From Ectothiorhodospira sp. BSL-9 (lineage in GTDB: Bacteria > Pseudomonadota > Gammaproteobacteria > Ectothiorhodospirales > Ectothiorhodospiraceae): a stretch of DNA of 64,000 nucleotides. The notes beneath the pieces are model-generated. The model was not told the origin of the DNA. It was given only the letters and a program-made list of their open reading frames with translations, and did not search any database. The DNA lies in NCBI RefSeq assembly GCF_001632845.1, contig NZ_CP011994.1, positions 2,304,001-2,368,000 on the forward strand. The letters run 5' to 3'. Made by a program: the position numbers and the translations under genes. Position 1 is the first letter of the stretch; every line of letters begins with the position of its first letter. Positions 1-64,000 of this stretch are shown here, piece after piece.

Positions 1-468
1 GTGGTGTCCGAAGTGGACATGCAGGAGTTGCGCAATGCCGTGGACCAGACCCGGCGTGAAGTGGAGAACCGCTACGATTTCAAGGGCTCCGCGGCCAACG
101 TGGAGCAGAGCGAGGCGGAACTGACCCTGTTCGGGGATTCCGAATTCCAGGTGGATCAGGTCATGGATATCCTCACCCAGAAGATGGCCAAGCGGGGCAT
201 CGACGTGAGCTGTCTGGAATCGGGCAAGCTGGAGGAGGGCGGCGGCAAGGCTCGCCGCACCGTCACCATCCGTCAGGGTATCGATCAGGACATGGGCAAG
301 AAGATAATCCGCATGGTCAAGGACAGCAAGCTCAAGGTGCAGGCCTCCATCCAGGGTGACAAGGTGCGCATTACCGGCAAGAAGCGTGATGACCTTCAGG
401 ACGTGATCGCCCTGCTGCGCAAGGCGGAACTGGATCTGCCGCTACAGTACGACAACTTCCGGGATTGA
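1..468 (+). CDS. yajQ: YajQ-family nucleotide-binding protein, start cut off by window edge
   Basis: The protein runs from a conserved VSEVDMQEL start region through two related alpha/beta domains to a C-terminal YDNFRD end, as in YajQ/UPF0234 proteins. These bind nucleotides, and some members are reported cyclic-di-GMP effectors. Family members usually start about five residues earlier (MPSFD-type), so the visible GTG at base 1 is probably an internal Val codon and the true start lies outside the window. 155 residues are visible against about 160 in the family. It is convergent with the next gene, with only 2 bases between the stop codons. Confidence 0.9.
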   Translation: MVSEVDMQELRNAVDQTRREVENRYDFKGSAANVEQSEAELTLFGDSEFQVDQVMDILTQKMAKRGIDVSCLESGKLEEGGGKARRTVTIRQGIDQDMGKKIIRMVKDSKLKVQASIQGDKVRITGKKRDDLQDVIALLRKAELDLPLQYDNFRD

Positions 469-470
469 AC

Positions 471-791
471 TCACTCCATCTCGGCATCCGAGTCGCGGCC
501 CGGCATCCAGCCCATGGACCGGGCCTTCTCGATGGCCTGGTCGTGGATGCGGGTGTGGCGCTCGCGGATCTCCGGGGGCAGGTTGCTCACCCGCAGGCCG
601 TATTGGTCCCAGGCCGCATTGACCTTGTCATGCAGCACCTGGATCTGCGCGGTGGTCCAACCCTCGCAGGTCTCGGTCTCCGGGATGAGCTCGAAGATCC
701 AGGCATCCTTGATGATGCCGCCGATGGGGGTCATGCCGCCGTGCAGGTCGTTGTGGATGCCCACGTAGGTCTGCTGTGTTCTGGAATTCAT
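471..791 (-). CDS. Conserved-looking hypothetical protein, 106 aa
   Basis: I do not recognise a named family. The protein is acidic and soluble, with no signal peptide or membrane segment, and has Trp-rich stretches (WIFEL, EGWTTAQ, WDQYGLR) and a helical C-terminal half. A GGAACGAAG purine-rich sequence lies directly upstream of the ATG and supports the start. It is convergent with yajQ and divergent from the Rieske-like gene. Codon use resembles its neighbours, which argues for a real gene. No function is assigned. Confidence 0.7.
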   Translation of the reverse strand: MNSRTQQTYVGIHNDLHGGMTPIGGIIKDAWIFELIPETETCEGWTTAQIQVLHDKVNAAWDQYGLRVSNLPPEIRERHTRIHDQAIEKARSMGWMPGRDSDAEME

Positions 792-826
792 CTTCGTTCC
801 TCAATTGTGGTCCATAATCTTCGCCC

Positions 827-1417
827 ATGATGCCTGAATCCTTCAACGTACCGCCGGATCAACGCCGAATTTATTATCGGGTGGCCCTCAAGATGCTGGC
901 ACTGCTGGGCGTGGCCATGCTGGCCTATGTGATGCTCAGCGCTGTGCTGGGAGACCCGGACGACGATGCCGGCCAGAGCGGCGGCCGATCCGTGGATATT
1001 TCCGACCTGGCCCCGGGCGAGGTCAAGGCCATCACCTGGGAGGGTCGTCCCATCTGGATTGTCGGGCGCACCCCCGACATGCTGGAAGCCGATGCGGCGT
1101 TTTCAGACCAGCTCTACGACGCGGATTCCCGTTTGAGTCGCCAGCCCCGGGATTATCGCAACCCCCACCGCTCCGCGGCTCCCGAGGTGCTGGTGGTCGT
1201 GGCCCTGGGCACCGATCTGGCCTGCGAACTCACCTGGGTGCCGCCCGAAGCCGCTGCGGAGGAAGGCTGGGGCGGCGGTTTTGTCGACCGTTGCCGCGGC
1301 TCACGCTACGACCTGTCCGGCCGCGTCTACCGCGACCAACAAGCCCGCCGCAACCTGGAAGTCCCCAACTACCGCCTGCCCTCCACCAACCAGCTGATCC
1401 TCGGCCAAACCCCTTAA
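827..1417 (+). CDS. Membrane-anchored Rieske-fold protein lacking all four cluster ligands
   Basis: One N-terminal membrane helix (about residues 20-42) is followed by a periplasmic domain that aligns with the bc1 Rieske protein, including GSRYDLSGRVY and NLEVPNYR near the C-terminus. In bc1 Rieske proteins box 1 is C-T-H-L-G-C and box 2 is C-P-C-H-G-S. Here they read G128-T-D130-L-A-C133 and D154-R-C156-R157-G-S. All four Fe-S ligands are replaced (Gly, Asp, Asp, Arg), while both disulfide cysteines (C133, C156) are kept. It is therefore unlikely to hold a 2Fe-2S cluster and may be a structural or assembly homologue. The start is ATG 827 or the adjacent ATG 830. The stop codon lies inside the palindrome that follows. 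Confidence 0.75.
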   Translation: MMPESFNVPPDQRRIYYRVALKMLALLGVAMLAYVMLSAVLGDPDDDAGQSGGRSVDISDLAPGEVKAITWEGRPIWIVGRTPDMLEADAAFSDQLYDADSRLSRQPRDYRNPHRSAAPEVLVVVALGTDLACELTWVPPEAAAEEGWGGGFVDRCRGSRYDLSGRVYRDQQARRNLEVPNYRLPSTNQLILGQTP

Positions 1418-1475
1418 ATGGGGACAGACACCTTTTACCCTGAAAGGGTAAAAGGTGTCTGTCCCCATTTAAGGG
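1411..1475. repeat. Perfect 31-bp inverted repeat of the GGGGACAGACACC family
   Basis: Two 31-base arms (1411-1441 and 1445-1475) are perfect reverse complements around a GAA spacer. They lie between the convergent Rieske-like gene and rsmJ. The TAA stop codons of both genes sit symmetrically in the outer part of the arms. It would fold into a very stable hairpin on either strand and could terminate both transcripts. The core GGGGACAGA recurs at several other places in the window. Confidence 0.9.
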
Positions 1476-2221
1476 CGGGTGAGGTAGACGTCGAAACGGG
1501 TACTGCTGCCGGGAATCTGGAAGTCCGGTGCCTGGCCTCCCAGGGGCTCGGCTCGCACGGGGCGTTTCACCACCGCCCGCTCCCGCGCCACCTGAAGAGA
1601 CGCTTCCAGCAGTTGGGCGGCATCCTCATCGTCTCCCACCACGGCCCGGAATGCCCGCATCTCCTTCTTCACCAGCGCGGATTTCTCCCGGTGCGGGTAC
1701 ATGGGGTCCAGGGTGACCACGTCGCAGGCATGATCTGCCAGCCAATGGGCGGCATCGCCCCTGACAAGGTTCATGCGACCCGCGGCCTCAGCCAGTTCCT
1801 GTTCACGGGCGGCACGGTCCAGCCCATCAGCCAGCAGCGCGGCAATCACCGGATGACGCTCCAGCAGGGTGACCCTGCACCCCAGCAGGGCCAGTATGAA
1901 CGCATCCCGGCCCAACCCGGCCGTGGCATCGACTACATGGGGTCGGTGTCCGCCCTTGATGCCCACGGCCCGGGCCAGGGGCTCCTTGCGGGCACTCGCA
2001 TGGGCCCCACGGTACCCGAGTCTACCCCCGGCCAGGTCCACGAACACGGGCCCGGGTGCCTTGGGTCCGCACTGGCGCAGCTCCAGTCGCTCGGGGGTGA
2101 CGACCAGTTGCCATGTGTCGGTTTCGGGCTGGTCGACCAGCGTCAGGCCCAGTGAGCTGGCAAGGGCCTCGGCGCGGGACTGATCGGCGGGCTCATCACA
2201 GAGTATGCTCAGGGTCTTGAT
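1469..2221 (-). CDS. rsmJ: 16S rRNA (guanine-1516-N2)-methyltransferase, apparent ATC start
   Basis: RsmJ is a SAM-dependent enzyme that methylates G1516 of 16S rRNA. The SAM-binding stretch VVDATAGLGRDAF and the catalytic-region DPMYPHREKSALVKKEMR are present. The first ATG/GTG/TTG in frame is a GTG at 2047, which would remove about 58 conserved residues (IKTLSILCDEP, WQLVVTPERLELR). A stop codon lies in frame at 2240-2242. GAGGAG (2228-2233) sits six bases before an ATC codon at 2221. Starting there gives 250 residues, the length of E. coli RsmJ, and a matching MK-type N-terminus. The reading is a rare ATC start or a point change in ATG. It is the last gene of a dehydrogenase-slyX-rsmJ operon. 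Confidence 0.85.
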   Translation of the reverse strand: MKTLSILCDEPADQSRAEALASSLGLTLVDQPETDTWQLVVTPERLELRQCGPKAPGPVFVDLAGGRLGYRGAHASARKEPLARAVGIKGGHRPHVVDATAGLGRDAFILALLGCRVTLLERHPVIAALLADGLDRAAREQELAEAAGRMNLVRGDAAHWLADHACDVVTLDPMYPHREKSALVKKEMRAFRAVVGDDEDAAQLLEASLQVARERAVVKRPVRAEPLGGQAPDFQIPGSSTRFDVYLTRP

Positions 2222-2233
2222 GGGGGGCTCCTC
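2219..2233 (-). promoter_or_regulatory. Shine-Dalgarno GAGGAG before an ATC codon of rsmJ
   Basis: On the minus strand GAGGAG is followed by CCCCCC and then ATC AAG ACC. The spacing is ideal and the reading frame downstream is conserved protein, so this site fixes the rsmJ start although the codon is non-canonical. The nearest alternative, CTG at 2212, would have 15-base spacing. Confidence 0.6.
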
Positions 2234-2241
2234 GGGCGTTC

Positions 2242-2264
2242 AAAAAAGGTGTCTGTCCCCTTTT
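2242..2264. repeat. Single arm of the GGGGACAGACACC repeat
   Basis: On the minus strand this reads AAAAGGGGACAGACACC followed by TTTTTT, the same core as the arms of the palindrome at 1411-1475, but without a second arm. It lies between slyX and rsmJ. Confidence 0.75.
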
Positions 2265-2268
2265 CTCC

Positions 2269-2490
2269 TCAATAATGCGGTGGCGGGGGCTCCGGGCCTT
2301 CCTGGCCGCCGGGTTGGGTGGCCAGCACCTCGGCCAGACGCAGGCGCAGATCCTCCATCTGCCGCTGCATCTGCAATAGCTCCCGTTGCTGGCGGGTGAC
2401 CACATCGTTGAGGTCCTGCAGCTGGGCATCCTGATGGGCCAGACGGATTTCAAGATCGATCACGCGATCGTTCATGGGCGTGGTGGACAT
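2269..2490 (-). CDS. slyX: SlyX family protein
   Basis: This is a 73-residue protein with the SlyX pattern: a short N-terminus, a single long coiled coil (VIDLEIRLAHQDAQLQDLN through LRLRLAEVL) and a Pro-rich tail ending PPPPHY. The molecular function of SlyX is not established. The start was placed at the ATG giving MSTTPMNDR rather than further upstream, because upstream sequence overlaps the preceding gene and is not SlyX-like. It is ten bases downstream of the dehydrogenase stop, so the two are probably co-transcribed with rsmJ. Confidence 0.9.
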   Translation of the reverse strand: MSTTPMNDRVIDLEIRLAHQDAQLQDLNDVVTRQQRELLQMQRQMEDLRLRLAEVLATQPGGQEGPEPPPPHY

Positions 2491-2500
2491 GTCGCGATAC

Positions 2501-3466
2501 CTATGGGGTGACCTGATTCGTGGGCTGGCCGGCCTTGAAGGCCTGGATATTGCCCGCCAGGGCATTCACCATGCGCTGGCGGGCCTCGACGGCTGCCCAG
2601 GCGATATGGGGAGTAATGATCAGGTTGGGGATGTCCTTAGCCAGCAGGGGGTGATCCGCCTCGGGCGGTTCCTTCTCCAGTACATCCACCCCGGCGCCAC
2701 CGATCTCGCCGCGGCGCAAGGCCTCGGCCAGGGCAGCGTTATCCACGATGGCCCCCCGGGCCGTATTGATCAGCACCGCATCGCTTTTCATCATCCGCAA
2801 CCGGTGCTCGTCAATCAGCTGGTCGGTTTCTGGCGTCAGCGGGCAGTGCAGGCTGAGCACGTCGCTGGTGCGGATCACCTCATCCAGCGGCAGGCGCCCT
2901 GGCTCCGGTCCCCGCCCCGTCAGGCTTTGTGCCACCGCCACGTCCATGCCGAAGGCATGCGCCACCTTTGCCGTGGCCTGGCCAAGCACCCCATGACCGA
3001 TGATCCCCAGGCGCCGCCCGGCCAGTTCCCGGATGGGATGATCCAGCAGGCAGAACTGCCGGCTGTCGTTCCAGGCGCCAGAGCGCACATCATCGTGATA
3101 CCGGGACAGGCGCACGGTGAGAGACAGCAGCATGGCGAATACATGCTGCACCACGGAGGCCGTGGCGTAGTCCCGCACGTTGCACACGCTGATGCCCAGG
3201 CGCGACGCGGCCTCCAGATCCACATTGTTGGTCCCTGTGGCCGCCAGGCAGACCAGTTTGAGATCCGCAGCCGCGGCCAGGGCGTCGGCATCCAGCACCA
3301 CCTTGTTGGTGATCACCACCTGGGCTCCCTGGATGCGCTCCACCGTCTCCGGCGGTCGGGTGTAGTCGTGAAAGGTCCAGCGGGTGAGGGAGTCGTGAAG
3401 GGGAGAGAGATCCAGATCCCCCCGGTCCAGGGTTTCCAGATCGAGAAATACGCCCTGTTCAATCAT
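2501..3466 (-). CDS. D-2-hydroxyacid dehydrogenase (hydroxypyruvate/glycerate type)
   Basis: This 321-residue member of the D-isomer-specific 2-hydroxyacid dehydrogenase family reduces 2-keto acids such as hydroxypyruvate or glyoxylate with NAD(P)H. The nucleotide-binding motif GIIGHGVLGQ is at residues 154-163. The catalytic triad is visible as R237 (INTARG), E266 (VLEKEPP) and H287 (TPHIAW). The N-terminus resembles glycerate dehydrogenase HprA, which would suit photorespiratory 2-carbon recycling in a RuBisCO-bearing cell, but the substrate cannot be read from sequence. It is the first gene of the operon with slyX and rsmJ. Confidence 0.88.
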   Translation of the reverse strand: MIEQGVFLDLETLDRGDLDLSPLHDSLTRWTFHDYTRPPETVERIQGAQVVITNKVVLDADALAAAADLKLVCLAATGTNNVDLEAASRLGISVCNVRDYATASVVQHVFAMLLSLTVRLSRYHDDVRSGAWNDSRQFCLLDHPIRELAGRRLGIIGHGVLGQATAKVAHAFGMDVAVAQSLTGRGPEPGRLPLDEVIRTSDVLSLHCPLTPETDQLIDEHRLRMMKSDAVLINTARGAIVDNAALAEALRRGEIGGAGVDVLEKEPPEADHPLLAKDIPNLIITPHIAWAAVEARQRMVNALAGNIQAFKAGQPTNQVTP

Positions 3467-3498
3467 CGGTCGCTATTTCCTTGCCTCAAGAAAACGAA

Positions 3499-3527
3499 GA
3501 CCCCTCTCCCGTGAGGGTAGAGGGGTC
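3499..3527. terminator. GACCCCTCT hairpin between two leftward genes
   Basis: GACCCCTCT (3499-3507) pairs perfectly with AGAGGGGTC (3519-3527) around an 11-base loop. No T-tract follows, so it may be an intergenic repeat rather than an intrinsic terminator. It sits downstream of the YccA-like gene on the minus strand. Confidence 0.45.
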
Positions 3528-3554
3528 AGGTTCGATGCTGCTCAGGACAGGAGA

Positions 3555-4229
3555 TCAGTTATCGCCGCTGAGCATGGCAAACAGGTTCAGCATGTGCAGG
3601 AACAGCACATAGATGTTGGCGAACAGGGAGACGGTCATCACCACGTAGTTGGCCTCGCCGTCATGCACCATGCGGCTGGTGTCCCACAGGATGGCAGCCG
3701 ATACCAGCAGCACCACGGCCGAGGAGATGGCCAGGGACAGGGCCGGGATGGCCAGGAACAGGTTGGCGATGATGGCCGCCAGGATCACCAGGAAGCCCAC
3801 GAACACGAAGCCGCCCAGGAAACTGAAGTCCTTGCGGGTGACCAGGGCGTAGGCGGACAGCCCCACAAAGACCAGCGCCGTGGAGGCCAGGGCACCGCCG
3901 ACAATGGCCGGGCCGTTGGGCAGGCTCAGGTACAGGGAGACGATGGGGCCCAGGATGAAGCCCATGATGCCGGTAAAGGCAAAGGTGAGCGGAATGCTCC
4001 ACACGCTGTTACGCAGGGCATGGATACCAAAGGGCATGCCGATGAAGATGGCCAGCATCACGATCCAGTGCACCGGCGGCGCCCCCACCGCCATGGCCAC
4101 GAAGGCCATGATGGCGCTGAACGCCAGGGTCATGGACAGCAGCATGTAGGTGTTGCGGATAACCTTGTTGGTGGCCAGAGCCTGGCTCTGGGCCTGCTGG
4201 GTTACGGTGCTCGCGCGCTCCGTCTGCAT
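3555..4229 (-). CDS. Bax inhibitor-1/YccA family membrane protein
   Basis: This 224-residue protein has about seven hydrophobic segments and the BI-1 family features: a short Thr/Gln-rich cytoplasmic N-terminus (TVTQQAQSQALATNKVIRN), then TM segments and an Asp-containing C-terminal region (ILWDTSRMVHDGEANY). In E. coli YccA binds FtsH and modulates membrane-protein proteolysis, and other family members act as pH-sensitive calcium leak channels. A GGAGGAACACCC sequence upstream supports the ATG. It appears monocistronic. Confidence 0.9.
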   Translation of the reverse strand: MQTERASTVTQQAQSQALATNKVIRNTYMLLSMTLAFSAIMAFVAMAVGAPPVHWIVMLAIFIGMPFGIHALRNSVWSIPLTFAFTGIMGFILGPIVSLYLSLPNGPAIVGGALASTALVFVGLSAYALVTRKDFSFLGGFVFVGFLVILAAIIANLFLAIPALSLAISSAVVLLVSAAILWDTSRMVHDGEANYVVMTVSLFANIYVLFLHMLNLFAMLSGDN

Positions 4230-4329
4230 GGGTGTTCCTCCGGACGAAAGTGGGTGGAGTTGATCAGTGTACGATCATGGTAAGGTACTTGATTCCATGC
4301 GGTTGATCAAAGCATGCCATCAGCATTTC

Positions 4330-4359
4330 TTGTGGCTTCATGACCAAGCCGGTTAAACT
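4330..4359 (+). promoter_or_regulatory. Candidate sigma-70 promoter of tRNA-Ser
   Basis: TTGTGG (4330-4335) and TAAACT (4354-4359) are separated by 18 bases and end 40 bases before the mature tRNA. The match to consensus is partial, so this is a candidate only. Confidence 0.35.
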
Positions 4360-4399
4360 ACCCGCCTTCTATGACCTCTCAACGCTGATAAGCGTTCAC

Positions 4400-4487
4400 G
4401 GAAGGGTGGCAGAGCGGTTGAATGCACCGGTCTTGAAAACCGGCGATGGGCGACCATCCGTGGGTTCGAATCCCACCCCTTCCGCCA
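4400..4487 (+). tRNA. tRNA-Ser (anticodon UGA)
   Basis: The acceptor stem pairs GGAAGGG (4400-4406) with CCCTTCC, followed by G and an encoded CCA (4485-4487). The anticodon stem CCGGT/ACCGG encloses CTTGAAA, placing TGA at 4434-4436. A long variable arm (type II tRNA) and the TTCGAATCC T-loop region are visible. At 88 bases it has the usual size for serine tRNA. Confidence 0.95.
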
Positions 4488-4492
4488 TCTTG

Positions 4493-4523
4493 AAAAAAAG
4501 CCTCTGATTCAAGGGGCTTTTTT
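4493..4523 (+). terminator. Rho-independent terminator after tRNA-Ser
   Basis: A-rich AAAAAAAGCCTC pairs (with a G-T pair) with GGGGCTTTTTT around a short loop and ends in six Ts. It begins six bases after the tRNA CCA. Confidence 0.85.
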
Positions 4524-4671
4524 GTGTTTGGGCTTCCTTTAACCCACACCTTTACCCACAACAAAAAAGGTGACAGACCCCGTGTGGGCGCGGGCCTCGC
4601 CCCCTTCGGCCTGCTCGTGGGCGACCCCGCCGCTTGTTACACTGCCCTTCCATCCCTTGCACGGAGTTGCC

Positions 4672-6327
4672 ATGAGCGGCGACGAATCTCCGGAAGCCTC
4701 CATACCCGATCTGGATCTTCGCCTGGATGAGTCTGGTACCCGGGTGTATTGCACACCGGGACCGGAGCAGGGATATCCTGATCTGGAAGCCGCGTCTGTG
4801 GTGGTGGCCCTGCGCGAGGCGGGGTATGGCGACTGGGCCGTGCTGGATGAGGGGGTCAAGGTGCTCACCCAGGCCCTGCGCCAGCCGGCCCCTGCGGGCC
4901 ATCAGGAGCCCTTCCTGCTGGCCGAGGCGCTGGATGGCCGGTTTGTCCTGAAGGTGGACGCCAAGGGCCTGGAGGCGTCATTGCATGTGGAGGGTCCCCG
5001 CGGGGGAAGTCCCGCCACGGTGGAGCAGGTGCTCCAGGCCCTCGCCGAGAGGGGGGTGACCCATGGCGTTGACCAGAACGCCATCCTCGCCTTGCTCAGG
5101 CAGCCGGAACTGGCCCCGGATGTTGCCGTGATCGCCCGGGCGACGGCGCCCGTGAACGGCGCGGATACCGTCTTTGAATCCCTGGTCCCCGAGGCCCGCG
5201 AACGGATCCCCAGCATCGATGACCGAGGACGCGCCGATTATCGGGACCTGGGTGAACTGGTGCAGGTCTCCCCCGGTACGCCCCTCATGCGTCGCCATCA
5301 TGCCACCCCCGGCACACCCGGCCTGAATCTGTTCGGCGCTCCCATCCCGGCCCGTGATGGCCGGGAGCGATCGTTCTCCACCCGGCTGCGCAACGTGGAA
5401 CGTGACCCTGAAGACCCCGATCTGCTGCGGGCTGCCGCTGCCGGCATGCCCGTGGTGGTGCCCAACGGGGTCATGGTCGAGGAGTTGCTGGATGTGAAAC
5501 AGGTGGATCTGTCCTCCGGGCACCTTAACTTTGAGGGCAGTGTGCGCATCCGCGGCGATGTGGCCGATGGCATGCGCGTGAGATCCACTGGCGATATCGA
5601 GGTGGGCGGCATGGTGGAGGGCGCCATACTGGACGCCGGCGGCGACGTGATCATTCGTCACGGTGTGGTGGGGCAGTTGCAACACGGGGAGGTTCACCAC
5701 CCCACCGCGGTGATCAAGGCGGGGGGCACGGTCAGGGCCCGATTCATGGAAAACGCCCGCGTTGAGGCCGCCGTGGTGGTGGTCCAGGAGCAGTTGGTGC
5801 ACTGCCAGGTGAGCGCTCATCAGTCGGTGACCGTGGGGGCCACCGGGGCGCGCAAGGGGCAGATCGTTGGAGGCCAGGTCAGGGCCCGGGAACTCATCGA
5901 ATGCCTGCTGCTGGGTTCACCGACTTCCCCTCACACCGTGGTGATGGTCGGGGTCGATCCGGAAGGACAGGACCATCTGGAACAGGTGGATGCGCGCCTG
6001 CTGGAGAAACAGAAATTGCTCGATGAGTTGGCCCGTACCCTGCATTTTGCCAGCCAGCACCCGGAGCGGGTGGATGAAAACTTCATCAAACGGGTGCAGA
6101 ACACCCTGGTGAAGGCGCGCGAGGAGATGGCCGAGCTCACCCTGGAACGCGAGGCCCTGGTGCAGCGGGTGGAACGCTCCCAGGATGCCTGCATCCTGGT
6201 GCGGGAACGGCTCTACGGTGGTGTGGAGGTCCACGTGGGCGATCGGGTGCGGCGTGTCGATCAGGAGGTGGTGGGCGGTGCCTTTTTCCTGCGCGAGGGG
6301 GAATTGGTGTTCGACCACGCCCCGTGA
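4672..6327 (+). CDS. FapA-family (DUF342) polymerising/envelope-associated protein
   Basis: This is a 551-residue protein of the FapA/DUF342 type. The central part holds glycine-spaced right-handed beta-helix repeats (NFEGSVRIRGDVADGMRVRSTGDIEVGGMVEGA and onward, roughly residues 280-430), flanked by an N-terminal domain and a C-terminal coiled coil (about residues 440-510). The role is poorly defined. Related proteins are found near motility, signalling or polysaccharide genes. ATG 4672 was chosen because GGAG precedes it at 4662-4665 and the upstream in-frame sequence is not protein-like. The next gene, nnrU, follows after 57 bases. Confidence 0.8.
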   Translation: MSGDESPEASIPDLDLRLDESGTRVYCTPGPEQGYPDLEAASVVVALREAGYGDWAVLDEGVKVLTQALRQPAPAGHQEPFLLAEALDGRFVLKVDAKGLEASLHVEGPRGGSPATVEQVLQALAERGVTHGVDQNAILALLRQPELAPDVAVIARATAPVNGADTVFESLVPEARERIPSIDDRGRADYRDLGELVQVSPGTPLMRRHHATPGTPGLNLFGAPIPARDGRERSFSTRLRNVERDPEDPDLLRAAAAGMPVVVPNGVMVEELLDVKQVDLSSGHLNFEGSVRIRGDVADGMRVRSTGDIEVGGMVEGAILDAGGDVIIRHGVVGQLQHGEVHHPTAVIKAGGTVRARFMENARVEAAVVVVQEQLVHCQVSAHQSVTVGATGARKGQIVGGQVRARELIECLLLGSPTSPHTVVMVGVDPEGQDHLEQVDARLLEKQKLLDELARTLHFASQHPERVDENFIKRVQNTLVKAREEMAELTLEREALVQRVERSQDACILVRERLYGGVEVHVGDRVRRVDQEVVGGAFFLREGELVFDHAP

Positions 6328-6384
6328 AAAGGGCATTATTAGCGTTTGCTGAATCCATCCACTCAACAAGAAGGAAGCCTTACC

Positions 6385-6963
6385 GTGTTTGTGATGATCC
6401 TTGGTCTTGTGCTCTTCCTGGGCATGCACTCCACCCGCATCTTCGCGGACGACTGGCGTCGCGCCCGGATCGACCAGTTTGGCGAGAAGGCCTGGATGGG
6501 GTTTGCCTCCGTCGTTTCACTGATCGGCTTCATCCTGATCGTCTGGGGCTACGGCATGGCCCGGATGGACCCCACCTGGCTCTGGTACCCGCCGTTGTGG
6601 ACCTTCCACGTCACCGCCCTGTTCAGTCTGGTGGCCTTCATCTTCCTGGCCGCCGCCTTTGTGCCCAACAACCATATCAAGGCCCGCGTCGGGCACCCCA
6701 TGGTGATCGCCGTCAAGGTGTGGGCCCTGGGCCACCTGTTCTCCAACGGCACCCTGGCCGACCTGATCCTGTTCGGTTCGCTGCTGGTCTGGGCCGTGTT
6801 GTCCTTCCGGGCCGCGCGCAAGAGAGATTCCGCTCAGGGAACGGCGCCTGCTGCCGCTAACCTGAAAGCGGACGCCATCACTGTGGTGGTGGGCCTTGTT
6901 GGCTACTTCGCCTTCTCGCTGTTCCTGCATGAGTTGCTGATCGGCAAGCCGGTGATGGTCTGA
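6385..6963 (+). CDS. NnrU family membrane protein
   Basis: This 192-residue integral membrane protein has about five or six hydrophobic helices and the NnrU pattern: an MILGLVLFLGMHSTRIF start, a GHP-containing loop and VKVWALGHLFSNG. NnrU is linked genetically to nitric-oxide reductase expression or denitrification in some bacteria, but its biochemical function is unknown and no nitrogen-oxide genes are visible here. GTG 6385 was chosen because AAGGAAG ends seven bases upstream and the family begins at this point. Confidence 0.87.
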   Translation: MFVMILGLVLFLGMHSTRIFADDWRRARIDQFGEKAWMGFASVVSLIGFILIVWGYGMARMDPTWLWYPPLWTFHVTALFSLVAFIFLAAAFVPNNHIKARVGHPMVIAVKVWALGHLFSNGTLADLILFGSLLVWAVLSFRAARKRDSAQGTAPAAANLKADAITVVVGLVGYFAFSLFLHELLIGKPVMV

Positions 6964-6969
6964 ATACCG

Positions 6970-7001
6970 CCGGTGCTCCGCTCAGGGGGGCGGGGCACCG
7001 G
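6970..7001 (+). terminator. GC-rich hairpin after nnrU
   Basis: CCGGTGCTCCGC (6970-6981) pairs with GCGGGGCACCGG (6990-7001), one pair being G-T. No T-run follows, so it may be a factor-assisted terminator. Confidence 0.5.
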
Positions 7002-7077
7002 TGTTGGGCAAGATGCCGTGGGGACGGATGTTTCATCGTCAGGGATGCGTGTTGCATAACCAGGGGTTGAATGATCC

Positions 7078-8658
7078 ATGAAGAAGAATCTGCCGGTCAC
7101 CGGCCGGGAACAGGCGGTATCGGATCACGCCAATATTCTGTCCACGACGGACCTCAAGGGCGCCATTTCCTACGTCAACGACGACTTCATCCGCATCAGC
7201 GGGTTCGTCGACGATGAGTTGCTCAGGCGCAATCACAACATCGTCCGCCATCCGGACATGCCCCCTGCAGCCTTCAAGGACCTCTGGGACAGCGTCAAGG
7301 GTGGCCGCGCCTGGATGGGCCTGGTCAAGAATCGTTGCAAGAACGGCGACCACTACTGGGTGAGTGCCTACGTCATGCCCATCCGCAAGAACGGGCAGGT
7401 GGCTGAGTACCAGTCGGTGCGCACCCGTCCCGCACGGGACTGGGTGGATCGAGCCAACGGTGTGTATGCCGGGCTCATGAATAATCATCTTCCCCTGGCC
7501 ATGCGGTTGCCCATGCCACCGGTCGCGGTGCGTCTGGCGGGGGGCATGGCCGTGTCTGCCATGCTGGCTCTCGGGCTTGGCGCGCTTTTGGGTGCGCCAG
7601 CACTCACCGCCGTGGTGCCGGTATTGCTGGCCCTGGTGCTGGCTGGTGGCCTGGGGATATGGCTCCTGCAACCCCTCGGTCAGTTGCGTATCCGGGCGAG
7701 GGAGATCACCCATAACCCGGTGGAGCAGTACGTCTACACGGGGCGCGCCGACGAATTCGGAGAGATCGAGTTCGCCATGCGCATGCTGCGGTCCGAGACC
7801 GGCGCCGCTGTGGGCCGGGTGTCCGATGCCGCCAGCCAGCTGGCCGAGTACGCCGACTCCATGGTGGGCTCGGTGCGCAGGACCCGGGATGAGATCCTCC
7901 GTCAGCAAGCGGAGACCGATCAGGTGGCCACGGCAGTGAATCAGATGACTGCCAGTGTTCAGGAGGTGGCCCGCAACGCCCAGAATGCTGCGGAAGCGGC
8001 CTTGGCGGCGGATACCAGCGCCGGTCAGGGCCGTCAGGTGGTGAGTTCCACCGAGCAGGTCATCGGCCAGTTGGCCGACGAGGTGGAGCGCGCGGCCAGG
8101 GTCATCCAGGAACTGGAAGAAAGTGCCGGCTCCATCAGCGCGGTCCTGGAGGTGATTCGGGGCATCGCCGAGCAGACCAACATGCTGGCCTTGAACGCCG
8201 CCATTGAAGCGGCCCGGGCCGGTGAGCATGGGCGTGGTTTCTCCGTGGTGGCCGACGAGGTGCGCAGCCTGGCATCCCGCACCCATGAATCCACGCAGGA
8301 AATCCAGAGCACCATCGAAAAGCTGCAGCGTGGCGCCCATTCCTCGGTGGAGGTGATGCAGAACAGCCGCAAGCAGGCGGAGAAGAGCGTTGAGCAGGCA
8401 GGTCGGGCAGCCCAGTCCCTCGAAGAGATCGCCAGTAGCGTCGCCGCCATCACCGACATGAGTGCCCAGATCGCCACGGCCGTGGATCAGCAGGGATCGG
8501 TCAGCGAGGAGATCAACCAGAGCATCACCCGCATCCGTGGCTATGCCGATGGCAATGCCGATTCCGGTCAGCAGATCGAGTCGGCGGCCAGCCAGGTGGC
8601 GGGACTTTCCGCTGAACTCAAACTGCTGGCCCGACAATTCTGGGAGCGCCGCAACTGA
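7078..8658 (+). CDS. Aer-type PAS methyl-accepting chemotaxis protein (copy 1)
   Basis: This 526-residue receptor has an N-terminal cytoplasmic PAS domain (about 15-110, with [14 protein letters not shown]), a hydrophobic hairpin near 145-195 in place of a periplasmic sensor, a HAMP-like linker, and a full MCP signalling domain. The conserved hairpin tip ([21 protein letters not shown]) lies near residues 360-385. Aer proteins sense redox or energy state through PAS-bound FAD. The C-terminus (ARQFWERRN) has no CheR/CheB docking pentapeptide. A near-identical architecture follows immediately, indicating a tandem duplication. Confidence 0.92.
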
Positions 8659-8716
8659 TGACTCACGCGAGGCCCACATTCCATCACCCGGCCCCCTCCC
8701 ATGCCGGAGGCAAACC

Positions 8717-10297
8717 ATGAAAAAGAATCTGCCGGTTACCGGGCGGGAGAAGACCTTTTCCGCCAATACCAACATCCTGTCCACCACCGATGCCAAGGGC
8801 ATGATCACCGATGTAAACGATGATTTCGTGGACATCAGCGGTTTCTCGGCCGATGAACTGATGCGCCAGAACCACAACATCGTGCGTCACCCGGACATGC
8901 CGCCCGCGGCCTTCCAGAATCTCTGGGACACCATCAAGAATGGGCAGTCCTGGATGGGGCTGGTGAAGAATCGCTGCAAGAATGGTGATCACTACTGGGT
9001 GAGTGCCTACGTCACTCCCATTCGTCACAACGGCCGGATCACCGAATACCAGTCCGTGCGCACCCGTCCTCCCCGGGAGTGTGTGGAGCGCGCCGACAGG
9101 CTGTATGCCCAGGTGATGGCTGGCCGGCCGCCCTTTGCCTTGAGATGGGCCTTGCCCGGCCTGCGCATGCGCCTGCTCGGTGCCGTGGGCCTGGCCGGCG
9201 TGGTGGGGTGGCTCGGTAGTGCCCTGGTGGGTGTGCCCGCCAGCCACACACTGATGCCCATCCTGCTGTTCGTGGCCCTGGCAGGCGGCTGGGCCTGGTG
9301 GGTCACCAGGCCCCTGGCCCGACTGCAGGTGCAGGCCCGCTCAGTGGTGCACAACCCGTTGTGTCAGTACGTCTATACCGGTCGTGTGGACGAGGTGGGG
9401 GAGATCCAGTTTGCCATGCGCATGCTGGCCACCGAGACCGGGGCTGCCGTGGGTCGCGTGGCGGAGGCGGCGCATCGCCTTTCCCGGCAGATCAAGGAGA
9501 TGACCGGCGTCATTGAGCAGACACGACAGGAGATCCTGCGCGAGCAGGCCGAGACCGACCAGGTGGCCACCGCCGTGAACGAGATGGCCGCCAGTGTGCA
9601 GGAGGTGGCCCGTAATGCCCAGCATACCGCCCGTTCAGCCGAGCAGGCCGATGCCAGTGCCGCCAGCGGTCGCCGGGTGGTGGTGTCCACCGGTGAGGCC
9701 ATCGGCAATCTGTCGGATGAGGTGGAGCGGGCCACCCAGGCGATCCATGAGCTGGAGCAGCGCACCGAGGAGATCAGTACGGTGGTGGAGGTGATCCAGG
9801 GGATTGCCGAGCAGACCAACCTGCTGGCCCTGAATGCTGCCATCGAGGCGGCCCGCGCAGGCGAGGAGGGTCGGGGTTTTGCGGTGGTGGCCGATGAGGT
9901 GCGCAGCCTGGCAGCCCGCACCCAGAACGCCACCCAGGAGATCCAGGGCATGATCGAAAAGCTCCAGGCGGGCGCCCAGTCTTCGGTGCAGGTGATGGGC
10001 CAGAGTCAGGAACAGGCCGAGCGCAGTGTTCGTCAGGCCGACGAGGCGGCGCAGTCACTGGAGGAGATCGCCCGCAGCGTGAGTTCCATTACCGAGATGA
10101 GCGTGCAGATCGCCACAGCGGTGGATGAGCAGAGTGCCGTGAGCGAGGAGATCAACCGCAGCATCACGAACATCCGTCATTCAGCGGATGGCAATGCCGA
10201 TGCCATCGTCAACATCGAGCAGGCCGCCCAGGAGCTCAATCAGTTATCCGAGCACCTGGAAGTGCTGGCGGGGCAGTTCTGGGATCGCATCCACTAA
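8717..10297 (+). CDS. Aer-type PAS methyl-accepting chemotaxis protein (copy 2)
   Basis: This protein also has 526 residues and is co-linear with copy 1. It starts with the same [11 protein letters not shown] and carries the PAS domain, membrane hairpin, HAMP-like linker and MCP hairpin. The PAS and signalling tip are strongly conserved between copies, while the membrane/HAMP part has diverged (for example [20 protein letters not shown]), so sensing may differ. ATG 8717 is preceded by CCGGAGG, and a longer in-frame reading upstream is only antisense-like sequence overlapping copy 1. The genes are 58 bases apart and likely co-transcribed. Confidence 0.92.
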
Positions 10298-10304
10298 TGC
10301 AAAG

Positions 10305-10336
10305 AAAAAGGGGACAGATAAATCTGTCCCCTTTTT
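10305..10336. terminator. GGGGACAGA-family palindrome acting as bidirectional terminator
   Basis: AAAAAGGGGACAGAT (10305-10319) and ATCTGTCCCCTTTTT (10322-10336) are perfect 15-base arms around AA. A-tracts and T-tracts at the ends give intrinsic-terminator shape on both strands, between the convergent chemoreceptor and RuBisCO-like genes. Confidence 0.8.
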
Positions 10337-10338
10337 CT

Positions 10339-11631
10339 CTAACTGAAGGCCTTCAGCGCCGCTGCCAGTTCCGGGTGATCCTCGGCATGGGTGTGCACGT
10401 CCACCCCGGCGGCGATGGCGTCCCAGGCCTGGCGGATGCTGGTGGCGCCGGCGCGGGGGCCCATGGGGTGGCCGAAGACACCCCGGCCGGGTACGAAGCC
10501 AAAGTCCACGCTGCCCACCTTGTCGTACACCCGCTTGAGGGTGGCCGCTGAATCACTCCCGCCGGGTACCGGCAGGCAGGGCTTGATCTGGCCCATGGGC
10601 TCCAGACAGGCGCGGATGTTGTCACGCACCTCCTCGTCGGTGGTCATCATGCGGGGGCCAAAGCCGGGCATGATCACCGAGTCAAAGCCCGCCAGACGTT
10701 GCAGGCGGGTCATCACCCGGCTGTGCACGCCGTAATGGGGCAGGCGACTGAAGGCGGCGATGAAGGGAAAATGGGCGATCAGCGGCACCTGGGTGTGCTT
10801 GCGCAGCATGCGCACGCCGGACAGGCCCACGGGCAGGGCATTGACCAGCAGGGCATTGGCGCCCCGTGCCACGGCGGCATCGTGCAACTCCACCAGCCGA
10901 TCCACCTCGTCGGTGATGTTGGCCAGGTACATCTTGGGGGTGCCGGTGGCCTCTTCGGCGTCACGTCGGGCGCGCCCCAGGTGTTCGCAGCGCTCGGTCA
11001 GGGGGGACCAGTCCGGGTCCGCCAGCATCTCGTCATCCTTGGCGATGTCCAGGCCGCCCAGCCAGGCCTCGTGGCCAATGGCGGAGAAGGCATCCGGTGG
11101 CAGGCCGATATTGGGTTTGATCACCCCGAAGAAGATGGGGCGGTCATGGGCATTGAGTTGATCCCTGAGCCCCTGCACACCGAACTTCGGGCCCTGAAAG
11201 TGGGTCAGGAAGCTGTCTGGAAAGTGGATGTCCTGCAACTTGATCAACGGGATGCCGGGGGTGAAGAAAGGCCCTTCGCCCAGCACTGCCGAGATCAGAT
11301 TGGGGATGCGCGGGCCAAAGTTCTCATGGGGATGGGCGATCTTCACGCGGCAGGCGAAGATGTCTCCCTGGGCGGCGTGCTGCACGGGATAGCTCAGGGC
11401 CTCGCGCTGCTCGATCACTTCCAGTTCCAGCACCTTGGCGCCAAAGCGTGGGCGCAGATCCTCGTCCACGTCCACCCGTTTCCACTGGGCGGTGGACTGC
11501 TCGCTGCACAGGTGCGCCGCCGCCGTGCGCGGATCACCCACGCATTCCAGCGTGTAGTCCAGGATGAGGTGCTTTTCCAGATCGATCTGGTGGGGTTCGG
11601 CAAAGAAGCCGTCGATGTCGGAGGCCTGCAT
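10339..11631 (-). CDS. RuBisCO-like protein (form IV)
   Basis: This 430-residue protein has the RuBisCO large-subunit fold. The metal/carbamylation motif is intact (K198-D-D-E201 in [10 protein letters not shown]), and so is the first lysine of IKPN (K172). Other catalytic residues differ from true RuBisCO: the second lysine of the KPK motif is Asn174, the residue aligned with Arg295 is Phe288, the one with His327 is Ile320, and loop-6 Lys334 aligns with Arg327. It should not fix CO2. The pattern suits form IV of phototrophic/sulfur bacteria, linked in Chlorobium to sulfur metabolism and stress. Other form IV proteins act as enolases or isomerases in methionine salvage, and no salvage genes are seen here. 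It lies five bases downstream of yjbQ. Confidence 0.88.
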
Positions 11632-11636
11632 GGGCG

Positions 11637-12065
11637 TTACTCGGTTCCCATGAAATGGACGGAAAGACGGCGCTCCGGGCGGGGGCCGTCCAGTTCGATG
11701 AAAAAGATGGATTGCCAGCTGCCCAGGCGCAATTCGCCCTCCACGATGGGGATGGTCTCCGAGGCGTTCATGAACAGCCCCATGAGATGGGAATGGGCGT
11801 TGTCCCGGCCATCCACCGGATTCTCGTTGTGCCGGTAGTCCCCGTCACGGGGCACCAGGCGCTTGAGGTAAGTGAGCATGTCCTGCTGGAGCATGGGCTC
11901 CTGCTCATTGAGGTTCACGTAGGCGGTGGTGTGTCGTGAGATCAGGGTGACGATGCCATTGCGGATACCGCTGTCGGCAAACAGGTCACGAACATGCTGG
12001 GTGACATCCAGGATCTGGATGGGGGCCTCGGTGGCAAGCGGCAGTTCGTGGTGGCTGATCTTCAT
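11637..12065 (-). CDS. YjbQ family (UPF0047) protein, secondary thiamine-phosphate synthase type
   Basis: This 142-residue protein has the UPF0047 signatures: [34 protein letters not shown] with the metal-site His residues, and [19 protein letters not shown]. coli YjbQ has weak thiamine-phosphate synthase activity, while the physiological role is unsettled. The gene is five bases upstream of the RuBisCO-like gene and very likely in one transcript with it, which hints at a shared but unknown metabolic task. Confidence 0.9.
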
Positions 12066-12157
12066 GACAGGCCCGGCAGTGGGAGGTGGGTGAAAGCTAG
12101 CCGGGGGTGGGAGAGGCTGTCAAGCTGTGATGAAACAGCCGGCAGGGCGAAGCCCCC

Positions 12158-12290
12158 CGTGGGAGCGGGCCCCGCCCGCGAAGGGGAGCGGCCATGAAGC
12201 AGGGCGCTGCTGGCGCAGCGCATCGCCGGCAAGGCCAGCTCCCACGGGGGCTCCCACGGGGCATTGTTTCCCCTGTGGGAGCGGGCTCAG
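12158..12290. repeat. REP-like palindromic element cluster (GTGGGAGCGG type)
   Basis: This cluster contains GTGGGAGCGGGCC..GCCCGCGAA, then GGGCGCTGCTGGCGCAGCGCATCGCC, GGCCAGCTCCCACGGGG and a further GTGGGAGCGGG. The outer CCGTGGGAGC and GCTCCCACGG are complementary, as in Pseudomonas-type REP pairs. Related copies occur near 38417, 41967, 56641 and 62804. It fills the gap between yjbQ and the membrane-protein gene. Confidence 0.75.
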
Positions 12291-12742
12291 GTTTGGGATT
12301 GCTGGGGTTCGGTTGTCACCTGGGGCTCGGCTGGCGACTCCTTGGGAGCGGGAGGCGCCTGACGCGTTGCCTGCTGCTCGGGCTTCACCTTGGGGCCAAT
12401 GCCGAGCATGTGCAGCATCACCGGGAAGGCCAGGACGGCGAACAGTACCCCGAAACCAATGCTGGCGCCGATGAGCGACAGATAATCCACCGCCCCCGCC
12501 AGCATCTCCCAACTGGAACGGGTGATCCCCGGCAGGGTGATCAAGGCCATCACGAAGGTGAACACACCAAAGCCGATGGAGGCCTTGAAGGGCAGGGAAA
12601 ACTTGCGAAGGCGGCCGGAGGTGCGCTTGAAGAAGAGCCCCAACAGCACCAGATCGAGCACGATCAGCGGGATCAGCAGCCAGAACCACCCACGGAAAAA
12701 CTCCAGTACCACAGCCAGAATGCCTACGAATGAAAAGGCCAT
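12287..12742 (-). CDS. Small membrane protein downstream of the SQR-like gene
   Basis: This 151-residue protein has about four hydrophobic segments (residues 5-35, 55-75, 85-110) and a hydrophilic Pro/Glu/Gln-rich C-terminal tail. I cannot name a family with certainty. It starts 27 bases after the stop of the sulfide:quinone-oxidoreductase-like gene on the same strand and is probably in the same operon, so it could anchor or assist that exported flavoprotein. The tail overlaps the edge of a REP-like element. Confidence 0.7.
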   Translation of the reverse strand: MAFSFVGILAVVLEFFRGWFWLLIPLIVLDLVLLGLFFKRTSGRLRKFSLPFKASIGFGVFTFVMALITLPGITRSSWEMLAGAVDYLSLIGASIGFGVLFAVLAFPVMLHMLGIGPKVKPEQQATRQAPPAPKESPAEPQVTTEPQQSQT

Positions 12743-12769
12743 TGCTTGCTCCTAAGTTTGCAACGTGAA

Positions 12770-14131
12770 TCAGATACGGCCGCGCAGCATGGCGCGGTAG
12801 GCGGCCAGCAGGAGACGATCCTTCATGACCCACGGCACCCAGTGTTCCTCGTAGGGGCTGATCACCGGGAAAGACGGTTTCATTTTCAGGTCGTAATCGA
12901 ATTCCACCAGAATGGCCTTGCCCAGTTCAGTGATCAGAGGGCAGGAGGTGTAGCCATCGTAGCTGGCCGAGTTCTCACGGCCCTGAATGGCCTGGATCAT
13001 GTTCTCCACGGCCACCGGTACCTGCGACTTCACGCTGGCCGCCGTCTTGCCGATGGGCACGCCGTTGATGTCGCCGGCGCCAAAGACATTGGCATACCGA
13101 TTGTGCTGCAGGGTGTGGCGATCCACTTCCAGCCAGCCCTTGAACGGGGCCTCCTGAGCCGCCAGTTCACTCTCGCGCAGGGAATCCGGTGCGCTCATGG
13201 GTGGCACCACGTGGATGAAGTCGTAATCCAGGGTCTCGTCACCCAGGGGAGTTTCGAAGGTGGCGGTCTTGGCGTCCGGGTCGATGGCCGTGAGGGGGTG
13301 ATCCCAGTGAATCTCGATGCCACGTTCCGGGAAGTTCTTGCTCAGGAAGTCGTCGGCATCCGGTTGGGAGAACAGGCTGGCCCCCGGTGGCAGGTAATGC
13401 ATCTCGGCGCGATCCCGGGTGCCGCGCTCCTTCATGCGACTCTCGGTGAGCATGGTGACCTTCAGCGGCGCGCCGGCACATTTGATGTCGCCGCGGGGGC
13501 GGGTGAACAGGCCCACACCGCCGTTATCGACGAACTCATCCACGGCCCGCCAGGTACGCTGTGCCACATCGGGCGTATCGTAAACACAGCCCACGCCGCG
13601 TTGACCGATCAGCTCTTTCGACATGCCCTCCACTTGGTCGTAATTGACCTGCAGGCCCGTCGTCACCATGAGGTAATCGTATTCCACGGTGCGCCCATCC
13701 TCAGTGATCACCCGGTTGTTGTCCGGGTCATATTCGGCCACCATGTCGTGCATCCAGTGCACACCGGAGGGTATGTAGCGACGGTTGTTGTCCAGGGTTT
13801 TGGTCGTTTCCCACACGCCGGTGGCCACCAGGGTGAGTCCGGGCTGGTAATAGTGCGCTTCGCGCCGATCGATCAGGGTGATCTGGGCGCCTTCCAGTTC
13901 GCGATTCAGTCGCGTGGCGCAGGACAGGCCAGCGGCCCCGGCGCCCACAATGACAATGCGGGCGTTGGTGGATACGGCGCGGGCCGTACCCGAATAAAGC
14001 AGGCCGCTGGTGGCGGCGCCGGCCAGCAGGGCACCGCCGCCGGAAAGTCGCAGGAAGTCACGTCGGGAGAGGCCTTTGTCGCCCAGCGCGCGCTGGACCG
14101 CCGATTGGATCTGTTTATCTTTATGGTTCAT
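12770..14131 (-). CDS. Tat-exported sulfide:quinone oxidoreductase-like flavoprotein
   Basis: This 453-residue FAD enzyme has a twin-arginine signal (R23-R24-D-F-L followed by a hydrophobic stretch) and a dinucleotide fold IVGAGAAGLS near residue 62. It also has a C-terminal FAD segment (GAGDINGVPIGKTAASV). Cys182 (VGCVY), Cys218 (IKCAGAP) and Cys397 (TSCPLI) match the redox-cysteine pattern of sulfide:quinone oxidoreductases. It would oxidise sulfide and pass electrons to quinone from the periplasmic side. A flavocytochrome-c-type sulfide dehydrogenase flavoprotein is the main alternative, but no cytochrome partner is adjacent. The small membrane protein downstream is probably co-transcribed. 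Confidence 0.82.
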   Translation of the reverse strand: MNHKDKQIQSAVQRALGDKGLSRRDFLRLSGGGALLAGAATSGLLYSGTARAVSTNARIVIVGAGAAGLSCATRLNRELEGAQITLIDRREAHYYQPGLTLVATGVWETTKTLDNNRRYIPSGVHWMHDMVAEYDPDNNRVITEDGRTVEYDYLMVTTGLQVNYDQVEGMSKELIGQRGVGCVYDTPDVAQRTWRAVDEFVDNGGVGLFTRPRGDIKCAGAPLKVTMLTESRMKERGTRDRAEMHYLPPGASLFSQPDADDFLSKNFPERGIEIHWDHPLTAIDPDAKTATFETPLGDETLDYDFIHVVPPMSAPDSLRESELAAQEAPFKGWLEVDRHTLQHNRYANVFGAGDINGVPIGKTAASVKSQVPVAVENMIQAIQGRENSASYDGYTSCPLITELGKAILVEFDYDLKMKPSFPVISPYEEHWVPWVMKDRLLLAAYRAMLRGRI

Positions 14132-14231
14132 CGGTACTTCGCTCCATACCTCGGGGTGGTCAGCCGGGGGTGGGTCGAACGGACGCCCGGGGGCGTGGCA
14201 TAGAGGCTCACCGCTGCGGCTGTAATGTTCG

Positions 14232-14257
14232 CTTTATAGTATAAGCATATTAGCATG
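14232..14257. promoter_or_regulatory. AT-rich divergent promoter region of SQR-like gene and minC
   Basis: This is an AT-rich island in GC-rich surroundings with the palindrome TTATAGTATAA (14234-14244) and, on the minus strand, the direct repeat ATGCT-AAT-ATGCT. TATACT and TATAAA boxes are available for leftward transcription. It could hold an operator, but no specific regulator can be named. Confidence 0.35.
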
Positions 14258-14361
14258 TTGTCGGCGCGAACAATCCAGCAAACCGTTACAATGCGCGCCT
14301 CGACAGACCCAACAAACCTACAAAGGCTGGCGACGCTGGCCGATCTGCCGGACCATTTCCC

Positions 14362-15117
14362 ATGAGTGCGAACCCCAGCCCTATCCAGCCCATCGAGTTC
14401 AAGGGCCGCATGATCCTGGTCTCCATCCTGAGGCTGCACCCGGCCGAGCCGGCGGTGCTGCAGGAGGCCCTGGAGGCGCGCATGCACGAGGCGCCGGACC
14501 TGATGCGTGACATGCCCGTGGTGGTGGACCTGGATGCCATGGCCGACACGCCGGCTCAGGACCTGCTTTCGGTGCTGGAAACGGTGCGCCAGCATGGATT
14601 GAAGCTGATTGGATTACTCCACAGCGAGGCTTCGGCGCCGTTCGCTGATCGCACGGGCCTGCCACTGATCGTGCTCGGCCCCCGCGCTGGTGGCGAGATA
14701 CCACTGCGGCCGGCACCGAAGCCCGCGACTGACAGTGCCCCCAAAGAGCCTCCGGAAGCCGCCCCGGTGGCCCCCGTACAGGCCGTCCATACACCCTCCC
14801 TGGTGGTCAACCAGCCGGTGCGTTCCGGGCAGCAGGTGTATGCACGCGGGGGAGACCTGATCATCACTGGTGCGGTGTCGGCAGGGGCAGAGGTGCTGGC
14901 CGATGGGCACATCCATGTGTATGGCCCGCTGCGGGGCAAGGCCCTGGCCGGTGTGCGCGGGCTGGATTCGGCACGCATCTTTTGTCGGCGTCTGGATGCA
15001 GAACTGGTATCCATTGCCGGACATTACCGTATTGCAGAGGATATCCTGGACACCGAGCGGGGTGATAATCGCCTGATCACCCTGTCCGGTGAGACCATCA
15101 GGATTTCGGAAATCTAG
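14362..15117 (+). CDS. minC: Septum site-determining protein MinC
   Basis: This 251-residue FtsZ-assembly inhibitor has an N-terminal FtsZ-interacting domain (about 1-105), a Pro/Ala-rich linker (about 112-140) and a C-terminal beta-helix that binds MinD (QQVYARGGDLIITGAVSAGAEVLADGHIHVYGPLRGKALAG). It forms the minC-minD-minE operon, with minD starting 30 bases downstream. Confidence 0.96.
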   Translation: MSANPSPIQPIEFKGRMILVSILRLHPAEPAVLQEALEARMHEAPDLMRDMPVVVDLDAMADTPAQDLLSVLETVRQHGLKLIGLLHSEASAPFADRTGLPLIVLGPRAGGEIPLRPAPKPATDSAPKEPPEAAPVAPVQAVHTPSLVVNQPVRSGQQVYARGGDLIITGAVSAGAEVLADGHIHVYGPLRGKALAGVRGLDSARIFCRRLDAELVSIAGHYRIAEDILDTERGDNRLITLSGETIRISEI

Positions 15118-15147
15118 CGCTGAACCTTCTAAGGAGATGCAGGCTTT

Positions 15148-15957
15148 ATGTCACGCATTGTAGTTGTTACCTCGGGTAAGGGAGGGGTGGGCAAGACCAC
15201 CACGTCTGCCGCCATCGCCACCGGACTGGCCCAGGAGGGGCACAAGACCGCCGTTGTGGACTTCGATGTGGGTCTGCGCAACCTGGACCTGATCATGGGT
15301 TGCGAGCGGCGGGTGGTGTATGACTTCGTCAATGTGATCAACGGCGACGCCAACCTGCGTCAGGCCCTGATCAAGGACAAGCGCACCGAGAACCTCTACA
15401 TCCTGCCGGCGTCCCAGACCCGGGACAAGGAAGCCCTCACTCAGGAAGGGGTGGAAAAGGTGCTGGAGGAGTTGTCCAAGGAGTTTGAATACATCATCTG
15501 CGACAGCCCCGCCGGCATCGAGCGCGGTGCCCTGATGGCGGCCTATTTTGCCGATGAGGCCATTGTGGTCACCAACCCGGAGGTGTCCAGCGTGCGCGAC
15601 TCTGACCGCATGCTGGGCATCCTCTCCAGCAAGACCCGCCGCGCCGAACAGGGTGAGGAGCCGTTGCCCGCCCATCTGCTGATCACCCGTTACTCGGCGG
15701 ATCGGGTGGAGAAGGGCGAGATGCTCAGCGTGGAGGATGTGCAGGAGATCCTGTCCATCGGCATGCTGGGGGTGATTCCCGAGTCCCAGGCGGTGCTCAA
15801 CGCCTCCAACGCCGGTATGCCAGTGGTGCTGGACACGGAATCGGACGCGGGACAGGCCTACCGGGATGCCGTGGCCCGGTTCCTGGGCGAAGATCGGCCC
15901 CACCGTTTCATCACCACGCAGAAAAAGGGCATCTTCGGACGCCTGTTCAGAGGTTGA
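15148..15957 (+). CDS. minD: Septum site-determining ATPase MinD
   Basis: This 269-residue ParA-type ATPase has the deviant Walker A motif GKGGVGKTT near residue 10. It ends in the amphipathic membrane-targeting helix ([11 protein letters not shown]) that binds the inner membrane when ATP is bound. With MinC it blocks division away from mid-cell. AAGGAG at 15131-15136 precedes the ATG. Confidence 0.97.
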
Positions 15958-15962
15958 TCGTC

Positions 15963-16220
15963 ATGAAGGGTATCTTCGATTATTTCCGGAGCCCGCGACA
16001 GACCAGCGCCAAGGTGGCCAAGGAGCGCCTGCAGGTCATCGTGGCCCGGGAGCGCAGTAGCCGCTCGGGTCCGGACTACCTCCCGGCGCTGCACAAGGAG
16101 TTGCTGGAGGTGATCCGCAAGTATGTCCAGGTGGGTGACGATGCGGTGCAGATGAACCTGGAAAACGAGGGTGACTGCGAGATCCTGGAGGTGAACATCA
16201 CCCTGGGGGACAAGCAGTAG
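15963..16220 (+). CDS. minE: Cell division topological specificity factor MinE
   Basis: This 85-residue protein has the N-terminal amphipathic/anti-MinCD segment ([29 protein letters not shown]) and the C-terminal dimerisation domain ([19 protein letters not shown]). ATG 15963 matches family starts. A TTG at 15954 overlapping the minD stop is possible but less likely. The gene is six bases beyond the minD stop. Confidence 0.96.
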
Positions 16221-16232
16221 GGAGCGGGGTGG

Positions 16233-16958
16233 TCAGACCCCCGGTTCCACCTCCCAGGGGCCTGGGCGTCCCGGCACGGAGCAAAGCTGATCCAGCCGGG
16301 CGCTGAACCGTGCCCGGGAGATGGATTCCGCGCCCATGCGTGTCATGTGCTCGGACGGGGTCTGGCAGTCCAGTAGCGGATAGCCCCAGTGCTGCAGGTG
16401 CCGGCACAGGACCACCAGGGCCACCTTGGAGGCGTCGGTGGCATGGCTGAACATGGACTCCCCGAAGAACACCCGGCCCACGGTCACCCCGTACAGGCCG
16501 CCTACCAGTTCTCCCTGCCGCCATACTTCCACCGAGTGGGCATAGCCGGTGCGGTGCATCTGGGTGAACGCCTGCTGCATCCCGTAGGTGATCCAGGTGC
16601 CGTCCACGCCACGTCTTGGGCCGGCGCAGCCCTTGATCACTTCGTTGAATGCCTGGTCGAAGGTGACGGTGAACTCGCCACGACGCAGGGTCTTCTTGAG
16701 GCTGCGGCTGACGCGCACGTTTTCGGGGTAGATCACGGTGCGCGGGTCCGGCGACCACCAGAGGATGGGCTGTCCGGCCTCGTACCAGGGGAAGATGCCG
16801 TGTCGGTAGGCGTTCAGCAGCCTCGGCAGGCTCAGGTCCCCGCCTGCGGCCAGCAGCCCGTTGGGTTCACGCAGGGCCCGTTCCACCGGCGGAAAGGGTT
16901 CGTCTGTCTGGCCAGGGCGCAGCCAGGTGAGGGATTGCACTTGGTTGTTGCCAGACAT
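16233..16958 (-). CDS. aat: Leucyl/phenylalanyl-tRNA--protein transferase
   Basis: This 241-residue N-end-rule enzyme transfers Leu or Phe from tRNA to proteins with N-terminal Lys or Arg, marking them for ClpAP. It has the [22 protein letters not shown] start region, the [20 protein letters not shown] block and the [15 protein letters not shown] core. ATG 16958 was preferred because GGAGACGCC precedes it. It is convergent with minE. Confidence 0.95.
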
Positions 16959-17054
16959 GGCGTCTCCATTCTCTTGAGTCTGCAACGTCGTTTCCCCAGT
17001 ATCGCCGCAGTGGTGCCTATAGGGAAGGGTTCCTTTCCTCGCCCCTCACCCCAA

Positions 17055-17079
17055 CCCCTCTCCCCGCAGGGGAGAGGGG
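17055..17079. terminator. Perfect 11-bp CCCCTCTCCCC hairpin
   Basis: CCCCTCTCCCC (17055-17065) pairs with GGGGAGAGGGG (17069-17079) around GCA, three bases downstream of the acyltransferase-like stop on the minus strand. A similar sequence stands between cbbS and cbbQ, so it may be a dispersed repeat used as terminator. Confidence 0.6.
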
Positions 17080-17081
17080 CA

Positions 17082-18242
17082 TCAGATCTGTCGGAAAGGG
17101 GACAGACTCATCAGCTTCTCGCACTGCTCCCGCATGGCCTCCTCTTCGCGACGACAGAAATCCGCCACAGGGCCGCGCAGTCCGGCATTGTCCACCCAGT
17201 GGGCGGACCAGGTGCGGGTGGGCAGAAAGCCCCGGCTGATCTTGTGTTCCCCCTGGGCGCCTGGCTCGAACCGGTCCAGACCGTGGCGGATGCAGTAGTC
17301 GATGCCCTGGTAATAACAGGCCTCGAAATGCAGGCCGTCATAGTCCCGTTCGCATCCCCAGTAACGGCCATATAGGGTGTCGCGGCTTCGGTAGCACAGG
17401 GCTGCCGCCACCGGCTGGTCATCTTCCTCGGCCAGTACCATGATCACCTGGCGACCCAGTGTGCGGGCGGTTTCCCGGAAGAACTCCAGGGTGAGGGTGG
17501 GGATGCCGAACTTGCGCTCGAAGGTGGCCAGGTAAAAGCGGTGGAACACCGCCCAAAGCGCGTCATCCACCTCATCCCCATGCAGGATGCGCACGTCCAG
17601 CCCCTGCTCCTGCACCCGGCGCCGTTCCCGTTTCACGTTCTTGCGTTTCTTGGAGCTGAAGCAGTCCAGGAAATCATCGAAATCCCGGTAACCATCGTTG
17701 CGCCAGTGATACTGACAGCCCATGCGCAGGGCCAGTCCCATCTCCCTGAGGGCCTGGGTGTCCTCGGTGTCCGTGAACAAAAAGTGCGTGGTGGACAACC
17801 CCTGGCTGCCGGTGAACTCGATGGCCTGCTGGATCAGGGTCTGACGCAGTGCCCGTGTATCGCGCTGGGGGTGGACCAGCAGGCGCGGGCCGGTGGCCGG
17901 GGTGTAAGGGATGGAGGACACCAGTTTGGGGTAGTAACGCAGCCCCGAGCGCTGCCAGGCCTGCTCCCAGGCCCAGTCGAACACGAACTCGCCGTAGTTG
18001 TTGGTCTTGGCATAGAGGGGCAGGGCGGCCACCAGGGTGCCATCCGGCTCCCGCAGGATCATGTGGCGGGGATACCAGCCAAACTTCGAGCCCAGGCAGT
18101 CGTGCCTCTCCAGGGCGGAGAGGAAGGCATGGCTGAGGAAAGGGTGGTCATGGCCACCCAAAAGATCCCATTCCTGCGGCTGGATAGGGTCCAGGGCATC
18201 GATGATGCGAAGTTCCAGCGCGGCGTGGGAGGCATCAGCCAT
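17082..18242 (-). CDS. GNAT/FemAB-like acyltransferase (COG3146 type)
   Basis: This 386-residue protein resembles the uncharacterised 'peptidogalycan biosynthesis'/GNAT family. Features are DHPFLSHAFLSALE near the N-terminus, a basic SSKKRKNVKRERRRV segment near residue 195, and GRYWGCERDYDGLHFEACYYQGIDYCI in the C-terminal acetyltransferase-like half. FemAB relatives add amino acids to peptidoglycan. The substrate here is unknown. The last coding bases contain GGGGACAGA, so a dispersed repeat has supplied the C-terminal residues. Confidence 0.8.
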   Translation of the reverse strand: MADASHAALELRIIDALDPIQPQEWDLLGGHDHPFLSHAFLSALERHDCLGSKFGWYPRHMILREPDGTLVAALPLYAKTNNYGEFVFDWAWEQAWQRSGLRYYPKLVSSIPYTPATGPRLLVHPQRDTRALRQTLIQQAIEFTGSQGLSTTHFLFTDTEDTQALREMGLALRMGCQYHWRNDGYRDFDDFLDCFSSKKRKNVKRERRRVQEQGLDVRILHGDEVDDALWAVFHRFYLATFERKFGIPTLTLEFFRETARTLGRQVIMVLAEEDDQPVAAALCYRSRDTLYGRYWGCERDYDGLHFEACYYQGIDYCIRHGLDRFEPGAQGEHKISRGFLPTRTWSAHWVDNAGLRGPVADFCRREEEAMREQCEKLMSLSPFRQI

Positions 18243-18339
18243 GGTGGAGCCTTGATGTGGGCACCCTGATTAGGACCGGGTGGGGCGGCCGGTGTTCCAT
18301 GGTGCAACCTGTCATGGTCGCCCTCATCCCCGGCCCTTG

Positions 18340-19305
<966 letters not shown>

Positions 19306-19429
19306 TCAAAGTACGGCCAATCTACTCAAAGCGGCCACAAGCGTAAAGGCGTCGGCGGTGATGGTTGGTGTGCGCCCGCTGGCGCTCCTACGGTACACTA
19401 GGCGGCTAGCCTTCAACCCAGACTCCAAA

Positions 19430-21862
19430 TTGGCTCAGGCACGGCAAAAGAAAAAGGCGGAGAAGACCGTACGCGGCAAGCAACCGACGCCCCGACGCCC
19501 CATGAGCGCTCATCTGCGCCGGGGTTTGCGCGAGGGTGCGCTGCTGGTGCTCACGGCGGCGGCCGCCTATCTGTTCATCGCCCTGGCAAGCTACAACCCC
19601 GCCGACCCCGGCTGGTCTCAGACCGGCACCGGCATGCAGGTGAACAACCTGGGTGGGCGCGTGGGCGCCTGGTTTGCAGACATGTTCTTCTACCTGTTTG
19701 GCTATCTGGCCTATCTGGCGCCGGTGATGGTGGGCTACAGCGGCTGGCTGGTGTTCCGCGGGCGCAAGGATACCGGTGAGCTGGACCTGCACACCCTGGG
19801 GGTACGCTGGTTCGGTTTCATGATCACCCTGGCCGCCGGCTGTGGTCTGGCCACCCTGCATTTCCTGCCGGGCATGCTGCCGCTCAATGCTGGCGGCATC
19901 CTGGGCGAGGTGATTGGGGAGGGGCTGGTGCCCATGCTGGACCTGGTGGGGGTGACCCTGTTCCTGCTGGCCCTGTTCCTCACCGGCGTGACCCTGTTCA
20001 CCGGGCTGTCCTGGCTGGCCCTGATGGATGCCGTGGGCAGGGGCGTGCTGTGGCTCGTGGCCCGTGGCCGGGAGAAGCTGGCGGTCATCATGGAACGCCG
20101 CGCCCTGAGGCGTGCCGAGAAGGCCCGCGAGGCCGAGGTGAAAAAGGAGGAAAAACGCCAGCAGGCCGAGGCCCGCAAGGAGGAAAAGCGCCAGCAGGCA
20201 GAGAAGCAGGCCGCCGAGAAGGCGACCCGCAAGGCCCGCAAGAACGACAAGCCCCGGATCGAGCCGGTGCTGGAACCGATGGTGCCCGAACCCGAGCCTG
20301 CCCTTCCCAAGGCCAAAAAACCCAAGATGCAGTTGTCGCTGTTCGGCGATGACACCATCGACCCCAACGCCGCGCCGCCGCTCAAACTGCTGGACGAGCC
20401 CAAGCCCCAGGAGGGCGGCTTTACCGAGGAATACCTGGAAAAGCTCTCCCGCCTGGTGGAGGAAAAGCTCCAGGACTTCGGTGTGCAGGTGGAGGTGGTC
20501 GAGGTTCATCCTGGCCCTGTGATCACCCGCTTCGAGCTTCAGCCCGCCGCCGGTGTGAAGGTCAGCCGCATCTCCGGCCTGTCCAAGGACCTGGCCCGGG
20601 CCCTGTCGGTGATCAGTGTGCGCATCGTCGAGGTGATCCCCGGCAAGTCCACCGTGGGCCTGGAGATCCCCAACCAGAAGCGGGAACTGGTCAGCCTCTC
20701 GGAGATCATCCGCGCGCCGGTCTTCGATGGTGCGGGGTCGGCGCTGACCCTGGCGCTGGGCAAGGATATCGGTGGCTCCCCTGTGGTGGCCGACCTGGCC
20801 AAGATGCCGCACCTGCTGGTGGCGGGTACCACCGGCTCGGGTAAGTCCGTGGCCATCAATGCCATGCTGCTCTCCTTGCTGTTCAAGGCGCGGCCTGCGG
20901 ATGTGCGCCTGATCCTCATCGACCCGAAGATGCTGGAGCTGTCCATCTACGAGGGCATCCCGCACCTGCTGGCCCCCGTGGTCACGGACATGAAGGAGGC
21001 CTCCAACGCCCTGCGCTGGGGGGTGGCGGAGATGGAGCGCCGCTACAAGCTCATGTCCCACATGGGGGTGCGCAACATCGCCGGCTACAACCGCAAGCTC
21101 AAGGAAGCAGCAGCCAAGGGCGAACCCATCCGCGACCCCTTCTACAACCCCCAGGCGGCCCTGGACCCGGATGAGCCGGCCCCCGAGCTGCAGCCGCTGC
21201 CATTCATCGTCATCGTGGTGGACGAATTCGCCGACATGATGATGGTGGTGGGCAAGAAGGTGGAGGAGCTGATCGCCCGTTTGGCCCAGAAGGCCCGGGC
21301 CGCCGGCATCCATCTGATCCTGGCCACCCAGCGCCCTTCGGTGGACGTGATCACCGGCCTGATCAAGGCCAACATCCCCACGCGGGTCGCCTTCCAGGTC
21401 TCCTCCCGGGTGGACTCGCGCACCATCCTGGACCAGATGGGGGCGGAACAGCTCCTGGGGCACGGGGACATGCTCTACCTGCCGCCGGGCAGCGGCCATC
21501 CGGTGCGACTGCACGGGGCCTTCGTGGCAGACCACGAGGTGCACGAGGTGGTCAACTTCCTCAAGGCCCAGGGCGAGCCCGAGTATGTGGATGCGGTGCT
21601 TGAGGAACCCGAATCGGGATCGGCGGTCGTACCAGGACTGGAGCCGGTGGACAGTGGCGAGGAGTCCGACCCCTTGTACGATCAGGCCGTGGCCATCGTC
21701 CTGGAGTCGCGCAAGGCGTCCATTTCCTATGTGCAGCGGCGCCTGAAGATCGGCTACAACCGCGCCGCCCGGATGATCGAGGACATGGAGAACGCCGGCG
21801 TGGTCAGCCCCCTGCAATCCAACGGTAATCGGGAAGTACTGGCGCCCGCGCCACAGGAGTAG
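19430..21862 (+). CDS. ftsK: DNA translocase FtsK
   Basis: This is a division-septum DNA pump that positions dif sites for XerCD. Four N-terminal membrane helices lie at about residues 30-180. A Lys/Glu/Ala-rich charged linker follows (about 220-290). The motor domain has Walker A GTTGSGKS (about residue 466) and Walker [13 protein letters not shown]. The C-terminal gamma winged helix ([23 protein letters not shown]) reads KOPS. The start is uncertain: TTG 19430 (810 aa) gives a family-like [10 protein letters not shown]-terminus, while ATG 19502 is a safe alternative. The linker is short compared with E. coli FtsK. lolA follows after six bases. Confidence 0.93.
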
Positions 21863-21868
21863 TGCATC

Positions 21869-22486
21869 ATGCGCAGATTATTGATCCTCTTGGTTCTGCT
21901 GGGGCTCGTGATCGCCCCTGCCCAGGCCGACAATGCTCGGGAGCGGCTCAACCACTTCTTTCAGGAGATGGAGAGCTTCCAGGCCGATTTCGAGCAGGTG
22001 GTGCTCACGGAGCAGGACGAGGTCATGCAGGCCACCGAAGGACGTGTGTATCTCAAGCGCCCCGGTCAGTTCCGCTGGGACTATGAGAAGCCCTACACCC
22101 AGCAGATCATCGCCGATGGCCAGTTCCTGTGGACTTACGATGAAGACCTGGCCCAGGCCACCGTTCAGGAGATGGATGAAGTGCTGGGCCGCACCCCGGT
22201 GATGCTGCTCTCCCAACCCCGCCCCCTGGAAGAGGATTTCCATGTGGAAGAACAGGGCGAGATCGAGGGCATGAGCTGGCTGGCCCTGACCCCACGGGAA
22301 GCAGGCTCGGATTTCGAACAGTTGCTGATCGGCATGGACGGACGTCAGGTGCGCATGATGGTGCTGTATGACCAGTTCGGTCAGCAGACCCGCATCCGCT
22401 TTGGTGACATGGACATCAACCCCGATATTCCCGCCTCCCGGTTTCGCTTCGAACCCCCGCCGGGCGTGGACGTGATGCACAACTAA
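21869..22486 (+). CDS. lolA: Outer-membrane lipoprotein carrier protein LolA
   Basis: This 205-residue periplasmic chaperone carries lipoproteins from LolCDE to the outer membrane. It has a clear signal peptide ([19 protein letters not shown], cleavage near residue 20), then the LolA pattern [21 protein letters not shown] and [19 protein letters not shown]. It sits in the common ftsK-lolA-rarA order with very short spacers. Confidence 0.95.
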
Positions 22487-22521
22487 GGGTGCCCAGGTCG
22501 CCTGATCCATCCTCCGAGGCC

Positions 22522-23844
22522 ATGGCCGCATCCGATCCCATCAACCCGGCCCGCCCCCTGGCCGACCGGATGCGGCCGACGCATCTGGATGAGTACGCCG
22601 GACAGCTGCATCTGCTCGCCCCCGGCAAGCCCCTGCGCCGCTCCATCGAGGAGGATCACCTGCACTCCATGGTCTTCTGGGGGCCACCGGGCACCGGCAA
22701 GACCACCCTGGCCCGGCTGATCGCCCATTATTGCGGGGCTCGGTTCATCACCCTCTCTGCCGTCCTCAGCGGCGTCAAGGACATCCGTGCCGCCGTGGAA
22801 CAGGCCCGGGAGACCCAGCAGCAGGCGCACCGACCCACCCTGCTGTTCGTGGATGAGGTGCACCGCTTCAACAAGTCCCAGCAGGATGCCTTTCTGCCCC
22901 ATGTGGAAGACGGGACCATCGCCTTCATTGGCGCCACCACGGAAAACCCCTCGTTCGAGTTGAACAACGCACTGCTCTCGCGGGTGCGCACCTATGTGCT
23001 CAAGAATCTGGAGCAGGCCGACATCCGTGCCATCATCGACCGGGCCCTGGAAGATGCCCAGCGGGGCCTGGGAGACCGTCACCTGCACATGGCCCCGGAG
23101 TTGCGGGACCTGCTGGCCCGGATGGCCGACGGCGATGCCCGTCGGGCCCTCAATCTGCTGGAGATCGCCGCCGATCTGGCCCGGGACGAAGGGCAGGGGC
23201 CCGTGATCGATCAGACCATCCTGGAGGAGGTTACCAGCCAGGGCCTGCGTCGTTTCGACAAGGGCGGCGAGTTGTTCTACGACCAGATCTCCGCCCTGCA
23301 TAAATCCGTGCGGGGCAGTGACCCGGATGCGGCACTGTACTGGTTCTGTCGCATGATCGACGGGGGCTGCGATCCTCGCTACCTGGCCCGGCGCATCGTG
23401 CGCATGGCCAGCGAGGACATCGGCAACGCCGACCCCCGGGCACTCACCCTGGCCCTGCAGGCCTGGGACACCTTCGATCGTCTGGGCAGTCCGGAAGGCG
23501 AGCTGACCCTGGCCCAGGCGGTGATCTATCTGGCCTGCGCCGCCAAGAGCAACGCCGTGTACGTGGCTTACAACACCGCCCTGGAAGATGCCCGCAAGCG
23601 CGGTACCCAGGAGGTACCCCTGCACCTGCGCAATGCCCCCACGCGGCTGATGAAGCAGCTGGATTACGGCAAGGGGTATCGCTATGCCCACGACGAGGTG
23701 GATGGCTTTGCGGCGGGGGCCTGTTACTTTCCCGAGGGCATGGGTGAGCCCCGGTATTACGAGCCGGTGGAGCGGGGACTGGAGATCCGCATTCGAGAAA
23801 AGCTGCTGGATCTGCGGCGGCGGAATCGGGAAAGCCGGTCGTAG
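22522..23844 (+). CDS. rarA: Replication-associated recombination protein RarA (MgsA)
   Basis: This AAA+ clamp-loader-like ATPase acts at stalled forks. It has [17 protein letters not shown], Walker [14 protein letters not shown], Walker [17 protein letters not shown], sensor 1 [12 protein letters not shown] and the C-terminal MgsA tetramerisation region (LPTRLMK-type: [16 protein letters not shown]). ATG 22522 gives 440 residues. A GTG at 22489, three bases after the lolA stop, would give 451, and neither has a strong ribosome site. It is convergent with cbbO. Confidence 0.93.
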
Positions 23845-23852
23845 GGGCCCCC

Positions 23853-26171
23853 CTACCGCGTCAACCCCGCATACAGCGTCGGCAACGTCTCCGGCAACCT
23901 GGCCACATGGTCCACCACCATATACCGCTTGGCCCCGAAGATCCGTTCCACATAGTCATCCGCATGGGGATCCAGGCTCATGCAGAAGGCGTCCACGCCG
24001 TGCCTGGCCACCTCTTCCACCGCATGCCGCGCATCCTGGCGCAGGTATTGGGGATCGCGCACATCCGTATCCGAAGGCTCCCCATCGGTGATGATCAGCA
24101 TGAGCTTCTTGCGCGTGGGCTGACGCCGCAGCAATTCACCCGCGTGGCGAATCGCCGTGCCCATGCGCGTGGACAGCTGCCCCTTCATGCCCGCCAGGCG
24201 ACCCTTCACCTTATCGTCGTAGGCCTCCTCGAAGTCCTTGAATCGGAAATACTCCACGTCGTGCCGCCCATCGGAATCAAAGCCATGGATGGCAAACGGG
24301 TCGCCGATGCGATCCATGGCGCCGGCCAGCAGGGCGGTGGCCTCCCGGGCCAGTTCCAGGATGGTGCTGTGGGTGCCGCGCACCTGATCATTGGTGGACT
24401 CGGACAGGTCGATGAGCACCAGGACCGATAGATCCCGCACCTTGCGCTCGTGGCGGATATGCACCCGAGGGTCGGGCTGGCGCCCCATGCGCAGGTCCAC
24501 CATGGACTCCACCAGGGCGTTGAGATCCAGATCATCCCCTTCGGGCTGGCGACGATGGCGCTGCATGCCCTGGGGTTGCAGCGCCTCGATGAGGTACTTC
24601 AGACGACTGATCAGCGGCTTGTGCTTGTCGGCCACTGCATCAATCACTGCCGGGTCGCCCATCACCGGGCGGCGCTCCAGGAGCGTGCACCAGTGGGGGC
24701 GCTCCAGCTGCATCTGGTAGTCCCATTCCTGGTAGTGATAGGGGAGGGAGACCGGCGGCTTGCCCTCCTGCTCATTGAGGCTCAGATCCTCGGAGTCCCG
24801 GAAGAACTCGGAGCTCAGGATCAGGATCTGCTGGGCATCGTCGCCGGCGAAGGGCACATCCAGCTCGTTGATCATCTCCATCAGCGAGACATGGATCCGC
24901 TCCTGCTGGGGTTGCCCGAGGCGAACGGTATCGAAGTCCTCCTCGGAGCCCAGGGCCCAGATATAGCGGTTGTCATCCCGATAGAGAACGGGGATGTGGT
25001 CGTGCACCGAGTGGAAGTCATCGGCATGGGGGAAGTGGGGCGCCAGTTCGAAGGCCAGTTGCCAGGCCAGGCCATGGCGCTCCAGGTCGTCATGGATGGC
25101 GGCAAAGGCCTCACGGGCACGCCCAATGAATGGGTGGTCGTCCTGGTAGTCCGGGTCCAGCAGGGCGCGGGCGGTCCGGCCCAGCATGGGGGTGACCGCG
25201 TCGCCGTCCTTGGGGCTGCTTGCATGCAAGGGCGCCCAGATCTGGCGCAGGCCGGGGAAGGCATTCATGGCCAGGGTCTCCACCCGGGCGTCCTCGATCA
25301 GGCCCACCAGCATCCCGGTGATACCGCCCGGGTTATCGGCAGGCATGCGGGCGCGGCTGTACACCACATGGGCGGCCGCATGGGCGGCGGTGGCCCGATA
25401 GATCTGCAGTCCACTGAGGCCGTGCTCGTCGTCGTAGGCATCGGGGACGTGGACGGTGAAGCCTTCGATATAGGGGCGTACACCCTCCTTGGACTCAAAA
25501 TCGCCACTGGTGGGTCGCAGGAAGAAATCCCGTGCCCACAGGGCCCGCAGGTACATGTTGATGCGTCGGTGTACGTCCACGAACAGGGTGCCGCGGCGCT
25601 CCTTCTGGAACACGGACTGGGATTCGGGGGTCTCCAGAGCGAAGTAGGCCACCTGGGCCTTGTAATCGCGCCCATGGACCTTGGCCCCCCACAGGGCCCA
25701 GCGGCGCAGGCCGCCCAGGGTGAGATGGGTCAGGAGCACGTCCAGGTGTTCCAGCATGGGGCGGATGCCCCGGGGCGCCTGGGCCACCAGGTTTTCCAGC
25801 AGGCCCAGGTAGCGCAGGAACAGATCGGGATCACCCAGGCGCCGCGCCGCAATGGGGCTGGTGGAGATCACCAGGCCCACCACGGCGCCGCTGGTTTTGG
25901 AGGAGAGCCTGGCCGAGGCTTCCAGCAGATAGCGCACCGCGTCCTCGCCCAGTTCCCGGGCGACGCTGGGGGCCTCCTGGATGAAGTCGATCACCGGTTC
26001 GCTGCCACGACCCAGGCTTTTGAGGGCCACGGCGCCTTCCAGGTAAAAGTTTTTCAGGCCCGAGGGGCTGAAGGTGCGCACCGCCTCCTGCCACGCTGAA
26101 CCCATCACCTCCTCGGCATGACCTCCCAGGTCATCCAGCAGATCCCGATAATCTTCCAGATCGATGCTCAT
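23853..26171 (-). CDS. cbbO: CbbO, von Willebrand A-domain RuBisCO activase adaptor
   Basis: This 772-residue protein has a large helical N-terminal region and a C-terminal VWA domain. Its MIDAS motif is DLSES at about residue 588 (VLVLIDLSESTND), and a further metal-site stretch reads IITDGEPSDTDV. Together with the CbbQ hexamer it forms a mechanochemical activase that removes inhibitory sugar phosphates from form I RuBisCO. It lies 20 bases after cbbQ and ends the cbbLSQO operon. Confidence 0.93.
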   Translation of the reverse strand: MSIDLEDYRDLLDDLGGHAEEVMGSAWQEAVRTFSPSGLKNFYLEGAVALKSLGRGSEPVIDFIQEAPSVARELGEDAVRYLLEASARLSSKTSGAVVGLVISTSPIAARRLGDPDLFLRYLGLLENLVAQAPRGIRPMLEHLDVLLTHLTLGGLRRWALWGAKVHGRDYKAQVAYFALETPESQSVFQKERRGTLFVDVHRRINMYLRALWARDFFLRPTSGDFESKEGVRPYIEGFTVHVPDAYDDEHGLSGLQIYRATAAHAAAHVVYSRARMPADNPGGITGMLVGLIEDARVETLAMNAFPGLRQIWAPLHASSPKDGDAVTPMLGRTARALLDPDYQDDHPFIGRAREAFAAIHDDLERHGLAWQLAFELAPHFPHADDFHSVHDHIPVLYRDDNRYIWALGSEEDFDTVRLGQPQQERIHVSLMEMINELDVPFAGDDAQQILILSSEFFRDSEDLSLNEQEGKPPVSLPYHYQEWDYQMQLERPHWCTLLERRPVMGDPAVIDAVADKHKPLISRLKYLIEALQPQGMQRHRRQPEGDDLDLNALVESMVDLRMGRQPDPRVHIRHERKVRDLSVLVLIDLSESTNDQVRGTHSTILELAREATALLAGAMDRIGDPFAIHGFDSDGRHDVEYFRFKDFEEAYDDKVKGRLAGMKGQLSTRMGTAIRHAGELLRRQPTRKKLMLIITDGEPSDTDVRDPQYLRQDARHAVEEVARHGVDAFCMSLDPHADDYVERIFGAKRYMVVDHVARLPETLPTLYAGLTR

Positions 26172-26191
26172 GGCACTCCACTCCGAGTGGC

Positions 26192-26995
26192 TCAGAAAAA
26201 GGTGGTCACCGCCGCATCCAGCGCGTCGCGCATGTCCGGGTCGTCCGTCAGGGGGCGCACCAGGGCCATGCGGCAGGCGGCTAGGGGGTCTACATCCCGG
26301 GCGATCAGGGAGCCGGCGTGGACCAGCATGCGGGTGGAGATGCCTTCGTCCAGACCGTGACCCTTCAGGTTGCGGGCGCGCTCGGCCACGCCCACCAGTT
26401 TGCCGGCCACGTCATGGGAGACACCCGTCTCGTGGGAGACGATCTCCTTCTCCACATCGGCCTCCGGATAACCAAAATCCAGAGCGCCGAAACGTTGTTT
26501 GGTGGATTGCTTCAAATCCTTCATCAGACTCTGGTAACCCGGGTTGTACGAGATCACCAGCTGAAAATCCTCATGGGCCTCGACCAGTTCCCCTTTCTTC
26601 TCCAGGGGCAGAACGCGGCGATTGTCGGTCAGGGGGTGGATCACCACCACGGTGTCCTGCCGGGCCTCCACGACTTCGTCCAGGTAGCAGATGGCACCAT
26701 GACGTGCAGCCAGGGTGAGGGGGCCGTCCTGCCAGCGGGTGCCGTTGGCATCCAGCAGGTAGCGTCCCACCAGGTCGGAGGCGGTCATGTCCTCGTTACA
26801 GGCCACGGTGATCAGGGGCTTGCCCAGCTTCCAGGCCATGTACTCCACAAAACGGGTCTTGCCGCAACCGGTGGGGCCCTTGAGCATCATGGGCATGCGC
26901 ACGGCATAGGCGGCCTCGTAGAGATCCACCTCGTCGCCCACGGCGCGGTAATAGGGTTCTTGGGTGACCTGATAATCGCGAACGTCTTCGTGCAT
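26192..26995 (-). CDS. cbbQ: CbbQ, MoxR-type AAA+ RuBisCO activase
   Basis: This 267-residue AAA+ ATPase of the MoxR/NorQ group has Walker A GPTGCGKT (40-47), Walker [13 protein letters not shown], sensor ISYNPGYQ and the C-terminal CbbQ region ([12 protein letters not shown]). It works with CbbO on the RuBisCO encoded just upstream. A strong hairpin separates it from cbbS. Confidence 0.94.
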
Positions 26996-27012
26996 GGGTG
27001 TCTCCTGCTAAG

Positions 27013-27038
27013 CCCCTCTCCCGCGGGCGGGAGAGGGG
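27013..27038 (-). terminator. Perfect 12-bp hairpin between cbbS and cbbQ
   Basis: CCCCTCTCCCGC (27013-27024) pairs with GCGGGAGAGGGG (27027-27038). It lies between the abundant cbbLS message and cbbQO. It could attenuate read-through or protect the 3' end of a cbbLS transcript and so lower activase expression relative to enzyme. There is no T-tract. Confidence 0.55.
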
Positions 27039-27070
27039 GTGGGGTGAGGGCAGGGCGGATGCCCCCGGGC

Positions 27071-27400
27071 TCAGCCCTTGTGCACCAGCATGGAGGTGCC
27101 CTGGCACTGGGCGTAGTTGTCGTAACCGATCAACCGCACCAGGTGACCCGGGTTCTCCTGCTTGCAGGCCTCCACTTCGGCCAGGACGGTGTCCACCGAC
27201 TGCTCACCGAACATGGGCAGCTTCCACATGTACCAGTAGGAACCGAAGGCGTTCTCGGGCTCGCTGTGCTCGATGGCCGGGTTCCAGCCCTGGTCCACCA
27301 GATACTGGATCTGCTGGCGGATCTGCTCGGCGTTCATCTGCGGCAGGTAGGAGAAGGTCTCGTATTTCTGCGACGACTTGAAGCTCTGGATATCAGACAT
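27071..27400 (-). CDS. cbbS: RuBisCO small subunit (form IA)
   Basis: This 109-residue small subunit has the [33 protein letters not shown] start region, the [15 protein letters not shown] core and the C-terminal [21 protein letters not shown]. It combines with CbbL as L8S8 in the Calvin cycle. It is 73 bases downstream of cbbL. Confidence 0.97.
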
Positions 27401-27473
27401 GGTGTCATCCTCTTTCGATCAGGTGGCGGGGCGGCGCTGCGCCGCCCTCGCAAGGGTCAATGAGCGGGTTCGA

Positions 27474-28895
27474 TCAGCGGTGCTGCACGTCCAGCTTGTC
27501 CACGGTGTCGAACTCGAACTTGATCTCCTTCCAGGTTTCCATGGCGATCTTGAGTTCGGGGCTGTGGCTGGCGGCGGCAGTGAGGATGTCCTTGCCTTCC
27601 TTCTCCAGCTCGCGGCCTTCGTTGCGGGCCTGCACACAGGCTTCCAGAGCCACGCGGTTGGCGGTGGCGCCGGCCGCGTTGCCCCAGGGATGACCCAGGG
27701 TGCCGCCGCCGAACTGGAACACGGCGTCGTCACCGAAGATGGCGACCAGTGCCGGCATGTGCCACACGTGGATGCCGCCAGAGGCCACGGCGAAGACGCC
27801 AGGCATGGAGCCCCAGTCCTGATCGAAGAAGATGCCGCGGGAGCGGTCTTCCTTGATGTAATCCTCGCGCAGCAGGTCGATCCAGCCCAGGGTGGCATCA
27901 CGGTCGCCTTCCAGCTTGCCCACCACGGTGCCGGTGTGCAGGTGGTCGCCGCCGGACAGACGCAGGATCTTGGCCAGCACCCGGAAGTGGATACCGTGGC
28001 GCGGATGACGGTCCATGACCGCGTGCATGGCGCGGTGGATGTGCAGCAGCATGCCGTTTTCGCGGCACCAGTTGGCCAGGCCGGTGTTGGCGCAGAAACC
28101 GCCGGTGATGTAGTCGTGCATGATGATGGGGGCACCGATTTCCTTGGCGTACTCGGCGCGCTTGTACATCTCTTCCGGCGTGGGGGCGGTCACGTTCAGG
28201 TAGTGGCCCTTGCGCTCGCCGGTTTCCTGCTCCGCCTTGTCGATGGCTTCCATGACGAAGTCGAAACGCTGGCGCCAGCGCATGAACGGCTGGGAGTTCA
28301 CGTTCTCGTCGTCCTTGGTGAAGTCCAGACCACCGCGCAGGCACTCATACACGGCCCGGCCATAGTTCTTGGCAGACAGGCCCAGCTTGGGCTTGATGGT
28401 GCAGCCCAGCAGGCCGCGGCCATACTTGTTCATGATGTCGCGTTCCACCTGGATGCCGTGCGGAGGACCACCGCAGGTCTTCACATAGGCAATGGGGAAG
28501 CGCACGTCTTCCAGACGCAGGGTGCGCACGGCCTTGAAGCCGAACACGTTGCCCACCAGGGAGGTGAACACGTTGACCACCGAGCCTTCCTCAAACAGGT
28601 CGATGGGGTAGGCGATGAAGGCATAGAAGCACTCATCGTCACCGGGCACATCCTCGATCTTGTAGGCGCGGCCCTTGTAGTAGTCCATGTCGGTGAGCAG
28701 GTCGGTCCACACCGTGGTCCAGGTGCCGGTGGAGGACTCGGCGGCCACGGCGGCGGCAGCCTCTTCGCGATCCACACCCGGCTGCGGGGTGATCTTGAAC
28801 ACCGCCAGGATGTCGGTATCGCGGGGGGTATACTCCGGGGTCCAGTACGTCTGGCGGTAGTCTTTTACACCAGCACTGTAGGTCTTAACGGCCAT
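27474..28895 (-). CDS. cbbL: RuBisCO large subunit (form IA)
   Basis: This 473-residue catalytic subunit is complete. It has K168/K170 in TIKPK, carbamylated K194 within FTKDDEN, H287-R288, H320 and loop-6 K327 in GTVVGKLEG. The [17 protein letters not shown] block and N-terminal sequence are those of proteobacterial form I enzymes. With cbbS, cbbQ and cbbO downstream, this is the non-carboxysomal cbbLSQO arrangement. No cbbR gene stands upstream, where it usually does. Confidence 0.97.
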
Positions 28896-28989
28896 CGTCG
28901 ACTCCTTTGATTTTTTAGGTTCTGTCGCCCCCCTGCCGGCGGCGCCGGTGTAGGGTGCGTAACAAGTCTGCTTCGACGTGAGAAAGACT

Positions 28990-29052
28990 ACAATAAGTGC
29001 GGGTATAATTAATAATCAATTGTTGTGATTGTTTGGATAACCTATAGGTTAT
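28990..29052 (-). promoter_or_regulatory. cbbL promoter with palindromic ATAACCTATAGGTTAT upstream site
   Basis: For leftward transcription TTGATT (29014-29019) and TATTGT (28990-28995) are spaced by 18 bases. About 18 bases further upstream is a perfect 16-base palindrome, ATAACCTATAGGTTAT (29037-29052). Its position and TNA-type ends are what a LysR-type activator such as CbbR would need. The assignment to CbbR is inference. Confidence 0.55.
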
Positions 29053-30523
29053 GCAGGAGGGCGCAACAACCCGCCAGCCCGACCGACAGGTATCGGGCGC
29101 GGGGAGCAAGGCGGGATCCGGCAGGGTGTGAGCGGTTACAGCGAGCGATTGGATGCCGACTGGGCCACTTTCCCCAGTACCACCGAGCCGGCGGCTGGCC
29201 GGCGCTGCACGCTGGGGTCCACCTGGGTGGTGGTTTTTTGGGGGGTGACGGGCACCGTATCCACTCCCAGCAGGGGGGCCAGATCACCCCCGTGTGGCCG
29301 GGCAGGTTGTCCAGGCGCTCATAAAAGTTGCCATTGGCCTGGTTATGGGCCAGCAGCCAGGCTCGAAAACGCTGGAAAAGCTTTTTGTCCACCTGGCCCG
29401 GCTCCTTCCAGAAACCATTCAGGGCGCCTTGATGGGTGAGCCCGGGCATGTGATAGACGGGGTCCCCCAGCACACACACGGGGGTGCCATGCAGGATCGA
29501 TGACAGGCCCACGGTGCTATTGATCACCACGGTGCCCCGGGCATGGTCCAGCAGTTTGGGCAGATGCAGGTCGTGTACGTAGAACACCCGGTCGGCCACG
29601 CCCTGGTCCTGTGCCAGTCGCTTGATCAGGCGGGTGTAGTCGGTGTAACCCCGATCCAGTGGATGGTGCTTGAACACCAGTCGATGCCCCGCTGGCGCGC
29701 TCTCCACGAAGGAGCGCAGCACCACACCAATGAATTCCTCAATGCTTTCGAAATCCGAATGCACGGTGATCTGGGCATCGTTGTGGGTTTGCAGGGGCAC
29801 CAGGAAAAAGGGTGGGGCATCCGGCGCCAGGATCTGCTGCTCCGACGGCGCTTCAAGCCGCGAAAAGTGGAGCTTGCGCGCCGCTCCACGGCACCAGTAA
29901 AACGCTTCCTTGAAGGGGTTCAATGAGCGATGATGCCGATACCGGGGGAACCGCCAGGCCAGAAAGAAATTCCACAGGGCAAAGGAGACCGCAAACGTGG
30001 CTGACCATGCAAAAGCGTGACGTGTGTGTTGCTTGACGGCCTGCTCTACCGAATGGTCGGGGAATCGTCGGTAGACCTCCGGGTCGCGGGGCAGGGACGA
30101 GAAGCTGTTTACGCCGTCACGTTCCAGGGTGATATGGTCGGGGCGCAAATAGCCCTCTTCGAAGACGTAGAGCCGCGTCTTCATGAACCGGATCAGGTGG
30201 GGCACCACCCGGTGGTAGGGGCGGCAGTCGCCAAAGAGCATCACCGCATCATAGCGCTGCCGGGTGAGCAGGCCCGAGAGGAAGTCCGGCCATTGGTCGA
30301 AGCTGCCCCGAAAGGGAATGGCGTCGCGCGGATAAAAGAGCTGGTCACCGGCGCAGAAATTGACCTTGTCCACCCGCGCACCAACCGCCTCGAGGTCCTT
30401 CTTCAGGCGCCAGAAAAAAGGACCCATGGGGCCCTGCAACAGCAGAATCCGCTTCCCGGAAAAATGCGACAGCACAACGTCCCCTCGGCCTTCGAGATGA
30501 AATACAATCCCTTCGCGGGACAT
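29042..30523 (-). CDS. Capsule polysaccharide biosynthesis (KpsS-like) protein, frameshifted near its 3' end
   Basis: This protein belongs to the Capsule_synth/KpsS-LipB-type family, thought to add Kdo units to the lipid anchor of capsules. Visible features are GKRILLLQGPMGPFFWRL, VFEEGYLRPDHITLERDGVN, LVFKHHPLDRGYTDY and VVINSTVGLSSILHGTPVCVLGDPVY. After the HTG at about residue 410 the reading turns into Pro/Trp/Arg-rich sequence. One added base at the five-C run 29287-29291 would restore GGDLAPLLGVDTVPVTPQ and end at a TAA at 29136-29138. The start is placed at ATG 30523, though TTG 30544 is possible. It is the last gene of the rmlCBD-glycosyltransferase operon. Confidence 0.8.
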   Translation of the reverse strand: MSREGIVFHLEGRGDVVLSHFSGKRILLLQGPMGPFFWRLKKDLEAVGARVDKVNFCAGDQLFYPRDAIPFRGSFDQWPDFLSGLLTRQRYDAVMLFGDCRPYHRVVPHLIRFMKTRLYVFEEGYLRPDHITLERDGVNSFSSLPRDPEVYRRFPDHSVEQAVKQHTRHAFAWSATFAVSFALWNFFLAWRFPRYRHHRSLNPFKEAFYWCRGAARKLHFSRLEAPSEQQILAPDAPPFFLVPLQTHNDAQITVHSDFESIEEFIGVVLRSFVESAPAGHRLVFKHHPLDRGYTDYTRLIKRLAQDQGVADRVFYVHDLHLPKLLDHARGTVVINSTVGLSSILHGTPVCVLGDPVYHMPGLTHQGALNGFWKEPGQVDKKLFQRFRAWLLAHNQANGNFYERLDNLPGHTGVIWPPCWEWIRCPSPPKKPPPRWTPACSAGQPPARWYWGKWPSRHPIARCNRSHPAGSRLAPRARYLSVGLAGCCALLHNL

Positions 30524-30560
30524 CTTCAGTCCCGGTCTTAACAATGGTCAAATTCTAGCA

Positions 30561-31529
30561 CTAAAACCTTCCATCAACGGGCGAGCCCTTCGTTTTGTGA
30601 CATCCATCCACCACTGCGGGTGGGGCAGAGAACCGTGCCCGCGCCCGGGTGTGCAGTTGCTCGCGAAGGGGGCCGTTGTCAGCCAGCGCAAGAAGGGCCT
30701 CGATCCAGGCTTGTGGCTTCATGGGCAGTACCCACCCATCCTCACCGTGGCGCACATGCTCGCCACAGGCGGAATCGGCCGCATAGATCCCCACTGCACC
30801 CGCCCGGGTAATGTCGAAGACCTTGGTGTGGGAGCGGGCGGCATTGAAAGGGTTTGGCAACTGCGGTGCCAGGCCGATATCCCGTCCCGGCTGGGCCAGA
30901 AAGGCCTGGTAGGCGGGCCACTTCATGGGATGGATCACCGTCACCCTGGGTAGCCGGCGAAACTGCCGATAGACTGCCTGCCCCCCCACAATCTCGAAAC
31001 TTACCCGCTCATCTCTCTGTAACACCTCAGCCATGACGGGATACAGCCAGCGGATCTCCGCCCCGTGGGAGGCCGAGCCATGGTAGAACACCCGGCAGCC
31101 GGGCTCAGGTAATGGAATGGGGGCGGGCTCCACGAGGCGGGGATGCCACTCGGCATACTTGGTCTGCAGATGGGGGGTGGACACCCACAACGCGGCGTCG
31201 ATCTGCCTGAGCCAGGCACGATGACGCGCCCCCAGGCGCCACAGCTTGGCCCGGTAACGCCAGGGCATGCCAGCGGCGGCCCTGGGGTCCAGCACATCGT
31301 CATCCATGAACAGCACCACCCCCGCCAATTCCCCCCGCGCCGCCTCCACGGCCCGTCGCCAGGCGGGAGGCACATAGCGCACAAACACCACCCAGGCCCC
31401 ACTCAGGGTCTCGCTGGACGGCACCTCCCCGAAACCGACCCGCTCAACCCTTTCCCCCAGCTGTTGTACAGCCGGCAAGACGAAGAAATCCGATGAGGGA
31501 TTCGGTTGTTCCTCCACGACAAAGATCAT
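30561..31529 (-). CDS. Glycosyltransferase (GT-B type)
   Basis: This 322-residue protein has two Rossmann-like halves. The C-terminal half holds a donor-site-like stretch (GLAPQLPNPFNAARSHTKVFDITRAGAVGIYAADSACGEHVRHGEDG) typical of family-1-like glycosyltransferases. The donor and acceptor are unknown. Position directly after rmlD suggests a rhamnosyl- or capsule-related transferase. It is 17 bases from rmlD and probably in the same operon. Confidence 0.75.
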   Translation of the reverse strand: MIFVVEEQPNPSSDFFVLPAVQQLGERVERVGFGEVPSSETLSGAWVVFVRYVPPAWRRAVEAARGELAGVVLFMDDDVLDPRAAAGMPWRYRAKLWRLGARHRAWLRQIDAALWVSTPHLQTKYAEWHPRLVEPAPIPLPEPGCRVFYHGSASHGAEIRWLYPVMAEVLQRDERVSFEIVGGQAVYRQFRRLPRVTVIHPMKWPAYQAFLAQPGRDIGLAPQLPNPFNAARSHTKVFDITRAGAVGIYAADSACGEHVRHGEDGWVLPMKPQAWIEALLALADNGPLREQLHTRARARFSAPPAVVDGCHKTKGSPVDGRF

Positions 31530-31546
31530 GACCGAATCATGGCGAC

Positions 31547-32437
31547 CTATGGCCCAATTTCCCGATACTCCCGCAACGTCAACGCCAGCTGACTCTGCCA
31601 GTCCGGTAGCGTGAGCCCCAGGTCCTTTTCCAGGCGGGTCACGTCCAGGCGGGAATTCAACGGCCGACGCGCCGGTGTGGGGTACTCAGCGGTGGGGATG
31701 CCGGCCACCTGCTCCGAGGTGATCGTCAGGGGCATCTCCAACAGCTGGGCCACACGGAAGATCTCCGCCGCAAACCCCCGCCAGCTCGTCTCGCCCCGGG
31801 GCGCCAGGTGATACACCCCCGACAGCGGCTGCCCCAGCCGCTGCCGATACAGCGCCAGCAAGGTCATCTGCGCAATCAGCCTGGCGGGCGTGGGCGCGCC
31901 GATCTGGTCATCCACCACCTTCAGGGAATCCCGCTCCGCGCCCAGGCGCAGCATGGTTTTCATGAAGTTATGCCCCCGGGCACCGTACACCCAGCTGGTG
32001 CGAAAGATCAGATGCGACGCCCCGCTGGCCACCACGGCCTCATCCCCGGCCAGCTTGCTCTCCCCATACACCGACAAGGGCCCCGTGGCGTCTTCCTCCC
32101 GCCACGGGGCCTCGCCATGACCGGGATACACATAATCACTGGAATAGTGCACCAGCGGGATACCGGCGATGGCGGCATAACGGGCCAGTTGCTCAGGCAA
32201 CCGGGCATTGAGGTCAAAGGCGGCCTCGCGCTCTGTTTCGGCGGCGTCCACTGCCGTCCAGGCCGCGGCATTCACGATCAGCTCCGGTCGGGTTGCGCGC
32301 AGCGCCCCCGCCAGGCCATCCGCATCCCCCAGATCCAGCTGCCCCCGCAACGGCGCGATCACCGTGCCCAGCGGCGCCAGCGCCCGATGCAGTTCAAACC
32401 CGACCTGGCCGGTCGATCCCAGTAGCAGGATTGTCAT
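31547..32437 (-). CDS. rmlD: dTDP-4-dehydrorhamnose reductase
   Basis: This 296-residue short-chain dehydrogenase performs the last step to dTDP-L-rhamnose. It has [10 protein letters not shown], the YSSDYVYPG segment and the catalytic YGESKLAGD (Tyr-x3-Lys). ATG 32437 overlaps the rmlB stop as ATGA. The final 24 bases before its stop recur at 36872, evidence of past local recombination. Only one complete rmlD is present, although rmlB and rmlC are duplicated. Confidence 0.94.
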
Positions 32438-33510
32438 GCGCCCACTCCCAATCGCTCCCCTCGATAACTGCCATCCAGCACCCGCTGCCACCAATCCTGG
32501 TTCTGCAGATACCAGGCCACCGTCTTGCGCAACCCGCTCTCGAAGGTCTCCCTGGGCACCCAGCCCAGTTCCCGTTCGATCTTGCCGGCATCGATGGCAT
32601 AGCGCCGGTCATGGCCGGGGCGGTCCTGCACGAAGGTGATCAGATCGCGATAATGCCCGTCGGCCGCCGGTGGGCGTAGTTCCTGCAACAGATCGCAGAG
32701 GGTCTCCACCACCTCCAGATTGGTCTTCTCGTTATGTCCGCCGATGTTGTACGTCTCGCCCACCGCGCCGCCGGTGGCCACCTGGATCAGCGCCCGAGCG
32801 TGATCCTCCACGTACAGCCAGTCGCGGATCTGACCCCCGTCGCCATACACCGGCAGGGGCTTGCCCGCCAGGGCGTTGAGGATCATCAGCGGGATCAGCT
32901 TCTCGGGGAAGTGATAGGGGCCATAGTTATTGCTGCAGTTGGTGACCAGGGTCGGCAGGCCATAGGTACGCTGCCAGGCCCGCACCAGGTGATCCGAACC
33001 GGCCTTGCTGGCGGAGTAGGGCGAACTGGGGGCATAGGGCGTGGACTCGGTGAACAACGCCTCCGAGCCTTCCAGATCCCCGTAGACCTCGTCAGTGGAG
33101 ATGTGGTGAAAACGAAATCCCCGGGCCCGTTCCGGCTCGTCCGTCAGCAACCCCTTCCAATAGGCCCGCGCCGCCTCCAGCAGCACATAGGTGCCCACCA
33201 GATTGGTTTCCACAAAGGCCGCCGGCCCGTCGATGGACCGATCCACATGACTCTCCGCCGCCAGGTGCATCACCACATCCGGCTGATACTCGGCAAAGGA
33301 CGCCGCCATGGCCGGCGCATCGCAGATATCCGCCTGGATGAACCGATAACGCGCATCATCCGCCACCGGCGCCACCGACTCCAGATTCCCCGCATAGGTG
33401 AGCTTGTCCACATTCACCACCCGATGGGGCGTGTGCTGAATCAACTCCCGCACCACCGCCGAGCCAATGAATCCGGCACCGCCGGTCACCAGAAACGTTT
33501 TCACCATCAC
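32434..33510 (-). CDS. rmlB: dTDP-glucose 4,6-dehydratase (copy 1)
   Basis: This 358-residue NAD-dependent enzyme converts dTDP-glucose to the 4-keto-6-deoxy sugar. It has [21 protein letters not shown] and [12 protein letters not shown] with catalytic Tyr/Lys. It overlaps rmlC and rmlD by four bases each (ATGA). It differs from copy 2 (40266-41342) at about 13 of 358 residues by my comparison. Confidence 0.96.
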
Positions 33511-34055
33511 TCAAACACCTCCGCCTTGGCCAGAGGCACCCCCTGGCGGTCCTTATCAGAAAGCAGGGGTGGCTCCTCCAGGGGCCACTCAATCCCGATC
33601 TCCGGGTCATCCCAGGCAATGCAGCGTTCGCACCCCGGGGCGTAATAATCCGTGGTCTTGTAGAGAAACTCCGCCGTCGCGCTCAGGGTGACAAAGGCAT
33701 GGGCAAAGCCCGGGGGGATCCACAGCTGCTGACGGTTTTCAGCAGAGAGCACCTCACCCGCCCACTGCCCGAACGTGGGCGAGCCGCGCCGGATGTCCAC
33801 CGCCACATCAAACACCTTACCCTGCACCACCCGCACCAGTTTACCCTGGGCATGGGGCGGCAATTGGTAATGCAGACCCCGGAGCACCCCCCGCGCCGAC
33901 CGGGAGTGGTTATCCTGCACAAACGTGGCCTTGCAGCCCGTGGCGGCCTCAAAGGCCCGGGCATTGAAACTCTCGAAGAAAAACCCCCGATCATCGCCAA
34001 ACACCCTGGGGGTGAGGCGGAACAAGCCGGGGAGGGCGAGTGGTTCGGCTTTCAT
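33507..34055 (-). CDS. rmlC: dTDP-4-dehydrorhamnose 3,5-epimerase (copy 1)
   Basis: This 182-residue cupin epimerase has [21 protein letters not shown]-type [22 protein letters not shown] with the catalytic His, and the TTDYYAP motif. It is the first gene of the leftward rmlCBD operon. It differs from copy 2 at about 17 positions, half of them in the first 20 residues. Confidence 0.95.
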
Positions 34056-34202
34056 GAGGGCCCTTGATTGAGGATAGTGGCCGGAATATACCGACGATGG
34101 TGGCTGTTGGCTAATGCCCCAGGCAGGGGCTGGATGGGGCATGCTTCCAAGTTACGGGGCGGGTTGAGGGCCGGCGCATGGTAAAATAATGCAGTCCTGA
34201 CC

Positions 34203-34281
34203 CGCGACCCTGAAGTGAGTTGGGATGCCCGCATCTGGAAAGATCAGCGCAGCGAAGCAGGGCGCATGATTCAGGTATGGG
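34203..34281 (+). repeat. Remnant of the 3' end of the ATPase-nuclease gene
   Basis: About 79 bases match 40093-40171 with only a few changes and still encode the same peptide ending (RIWKDQRSEAGRMIQVWG). The rest of the gene is absent here. In both places the sequence stands between a rml block and other accessory genes, showing duplication and loss. Confidence 0.8.
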
Positions 34282-34320
34282 GGGTGAATCCTGCCGCAGA
34301 ACATGGCCACGAGGATCTGA

Positions 34321-34788
34321 GTGAGAACAACACTGGAACGCTTGACGGAAATGGCATCGGCCGACAGGGAAATTGCCGTGCTATGGCTTTATGGCTCCCG
34401 TGCGAAAAATACCGCGACCGAGACGAGCGACTACGACTTGGCGGTTGCCTTCCGCACCCCTGAAAAACGTCCCTTGGAGCGGCGTCTGAGGCCTGAGCTA
34501 CTAGCCCAGCAGTGGCGGAATCAGCTCGACCTCGCGGAGGACATGCTCTCGGTTGTCGATATCAATCAGGCACCCATTCCGCTGGCCATGGTGATTATTC
34601 GCACAGGAAGGGTTCTGCAGGTCAACGATGCCCTGCGTCTGGCTCGTGAAGAGAACCGGATCAGTTCAATGTGGGAGCTTGATTACCAGTTCCATGTGCG
34701 AAAATTTGCCGCCTCTGACACCCAGGAGCCTGACTGTGGAAATCGAGTACGTACACGCCATGCGGGAGCATCTGGCCACTCTGGCTGA
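34321..34788 (+). CDS. mntA: MntA-type minimal nucleotidyltransferase antitoxin
   Basis: This 155-residue nucleotidyltransferase has the GS-x10-DxD signature as YGSRAKNTATETSDYDLAV (about residues 24-42). In HepT/MntA systems the enzyme AMPylates HepT on a tyrosine and so neutralises it. GTG 34321 is preceded by GAGG with six-base spacing. The gene overlaps the start of hepT by 53 bases. Its toxin partner is disrupted by a transposon. Confidence 0.85.
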   Translation: MRTTLERLTEMASADREIAVLWLYGSRAKNTATETSDYDLAVAFRTPEKRPLERRLRPELLAQQWRNQLDLAEDMLSVVDINQAPIPLAMVIIRTGRVLQVNDALRLAREENRISSMWELDYQFHVRKFAASDTQEPDCGNRVRTRHAGASGHSG

Positions 34789-34918
34789 AGAACTTGAGCA
34801 GCTTCACGCATTGAGTCAGGCGCCGCAGGGCCTGTCGCCCCTGATATATCGTGCGGCAGAGCGCAACCTGCAACTATTGACGGAGGCCTGCATAGGGATT
34901 GCCAAACAGAGGTTGAAC
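34736..34918 (+). pseudogene. hepT: hepT toxin gene, 5' part (interrupted)
   Basis: GTG 34736 lies seven bases after AGGAG. The reading gives 61 codons of HepT-like helices (EYVHAMREHLATLAEELEQLH, YRAAERNLQLLTEACIGIAKQRLN) and then runs into mobile-element sequence after AAC at 34916-34918. The other part resumes at 36642. HepT proteins are HEPN-domain RNases. Confidence 0.85.
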
Positions 34919-34962
34919 ATTTCCCCGCGCATTCCCCCTGCTAGGCGTTAGCCAGGAGGGGG

Positions 34963-35169
34963 TCAAGCGGGGTTTCTTTTGAGGGGTTTGGTGCCTTGTG
35001 ATTCCACGTAGGCCCGAACCGTCTCCAGGGATGCCCCACCGACAGAGCCAACGTAATAGGCGCGGTGCCAAAACATCGGTTTCCAATAAAACGCCGCCAA
35101 GTGCTCGGCAAAACGATTGCGGGCGCGGCGGGCGCTATGCAGCTTAATGTCATAAACGGCGTGAGAATA
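34963..35169 (-). pseudogene. Truncated Y1 (IS200-like) transposase TnpA
   Basis: The minus strand encodes the C-terminal part of an HUH transposase: HSARRARNRFAEHL, KPMFWHRAYYVGSVGGASLETVRAYVESQ, where the Tyr before VESQ corresponds to the catalytic tyrosine region. A TAA lies immediately upstream in frame and no HUH motif is present, so the N-terminal half is missing. The element probably needs a transposase in trans. Confidence 0.65.
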
Positions 35170-35228
35170 TTATTTTGTAGTGCTTTCCATGGTTGCGCCT
35201 TGGTGGTTTTCATGGAACGATAGCAGGC

Positions 35229-36629
35229 ATGGGCATGATCGGACATCGCTTTCGTTGCTATCCCGGTCGCCAGCAGGAAAATATCCTGCTGCGTTGGATT
35301 GGATGTCAGCGATTCATCTATAACAGCAAGGTCAGAGAAGACCGTTATTTTCGTGCCTTCGCCCGAAGAGCCTTGTCGCTGACCGGGCAAAAACCACCCA
35401 TCGACCAACAATACAGCCAGTTCATCGGACCCGATACGGCGTGGTTGCGGGAGGTGCCCTCCCAGGTATTGCGCAATGGCGCGGTAAGATGGAAACAAGC
35501 CTACAGTCGCTTCTTCCAGAAATTATCCGGTCGCCCAACAATTCATGGAAAAGGCGGCGAACAAGGCGTCTGGCTGACGCGGGAGTTATTTGCTTTCGAG
35601 GATGATGGCGAAGGGGGTTATCACCTTCGGGTCGGCACGAAAAAGCACCCGCTCGGTCGGTTGCGCTATGTCGCGGATCGGCCTCATACATTGCCCGCAT
35701 CCATCGTCATCAGCATCAACGCCGGTCAGTGGCATGTGTCATTTGCCACCGAGGATGACGTGATCTATCCAAAGCCCGCCGAGATCCAGGCCGAGTTATC
35801 GCAGTGGGATGAGGCTTCATTGTACGCGGCCACCATCGGCGTGGATCGCGGCGTGGCGGTGCCTGCCTACGCCAGCACGGGATCGGTGTATGCCTTCGAC
35901 CCGGTGCAAAAGCAGCGAATGGCCCGCAAGGAACGCCAGCGCCTTCGCTGGCAGCGTCGGATGGCGCGACGTGCCAAGGGCTCATCCGGCTGGCACAAGG
36001 CCAAAAAGCGCGTGGCCCGCACCCACACCTACGCCAACAACGTGCGCAAGGACTTTGCCCATAAGGTCAGCCATGACCTTGTGACCACGTCGGGGGTGAG
36101 GATGGTGGTCATGGAAGACCTCAAGGTGGCCTCCATGAGTCGTCGCCCGAAGGCGAAGACCGACGAACGGGGGCGCCACGCACCCAACGGTGCCCGCGCC
36201 AAGGCGGGGCTCAACAAGGGCATCCTCCATAGCGTCTGGGGCAGGATCAGAACCTATGCCCATTACAAGGCACCGAGAAATAACGTGCTGTTTCTCGTGG
36301 TGCCGCCGCACCATAGCTCGCAGGAATGTGCCGTTTGCGGCCACATTCATCCCGACAATCGGCCCAGTCAGAGCCGATTTGTCTGTCAACGCTGCGGGCA
36401 GATCGATCATGCCGACCACAACGCCAGCCGGGTGATTGCCCGACGCGGCGTCACAGCGGTGATCGGTCAGTGCAATTCCCATCAACAGGTAGGGGCGGTG
36501 CGCCCCGAACCGCCGTCCCCGGACGGCTATGCCGGTGGAGATCAGGGTAAGCCGCAGAAGGGCAAGCGCCCAACTGCGCACAGATCATCGAAACCGGAAA
36601 CCATGCCTACAACCGCGCAAGCGGTTTAG
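35229..36629 (+). CDS. tnpB: RNA-guided endonuclease TnpB
   Basis: This 466-residue TnpB has a RuvC domain with D206 (IGVDRG), E296 (VMEDLKV) and D396 (DHADHNAS). A zinc finger lies between the second and third catalytic residues (CAVCGHI and FVCQRCG). All catalytic residues are present. TnpB uses an omega-RNA from the element's right end to cut DNA next to a target motif. The reading ends in a Pro/Gly/Lys-rich tail that overlaps strongly structured DNA. The start could also be ATG 35235. Confidence 0.9.
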   Translation: MGMIGHRFRCYPGRQQENILLRWIGCQRFIYNSKVREDRYFRAFARRALSLTGQKPPIDQQYSQFIGPDTAWLREVPSQVLRNGAVRWKQAYSRFFQKLSGRPTIHGKGGEQGVWLTRELFAFEDDGEGGYHLRVGTKKHPLGRLRYVADRPHTLPASIVISINAGQWHVSFATEDDVIYPKPAEIQAELSQWDEASLYAATIGVDRGVAVPAYASTGSVYAFDPVQKQRMARKERQRLRWQRRMARRAKGSSGWHKAKKRVARTHTYANNVRKDFAHKVSHDLVTTSGVRMVVMEDLKVASMSRRPKAKTDERGRHAPNGARAKAGLNKGILHSVWGRIRTYAHYKAPRNNVLFLVVPPHHSSQECAVCGHIHPDNRPSQSRFVCQRCGQIDHADHNASRVIARRGVTAVIGQCNSHQQVGAVRPEPPSPDGYAGGDQGKPQKGKRPTAHRSSKPETMPTTAQAV

Positions 36630-36641
36630 GGATGGTAGTTC
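36492..36641 (+). ncRNA. Putative omega-RNA of the TnpB element
   Basis: The 3' part of tnpB contains two perfect stems, GGGGCG-GTG-CGCCCC (36492-36506) and GCCGTCC-CC-GGACGGC (36512-36527), and a terminal AACCGC-GCAA-GCGGTT stem (36611-36626). Omega-RNAs overlap the tnpB 3' end and run to the element's right boundary, where flanking DNA supplies the guide. Here the guide would come from hepT sequence beginning at 36642. The extent is inferred. Confidence 0.55.
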
Positions 36642-36869
36642 ATGTCTCTTGGCATGACTGTGCCCAGCGACGCCCGTCAGGCCTTTGCCAAACTGCAAGC
36701 GCTTGGACACGACGCGAGCGGCACGCCCTGGAGCAAGGTGATCGGGCTGCGCAATGCTCTGGTACATGACTACCTGAATCTGGATGCCAACATTGTGTTG
36801 GATATCATCCGGCAGCGTCACTACCAACAGCTGATCGATTTCTCCTCTGCACAATTGGGAAAATATTGA
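36642..36869 (+). pseudogene. hepT: hepT toxin gene, 3' part (interrupted)
   Basis: This stretch gives 75 residues (SLGMTVPSDARQAFAKLQALG through HYQQLIDFSSAQLGKY) that complete the HepT fold. They include the RNase and AMPylation motif R-x4-H-x-Y as RNALVHDY. It is separated from its start by the TnpB element. An internal ATG could only produce a C-terminal fragment. Confidence 0.85.
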
Positions 36870-36871
36870 AG

Positions 36872-36895
36872 CAATTTCCCGATACTCCCGCAACG
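36872..36895. repeat. 24-bp copy of the rmlD 3' end
   Basis: CAATTTCCCGATACTCCCGC plus AACG is identical to 31555-31578, within the last codons of rmlD. It stands alone directly after hepT and marks a recombination junction, probably what is left of a second rmlD. Confidence 0.75.
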
Positions 36896-36983
36896 GCGGA
36901 TAGTCTCGAAGCCTTGCTGGGCAAGCACTGATCCGAGAACATGAGCGACTCCGCGCCGCTACCACTCAATCACATTCGGACCA

Positions 36984-38318
36984 ATGAGCACTTCAAATAT
37001 CCAACAGGTACTCAACCAAGGCACCCACGGCCAATACCCGGTCCCCATCGACGGTGGGTATCGCGAGGTGCCCATCGCGCGCATCCCCATCGAGAGCCTG
37101 CTCTACCGGCCGCAAAATGGCCGCATCGCCGTGGAAAAGCGTGCCCGCATCCGCGCATTGGATCTTCCGGAAGACTTCTTCGACCAGCCCGCCGACACCC
37201 CCAAGGTCCAGGAAGTGCTTGAGCAACTCCTGCTGGAGATCGCCCAGGACCCCCGCGGCCCCATTCACCAGGAACTCGCGCGCACGGCTAAACAGACCGA
37301 ACCGCTGCTCATCAACCACCATGGCGTCGTGATCAACGGCAACCGTCGTCTGGCCGCCATGCGCGATCTTCACCGACAGGATCCAAAGCGCTACGCGGAC
37401 TTCAGCACCGTACTGGCCGGCGTTCTGCCGGAAGATTTCGACGAATCAGCCGAAGAGCGCATCGAGGCCGCCCTGCAAATGGCCCCGGAAACCAAACTGG
37501 GCTATGGCTGGATTCATCGCCGGCTCAAGCTGCGTCGCCAACGCGATGAGTTGGGCATCCCCGAGGCACAGATCATCGACGCCTATCGCCTGGAGGGCAG
37601 GGAGCAGCTGGAAATCGAACTGGGCGAACTGGCCCTGGCCGAAGTTTTCCTCAAGGACCTTCTGGAAGACCCGAAGGCCTACGAGCGCATCGCCGACGCC
37701 GAGGTTCTGTTCACAGGCCTGCACGCCCGCCTTGGCGAACTCAAGGAGCCGCTCATCGACGTCTGGCGGGCCGCCGGCTTTGCCATGATCGGTGCCCGGG
37801 ATGCGCTGGACGTCCGCCTGGACACCTACTATCCCTTCGTTGCGCCCAAACCGCACTACGCGCCCACGGTGGTGGCTCAGCGCCTGGGCGGCGCCCTGGA
37901 TCTATGGCCCATGCCCGAGCGGGGCGACGACCGTGCCAAACTCAAAAAACGCCAGGCCGAACGCCTGACCACCGTGCTGGCCAACCCGGACCTGGCCCGT
38001 GACCATGCCAGCCTTCTGGTGGAAGCCCTGGATCGTCTGGGCATGGAATTTCGCGCCGCCCGCGCCCCCGGCATGGCCCTGCAACGCCTCAAGCAGGCCA
38101 GCGAACTGCTGGGTGAACTCTCCCTGGACGACCTGTCCCCGGGCCAGCTCCGAGAGGTACAAAGACACCTCAGCGCCCTGGAACACCATGCCCACGCCCT
38201 TCTGGAAGAAACCCATGGCCGCCGTGAGCCCGGGCAGACCTTCTCCGATATCACCGCATCCACCCGCCCCCTCAAACATCGTCTGGGCGACGCCCTTCGT
38301 CGCTTGCGGGGGCGATAG
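36984..38318 (+). CDS. ParB/sulfiredoxin-fold domain protein of unknown role
   Basis: This 444-residue protein has an N-terminal half resembling ParB-N/Srx domains: PVPIDGGYREVPIARIPIESLLYRPQNGR and then PLLINHHGVVINGNRRLAAMRDL (about residues 107-130), the ParB-like GNRR box. The rest is helical and Leu/Arg-rich, with no recognisable enzyme motif. Such proteins occur in DNA-partitioning, phage and defence settings. It precedes the ATPase-nuclease gene on the same strand after a 265-base spacer. Bases around its stop recur after that ATPase gene, suggesting the two moved as modules. Confidence 0.6.
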   Translation: MSTSNIQQVLNQGTHGQYPVPIDGGYREVPIARIPIESLLYRPQNGRIAVEKRARIRALDLPEDFFDQPADTPKVQEVLEQLLLEIAQDPRGPIHQELARTAKQTEPLLINHHGVVINGNRRLAAMRDLHRQDPKRYADFSTVLAGVLPEDFDESAEERIEAALQMAPETKLGYGWIHRRLKLRRQRDELGIPEAQIIDAYRLEGREQLEIELGELALAEVFLKDLLEDPKAYERIADAEVLFTGLHARLGELKEPLIDVWRAAGFAMIGARDALDVRLDTYYPFVAPKPHYAPTVVAQRLGGALDLWPMPERGDDRAKLKKRQAERLTTVLANPDLARDHASLLVEALDRLGMEFRAARAPGMALQRLKQASELLGELSLDDLSPGQLREVQRHLSALEHHAHALLEETHGRREPGQTFSDITASTRPLKHRLGDALRRLRGR

Positions 38319-38386
38319 CCACTCAGGTCGACATCCCGTTCCAATGGCGTTCAGGATCAGCGGGATCAGCTCATCGGGGAAGTGAT
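38301..38386. repeat. Junction repeats: shared 34-bp sequence and rmlB fragment
   Basis: Bases 38301-38334 match 40198-40231 with about one mismatch. Directly after, 38346-38386 resembles 32873-32916 inside rmlB (GCGGGATCAGC..CGGGGAAGTGAT) with small gaps. These pieces between the ParB-like and ATPase genes are recombination debris. Confidence 0.7.
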
Positions 38387-38416
38387 CAGGATCATCCTCA
38401 GTGGCAGCAGCGGCCC

Positions 38417-38516
38417 TTGTGGGAGCGGGCCTCGCCCGCGAAGGCGGTGGGCACCTTGGCATGGGCCAGGGCGCTGCTGGCGCGGCGCATCGCCGGCGAG
38501 GCCAGCTCCCACGGGG
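38417..38516. repeat. REP-like palindromic element (GTGGGAGCGG type)
   Basis: TGTGGGAGCGGGCCTCGCCC..GCGAA is followed by GGGCGCTGCTGGCGCGGCGC, ATCGCCGGCGAGGCC and AGCTCCCACGGGGG, the same order as at 12158-12290. It fills the rest of the 265-base spacer before the ATPase gene. Confidence 0.75.
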
Positions 38517-38583
38517 GCTGGGGCTCCGGAAGTTCCCAGCGCTGTTACAATAATCACCGCCTACGCCCACCCCGGACCACCCC

Positions 38584-40179
38584 ATGCCCCGTTTCTTCAA
38601 CAACGCCGGGCCCGTCAAACCCGAGCTGCACCATCACATTGATCCCCTGACCCGGGTGGACTGGGAAGACGTGCAGGCCCTGATTGCCCAGCAGCGCTAC
38701 TTCGTGCTGCACGCCCCCCGCCAGACCGGCAAGACCAGCACCCTGCTGGCCATGATGAAGGCCCTCAACGCCGAGGGGCGTTATGCCTGCGCCTACGCCA
38801 ACATCGAAGGGGCTCAGGCTGCCAGAGGTGATGCGACACAAGGCATACCCGCCGCCTGTGATGCCTTGGTCAGTGCCATTGAACTGCACCTGGGGCACGA
38901 TTGGTTGAGTCAGTGGTATGCAGGCCGGCGCACTGCCACCTCTCCGCAAACCCTCCTCACCCAGGTACTGCAGTACTGGGCCCAGCACAGTGACCGCCCG
39001 GTGGTCCTTTTCCTGGACGAAGTGGACGCCCTGGTGGGCGACACCCTCATCTCCCTGCTGCGCCAGATCCGTGCCGGCTATGCCCAGCGCCCGGAAGCCT
39101 TCCCCCAGAGCATCGTCCTGTGCGGCGTGCGGGACGTGCGTGACTACCGCCTGCATCAGGAAGGCGCCCAGGTGATCACCGGCGGCAGCGCCTTCAACAT
39201 CAAGGCCAAGTCGCTGCGCATGGGCAATTTCACCCAGGATGAATGCAACGCCCTGTGGCAACAGCACACCGACGACACCGGACAGCCCTTCGACCCCGCC
39301 CTCTTCCCGGAGCTATGGGAAGACACCCGCGGCCAGCCCTGGCTGGTGAATGCGCTGGCCTACGAACTCACCTGGGAATTCAAGCCGGCCCGCGAGCGCA
39401 GCCGTCCACTGTCGCTGGAAGACTACCGTGCCGCCCGGGAGGCCCTGATCCAGTCCCGGGCCACTCACCTGGATCAACTGGCCGACAAGCTGCGCGAGCC
39501 CAGGGTGTGCAACGTCATCAAGCTATTGCTTGCGGGTGCCGAGAGCGCACAGCGACTGCCCATGGATGACCTCCAGTACGTGGAGGATCTGGGCCTGATA
39601 GAGCGTCGGCCGATGCTGCGCATCAGTAACCGCATCTACCGGGAGGTGATCCCCCGGGAACTCACCTGGACCACCCAGGAGACCATGGCGGAGCAGCAGG
39701 CCTGGTACCTCACCCCCGACCACCGCCTCGACATGCCCAAGCTCCTGTCCGCCTTCCAGCAATTCTTCCGCGAACACGCCGACAGCTGGATGGAGCGCTT
39801 CGACTACAAGGAAGCCGGCCCGCAACTGCTCATGCAGGCTTTCCTGCAGCGCATCGTCAATGGGGGCGGCCGCATCACCCGGGAATACGGCTTGGGCCGC
39901 AAGCGCACGGACCTGTTCATCGAATGGCCCACGGACGAGGGCAGGGGATTCCACGGCCCGATCCAGCGGATCGTGATCGAGCTGAAGCTGCAGCGGGGCG
40001 CGCTGGAAACCATCATCGCCAAAGGCCTGGAGCAAACCGCCGCCTATGCCGACCAGGTCGGCGCGGACGAAGCCCACCTGGTGATCTTCAACCGCGACCC
40101 TGAAGCGAGCTGGGATAACCGCATCTGGAAAGATCAGCGCAGCGAAGCAGGGCGCATGATTCAGGTGTGGGGGGCTTGA
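38584..40179 (+). CDS. AAA ATPase fused to a PD-(D/E)XK nuclease-like domain
   Basis: This 531-residue protein has an N-terminal P-loop ATPase with Walker A HAPRQTGKTS (about residues 43-52) and Walker B VVLFLDEVDAL, and a winged-helix-like middle. The C-terminal domain has the nuclease pattern RKRTDLFIEW and IVIELKL (Asp, then Glu-x-Lys). Proteins of this build are common, poorly characterised accessory genes, often suspected of roles in mobile elements or defence. Its last 79 bases are duplicated at 34203-34281. The ribosome site is weak. Confidence 0.78.
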   Translation: MPRFFNNAGPVKPELHHHIDPLTRVDWEDVQALIAQQRYFVLHAPRQTGKTSTLLAMMKALNAEGRYACAYANIEGAQAARGDATQGIPAACDALVSAIELHLGHDWLSQWYAGRRTATSPQTLLTQVLQYWAQHSDRPVVLFLDEVDALVGDTLISLLRQIRAGYAQRPEAFPQSIVLCGVRDVRDYRLHQEGAQVITGGSAFNIKAKSLRMGNFTQDECNALWQQHTDDTGQPFDPALFPELWEDTRGQPWLVNALAYELTWEFKPARERSRPLSLEDYRAAREALIQSRATHLDQLADKLREPRVCNVIKLLLAGAESAQRLPMDDLQYVEDLGLIERRPMLRISNRIYREVIPRELTWTTQETMAEQQAWYLTPDHRLDMPKLLSAFQQFFREHADSWMERFDYKEAGPQLLMQAFLQRIVNGGGRITREYGLGRKRTDLFIEWPTDEGRGFHGPIQRIVIELKLQRGALETIIAKGLEQTAAYADQVGADEAHLVIFNRDPEASWDNRIWKDQRSEAGRMIQVWGA

Positions 40180-40197
40180 GCAGGCCTTGCCCTGCGC

Positions 40198-40231
40198 CGC
40201 TTGCGGGGGCGGTAGCCACTCAGGTCGACAT
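40198..40231. repeat. Second copy of the 34-bp junction repeat
   Basis: This matches 38301-38334, which covers the 3' end of the ParB-like gene. Here it lies between the ATPase stop and rmlB copy 2, so the ParB-like gene's end has been copied or left behind. Confidence 0.7.
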
Positions 40232-40265
40232 GCAATTCACCAGTGCGCCTCTTCCCGTGAACTGC

Positions 40266-41342
40266 TCAAACACCCACTCCCAACCGCTCCCCCTGATAAC
40301 TGCCATCCAGCACCCGCTGCCACCAATCCTGGTTCTGCAGATACCAGGCCACCGTCTTGCGCAACCCGCTCTCGAAGGTCTCCCGGGGCACCCAGCCCAG
40401 TTCCCGCTCGATCTTGCCAGCATCAATGGCATAGCGCCGGTCGTGGCCGGGGCGGTCCTGCACGAAGGTGATCAGATCGCGATAATGCCCGTCGGCCGCC
40501 GGTGGGCGTAGTTCCTGCAACAGATCGCAGAGGGTCTCCACCACCTCCAGGTTGGTCTTCTCGTTATGCCCGCCAATGTTGTACGTCTCGCCCACCGCGC
40601 CGCCGGTGGCCACCTGGATCAGCGCCCGGGCGTGATCCTCCACATACAGCCAGTCGCGGATCTGCCCCCCGTCGCCATACACCGGCAGGGGCTTGCCCGC
40701 CAGGGCGTTGAGGATCATCAGCGGGATCAGCTTCTCGGGGAAGTGATAGGGGCCATAGTTATTGCTGCAGTTGGTGACCAGGGTCGGCAGGCCATAGGTA
40801 CGCTGCCAGGCCCGCACCAGATGATCCGAACCGGCCTTGCTGGCGGAGTAGGGGGAACTGGGCGCATAGGGTGTGGACTCGGTGAACAGCCCCTCCGGCC
40901 CCTCCAGATCCCCGTAAACCTCATCGGTAGAGATATGATGGAAGCGAAAGTCCCGGGCCCGCTCCGGATCAGCCTCCAGCAGTCCCCTCCAGTAGGCCCG
41001 CGCCGCCTCCAGCAGCACATAGGTGCCCACCAGATTGGTCTCCACAAAGGCCGCCGGCCCGTCGATGGACCGATCCACATGGCTCTCCGCCGCCAGGTGC
41101 ATCACCACATCCGGCTGATGCTCGGCAAAGGCCGCCGCCATGGCCGGCGCATCGCAGATGTCCGCCTGGATGAACCGATAACGCGCGTCATCCGCCACCG
41201 GCGCCACCGACTCCAGATTCCCCGCATAGGTGAGCTTGTCCACATTCACCACCCGATGGGACGTGTGCTGAATCAACTCCCGCACCACCGCCGAGCCAAT
41301 GAATCCGGCACCGCCGGTGACCAGAAAGGTTTTAACAATCAC
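40266..41342 (-). CDS. rmlB: dTDP-glucose 4,6-dehydratase (copy 2)
   Basis: This is a complete 358-residue paralogue of the gene at 32434-33510 with all motifs ([24 protein letters not shown]). Differences cluster around residues 115-155 (for example [14 protein letters not shown]). No rmlD follows, unlike copy 1, and the ATPase gene occupies that side. It overlaps rmlC copy 2 by four bases. Confidence 0.95.
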
Positions 41343-41887
41343 TCAAACACCTCCGCCCTGGCCAGAGACACCCCTTGGCGATCCTTGTCCGAAAGCACGG
41401 GCGGCGCCTCCAAAGGCCACTCAATCCCGATCTCCGGGTCATCCCAGGCAATGCAGCGCTCACACTCTGGGGCGTAATAATCGGTGGTCTTGTAGAGAAA
41501 TTCCGCTGTCTCACTCAGCGTGACGAAAGCATGGGCGAACCCCGGTGGAATCCACAACTGCTGCCGATTCTCGGCAGACAGCACAGCCCCCGCCCACTGC
41601 CCGAACGTGGGCGACCCCCGCCGGATGTCCACCGCCACATCAAACACCTTCCCCTGCACCACCCGCACCAGTTTACCCTGGGCATGAGGCGGCAACTGGT
41701 AATGCAGCCCCCGGAGCACCCCTCGCACCGACCGGGAGTGGTTATCCTGCACAAACGCGGCCTTGCAGCCCGTGGCGGCCTCAAAGGCCCGGGCATTGAA
41801 GCTCTCGAAGAAAAAACCCCGATCATCGCCAAACACCTTGGGGGAGAGGCGGATCACCTCGGGGACGGCGAGTCTTTCAGCTTGCAT
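41339..41887 (-). CDS. rmlC: dTDP-4-dehydrorhamnose 3,5-epimerase (copy 2)
   Basis: This 182-residue epimerase is nearly identical to copy 1 after residue 20. The N-terminus [19 protein letters not shown] differs, suggesting that recombination or divergence ended there. It is first in a two-gene leftward operon with rmlB copy 2 and is divergent from rmlA. Confidence 0.94.
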
Positions 41888-41966
41888 CGTGATTCCCGAA
41901 TTCTGGAAAGCGCCAGAGCATAATGCCCACAGCCCCATCATGGAAGCACGTCATTCTTGAAGCTCC

Positions 41967-41991
41967 CGTGGGAGCGGCCCTTGGCCGCGAA
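41967..41991. repeat. Short REP-like element
   Basis: CGTGGGAGCGGCCCTTGGCC followed by GCGAA is a single palindromic unit of the dispersed family, between rmlC copy 2 and rmlA. The variant GGCCCTTGGCC core is shared with the copy at 62804. Confidence 0.7.
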
Positions 41992-42026
41992 CAGCCACCC
42001 ATGGCCATTTCTCATCTTGGTAGTGT

Positions 42027-42038
42027 ATCGTTTACGAT
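42027..42038. promoter_or_regulatory. ATCGTTTACGAT palindrome upstream of rmlA
   Basis: Perfect five-base arms ATCGT and ACGAT flank TT, about 77 bases before the rmlA start. It could be an operator. No regulator is identifiable. Confidence 0.3.
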
Positions 42039-42114
42039 GCGCTGCGCCTGAACTCACGCCCGTCCGGCAAGAAACCGCGCGCAAGAGAAGCCCTTCACCC
42101 CCAAGAGACATGAG

Positions 42115-42999
42115 ATGTCACGCAAAGGAATCATTCTCGCCGGCGGCTCCGGCACCCGCCTGTATCCCATCACCCAGGCCGTATCCAAGCAGCTGCTGCC
42201 GGTCTACGACAAGCCCATGATCTACCACCCCCTCTCGGTGCTCATGCTCGCCGGGATCCGGGACATCCTCATTATCTCCACCCCCCGAGACCTGCCCCAG
42301 TACCAGGACCTCTTCGCGGACGGCAGCTATCTGGGCCTCAATATCCAGTACGCCGAGCAGCCCAGCCCCGACGGCCTGGCCCAGGCCTTTCTCATCGGTG
42401 CCGACTTCATCGGCACCGACCCGGTCACCCTCATCCTGGGTGACAACATCTTCCATGGCCAGCACTTCAGCGACCAGCTCAACCAGGCCAGTCGACGGGA
42501 AGAGGGGGCCACTGTCTTCGGTTATCAGGTGAAGGACCCGGAACGCTTCGGCGTGGTGGAATTCGACGACGCCGGTCGCGCCCTTTCCATCGAGGAAAAA
42601 CCCGCGCGCCCCCGCTCCCACTATGCCGTGACCGGGCTGTACTTCTACGATAACCAGGTGGTGAGCATCGCCCGTGACATCAAACCCTCGGCACGCGGGG
42701 AGTTGGAGATCACCTGTGTGAATAACGTCTACCTGCAACAGGGCCGTCTCCACGTGGAGCGCCTGGGGCGAGGCTTCGCATGGCTGGACACCGGCACCCA
42801 CGACAGCCTCCTTGAGGCCTCCCAATACGTGCAGACCGTGGAGCACCGCCAAGGGCTCAAGATCGCCTGCCTGGAGGAGATCGCCTGGGAAAAGGGTTTT
42901 ATCAGCGACCAGGCCATGGAGGCTTCCGGCCAGGCCCTGAAAAAGACGGGTTACGGACAATACCTGCTGCAATGCCTGCATGAGCGCCGCCGTGGCTGA
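42115..42999 (+). CDS. rmlA: Glucose-1-phosphate thymidylyltransferase
   Basis: This 294-residue enzyme makes dTDP-glucose, the first step to dTDP-rhamnose. It has [40 protein letters not shown] and [17 protein letters not shown]. It completes the rml pathway together with rmlBCD on the opposite strand and opens the rightward glycan gene block. Confidence 0.96.
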
Positions 43000-43089
43000 A
43001 TCGGCTAACACCTTTCTCGTCTGCGAACGGCTGGAAGCCGAATTCTGATTCAAGATTCTCAGTATTCATAATGCATATAACTATTTTGA

Positions 43090-46000
43090 ATGAAAAGGAA
43101 ACGGACGTTGACGGGTTCAAACGATATGAAAAAAGTAAAGATCTCTAACTTTTTGAAAAGAAAAAGCATCGTTGTGCCCTTCAGTCATCAGGTCACCCGT
43201 CGTGGTGATAGCAAAGGAGCATCCCATAAGATTCATCTGGATTTGAAATACTATAGAGATACCTACCCTGACCTGGCGGGACTAACAGATCAGGCACTGA
43301 TCCAGCATTGGCATGCCCATGGTTATCAGGAAGGTCGCTTCGCCTCGGCTTCTCACGCGGCGGGGGATCCGCAATTTGCCTCCGAGCCCTCAACCACAGA
43401 ACCTGACGCGCCCACAGAGGTAGATGCAGACTTTTACCTGACTCTGTACCCTGACCTTAAAACCAACGGTGTTACCACCCAGGCCCAAGCTGAAGCCCAT
43501 TATCGGCGGCATGGCAAAGCCGAAGGGCGCACCCCCTCACTGGCTGCTTGGGCCAAAATTCACAGCTTGCCGTTGTCGGTTCTGCCCGCACGCTTTTCAC
43601 TGCGTGAGATCCTGGAGCGCACCGCTGGTCGTGGGGTTGAACTTGATCCCCAAGTCGTGTTGGACACCTTTCTCGGAAAAAACATCACTCCTCTGGCGCT
43701 GTCGGATAATGACCATGACACCCACGAGGCCTACCTGGCGCTGGCGAAGCATCACTTGGTCAAAGGCAACCCCGAAAAAGGCCAAGCATTGCTGGAGGCT
43801 GCGCTGGTATTCGAGCAGTCTACCCAAGTGCTTGAATTGTTGGGTAATATTTATCTGGATCGACAGCAGTACAGCTTGGCGTTGAGGTATTACAATCTGG
43901 CCGCGACCAAACCCAATGTGCATTGTTGGGTGTATTTGCATCGTGCCAGTTGTCTTGTGAAGCTGGATCGCCATGTGGAGGCACTGGAAAGCCTGATGGA
44001 ATCCCGGGTCCGTTTTCCCCAGTTTACCCATCAACTCGATCGACTCGATGACGTTGCCGAGCAGATCTGGGCATCCCTTTATCCTAGGTGTATGGTGTAT
44101 GTTGACATGCAGGCTCGTGAGCACTTGGTCGAAAAGGTCAACCAGTATGCCCGCACGCTCTATCGTACCTACTTACCTTATTTCGGCGGCCCAGCAAGCT
44201 CAGATCCGCTGACCATTCCCGCCTTGCCCCCTCTTGGGCATCTGAACACGGATAAAATCCTCATCATCGGTGATTACCATGTTCCGCAGTGCGTACGCTA
44301 TCGCATCACACAGAAGATCGAGCAACTGGAAGCTGTGGGCAAGACCGTCACTGCCATTGACTGGATGGAACTGGAACAGCATCCCAACGCGCTGGCGCTC
44401 CATGATATCGTCATTTTCTACCGCGTGTCGGCTGTGCCGAAGATCATAAAGGCCATTGCTCAGGTCAATGCCACGGGTAAGCTCAGCCTGTACGAAATCG
44501 ATGACTTACTGTTTGATCCCATTTATCCACCACCCATTGAAACCTACGGTGGCTATGTCAATCTGGACACCTACCGGGAACTGACCCGAGGTATGGCGCT
44601 TTTCAACGCTGCCGCGCGGTTGTGCCGCCATGGTATCGCTTCGACCGAGCCACTAAGGAACCGCTTGGCGCCATTGGTGATAGAGCAGCAGTGTCTGTTG
44701 CATCGCAACGGGTTGGACCACCTCAACCGATTCCGTACCCAGGACAACACACACAAGCAGACCATCGATATTTTCTACGGCAGTGGTACGCAGGCCCACA
44801 ACAGCGATTTCGTCGAACTGGCCTTGCCCGCCGTTGAGCGGATACTGTCTCAGAATTCGAAGGCTCGACTGGTGGTTGTTGGCTACCTGCGCCTGCCCAA
44901 GGCCTTTCGAGTCCGATTTGCCAGCCAGTACAGGCAGTTGCCGCCGGTCAAGAGTGTGCGGGGCTACTGGTCACTGCTGGAACAGGCCGACATCAACCTT
45001 GCGGTGCTGCATGAAGATCCTATCAATGACTGCAAGAGTGAACTCAAATGGTTCGAGGCGGCCTGTTTGGGTGTGCCTTCCATCGTCAGTGGTACCGCCA
45101 ATTACCGGGATGTAATCGAAGACGGCGTGGATGCCTTTATCGCCTCCACCAGTGAGGCTTGGTACCAGGCTTTGAAACAACTAATCGATAGCCCCGAACT
45201 GCGCCGCTCCATGGCCCGCACAGCTGTGGAGCGGGTGCAGACTGCCTATAGCCTCAAGGCATTGGGGGATAGCCTGGTATCTCAACTAGCGCCAATGGCT
45301 ACACTCACCACCACCCGGCGCAAGGTGGCGCTGGTGAACGTATTCTTCCCGCCCCAATCTATTGGCGGCGCCACGCGGGTGGTGGCGGATAATTTCAAGG
45401 CTCTGCGCAAGCACTACCACGAAGACCTTGATCTTTGTGTGTTCACTGCGGATGCTGAATGTCGTACATCCCACCGCATGACCGTGTATCAAGAGCAGGG
45501 AGTGCGGGTTTATCGTGCCACCACGCTCTGGCGTGAGCACATGGACTGGCATCCGAAAGATCCCGAGATGTATAAGCTTTTCAGCGAGTTTCTGGCCTTG
45601 GAGCAGCCGGACATGGTGCACTTCCACTGTGTACAGCGCCTCACCGCCTCCATTGTGGAAGCCGCTCGGGATGCGGGCATCCCCTACATGGTGACGGTAC
45701 ATGATGCCTGGTGGATTTCCGATTTCCAGTTTCTGGTGGACCATCAGGGCAAGGTGTATCCCCAGGGGCATCCCGATCCCTATGAACCCATTGAGTTGCC
45801 TCCAGGTATCTCATTGGCAGAGTCCATCCAGAGACGGCACGATCTCAAGGAGTTGCTGCATCAGGCCCATAAAGTGCTGACGGTATCCCATGCCTTTGCC
45901 GAGATCTATCGTCAGAATGGCATCAGGGAGATTGAGGTCATCCCCAACGGCATTTCCGATGATGTGCCTTGGGCCCCCAAGGACACAAGCTATACGGATC

Positions 46001-46518
46001 GGGTTGTGTGCGGCCATGTTGGTGGCATGTCAGAGCATAAGGGGTACTATCTGCTCAAGGAAGCGGTACTGACTGCACAGCCGGACAATCTGGAGTTTTT
46101 GGTGGTGGATCATTCCAAGGAAGAGGCCTATGAGCAGAAAAGCTATTGGGGCAAAGTGCCAGTCACGTTTATCGGACGTGTAAACCAAGATCAGGTTGTT
46201 GACCTGTACCGGAGGATTGATGTGTTGTTCGCGCCTTCGACTTGGCCGGAGAGCTTTGGGCTGGTAACCCGCGAGGCGGCGGCTTGTGGGTGCTGGGTGG
46301 TGGCCAGTGATATGGGAGGGATTGGGGAGGATTTGGTTGAGGGAATAACCGGGCATGTCATTAATCCGACTGAAAAGGCACTCAATGACGTGTTGAATAA
46401 AATAGGGCAACAAACAAAGCACTATAAGCAGTGCATTGAAGGGCCTGGTCGAGCAACGGCCTTGCAACAGACGGAACAGCTAACGAAAGAGTATATGGGT
46501 ATATGTCGAAATTTGTAA
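43090..46518 (+). CDS. Large multidomain glycosyltransferase (TPR plus two GT-B modules)
   Basis: This protein of up to 1,142 residues starts with two copies of a short motif seen in surface-glycan glycosyltransferases (DLKYYRDTYPDL..HGYQEGR near 52-82, DADFYLTLYPDL..HGKAEGR near 114-145). TPR-like helices follow (about 210-310), then a first GT-like region (about 390-720, with YEIDDLLFDP and GTANYRDVIEDG). A second, family-4-like transferase lies at about 745-1140 (NVFFPPQSIGGATRVV, GHVGGMSEHKGYYLL, PSTWPESFGLVTREA). The start is unclear: ATG 43090, TTG 43108 (after AAGGAA) or ATG 43126. It overlaps the next gene by 16 bases. Confidence 0.82.
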   Translation: MKRKRTLTGSNDMKKVKISNFLKRKSIVVPFSHQVTRRGDSKGASHKIHLDLKYYRDTYPDLAGLTDQALIQHWHAHGYQEGRFASASHAAGDPQFASEPSTTEPDAPTEVDADFYLTLYPDLKTNGVTTQAQAEAHYRRHGKAEGRTPSLAAWAKIHSLPLSVLPARFSLREILERTAGRGVELDPQVVLDTFLGKNITPLALSDNDHDTHEAYLALAKHHLVKGNPEKGQALLEAALVFEQSTQVLELLGNIYLDRQQYSLALRYYNLAATKPNVHCWVYLHRASCLVKLDRHVEALESLMESRVRFPQFTHQLDRLDDVAEQIWASLYPRCMVYVDMQAREHLVEKVNQYARTLYRTYLPYFGGPASSDPLTIPALPPLGHLNTDKILIIGDYHVPQCVRYRITQKIEQLEAVGKTVTAIDWMELEQHPNALALHDIVIFYRVSAVPKIIKAIAQVNATGKLSLYEIDDLLFDPIYPPPIETYGGYVNLDTYRELTRGMALFNAAARLCRHGIASTEPLRNRLAPLVIEQQCLLHRNGLDHLNRFRTQDNTHKQTIDIFYGSGTQAHNSDFVELALPAVERILSQNSKARLVVVGYLRLPKAFRVRFASQYRQLPPVKSVRGYWSLLEQADINLAVLHEDPINDCKSELKWFEAACLGVPSIVSGTANYRDVIEDGVDAFIASTSEAWYQALKQLIDSPELRRSMARTAVERVQTAYSLKALGDSLVSQLAPMATLTTTRRKVALVNVFFPPQSIGGATRVVADNFKALRKHYHEDLDLCVFTADAECRTSHRMTVYQEQGVRVYRATTLWREHMDWHPKDPEMYKLFSEFLALEQPDMVHFHCVQRLTASIVEAARDAGIPYMVTVHDAWWISDFQFLVDHQGKVYPQGHPDPYEPIELPPGISLAESIQRRHDLKELLHQAHKVLTVSHAFAEIYRQNGIREIEVIPNGISDDVPWAPKDTSYTDRVVCGHVGGMSEHKGYYLLKEAVLTAQPDNLEFLVVDHSKEEAYEQKSYWGKVPVTFIGRVNQDQVVDLYRRIDVLFAPSTWPESFGLVTREAAACGCWVVASDMGGIGEDLVEGITGHVINPTEKALNDVLNKIGQQTKHYKQCIEGPGRATALQQTEQLTKEYMGICRNL

Positions 46519-47321
46519 TTGGGATTGGTTCGCAGCGTGCTGGTTCAACGCTGCTGCATCACATTCTTAGTGAATGCACTGATATCTTTATGCACCCCAT
46601 AAAGGAGTTGCATTATTACGATACTTTATATGGTGTGCGTCACCCGCATGTTTTGAGAGAGTTCTCAAAGCGGCAGCTTGATAGAGAACTAAATCGCTTA
46701 ATTAGTGCAAAAAACTACTCTTATATTAATAAGCGTTACAAATGCTATGTCCGAGCAAATAGGATTCTTGCTGAGAAAGACATCAAAGATATTGACTATC
46801 TGGATTTGTTTCGTCCTTGCATTATGGGGCATGCCACTCTCGGTGAAATTACACCGGAATATATGATTCTGCCGGAGCCGGGCGTGGAAAAGATGTCGAA
46901 TGAGTTAGGCAGAAGTGCCAAGATCATTCTGATATCCCGTGATCCAGTAGATAGATTTATATCAGCCTTTAAGCTATTAAAAGTTTACCGTGGAGATCGT
47001 TATGATAAAGAGAGGGTCTCCGAAGGTATCAACGAGGCACTGGAGACCATGCCTGAATGGGTTGCTCAGCAGGCTGCGTTAAATGATTACGGGTCAGCCA
47101 TGGAAAAATACCAAAAATATTTTGACGATGTGTTATTAATGAGCTATGAAAACATGGTGGCTTCACCAGAGAAAACGAGCGGGATCCTTCAAGAGTTTCT
47201 CGGCTTGCCGGTTGATAAAGAAAAGATGAAAGATCTTATGGGGAATCGAGTTAATGCAATAGGAGAAAGTGGTGAAGTGCCAGATGATCTTCGTGCTGTT
47301 ATTCTCAAGGCGGTTACCTAA
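46503..47321 (+). CDS. Sulfotransferase family protein (1)
   Basis: This 272-residue PAPS-dependent sulfotransferase-like enzyme has the 5'-phosphosulfate loop GIGSQRAGSTLLHH at the N-terminus and the 3'-phosphate motif ILISRDPVDRFISAF (about residues 140-155). The substrate is probably the glycan made by neighbours. It overlaps the glycosyltransferase gene and is more AT-rich than it. The end (VILKAVT) is abrupt, and an IS begins 23 bases after the stop, so some C-terminal loss is possible. Confidence 0.82.
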   Translation: MSKFVIGIGSQRAGSTLLHHILSECTDIFMHPIKELHYYDTLYGVRHPHVLREFSKRQLDRELNRLISAKNYSYINKRYKCYVRANRILAEKDIKDIDYLDLFRPCIMGHATLGEITPEYMILPEPGVEKMSNELGRSAKIILISRDPVDRFISAFKLLKVYRGDRYDKERVSEGINEALETMPEWVAQQAALNDYGSAMEKYQKYFDDVLLMSYENMVASPEKTSGILQEFLGLPVDKEKMKDLMGNRVNAIGESGEVPDDLRAVILKAVT

Positions 47322-47341
47322 ATATTTTGTTAAGGGAGCCT

Positions 47342-48195
47342 CTAGGTTCTGTCTGAAAAGTATGATCGGAAGCAACGAACAACACATGCGAGACAAACCA
47401 TGGCTCGAAAGCTCTTGGCAAGCTTGTCGTATCGAGTGCCTATACGTCGCATTTCCTTCATCCAGCCAAAAAGGCGCTCCACAATGTTCCGTTGCCGGTA
47501 GCGTGCCTTGTCGAAGCCCCGACTCCGGCCACGACGCGGTCGCCTGTGCATCTTCCGGCTGGCAATCACTGGTTTCATGCCGTAGCGATCACAGTATCGT
47601 CGGAGCGCGTCACTGTCATAACCCTTGTCGGCCACGATGTGATCACAGCGTTTTACTGGGCGACCCACAGGTCCGGGCAAATGAACACGTTCCATCACCG
47701 TCGTGAACCATCGGGAGTCCGCATGCTGACCCGGCGACAACTCGAACGCCAGCGGGTGCCCACGGCCGTCGCACACCAGGTGGATCTTGGTGGTCAGGCC
47801 GCCTCGACTGCGCCCCAGGGCATGGTCTACGGGTTCTTCAGACCCCCCTTTTTACCGCCTCCAGAGGCGGCTCGAGTAGCGCGGGTCGATGTCGAATCCA
47901 GCATCCAGGTCTCCAGATCCATCAAGCCGTCCTCGCGAAGCCGTAAATGCAGGCGCTCCAGGACCAGCTCGAAAGTCCCCTCATCCCGCCAAGTCCGGAA
48001 TCGGTCATACACAGTCTTCCATGGACCAAATCGTTCCGGCAGATCACGCCACTTGGCGCCAGTGCACAGAATCCAGAAGATACCATTGAGCATCTGTCGA
48101 TCATCACGCCGGGGACGCCCCATGCGCTGTGGTGTCGATACGATATCCTTGACCAGCTCCCACTCTGCATCGGAAAGCTCGTACCGCCCTGCCAT
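47342..48195 (-). CDS. IS5-family transposase, orfA/orfB joined by -1 frameshift
   Basis: OrfA (48195 to 47827) has the DUF4096-type N-terminal domain and the first catalytic Asp (WMLDSTSTRA). OrfB supplies HIVADKGYDSDALRR (second Asp) and NIVERLFGWMKEMRRIGTRYDKL (Glu). The heptamer G-GGG-GGT (minus strand, 47848-47842) lies just before the OrfA stop, and a -1 slip there enters the frame GSEEPVDHALGRSRGG. The TAG stop of OrfB is formed by flanking TA plus the next base, outside the inverted repeat. Confidence 0.88.
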
Positions 48196-48257
48196 GAGTC
48201 CTCCTGTACAGATTCATCATGGTACAAACTTAGCAAAATCACTTTTCAGACAGAACC
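47345..48257. mobile_element. Complete IS5-family (IS427-like) insertion sequence
   Basis: The 17-base terminal inverted repeats are perfect: GGTTCTGTCTGAAAAGT at 47345-47361 and its complement at 48241-48257. TA flanks both ends, consistent with a 2-bp target duplication. The 913-bp element carries one two-phase transposase gene and is inserted next to an older IS5-type remnant. Confidence 0.93.
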
Positions 48258-48321
48258 TAGTGATTACCGGGAACCTCGAAAAATACGTTCTGCCCGCTCA
48301 TGATACAGATAGGTCCCCACC

Positions 48322-49020
48322 ATGAAGCTGCCGCCGATGATCCCCGGACTGTTTGACCTGGATGAACGCTACGCCCTGCTGGAAAAGCTGGGCGACCCGC
48401 TGCCAAGGCTGAATCGGGTGGTGAACTGGGAGATGTTTCGCCCGCTGCTGGCTCAGGTGTATGACAAGCCCCGCAAGAGCAAGGCCGGGGGCAAGCCGTA
48501 TGACGTGGTGCTGATGTTCAAGGTTCTGGTGATTCAGCGCCTGTACAACCTGTCGGACGATCAGGTGGAGTACCAGATCCGTGATCGCTACTCGTTTTGC
48601 CGTTTCCTGGTCCTCAAGCCGGAGGGACAGGTGCCGGGTGCCAAGACGGTCTGGGTGTTCCGGGAGCGGCTCAAGGAACTGGAATTGGTGGATGAGCTGT
48701 TTTGTGCCCTGATGCGGCAGATCGATGCCAGCGTCCACGATAGCCAGATGCTGGATTTTCTGCTGGATGACACCAATACCAGTGCCGATCTTTGGGGGGC
48801 AACTATCTTGACAGCGGGGGAGGTCAATCGACCGCTCAACGAGCGGCAAAAGGTCGCCAACCAGCGCCGATCCAAAAGACGCGCTCGGGTCGAGCACGTC
48901 TTTGCCAGCCAAGCGGCCATGGGAGGGCAACTGGTGAGAACCATCGGCCGGGCCCGCGCTCGGGTCAAGATTGCCTTGAACAACATGCTGTACGACCCTA
49001 AACGGTTTACCTATCTGCAG
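48322..49020 (+). pseudogene. Deleted IS5-group transposase
   Basis: The reading begins like IS5 transposases (LPPMIPGLFDLDERYALLEKLGDPLPRL, DVVLMFKVLVIQRLYNLSDDQ) and ends with RARVEHVFASQAAMGGQLVRTIGRARARVKI. The middle is missing: the sequence jumps from ALMRQI to DASVHDSQMLDFLLDDTNTSAD and again to NRPLNERQ, removing much of the catalytic core. A left-end-like GGGAACCTCGAAAAATA is at 48266-48282, with no matching right end. It is inactive. The reading continues to 49260 as unrelated sequence. Confidence 0.8.
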
Positions 49021-49340
49021 GGGCGACCGCATGAGGGATCATCCATATCCTTGGGATGGGGCGCAAATAGCCCGGAAAGATCCATCATTTTAGGTCTTGA
49101 GACCTCCGTTTTCCTGTCTGCAGATGTGAAAATGGGCTGGGAACTTCTGTTTCCATACCCGGGGGTAGTGCTTTCAGAAAATATAATTTTTAGAGGCCCT
49201 CTTACCCATCGGGTATTATATCTCCAGGCCTCTATATCTATTAAATCGGCCAAAAAATAGCTATGCTGCTGCGTACTAAATTGTCTTTTTATGAAAATGA
49301 CTGGTAAGCTGTTTTTTCAGTTTCTATTGAGGTTTTAATT
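49021..49340. other. Non-coding stretch after the IS5 remnant
   Basis: These 320 bases become AT-rich and contain no convincing gene or matching IS end. They form the join between IS debris and the AT-rich island. Confidence 0.5.
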
Positions 49341-50570
49341 GTGGAGTTAAGTAAGGTTCTTATTTCCGATTTATATCTTGAAGTTGCAGGAGGGAAATGC
49401 AATGTACCAACAATCAGGAAGTTTTATCAAGAAGTAAATTCTGGAGTCTCTTTGTTGCCTGTCGAAGATTATGATTCAGTAACATTAATTTCTCCCGTCG
49501 GTCATGGTACGCATTTTTTGACAATTTCCTCTTACCTGCTCTGTATTTCGCTGTCTCAAAAAATTAATAAAATTAACCTAATTGTAACTAAGGAGTGGGA
49601 TAGGTTTAAATCCAATCCAGATATCAGCAATAAAGGAATGAGAGATGAGTTTTTATCTAACATAAAGCAAGCATGTGAATTCTATCGAATTCCTGTTGAT
49701 TTTATTCTTGGGAAAGTTTCATTTAGCGTTGCTAGTCAGGTCTGCGATATATCAGAAAATCTCAATCATGTTGTTGTGAAGTTTAAAGGGGCAAACCCTC
49801 TCTATTCAAATTTTTTGATGAATAAAGAGATTTTCTGTAAAAGGCCAGTTGTAACGGCTACTTTTAGCAGTTTCGTAAAAAGCTGTTCTTTTAGTGATAT
49901 TGTTCTTGTAAGAGATAAGTTTCTTGATTCTAAACAATGTAGATATTTTACTACTCCTACTTGTATGCCAGCTAAGAGAAAGCTTTCCAATAAAGATAGG
50001 ATAAACGTTCTATGCTCTGTATATTCGGGGGAGAGGATTAGGGAAAGTCTGAATCGCCTGACGCCTGTTGAATGGCGATATTTTTATGAGTTTATACGCA
50101 ATAATGATCTATCTATTTACTTTGTTGGACTGGATTCAGTGGATAAAACTAAGGATGTTTTCCCTGATTACTTTAAAAGTTTGCTGGGCACGATGATATT
50201 TTTAAACGGAAAAATGGATCTGACTGCTTTGTACGAAAGTGTTGATGTGTTTTTCACCTTGCCAAATGCATTTGGTGGTGGTAACGGAGCTAGGCAAGCT
50301 ATTAATCAGGGAGTTCTTGTTTTGGCTATCGATGATGAAAATTCAGATATTTCTAAATTGGTCAGGGATGGTGCTATCTATAGTAGTTTTGAGGAATTAT
50401 TAAAAGCAATTCAGGATCTTTTAGTTGGTAGGTCTAAATTTGATGCTTTTTTAGAAAAGCAGATTGATTATTATAATGATTCTGAAAATATCTTTTATAA
50501 ATCAATTGTTTTTGAGGGTATTATTAGTGAGTCTTTTTCTTTTTTTAAGGAAAGAAAAAGTTTAATCTGA
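49341..50570 (+). CDS. Hypothetical protein in AT-rich island, possibly GT-B-like
   Basis: This 409-residue protein has strongly AT-biased codons, unlike the GC-rich flanks, which points to acquisition from elsewhere. I recognise no family with certainty. The C-terminal part (YESVDVFFTLPNAFGGGNGARQAINQGVLVLAIDDENSDISKLVRDGAIYSSFEELLKAI) resembles the nucleotide-sugar side of GT-B glycosyltransferases, which would suit its neighbours. The start is GTG 49341. It is followed by 134 bases of more GC-rich sequence in which I see nothing definite. Confidence 0.6.
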   Translation: MELSKVLISDLYLEVAGGKCNVPTIRKFYQEVNSGVSLLPVEDYDSVTLISPVGHGTHFLTISSYLLCISLSQKINKINLIVTKEWDRFKSNPDISNKGMRDEFLSNIKQACEFYRIPVDFILGKVSFSVASQVCDISENLNHVVVKFKGANPLYSNFLMNKEIFCKRPVVTATFSSFVKSCSFSDIVLVRDKFLDSKQCRYFTTPTCMPAKRKLSNKDRINVLCSVYSGERIRESLNRLTPVEWRYFYEFIRNNDLSIYFVGLDSVDKTKDVFPDYFKSLLGTMIFLNGKMDLTALYESVDVFFTLPNAFGGGNGARQAINQGVLVLAIDDENSDISKLVRDGAIYSSFEELLKAIQDLLVGRSKFDAFLEKQIDYYNDSENIFYKSIVFEGIISESFSFFKERKSLI

Positions 50571-50704
50571 AGTTTCCGGGTTTCCCTCACGCTGCGAGCG
50601 ACAGTAGCTGAGCGATCATACGGCTTGGGGACGGGTTAAAACCGCTGCTCAACCTGATGTGGGAAGTCCAAGACAGTAGTTAGTGTTTAGAAGGTTGGTG
50701 ATTA

Positions 50705-51433
50705 ATGTTTAAAAGAAAATGGCTCTTTATTGGTGGTGCTCAGCGTTGCGGGACGACTTCTTTTTTAGAGTATGTTTCTAAGTCTTTGTATTGTCAGCCG
50801 TTTTCTCCCGCCTCGCCAGAGCCAAAGCTTCTCATGAATATGAGTGATAATGAAAATGTCTTCAGACAATGGGAGCATAGCTCTGTAGAGGACAAGGTTA
50901 TTGTGGAGAAATCCACTAGCTACATAGAATTCCCGCAGGTGGCAATAAATATAAAAAGTTTCTTTCAGGATGCAAAAGTTGTTTTCTTGCTTAGGGATCC
51001 TGTGGAGCGAGCGATATCCAACTACTTTTTTTCCAGAAAGAACGGTTTGGAAATAAGAGGAATTCTCGATGCCTTGTTTGATGATGGCTATGAGGAAATT
51101 CCTTACTCAACATCTGTCAATCCTTACAATTACCTAGGTAGGGGTGTTTATGTTGATTATATTAGGGGGTTCTATGATGTGCTTGATGAGAGTCAAGTTT
51201 TGCTTGTTGTAATGGAGAAGCTTTATTCTGATTTTCAATACAGAAAAAGTGTCATGATGGAGCTTGGATTTCCGGATCTTGTGGGCATTTCTGTCGAAAA
51301 AACCAATGCTGCGGTTAGGGGGGCGCACGTCGATTATAATAAAGGGTTGGTAGACTCTCTTGCCTCGTACTATGGAGAAAGCAATTTAAGGTTGCAGGCT
51401 GAATACGGTGTCGATATTTCTTTGTGGAGGTAA
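50705..51433 (+). CDS. Sulfotransferase family protein (2)
   Basis: This 242-residue protein has the PAPS 5'-phosphosulfate loop FIGGAQRCGTTSFLEY and the 3'-phosphate motif VVFLLRDPVERAISNYFFS (about residues 92-110). Its architecture is like bacterial glycan and heparan-type sulfotransferases. It is AT-rich like the preceding gene. The final bases hold the ribosome site (GGAGG, 51426-51430) for the aminotransferase, so the two are co-translated. Confidence 0.88.
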   Translation: MFKRKWLFIGGAQRCGTTSFLEYVSKSLYCQPFSPASPEPKLLMNMSDNENVFRQWEHSSVEDKVIVEKSTSYIEFPQVAINIKSFFQDAKVVFLLRDPVERAISNYFFSRKNGLEIRGILDALFDDGYEEIPYSTSVNPYNYLGRGVYVDYIRGFYDVLDESQVLLVVMEKLYSDFQYRKSVMMELGFPDLVGISVEKTNAAVRGAHVDYNKGLVDSLASYYGESNLRLQAEYGVDISLWR

Positions 51434-51437
51434 TGGT

Positions 51438-52571
51438 GTGGCTATGCGATTCAATATCCCCTGCAGTACAGGATCAGAAGTTGATTTTTTAAGGCAGGCT
51501 GTTGAAAGTAGAAGGCTGTCTGGCGATGGTGTTTTCGGTAAGGCATGCCAGGCATGGTTTGAAGAGAATCTTTCATCTTGTAAAACGCTGCTGACGCCTT
51601 CCTGCACCGCTGCACTGGAAATGGCCGCCATGCTGATTGATATTCAGCCAGGCGATGAAGTCATTATGCCTAGCTATACCTTTGTCAGCACAGCAAACGC
51701 ATTTGTGCTTCGGGGTGCGAAAATCGTATTCGTTGATATTCGGCCAGATACGATGAATATTGATGAAGCCTATATTGAAGCGGCCATTACCTCTAGGACC
51801 AAAGCTGTCGTGCCTGTTCATTATGCAGGCGTCGCTTGTGAGATGGATGCAATTATGGAGATTGCGTCACGTCACGATCTTTTTGTGATCGAAGATGCGG
51901 CCCAAGGGATGATGAGTACCTACAGAGGTAAAGCGCTGGGAGCGATTGGGCACCTTGGTGCTTTTAGCTTCCATGAAACCAAAAATTATACCAGTGGTGG
52001 TGAAGGTGGCCTGCTTATTATTAATGATGAGCAGTTTGTACAACGTGCTGATATTATTCGTGATAAGGGCACCAATCGTAGCCAATTCTTCCTAGGTCAA
52101 GTCGATAAATATACCTGGGTTGATGTGGGTGGCAGCTACCTTCCCAGTGAGCTGCAAGCTGCTTATCTGTGGTGCCAACTACAGAATGCAGACGAGATAA
52201 ATCAAGATCGTTTAAAGACCTGGAAAGCTTACCGAGATGCTTTTGAGCCGATTCGGGAGACTGGTCGGGTGGAGCTGCCATTTATACCGAAACATTGCAT
52301 TCATAATGCGCACATGTTTTATCTGAAGTTGGAAGGCCTTGAGCAGCGCTCCGCATTTATTAAGTATTTAAAACAGCGCGATGTAATGGCCGTGTTCCAC
52401 TACGTTCCGCTGCACAGCTCGCCTGCAGGGAGTAAGTTTGGTGAGTTTTGTGGCCAAGATAAATACACGACTAAAGAAAGTGAACGTCTGGTGCGCCTGC
52501 CAATCTACTACGGCATGACAATTGAGGAACAGAGCCAGGTGATAAATGCTGTCACTTCATTTTTTGATTAG
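51438..52571 (+). CDS. DegT/DnrJ/EryC1-family sugar aminotransferase (WecE-like)
   Basis: This 377-residue PLP enzyme makes amino sugars from dTDP-4-keto-6-deoxyhexoses. The PLP lysine is about K182 in FHETKNYTSGGEGG, with VIEDAAQG as the pyridine-contact Asp region and PSYTFVSTANAFVLRG near the N-terminus. Closest in appearance to WecE/RffA (dTDP-4-amino-4,6-dideoxygalactose). Its substrate could come from RmlB, linking it to the duplicated rmlB. GTG 51438 has GGAGG seven bases upstream. Confidence 0.87.
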   Translation: MAMRFNIPCSTGSEVDFLRQAVESRRLSGDGVFGKACQAWFEENLSSCKTLLTPSCTAALEMAAMLIDIQPGDEVIMPSYTFVSTANAFVLRGAKIVFVDIRPDTMNIDEAYIEAAITSRTKAVVPVHYAGVACEMDAIMEIASRHDLFVIEDAAQGMMSTYRGKALGAIGHLGAFSFHETKNYTSGGEGGLLIINDEQFVQRADIIRDKGTNRSQFFLGQVDKYTWVDVGGSYLPSELQAAYLWCQLQNADEINQDRLKTWKAYRDAFEPIRETGRVELPFIPKHCIHNAHMFYLKLEGLEQRSAFIKYLKQRDVMAVFHYVPLHSSPAGSKFGEFCGQDKYTTKESERLVRLPIYYGMTIEEQSQVINAVTSFFD

Positions 52572-52698
52572 AAAGTTATGAAGCTTCTCATCACTGGGTA
52601 AGCAATGGGATGGACTCCTGCTCACCCTGCCGCAGAATCGTGGATGGTGCAAACTGGTGGGGATGAGGTGTCACCAGCCAGTGAGAGGAGAAGTCCAG

Positions 52699-52806
52699 AT
52701 GAACATTACATGGGTCGGCGTCGATATCGCAAAGTCGGTTTTTCATATTCATGCGGTGGATCGACATGGTGAAATCCAGTGGCAGGGTAAGTACCCCCGC
52801 TGGCAA
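52699..52806 (+). pseudogene. IS110-family transposase N-terminal fragment
   Basis: MNITWVGVDIAKSVFHIHAV and following DRHGEIQWQGKYPR form the DEDD N-terminal start of IS110/IS1111 transposases. The frame then ends within a few codons. Confidence 0.75.
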
Positions 52807-52870
52807 AGTAGTTGGAACCTGACCTGCTGTTAGAATCTTAAACCCTGAAGGGGGCGAAGAGAGGGTTCCG

Positions 52871-52968
52871 ATGAAGTACTCCGAAGAACGCCGAGAAGCA
52901 GTGCTCAAGAAACTGTTCCCGCCCAACAACCGGCCCATCTCCGAGGTGGCAGAGGAAGAAGGGATCTG
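52871..52968 (+). pseudogene. Transposase N-terminal fragment (HTH type)
   Basis: MKYSEERREAVLKKLFPPNN followed by RPISEVAEEEGIC is the start of a common transposase helix-turn-helix domain. It joins directly to unrelated coding sequence, so only about 33 codons remain. Confidence 0.6.
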
Positions 52969-53157
52969 CTGGCACGTCTGGCTCTGGTGCGCGTGGACGA
53001 TGCCGCGCATCGGGCCATCTGGAACGAGTTGATGGCGCGCGAGCACCCATGCGGGATGGGCCCGCTGGTGGGGGCTCAGATGCGCTATCTGATCGGTTCG
53101 GCGCATGGCTGGCTGTGCATGGGTATTGTCCCTAGACATTTACTGGGCTCGGAATAA
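52969..53157 (+). pseudogene. DUF4338-like fragment
   Basis: The frame gives LVRVDDAAHRAIWNELMARE, HPCGMGPLVGAQMRYLIGSA and HGWLCMG, which resemble the N-terminal part of DUF4338 proteins found in transposon-like and DruA settings. It ends at TAA 53155-53157. It is a third remnant in the same spacer. Confidence 0.5.
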
Positions 53158-53284
53158 AGGTTTCCTTGCACCGGTGTGCACCGCGGGCTCGGTCGAAGTG
53201 ACATTGAAATGATCTATTCTGACAGCCTCTATCATTTGATGAGACTCTCACTGAACCCATGCGTTTCATATGTCGGAAATTTAG

Positions 53285-53325
53285 GAAGTGGAGAATTAGA
53301 GTCTCTTTCCACTTCTCATTTTTTC
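53285..53325 (+). terminator. Intrinsic terminator upstream of sulfotransferase 3
   Basis: GAAGTGGA (53285-53292) pairs with TCCACTTC (53308-53315), followed closely by six Ts (53320-53325). It would stop transcription entering from the transposase debris just before the next gene. Confidence 0.65.
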
Positions 53326-53353
53326 GATTTCTTTACGACTTATCGGAATCTTG

Positions 53354-54217
53354 ATGAATCCCTATTTTTTTGTGCATGTGCCCAAGACGGCGGGCACCAG
53401 TTTTCGTTTGGGCCTTGAGCAGGCTGTCGGTAAGGAGCGGGTCTTCTATGATTATGGAGCTAAATCTCCCCATACCACTGGGCTGGTTTCGGAGTTGATT
53501 TATCAGGCACCAGACTTCTGGCGCTTTTTTCAGTCCATCCAGTCGCAAGACACCCCCGTGGCGATCGCAGGGCATGTTCCTGTGCTTCGATTTGTGTCAG
53601 GGTGTGGGGTTGCCAATACCATGCTGTTTCTCCGGCATCCCCTGCAGCGGCTTATGTCCGAATATCAGCACTTTGTACGCAATAACGGTTATGACAAGAC
53701 TTTCAAGGCGTTTTACGAAGCCGCTCCCAACCAGAACCGTCAGTCGAAGATGCTCCATGGGGCACCTCTGGAGGCCATCGGCCTGATGGGCATCACCGAA
53801 CGTTACGGCGAGAGCCTGGAGATGCTCAGGAGTCAGTTTGGCCTGGAGATCCCTCTGCGCGAAGATAATCAAGGCCGTAATGGACTGGATGAGCGACATG
53901 GGTTTGAAGGGGAGGACGAGCGCCGTTGCCGAGAGCTGAATGCCCAGGATCTTGATCTGTATGATCACGCCCTGGCGTTGTTTGATCAGCGCCGTGAGCT
54001 TTTCAGGGCCGGCAAGCCTTATGTGCATGGCAAGCTGGTGAAGGCCGATGAAAAGCGCATTGCTGGCTGGGCCTGGTGGGGCGATGATCGGGGTGCGCCG
54101 GTGAAGGTGCAGATCCTGATCAACGGTAAGGTGGAGCGGGAGTTGATGGCAACAGAGTTCCGGCCGGATCTGTGCCGGTTGGCCCCCCCCGGGGTGGGTA
54201 TGTGGGTTTTTCCATGA
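53354..54217 (+). CDS. Sulfotransferase family protein (3), frameshifted at a C8 tract
   Basis: The protein starts with FVHVPKTAGTSFRLGLEQ, the PAPS-loop form of Sulfotransfer_2-type proteins, and has MLFLRHPLQRLMSEYQHF as the second PAPS motif (about residues 90-107). An Ig-like or carbohydrate-contact tail begins around GKLVKADEKRIAGWAWWG. The open frame ends at 54217, just after eight Cs (54183-54190). One more C would continue as GGYVGFSMKSSAGPGDR through PMIVEGH to a TGA at 54310-54312, directly abutting the next start. The full product would be about 319 residues. Confidence 0.8.
   Translation: MNPYFFVHVPKTAGTSFRLGLEQAVGKERVFYDYGAKSPHTTGLVSELIYQAPDFWRFFQSIQSQDTPVAIAGHVPVLRFVSGCGVANTMLFLRHPLQRLMSEYQHFVRNNGYDKTFKAFYEAAPNQNRQSKMLHGAPLEAIGLMGITERYGESLEMLRSQFGLEIPLREDNQGRNGLDERHGFEGEDERRCRELNAQDLDLYDHALALFDQRRELFRAGKPYVHGKLVKADEKRIAGWAWWGDDRGAPVKVQILINGKVERELMATEFRPDLCRLAPPGVGMWVFP
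54183..54190 (+). repeat. C8 homopolymer, candidate slippage site
   Basis: Eight Cs followed by four Gs lie at the exact place where the sulfotransferase frame breaks. A length of nine would restore the gene. Confidence 0.6.
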
Positions 54218-54312
54218 AGAGCAGTGCCGGTCCGGGGGATCGGGTGCAGTGTCGCGTGATGGACACGGGGCAGTGTTTCCCCATCGTGCCCATGATCGTC
54301 GAGGGGCACTGA

Positions 54313-56613
54313 GTGATGGCACTGGGGCCGGATAGAGTCGATGGTCTTCGCCGTCGGGTTGGGCTGCTCCGTGAGCCCTTGAACGGGGATGCGGAGCTAC
54401 ACGGCCTAGAGCCGGTGGAGCAGGGAGGGTGGCATTCCCTGCGGGATGATCCACACATGATCGTCCACCAGCACATGCCCTGGGCCGGATGGCACATGCT
54501 GGAGTTGCGTCTCTCTCACGAGCATCACCAGTCCCTGGTGCAGTTGTGGGTGGACTACGGGAGCGGTTTTTCGGACGAGCATGCCTTCTTCCTGCCGGTG
54601 AAATCGGGCTGCGTGGCCAAGCGGTTGCTGTACCTGCCCCGGCGGCCACGGCGGATTCGATTCGGGCCGATGGGGTCTGTGGGGCCGTTTTCCATCGAGG
54701 CATTCCGCATGGTATGGCTCACGCCCTGGTTCGCCCGCAAGCGGCTTCTTCGGCGGATCTGTAGCGCGCACCCAAGCTGGCGTGGTCGGGATATGGAGGC
54801 GGTGCGGGTTGAATTACGCGATGAGGCGCGGGAGAAGGCGGTCCCGTTCTGGGAGTGGGCCTGGCGTCAGTATGACGAGACCTTTTACCCGCAGGTGGAT
54901 TATTCCATGTGGCGGGCCCGCCAGGAGCGATGCGACCCGGATGCGATCTCTCTGCGTGTGCGGGACGTGGAGGGCGCGCTTGGGCGCGAGGGTGTGCGGG
55001 CGGCAGGGGCTGAGCCGCTCTTCTCCATCCTGATGCCGGTGTTCGACCCTTCGCCGCAGTGGCTCGCGGATTGCCTGGATTCCGTGTTGGCGCAGCATTT
55101 CACGAACTGGGAGTTGTGCATCGCCGACGATGCCTCCACCCAGCCTGAAGTACATGGGGTGCTTGCTGCCTACGTGGCTCGGGATGCCCGCATCCGGGTG
55201 ACGTATCGCCAGGAGAACGGCCATATCTCTGCCGCCAGCAATACGGCACTGGAGATGGCCCGGGGGCACTACTTGGCCCTTCTGGATCATGACGACCGGT
55301 TGGATCCGGAGGCCCTGCTTTGCATGGCGGAGGTCGTGGTGGCGCATCCCGAGGCGGCGCTGATCTATAGCGATGAGGATAAGGTCCGGGGTGCACGTGA
55401 ATTTTTCGATCCCCATTTCAAGCCGGACTGGAATCCCGATCTGGCGCTGTCCCACAACTATGTCTGCCACCTGGCGGTGTTTGACCGGGCGCGCGTTCTG
55501 GAGGTGGGTGGATTCCGGGAGGGGGTTGATGGCAGTCAGGATCATGATTTGCTGCTGCGGTTCGTTCGGGGTCTTCCGCCTTCGCGCATTCATCATGTTC
55601 CTCGGGTGCTGTATCACTGGCGGGTGACGGAGGGCTCGACGGCGGGTTCCAGCCACGCGAAGGACTATGCCGCTGAGGCGGGTCAGCGGGCCGTGGCGTC
55701 GGCAGTGAAGGCAATGCTGCCCTCGGCCCGTGTGGAGCCGGGCCGTGTGCCCCATAGTTATCGGGTGCGTTGGCCTCTGCCGGAACATGCGCCCCGTGTG
55801 AGCTTGATTATCCCTACGCGAGACCGGGTGGAGATTCTTCGGCCTTGCCTGGAGGCCATTCTGGAGCGTACCGACTATCCGGACTTCGAAGTGCTGGTGG
55901 TGGACAATGAGTCCCGCTGCCCGCAGACGTTGGCCTATTTCGAAGAACTGCGCGCTGACCCCCGGGTGCGGGTACTGGAGTGGCATCGGCGTTTCAATTA
56001 CTCAGCGATCAACAACTTTGCGGTAACACAGGCGCGGGGGGATATCATCGGCCTTGTCAATAACGACATTGAGCCGATTAATGCCGACTGGCTTACCGAG
56101 ATGGTGTCACATGCCTGCCGGCCGGAGATCGGGTGTGTGGGGGCCAAGCTGTATTACCCCAATGGCCGTATTCAGCATGGCGGGGTGATCCTGGGTTTGG
56201 GCGGTGTCGCCGGGCACAGCCACAAGCATTTGCCCGGGGATGCGCAGGGCTATTTCAACCGTTTGCAATTGGTGCAGAACCTTTCAGCGGTGACTGCGGC
56301 CTGTCTGCTGGTGCGTCGAGAGGTTTTTGATCAAGTGGGCGGTCTTGATGAGAAGAATCTGCCGGTGGCCTTCAACGATGTGGACCTGTGCTTGAAGGTA
56401 CGGGAGGCGGGGTATCGGAATCTTTGGACGCCTTATGCTGAGGCCTATCATCATGAATCAGCGTCCCGGGGGGAGGACAATACTCCAGAGAAGCGACGTC
56501 GTGCCGAACGGGAGGTAGCTTATATGAGGCGGCGTTGGGGCCGGGAACTGGATCATGATCCGGCCTATAATCCGAATTTGACGCTGGCCCATGAGGATTT
56601 TTCCTTGCGGTAG
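54313..56613 (+). CDS. Two-domain family 2 glycosyltransferase
   Basis: This 766-residue protein has a unique N-terminal region (about 1-235) and two GT-A family 2 domains. The first starts at SILMPVFDPSPQWLADCLDS with the metal motif LDHDDRLDPEA. The second starts at SLIIPTRDRVEILRPCLEAI with NNDIEPINADWL. Tandem GT2 modules of this kind extend rhamnan or O-antigen chains. GTG 54313 (or ATG 54316) abuts the restored stop of the preceding gene, implying translational coupling. Confidence 0.88.
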   Translation: MMALGPDRVDGLRRRVGLLREPLNGDAELHGLEPVEQGGWHSLRDDPHMIVHQHMPWAGWHMLELRLSHEHHQSLVQLWVDYGSGFSDEHAFFLPVKSGCVAKRLLYLPRRPRRIRFGPMGSVGPFSIEAFRMVWLTPWFARKRLLRRICSAHPSWRGRDMEAVRVELRDEAREKAVPFWEWAWRQYDETFYPQVDYSMWRARQERCDPDAISLRVRDVEGALGREGVRAAGAEPLFSILMPVFDPSPQWLADCLDSVLAQHFTNWELCIADDASTQPEVHGVLAAYVARDARIRVTYRQENGHISAASNTALEMARGHYLALLDHDDRLDPEALLCMAEVVVAHPEAALIYSDEDKVRGAREFFDPHFKPDWNPDLALSHNYVCHLAVFDRARVLEVGGFREGVDGSQDHDLLLRFVRGLPPSRIHHVPRVLYHWRVTEGSTAGSSHAKDYAAEAGQRAVASAVKAMLPSARVEPGRVPHSYRVRWPLPEHAPRVSLIIPTRDRVEILRPCLEAILERTDYPDFEVLVVDNESRCPQTLAYFEELRADPRVRVLEWHRRFNYSAINNFAVTQARGDIIGLVNNDIEPINADWLTEMVSHACRPEIGCVGAKLYYPNGRIQHGGVILGLGGVAGHSHKHLPGDAQGYFNRLQLVQNLSAVTAACLLVRREVFDQVGGLDEKNLPVAFNDVDLCLKVREAGYRNLWTPYAEAYHHESASRGEDNTPEKRRRAEREVAYMRRRWGRELDHDPAYNPNLTLAHEDFSLR

Positions 56614-56640
56614 TTGGGGGGTGGGGTGAGCTGGGGTGGG

Positions 56641-56692
56641 GCGCCGCTGCGCAGCGCATCGCCGGCGAGGCCAGCTCCCACGGGGTTCTTTT
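56641..56692. repeat. REP-like element, half unit
   Basis: GCGCCGCTGCGCAGCGCATC, GCCGGCGAGGCC and AGCTCCCACGGGG correspond to the second half of the unit at 12158-12290. It lies between the convergent glycosyltransferase and permease genes. Confidence 0.7.
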
Positions 56693-58421
56693 AGTTAAAC
56701 GGGAACACCCAGGGAGTGAGCAATAACACCCCTGCGGAATAGGTCAGGCTCACTGGTAGGCCCGTTTTGAGAAAGTCGCTGATGCGATAGCGGCCTGGTG
56801 AGTACACCATCAGGTGGGTCTGGTAGCCGTAGGGGATGAGAAAGCAGGCGCTGGCCCCGTAGGCCACGGCCATGATGAAGGGCATGGGGTCCACGCCAAA
56901 GGCCTGGGCGGTGGTCCAGGCCACGGGAAAGGCCAGTGCGGCGGCGGCGTTGTTGGTGACGGTTTCGGTGAGCAGTACGGTGAGCAGGTAGCAGCCCACA
57001 AAGGCGGCATACACGCCGTAGCCTGCGAACATGGTTTGGATGCCCTGGGCCAGTAGGGCGGCGGCGCCTGAGCTTTCCAGCCCCTGGGCAATGGCCAGGG
57101 CCGAGCCGATGATCATCCATAGCTCGAAGGGGAAGCGTCGACGCAGTTCGGTTGGGCTGAGCACGCGGCCCAGCAGCAGGGCGCCGAGCAGTAACAGCAG
57201 GCCATGAAACAGGGGCAGTAGCTCCAGGGTGGCCAGGCCGATCACGGAGGCGAAGCCGGCTAGCGTGAGCAGGCTTTGCGTGGGCTTGAGCTGGGGCCGC
57301 TTGAAACTGCCACTGAGTAGATGGAAGTTGCGGTCGATATTGCGATGCTGACGAAAGTCGTTGCCCACGGCCAGTAGCAGGCAGTCGCCCACTCTGAGCG
57401 GAATCTGCCCCAGTTGTCCTTCCAGCCGTTTTCCCCCGCGGCGAATTCCCACCACGCCGGCGTTGAACACACTGCGAAAGTCCACCTCCTGTAGGGTCTG
57501 GCCGGCGAGTTCCGATTCGTGAGAGATCACCACCTCCACCAGGTTGGTGGCCAGCAGGTCGTCGGCCGGGTGGCCGAAGAGCTTCAATCCCGGGAAGCGC
57601 TGCAGCGCCTGTACCTTGCCCACCTCACCGGTAAACACCAGGGTGTCGCCTTCCTGCAGCACCTCATTGGGCCCCACGGGGCTGATCAGTCGGTTGTCGC
57701 GCTCGATTTCCAGCAGGTAGAGGCCATCCAGGCTACGCAGCTGGTTCTCCTCGATGCTCCTGCCCACCATCTCGGAGCCAGGCTGCAGCTCGGCGGCCAG
57801 AAAATAGGCCAGTTGGTCTTCGGTGTCGTCGGAGCGGTGATCCGGTAGTGCACGGGCGCGCCATAGCAGCACACCAAAGGTGAGCAGGGCCACGGGTACG
57901 CCCACCAGGGCGAACTGGAACATGCCCAGTTCGAAGCCGCCACTGCTGAGGGTGAAGGAGTTGACCACCAGGTTGGTGGAGGTGCCCACCAGGGTGGTCA
58001 TGCCGCCCAGGATCGAGGCGTAGGAGAGCGGAATCAGGAGCCGGGAGGGGGCGATGCGCTGCTGCCTGGAGATGGTGCTCATGAAGGCCGCCACCACGGC
58101 GGTGTTGTTGAGAAAGGCCGAGAGCACGGCGCTGGTCCCCATGAGCCTGGCGGTGGCAGTGGTCTCGCGGCCGCGCAGTAGTCGCTGCGAGAGCCAGTTC
58201 AGCAGGGGGCTGCGTTCCAATGCCAATGATACGAGCAACAGCAACAACAGGGTGGCCAGCGCCGGGTTGGTGTACTGCTTCAGCAGGGTGGCGGTATCCA
58301 CCAACCCCAGTAGCAGATAGGCGCCGGCCAGGCCAACGAAGGCCACGGCCGGGCGCACGCGACCGGAGATCAGCACCACGAGCAGGCCAGTGATGGAGAG
58401 CAGTACTGCCCAGGGCGTCAT
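56691..58421 (-). CDS. SLC13/DASS-type permease with two TrkA-C domains
   Basis: This 576-residue transporter has about ten membrane segments split around a soluble insert (about residues 205-380) that contains two RCK/TrkA-C domains (QPGSEMVGRSIEENQLRSLDG; ESELAGQTLQEVDF). The family motifs FLNNTAVVAAFM and SILGGMTTLVGTSTNLVVN are clear. Members with this layout import sulfate or other anions with sodium. Position beside cysDNC favours sulfate. It is divergent from cysD, sharing a 171-base intergenic region. Confidence 0.85.
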   Translation of the reverse strand: MTPWAVLLSITGLLVVLISGRVRPAVAFVGLAGAYLLLGLVDTATLLKQYTNPALATLLLLLLVSLALERSPLLNWLSQRLLRGRETTATARLMGTSAVLSAFLNNTAVVAAFMSTISRQQRIAPSRLLIPLSYASILGGMTTLVGTSTNLVVNSFTLSSGGFELGMFQFALVGVPVALLTFGVLLWRARALPDHRSDDTEDQLAYFLAAELQPGSEMVGRSIEENQLRSLDGLYLLEIERDNRLISPVGPNEVLQEGDTLVFTGEVGKVQALQRFPGLKLFGHPADDLLATNLVEVVISHESELAGQTLQEVDFRSVFNAGVVGIRRGGKRLEGQLGQIPLRVGDCLLLAVGNDFRQHRNIDRNFHLLSGSFKRPQLKPTQSLLTLAGFASVIGLATLELLPLFHGLLLLLGALLLGRVLSPTELRRRFPFELWMIIGSALAIAQGLESSGAAALLAQGIQTMFAGYGVYAAFVGCYLLTVLLTETVTNNAAAALAFPVAWTTAQAFGVDPMPFIMAVAYGASACFLIPYGYQTHLMVYSPGRYRISDFLKTGLPVSLTYSAGVLLLTPWVFPFN

Positions 58422-58592
58422 GAGGAAGAGGTCCTTGCGGGGTGAAAATGGGCTTGTGGGATTCTACCGGGGCTTTTATGATGTTGTCGAATTCAGGCGG
58501 CAAAAAATTCCATGTGTTCAATAAAAGCGCTTTAAAAACATTTGGATGTTCAATTTTTAACCGCTAAACATTTATCGCGGGAATCACCTTAC

Positions 58593-59495
58593 ATGACATC
58601 ACTCACCCATTTACAAAAGCTGGAAGCCGAGAGCATCCACATCATGCGCGAGGTGGTCGCCGAGACCGAGAACCCCGTGATGCTCTACTCGGTGGGCAAG
58701 GACAGCGCGGTGATGCTGCACCTGGCACGCAAGGCCTTTGCCCCGGCGCCGCCGCCGTTCCCGTTGCTGCATGTGGACACCCGCTGGAAGTTTCGCGCCA
58801 TGTACGCGTTTCGGGACAACATGGCCCGGGAGATGGGCATGGACCTGTTGGTGCACATCAACCCGGAAGGGGTGGAGAAGGACATCAACCCCTTCACCCA
58901 TGGTTCGGCCATCCACACCGATGTGATGAAGACCGAAGGCCTCAAGCAGGCACTGAACCAGTATGGCTTTGATGCCGCCTTTGGCGGGGCACGCCGGGAT
59001 GAGGAGAAGTCCCGCGCCAAGGAGCGGGTGTTCTCGTTCCGCACCGCCCAGCACCGCTGGGACCCGAAGAACCAGCGCCCGGAGCTATGGCGGCTCTACA
59101 ACACCCGCAAGCACAAGGGGGAGTCGATCCGCGTGTTCCCGCTCTCCAACTGGACCGAGCTGGATATCTGGCAGTACATTTACCTGCAGGACATCCCCAT
59201 CGTGCCGCTTTACTACTCTGCCGAGCGCCCGGTGGTGGAGCGCGACGGGGCCCTGATCATGGTGGATGATGACCGCATGCCGCTCAAACCCGGTGAAGTG
59301 CCGATGATGCGCAAGGTACGGTTCCGGACACTGGGCTGCTACCCGCTCACGGGTGCCATTGAATCCGAGGCCGACACCTTGCCGGCGATCATCCAGGAAA
59401 TGCTCCTCACCAGGACCTCCGAACGCCAGGGCCGCGTCATCGACCATGACAGCGCCGCCTCCATGGAAAAGAAAAAGCAGGAAGGGTACTTCTGA
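58593..59495 (+). CDS. cysD: Sulfate adenylyltransferase subunit 2
   Basis: This 300-residue PP-loop ATP pyrophosphatase-type subunit makes APS from sulfate and ATP with CysN. It has [43 protein letters not shown] and [15 protein letters not shown] 58593 matches the E. coli start, and upstream in-frame residues are not conserved. Its stop overlaps the cysNC start (TGATG). Confidence 0.96.
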
Positions 59496-61399
59496 TGGCA
59501 CACGCATCCGACATGATCGCCGGGGATATCGAGGGCTACCTGAAGGCCCACGAGCACAAGGGCCTGCTGCGCTTTATTACCTGCGGCAGCGTGGACGACG
59601 GCAAGAGCACCCTGATCGGACGGCTGCTGTTCGAATCCAAGCTGTTGTTCGAGGATCAACTGGCCGCCATCGAGGCGGACTCGAAGAAGTATGGCACTCA
59701 GGGGGACGAGATGGATTTTGCCCTGCTGGTGGATGGCCTGGCTGCCGAGCGGGAGCAGGGTATCACCATCGACGTGGCCTACCGCTTCTTCTCCACCGAC
59801 AAGCGCAAGTTCATCGTGGCCGACACCCCGGGGCACGAGCAGTACACCCGCAACATGGTGACCGGGGCTTCCACTGCCGATGCCGCCATCCTGATGGTGG
59901 ATGCCCGCCATGGCATACTCACCCAGACCCGCCGCCACAGCTTCCTGATGTCGCTGATTGGCATTCGGCACATCGTCGTGGCCATCAACAAGATGGACCT
60001 GGTGGACTACTCGAAGGCGCGCTTTGACCAGATTGTGGAGGAGTACCGCGCCTTCGCCAAACAGCTGGGCCTGGAAGGGATGACCTTCATCCCCCTGTCG
60101 GCGCTCAAGGGCGATAACGTCATCGAGCACGGCCACCACATGCCCTGGTATCACGGCCCGACCCTGATGGCGTATCTGGAAACCGTGGAGGTGGACGAGG
60201 AACGCCTGCAGCGCACCCCCTTCCGCATGCCGGTGCAGTGGGTGAACCGACCGCACCTGGATTTTCGCGGTTTCACCGGCATGATCTCCAGCGGCACTGT
60301 CAAGCCAGGAGATGCCATCCGCGTTCAGCCCTCGGGCAAGACCAGCCGCATCAAGCAGATCTACACCTACGATGGAGACCTGGCACAGGCCATTGCCGGG
60401 CAATCGGTGACCTTGCTGCTGGAGGATGAGATCGACATTTCCCGAGGTGATGTGATTTCCGGCGTGGATGCCCCCGCCGAGACCGCCGATCAGTTCGAGA
60501 CCACATTGGTGTGGATGCACGATCAGCCCTTGCTGCCGGGGCGACCCTATCTGCTGAAGCTGGGTACGCAGACGGTGTCGGCGACGGTGAGCCAGGTGAA
60601 GTATCAGGTGAACGTCAATACCCTGGAGCACACTGCGGCCAAGCAGCTCGATCTGAACGGTATTGGGGTGTGTACCCTGAGCCTGAGCAGGCCGGTGGCC
60701 TTTGATCCCTACAAGGAGAACGCCGACACCGGTGGCTATATCCTGATCGACCGGATGAGCAACAATACCGTGGGTGCCGGCATGCTGCATTTTGCCCTGC
60801 GTCGCAGCCAGAACATTCACATGCAGCATGTGGATATCGACAAGCAGGCACGGGCGGCCTCCAAGGGGCAGAAGCCGGCCGTGTTGTGGTTTACCGGCCT
60901 TTCCGGTGCGGGTAAGTCCACCATTGCCAACCTCGTGGAGAAGAAGCTGCATGCTGCCGGCCAGCATACTTACCTGCTGGATGGCGATAACGTCCGCCAT
61001 GGGCTGAATCGAGACCTGGGCTTTACCGATGCCGATCGGGTGGAGAATATCCGCCGGGTGGCGGAGGTGGCCAAATTGATGGCGGATGCTGGCCTGATCG
61101 TGTTGACGGCGTTCATCTCGCCGTTTCGCAGTGAGCGCCGACTGGCCCGGGACTTGATGGAAGAGGGCGACTTCATCGAGATCTTTGTCGATACGCCCTT
61201 GAATCTGGCTGAAGAGCGTGACCCGAAGGGGCTTTACAAGAAGGCGCGCCGGGGGGAGCTGAAGAACTTTACCGGCATCGACTCTGCTTACGAGGCCCCG
61301 GAGAGCCCGGAGCTGCACCTGGATACCACCCGGCTCAGCGAAGATGAGGCCGCCGAGGCGGTCATCGTGCTGCTGCGTGAGCGTGGGCTGATTGCCTGA
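59495..61399 (+). CDS. cysNC: Bifunctional sulfate adenylyltransferase subunit 1 / APS kinase
   Basis: This 634-residue fusion has an N-terminal EF-Tu-like GTPase, CysN, with [14 protein letters not shown] (about 28-41), [12 protein letters not shown] and NKMDLVD. It drives APS synthesis by CysD. The C-terminal APS kinase, CysC, has [20 protein letters not shown] (about 466-485) and [15 protein letters not shown]. The output is PAPS. The same fusion (NodQ) supplies PAPS for sulfotransferases in rhizobia. No PAPS reductase gene is nearby, which fits a sulfation role here. Confidence 0.96.
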
Positions 61400-61458
61400 C
61401 CCGGGGTTTTGCCCGCGTTACAAGCCAATAAGCCCTCGGTGAGCTGTAAGACGGCATA

Positions 61459-61482
61459 GGTGGCCCAGGATCTTGGGCCACC
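61459..61482 (+). terminator. Hairpin between cysNC and cysQ
   Basis: GGTGGCCCA (61459-61467) pairs perfectly with TGGGCCACC (61474-61482) around a six-base loop. There is no T-tract. It may modulate read-through into cysQ. Confidence 0.45.
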
Positions 61483-61502
61483 GTGACTGAACAAGGAACC
61501 TC

Positions 61503-62267
61503 ATGGACCTCGCAATACTTCTGGATCAAGCACACACCATCGCCCTCAAGGCCGGCGATGCCATCATGTCCATCTACTCGCGCGAGTTCTCCGTGGAAGA
61601 GAAGGAGGACAAGAGCCCACTGACTGAGGCTGATAGGGCGGCCAATGATGTCATCATGGCCGGTCTTGCGGGCCTTGCCGGGGGTATCCCGGTGCTCTCC
61701 GAGGAGGATGCCGAGTGCTTCGTTGGCGCCGATGCTCAAGGCCGCTACTGGCTGGTGGACCCGCTGGACGGTACCAAGGAGTTCATCAAGCGTAATGGCG
61801 AGTTCACGGTCAATATTGCCCTGATCGAGAACGGCAGACCGGTGCTGGGTGTGGTTGTGGCGCCGGCGCTTGAGGTGTCCTATCTGGCTGCTCGGGGCGT
61901 GGGTGCCTTCAAGGTGGAGAAGGGCGGCGAGCCCGTGCCGATCCGTGTGGCTGGCCAGCCCGCCGAGGGTGTCACTTGGCGCGTGGTGGGCAGCCGTTCC
62001 CACCCGAGCCCGGACCTGGCCGAGTGGTTGGAAACATTGGGTAACCACGACATGGTGCCTATGGGCAGCTCGCTGAAGCTGTGTCTGGTGGCGGAAGGTG
62101 CCGCTGACGTCTATCCACGCCTCGGCCCGACCTGTCTGTGGGATACCGGCGCGGCCCAGGCGGTGGTGGAGCAGGCCGGCGGGCGGGTGGAAACCCTGGC
62201 AGGGCAGCCGCTTTCCTATGCGATGCCATCAGAGAAGCTCAACCCGTACTTTGTGGTCTGGGGATAG
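61503..62267 (+). CDS. cysQ: 3'(2'),5'-bisphosphate nucleotidase CysQ
   Basis: This 254-residue metal-dependent phosphatase of the inositol monophosphatase superfamily hydrolyses PAP, the product of sulfotransferases. It has SPLTEADRAAND, LSEEDAE, the metal motif VDPLDGTKEFIKRNGEFTVNIAL and the second metal site WDTGAAQAVVEQAGG. An AAGGAACC sequence precedes the ATG. Its place after cysNC completes PAPS production and PAP removal in one block. Confidence 0.95.
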   Translation: MDLAILLDQAHTIALKAGDAIMSIYSREFSVEEKEDKSPLTEADRAANDVIMAGLAGLAGGIPVLSEEDAECFVGADAQGRYWLVDPLDGTKEFIKRNGEFTVNIALIENGRPVLGVVVAPALEVSYLAARGVGAFKVEKGGEPVPIRVAGQPAEGVTWRVVGSRSHPSPDLAEWLETLGNHDMVPMGSSLKLCLVAEGAADVYPRLGPTCLWDTGAAQAVVEQAGGRVETLAGQPLSYAMPSEKLNPYFVVWG

Positions 62268-62387
62268 GCCCATCAGGCCCGCTCCCCCGCCGACACAATC
62301 CGGACGACTGTCACTGAGTGATATGCTCCTGCCAAAGTTCACCTCGCTTGCCGGCCATACTGATTCCTCCTGAGACTGTGGGACGGT

Positions 62388-62672
62388 TCAGTGGGAGGCA
62401 AGCTCATTGAAGAAGGCTGGGTTGTCCTGGATCGTTGCCAGTACCTTGGCGGCCAGGCCGGTGGGGTTGCGGCGCTTGGCCTCCCAGCTCTTGATCGTAT
62501 CGACACTCGTCCCCATAGCCTTGGCAAATTCTGCCTGGGAAACGTGCAGCTGGGCGCGGATCGCCTTCACATCCGCCACCTCATGGCGGGTGATGCGGCT
62601 GGCCCTTACCTCGCCTTGCTTGATATCGACCGCTTCCTGCAGTGATTCCTGGAGTTCGTCGAAGATGCTCAT
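62388..62672 (-). CDS. XRE-family antitoxin-like DNA-binding protein (NadS/HigA type)
   Basis: This 94-residue protein has the NadS/HigA-2-like layout: an N-terminal MSIFDELQESLQEAVDIKQGE, a linker RASRITRHEVADVKAIRAQL, then a helix-turn-helix (VSQAEFAKAMGTSVDTIKSWEAKRRNPTGLA). Such proteins repress their own promoter and neutralise RelE/HigB-type toxins. No toxin reading frame is visible on either side, so it is an orphan or the toxin has been lost. Confidence 0.82.
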   Translation of the reverse strand: MSIFDELQESLQEAVDIKQGEVRASRITRHEVADVKAIRAQLHVSQAEFAKAMGTSVDTIKSWEAKRRNPTGLAAKVLATIQDNPAFFNELASH

Positions 62673-62707
62673 TCGGAAACCTTCCCTTGGCCGGCGTCTC
62701 GGTGGGT

Positions 62708-62741
62708 GTACATAGTACGCTAATAGGTATTTCGTTGTCGA
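62708..62741 (-). promoter_or_regulatory. Promoter and operator of the XRE gene
   Basis: Leftward TCGACA (62736-62741) and TACTAT (62712-62717) are spaced by 18 bases. The palindrome GTAC-ATA-GTAC (62708-62718) overlaps the -10 box, an arrangement that would allow autorepression by the XRE protein. Confidence 0.5.
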
Positions 62742-62803
62742 GTGATGGTGAGTGAATTGCTTGCTCGAGAGGTGGGGCTGCCTGGTGTCGCTGTGCCGCC
62801 CTT

Positions 62804-62828
62804 GTGGGAGCGGCCCTTGGCCGCGAAT
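62804..62828. repeat. Short REP-like element
   Basis: GTGGGAGCGGCCCTTGGCCG then CGAA is the same variant as at 41967-41991, between the XRE gene and the ATPase-nuclease gene. Confidence 0.7.
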
Positions 62829-62851
62829 GGCCGAGTGCTGGGATTGTGGCT

Positions 62852-64000
62852 TCAGGCTGACTCCACATCGAACGCCACGATCTGTCGCTGCTCGCTGGAG
62901 AACTCCACGCCGATCAGATGAATGGGTTTGCCGGCGGCGCGGTATTTGTCGGCATAGCCTTTTGCCTTGATCTGCTCCAGGGCCTTGCCCTCGGGCAGCT
63001 GCTCCACCGCCTTGAACTCGAATAGATAGATGTGGCCGCCGAAGTCGATGGTCATGTCCACGCGGCCATGGTGGCTGGCGTCTTCCACCGTGACCTGGAC
63101 GCCCAGGGCTGCGAAGTGGCTGTAGAACACGCTGGCATAGCGGCCTTCGTATTGGGCGATGGGGTTGTTGCGATACCAGTCGTGGGGCGGGCCGGCGTAG
63201 AGGGCCTTGAGGTGGGTCTCCAGGCCTGCAAGGTCGTGTTGCTGCAAGTGCTTGAACAGGGTGCGGCGCTTGCTCGGGGCGTTCTCGACACCCAGCGACG
63301 GCAGCAGCGCATGGTTCAGGCTGGTCTCTATCTCGCGGTTGGGAAAGCCCAGGGTGTACTGACGGTAGCCCAGCATGGGTTCCTCGACCTGCTTGATGGT
63401 CAGGTAGCCGGTCTGGAAGAGCAGGGCGTCGGTACTGATATCGTCCACGTCGAACTGGCTGAGTAGCTCGTATTCCGTCTCCCATTGATCCAGCTGAGGG
63501 GTGAAGACCCCCCGCTGCATGAGAACGTCGATGAGGAAGGTGGGCGTGGCGCTCTCGAACCAGTAGGGGCCGAACGCCCGGTTCTGCAAGAGCAGCAGTA
63601 CGTCGAAGGGGTTGTAGACGGAGGCGACCTCACAGCTCCCCCAGCGATAGCCGTTGTACCACTCCCGGATTGCGTCACGGTCCAGGCCGGCCAGCTCGGG
63701 GGCAAACACCGTGTCGATGTCCTCATCCGTGTAGCCGCAGATGGTGGTGTATTCCGGCAGCAGTGTGATATCGCGCAAATTATTCAGCCCCGAAAACAGA
63801 CTGACCTTGCTGAACTTGGAGACCCCGGTGATCATCACCAGATGCAGGTGGGGGTCGGCGTCCTTGATCACGCTGTAGAGGTTCTTCAGGCCTTCACGTA
63901 GTTCACGGGCGCGCTCTGGGTCGAGGATGTTGTCCAGGATGGGTTTGTCGTACTCGTCGATCAGCAGCACGACCGTCTGGCCCGTTGCCTGGTGAGCGAG
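62852..64000 (-). CDS. AAA-ATPase-like/PD-(D/E)XK nuclease family protein, N-terminus beyond window
   Basis: The visible 382 codons hold the ATPase Walker-B-like LLIDEYDKPILDN and GVSKFSKVSLFSGLNNL, a helical middle, and a C-terminal nuclease domain with GRVDMTIDFGGHIYLFEFKAVE (Asp, Glu-x-Lys). This is the widespread AAA-ATPase_like plus DUF1703 architecture, whose function is unknown. The frame continues to base 64000 (ATGQTVVLLIDEY), so the Walker A part is outside. It differs in sequence from the ATPase-nuclease at 38584 but is built on the same principle. Confidence 0.8.
   Translation of the reverse strand, partial: LAHQATGQTVVLLIDEYDKPILDNILDPERARELREGLKNLYSVIKDADPHLHLVMITGVSKFSKVSLFSGLNNLRDITLLPEYTTICGYTDEDIDTVFAPELAGLDRDAIREWYNGYRWGSCEVASVYNPFDVLLLLQNRAFGPYWFESATPTFLIDVLMQRGVFTPQLDQWETEYELLSQFDVDDISTDALLFQTGYLTIKQVEEPMLGYRQYTLGFPNREIETSLNHALLPSLGVENAPSKRRTLFKHLQQHDLAGLETHLKALYAGPPHDWYRNNPIAQYEGRYASVFYSHFAALGVQVTVEDASHHGRVDMTIDFGGHIYLFEFKAVEQLPEGKALEQIKAKGYADKYRAAGKPIHLIGVEFSSEQRQIVAFDVESA

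Follow-up and report, generated by a model that had tools for sequence, protein, structure and literature searches.

Which job is left to a Rieske protein that has lost every ligand of its iron-sulfur cluster? The question is raised by a gene at positions 827 to 1417 (+ strand) of the window, the 64,000-nucleotide stretch of the Ectothiorhodospira sp. BSL-9 genome that was analyzed. The genome is a single contig of 3.55 Mb, in which the gene lies at C1:2304827 and encodes a protein of 196 amino acids from an ATG start. Its assignment as a ligandless Rieske-fold protein is based on the open reading frame, on a match to TIGR01416 (the NCBIfam model of the bc1 iron-sulfur subunit), and on orthologues across the order; the nearest named orthologue, from Ectothiorhodospira haloalkaliphila, is 93% identical. 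The window protein scored 102.8 bits against TIGR01416, above the cutoff of 97.4. Eight ligandless proteins were scored singly; the window protein and L016 (107 bits) passed, and the remaining six fell below the cutoff (82.4 to 93.6). Since two of the eight pass, automatic annotation may name ligandless proteins bc1 iron-sulfur subunits. Pfam scans gave no family for the window protein up to an E value of 10, PF10399 included, and none for any of 15 ligandless proteins at 0.01. A phmmer search of PDB sequences with the window protein returned Rieske chains, the best being 7yr9_A (E value of 3.6e-27), whose CTHLGC and CPCHGS-type boxes align opposite GTDLAC and DRCRGS.

An earlier note, made from the letters of this DNA, had claimed that all four ligands are substituted and that both disulfide cysteines and the flanking SRYDLSGRV and NLEVPNYR are retained. 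We compared the protein with the PetA of the same genome (L002, C1:417170-417724), which carries CTHLGC and CACHGS and whose gene shares an operon with those for cytochromes b and c1, and the claim held at every position. Box 1, GTDLAC (residues 128 to 133; 1208 to 1225, + strand), has Gly128 in place of the ligand cysteine and Asp130 in place of the ligand histidine and keeps the disulfide cysteine, Cys133. Box 2, DRCRGS (residues 154 to 159; 1286 to 1303, + strand), has Asp154 and Arg157 at the ligand cysteine and histidine and keeps Cys156. None of the four ligands is therefore left, and both flanks align with the canonical ones. A cluster relocated to other residues is unlikely, as Cys133 and Cys156 are the only cysteines of the window protein and it contains a single histidine.

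The boxes were then read, in the alignment and as column counts, from every collected locus, translated and sorted by two profiles, with close relatives included in the counts. This gave 48 distinct ligandless sequences, 47 of which cover both boxes (some of them cut N-terminally by a contig end); the 48th is a piece from genome G021. A ligand residue occurred at none of the four positions in any of the 47, and both cysteines occurred in all of them. Position 128 is S in 23, G in 21, A in 2, and D in 1; position 130 is D in 43 and S, G, A, or T in one each; position 154 is D in 46 and E in 1; and position 157 is R in 43, G in 2, D in 1, and A in 1. Because the same pattern recurs in 47 of 47 distinct sequences, the resemblance is not due to chance. 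In the canonical set, 96 of 97 distinct sequences have all four ligands, the other (L073) being cut at a contig end and the only canonical segment among the profile-sorted translations to lack a ligand. Across 30 loci (L188 to L217), the ligand pattern matched in 29; L196 was not matched by the pattern. With four ligands in all 96 uncut canonical sequences, no intermediate between the two forms was found among the sequences read, and the split is a sharp, two-state one.

Trees told the same two sets apart. In a tree built without the columns of the four ligands, the 28 ligandless proteins parted from the 28 canonical ones with 100/100 support, and the ligandless set stayed one group, on long branches, when 14 further PetA rows were added in an attempt to root the family inside or outside gammaproteobacterial PetA. 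As judged from these sequences, the ligandless protein arose long ago as a paralogue of PetA, the bc1 Rieske protein. A search of its own genome with the window protein, up to an E value of 10, found two places only, the ligandless gene and PetA. The petABC operon, within C1:410000-424000, is intact and lies apart from the ligandless gene, and its PetA matches Pfam PF10399 (Tat signal) and PF00355. Two genomes, G008 (L067, L069) and G001 (L068, L071), each have two canonical PetA genes and the ligandless gene.

The earlier note had allowed that homologues might carry the ligands and that this copy might simply be decaying. What the homologues showed was a ligandless form conserved across relatives, with dN/dS (NG86) of 0.05 to 0.37 across 12 pairs; the family is under purifying selection. 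A decaying duplicate of petA, to which one shortened copy (in G021) and a member without an internal stretch (L062) might point, is scarcely credible against this dN/dS, the shared cysteines and missing ligands of 47 distinct sequences, a conserved locus, and open frames kept across families. For the window protein itself, decay is also countered by the normal Rieske protein that the intact petABC operon supplies alongside it. With dN/dS low and the ligandless form conserved, we ruled decay out.

The form is widespread among close relatives and patchy farther away. A complete orthologue was read in 22 of the 25 genomes of the family (G000 to G024); G010 and G013 have the canonical protein only, and G021 (L076, in a genome 82% complete) has the first 94 residues, with no second half found and rsmJ following. 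Since G021 retains those residues only, the gene is dispensable in places. Of the 47 genomes of the order, 40 gave a ligandless match by score, with E values of 1.9e-61 or better, well separated from canonical matches at 1.2e-43 or weaker. No ligandless match by score was found in the order genomes G010, G013, G305, G306, G312, and G316, four of which are 81% complete or less. A scan across named genomes gave 31 loci, 8 from Ectothiorhodospira, 22 from Thioalkalivibrio, and 1 from a gammaproteobacterial MAG (L062). The last holds a distant ligandless member at L062:650-1135, without an internal stretch of ~25 residues that others have; a tRNA-Phe gene lies upstream of it, at 21 to 96.

Class and phylum counts were made by score, with the first-look candidates of each genome scored in part, and are lower bounds: at least 15 of 377 genomes in the class sample match at 196.9 bits or more, the next match being at 170.2. 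The 13 lower matches that were read (170.2 bits or less) all carry ligands, and diverged members could be hidden among the weak second matches that certain genomes gave, including genomes of f151. The class-wide ligandless matches fall in seven families (f1, f20, f125, f126, f127, f145, and f151); nine members outside f1 were read, and six other gammaproteobacterial families are represented. By score in the sampled genomes, the distribution is patchy in f125 (1 of 4), f151 (1 of 4), and f127 (1 of 2) and complete in f145 (4 of 4). In the phylum sample, whose 299 genomes include members of the class, the gene from the window is the sole match above 172.1 bits among the matches listed, and the next, at 172.1 bits in G643, was read and carries ligands.

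The gene keeps its neighbors in much of this range. Upstream lies yajQ (DUF520; 1 to 468, + strand; Pfam PF04461), present in 11 of the 31 loci and in 6 distant ones, and downstream lies a gene for an rsmJ-type SAM-dependent methyltransferase (1469 to 2155, - strand; Pfam PF04445 on 1469 to 2047), present in 29 of 31 and in 7 distant loci. A 2-hydroxyacid dehydrogenase gene and a Bax1-I gene each occur in 27 of 31, some of these loci sitting on short contigs. Part or all of the neighborhood is shared by seven of nine distant genomes (G149, G150, G285, G280, G168, G435, and G377); it is not shared in G043, in G426, or on the short contig L062. That several families share the locus suggests a single old gene passed down together with the genes around it.

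Between yajQ and the ligandless gene, a divergent gene (471 to 791, - strand) encodes a 106-amino-acid protein with no Pfam or NCBIfam family, found in 28 of the 31 loci. It was rejected as an obligate partner, since the two genes do not always occur together: G004 has the ligandless gene but no match to the 106-amino-acid protein, and G013, G025, G033, and G039 have the latter but yielded no ligandless gene. The 106-amino-acid protein is highly conserved (60% identity or more in 26 sequences) and also occurs in genomes of other families where the ligandless gene was not found. Its model is helical and of middling confidence (mean pLDDT of 73.8), and a Foldseek search of the PDB with that model gave no match at an E value of 0.001 or less. 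A palindromic repeat with the half-site AAGGTGTCTGTCCCC lies at 1420 to 1466, right after the stop codon of the ligandless gene, and again at 2246 to 2260. The half-site has 79 exact copies in the genome (41 forward and 38 reverse), mostly in inverted pairs, and the reversed control has 0; the palindrome looks like a REP-type element.

The earlier note's reading of the fold was borne out by structure prediction and superposition, which might have given a structure unrelated to Rieske proteins. AlphaFold2, run on 29 aligned sequences, gave a confident Rieske fold (mean pLDDT of 89.2), a helix at residues 10 to 41 being followed by Rieske strands. Prediction and hydropathy both place a membrane helix at these N-terminal residues (854 to 949, + strand), and superposition on 7yr9_A, 2nvf, and 1rie places the Rieske domain at residues 54 to 192 (986 to 1402, + strand). 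In VIA-align comparisons, the head superposed on 7yr9_A with a Z score of 23.8 (1.6 Å over 144 residues, 35% identity) and on bovine 1rie with a Z score of 16.9 (2.3 Å over 125 residues). Column comparison showed W71, D98, QP106-107, R115, GG150-151, D162, GRV165-167, NL176-177, and P180 to be kept.

Other parts of PetA have gone. Among the parts that seat PetA in the bc1 complex and let it move and dock there are the hinge, the proline loop, the apolar tip, and the conserved Gly and Pro of its helix region. The hinge motif [AS]GA[PS] was found in 1 of 28 ligandless and 22 of 28 canonical proteins, and the proline-loop motif PA[PQVL].N was found in 0 of 28 and 27 of 28, respectively; by comparison with that motif, QQARRNL (residues 171 to 177; 1337 to 1357, + strand) is the former proline loop of the window protein. 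Column comparison showed that the helix region no longer has its conserved Gly and Pro, the linker is shorter (median of 22.5 versus 28), and the apolar tip has given way to a charged one, with a mean of 6.4 charged residues versus 0.86 in canonical proteins over 16 tip columns that were picked after the alignment had been inspected. The helix is more hydrophobic than in canonical proteins (2.38 versus 1.88), and the best 19-residue hydropathy is at least 2.07 in all 28 ligandless proteins. A twin-arginine motif (loose RR) is present in 9 of 28 ligandless and 26 of 28 canonical proteins. The usual cargo of the Tat system is protein that has already matured with its cofactor (PMC12219900), so that a weaker Tat signal would be in keeping with loss of the cluster. 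The window protein, one of the nine, still reads RRIYY at that place, which speaks against the signal having been lost completely.

These losses bear on whether the protein might still serve the bc1 complex, for which the earlier note had suggested a part in assembly or as a structural subunit. It would then be an accessory, assembly, or regulatory protein; its head, devoid of a cluster, would fill or proofread the place of the Rieske subunit while the complex is assembled, or would stabilize the complex. Homology to PetA, a similar size, and the plan of a single helix with a head would suit such a role, as would the intact petABC operon in the same genome. On sequence grounds, however, the changes in hinge, proline loop, and tip argue against simple docking at cytochrome b, and the loss of the helix-region Gly and Pro counts against a bc1 role as well. 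Neither petB nor petC was found in the window or at the 40 loci searched around ligandless genes, the genome's own pet operon serving as the positive control, and by score the ligandless protein occurs in at least 15 of the 311 class-sample genomes that have any Rieske-type match. We regard a bc1 accessory as a minor possibility.

Since related bacteria kept the clusterless form, the protein probably has a job other than carrying electrons. A non-redox role had been proposed in the earlier note, and the absence of ligands together with conservation of the ligandless form supports it at the level of sequence; the protein itself would hold no cluster and transfer no electrons. On balance, we favor a clusterless PetA paralogue with a helix-anchored periplasmic Rieske domain whose charged tip binds an envelope protein or ligand. 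A single N-terminal helix would anchor the protein in the inner membrane, with the disulfide-locked Rieske domain placed in the periplasm; conservation of R14, R18, and K22 at the helix start and retention of the cysteine pair suggest a periplasmic domain with an intact disulfide. The clusterless state would have become fixed and a charged tip gained, with Asp130, Asp154, Arg155, Arg157, Arg160, and Arg175 forming a putative charged surface at the old cluster-binding tip that may bind another envelope protein or a ligand. Outside the order the tip varies (position 130 is also S, G, A, or T and position 157 also G, A, or D), so the members need not share one ligand. The patchy distribution, the truncated copy in G021, and the RRIYY pair and TIGR01416 score of the window protein also count against this reading. 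A membrane-anchored periplasmic binding or scaffold domain is the most likely description.

Other uses of the same residues were weighed. An ancient gammaproteobacterial clusterless family in which the PetA tip became a charged docking site, acting either on the respiratory chain itself (as a regulator or decoy at the sites of docking to cytochrome b or c1) or as a disulfide-based periplasmic redox sensor, is unlikely. That the remaining cysteine pair is redox-active, as in a periplasmic thiol-disulfide sensor or oxidoreductase, we consider very unlikely: the two cysteines are invariant in 47 of 47 sequences and are the only ones in 26 of the 28 tree-set proteins, but the same pair forms the structural disulfide of canonical Rieske proteins, and its members lie 23 residues apart and form no CXXC motif. 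In the yeast Rieske protein, this disulfide is described as important for the overall fold (PMC12219900). That Asp130 and Asp154 make the former cluster site a binding place for a different metal or cofactor is highly improbable. Position 154 is acidic in 47 of 47 sequences and position 130 is Asp in 43, and zinc-bound Thermochromatium tepidum PetA (TtPetA) indicates that a site with ligands can hold another metal (PMC10492824); against this, position 157, beside it, is Arg in 43 of 47, and four proteins have S, G, A, or T at position 130. The preferred reading remains a charged periplasmic binding domain on a membrane helix.

An electron-transfer subunit is usually retained for the sake of its cofactor. 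In this case, selection kept a cofactor domain after the loss of every cofactor-binding residue, and in the ligandless family the other capacities of a Rieske head can be tested cleanly. Among open-licence papers, as represented by title and the start of the abstract, we recognized no account of a clusterless petA paralogue, and three known systems serve for comparison. The bc1 Rieske subunit PetA (TIGR01416; PF00355 with PF10399) shares the fold, the N-terminal helix, the size, the disulfide cysteines, and the core residues, whereas the ligandless proteins lack cluster ligands and proline loop, in 27 of 28 cases the AGAP-type hinge, and in most cases the twin-arginine motif, and have a charged tip and another locus. 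NirD/NasG, the small subunit of assimilatory nitrite reductase, is also Rieske-type, but it is cytoplasmic, has NirB as its partner, lacks a membrane helix, and is not known to derive from petA. No nirB was found among five scanned neighbors of the ligandless gene (yajQ, the 106-amino-acid protein gene, the PF04445 gene, the 2-hydroxyacid dehydrogenase gene, and Bax1-I). Cluster ligands can be missing in NirD/NasG as well; in a Bacillus NirD, one Cys and one His ligand are reported as substituted (PMC3475470). The closest solved head is that of zinc-bound TtPetA (7yr9), which crystallized with zinc chloride in the site and folds with its disulfide and without a 2Fe-2S cluster (PMC10492824). 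In contrast to the ligandless proteins, TtPetA keeps its ligands and binds zinc chloride, as a putative maturation state of PetA and not as the product of a separate gene.
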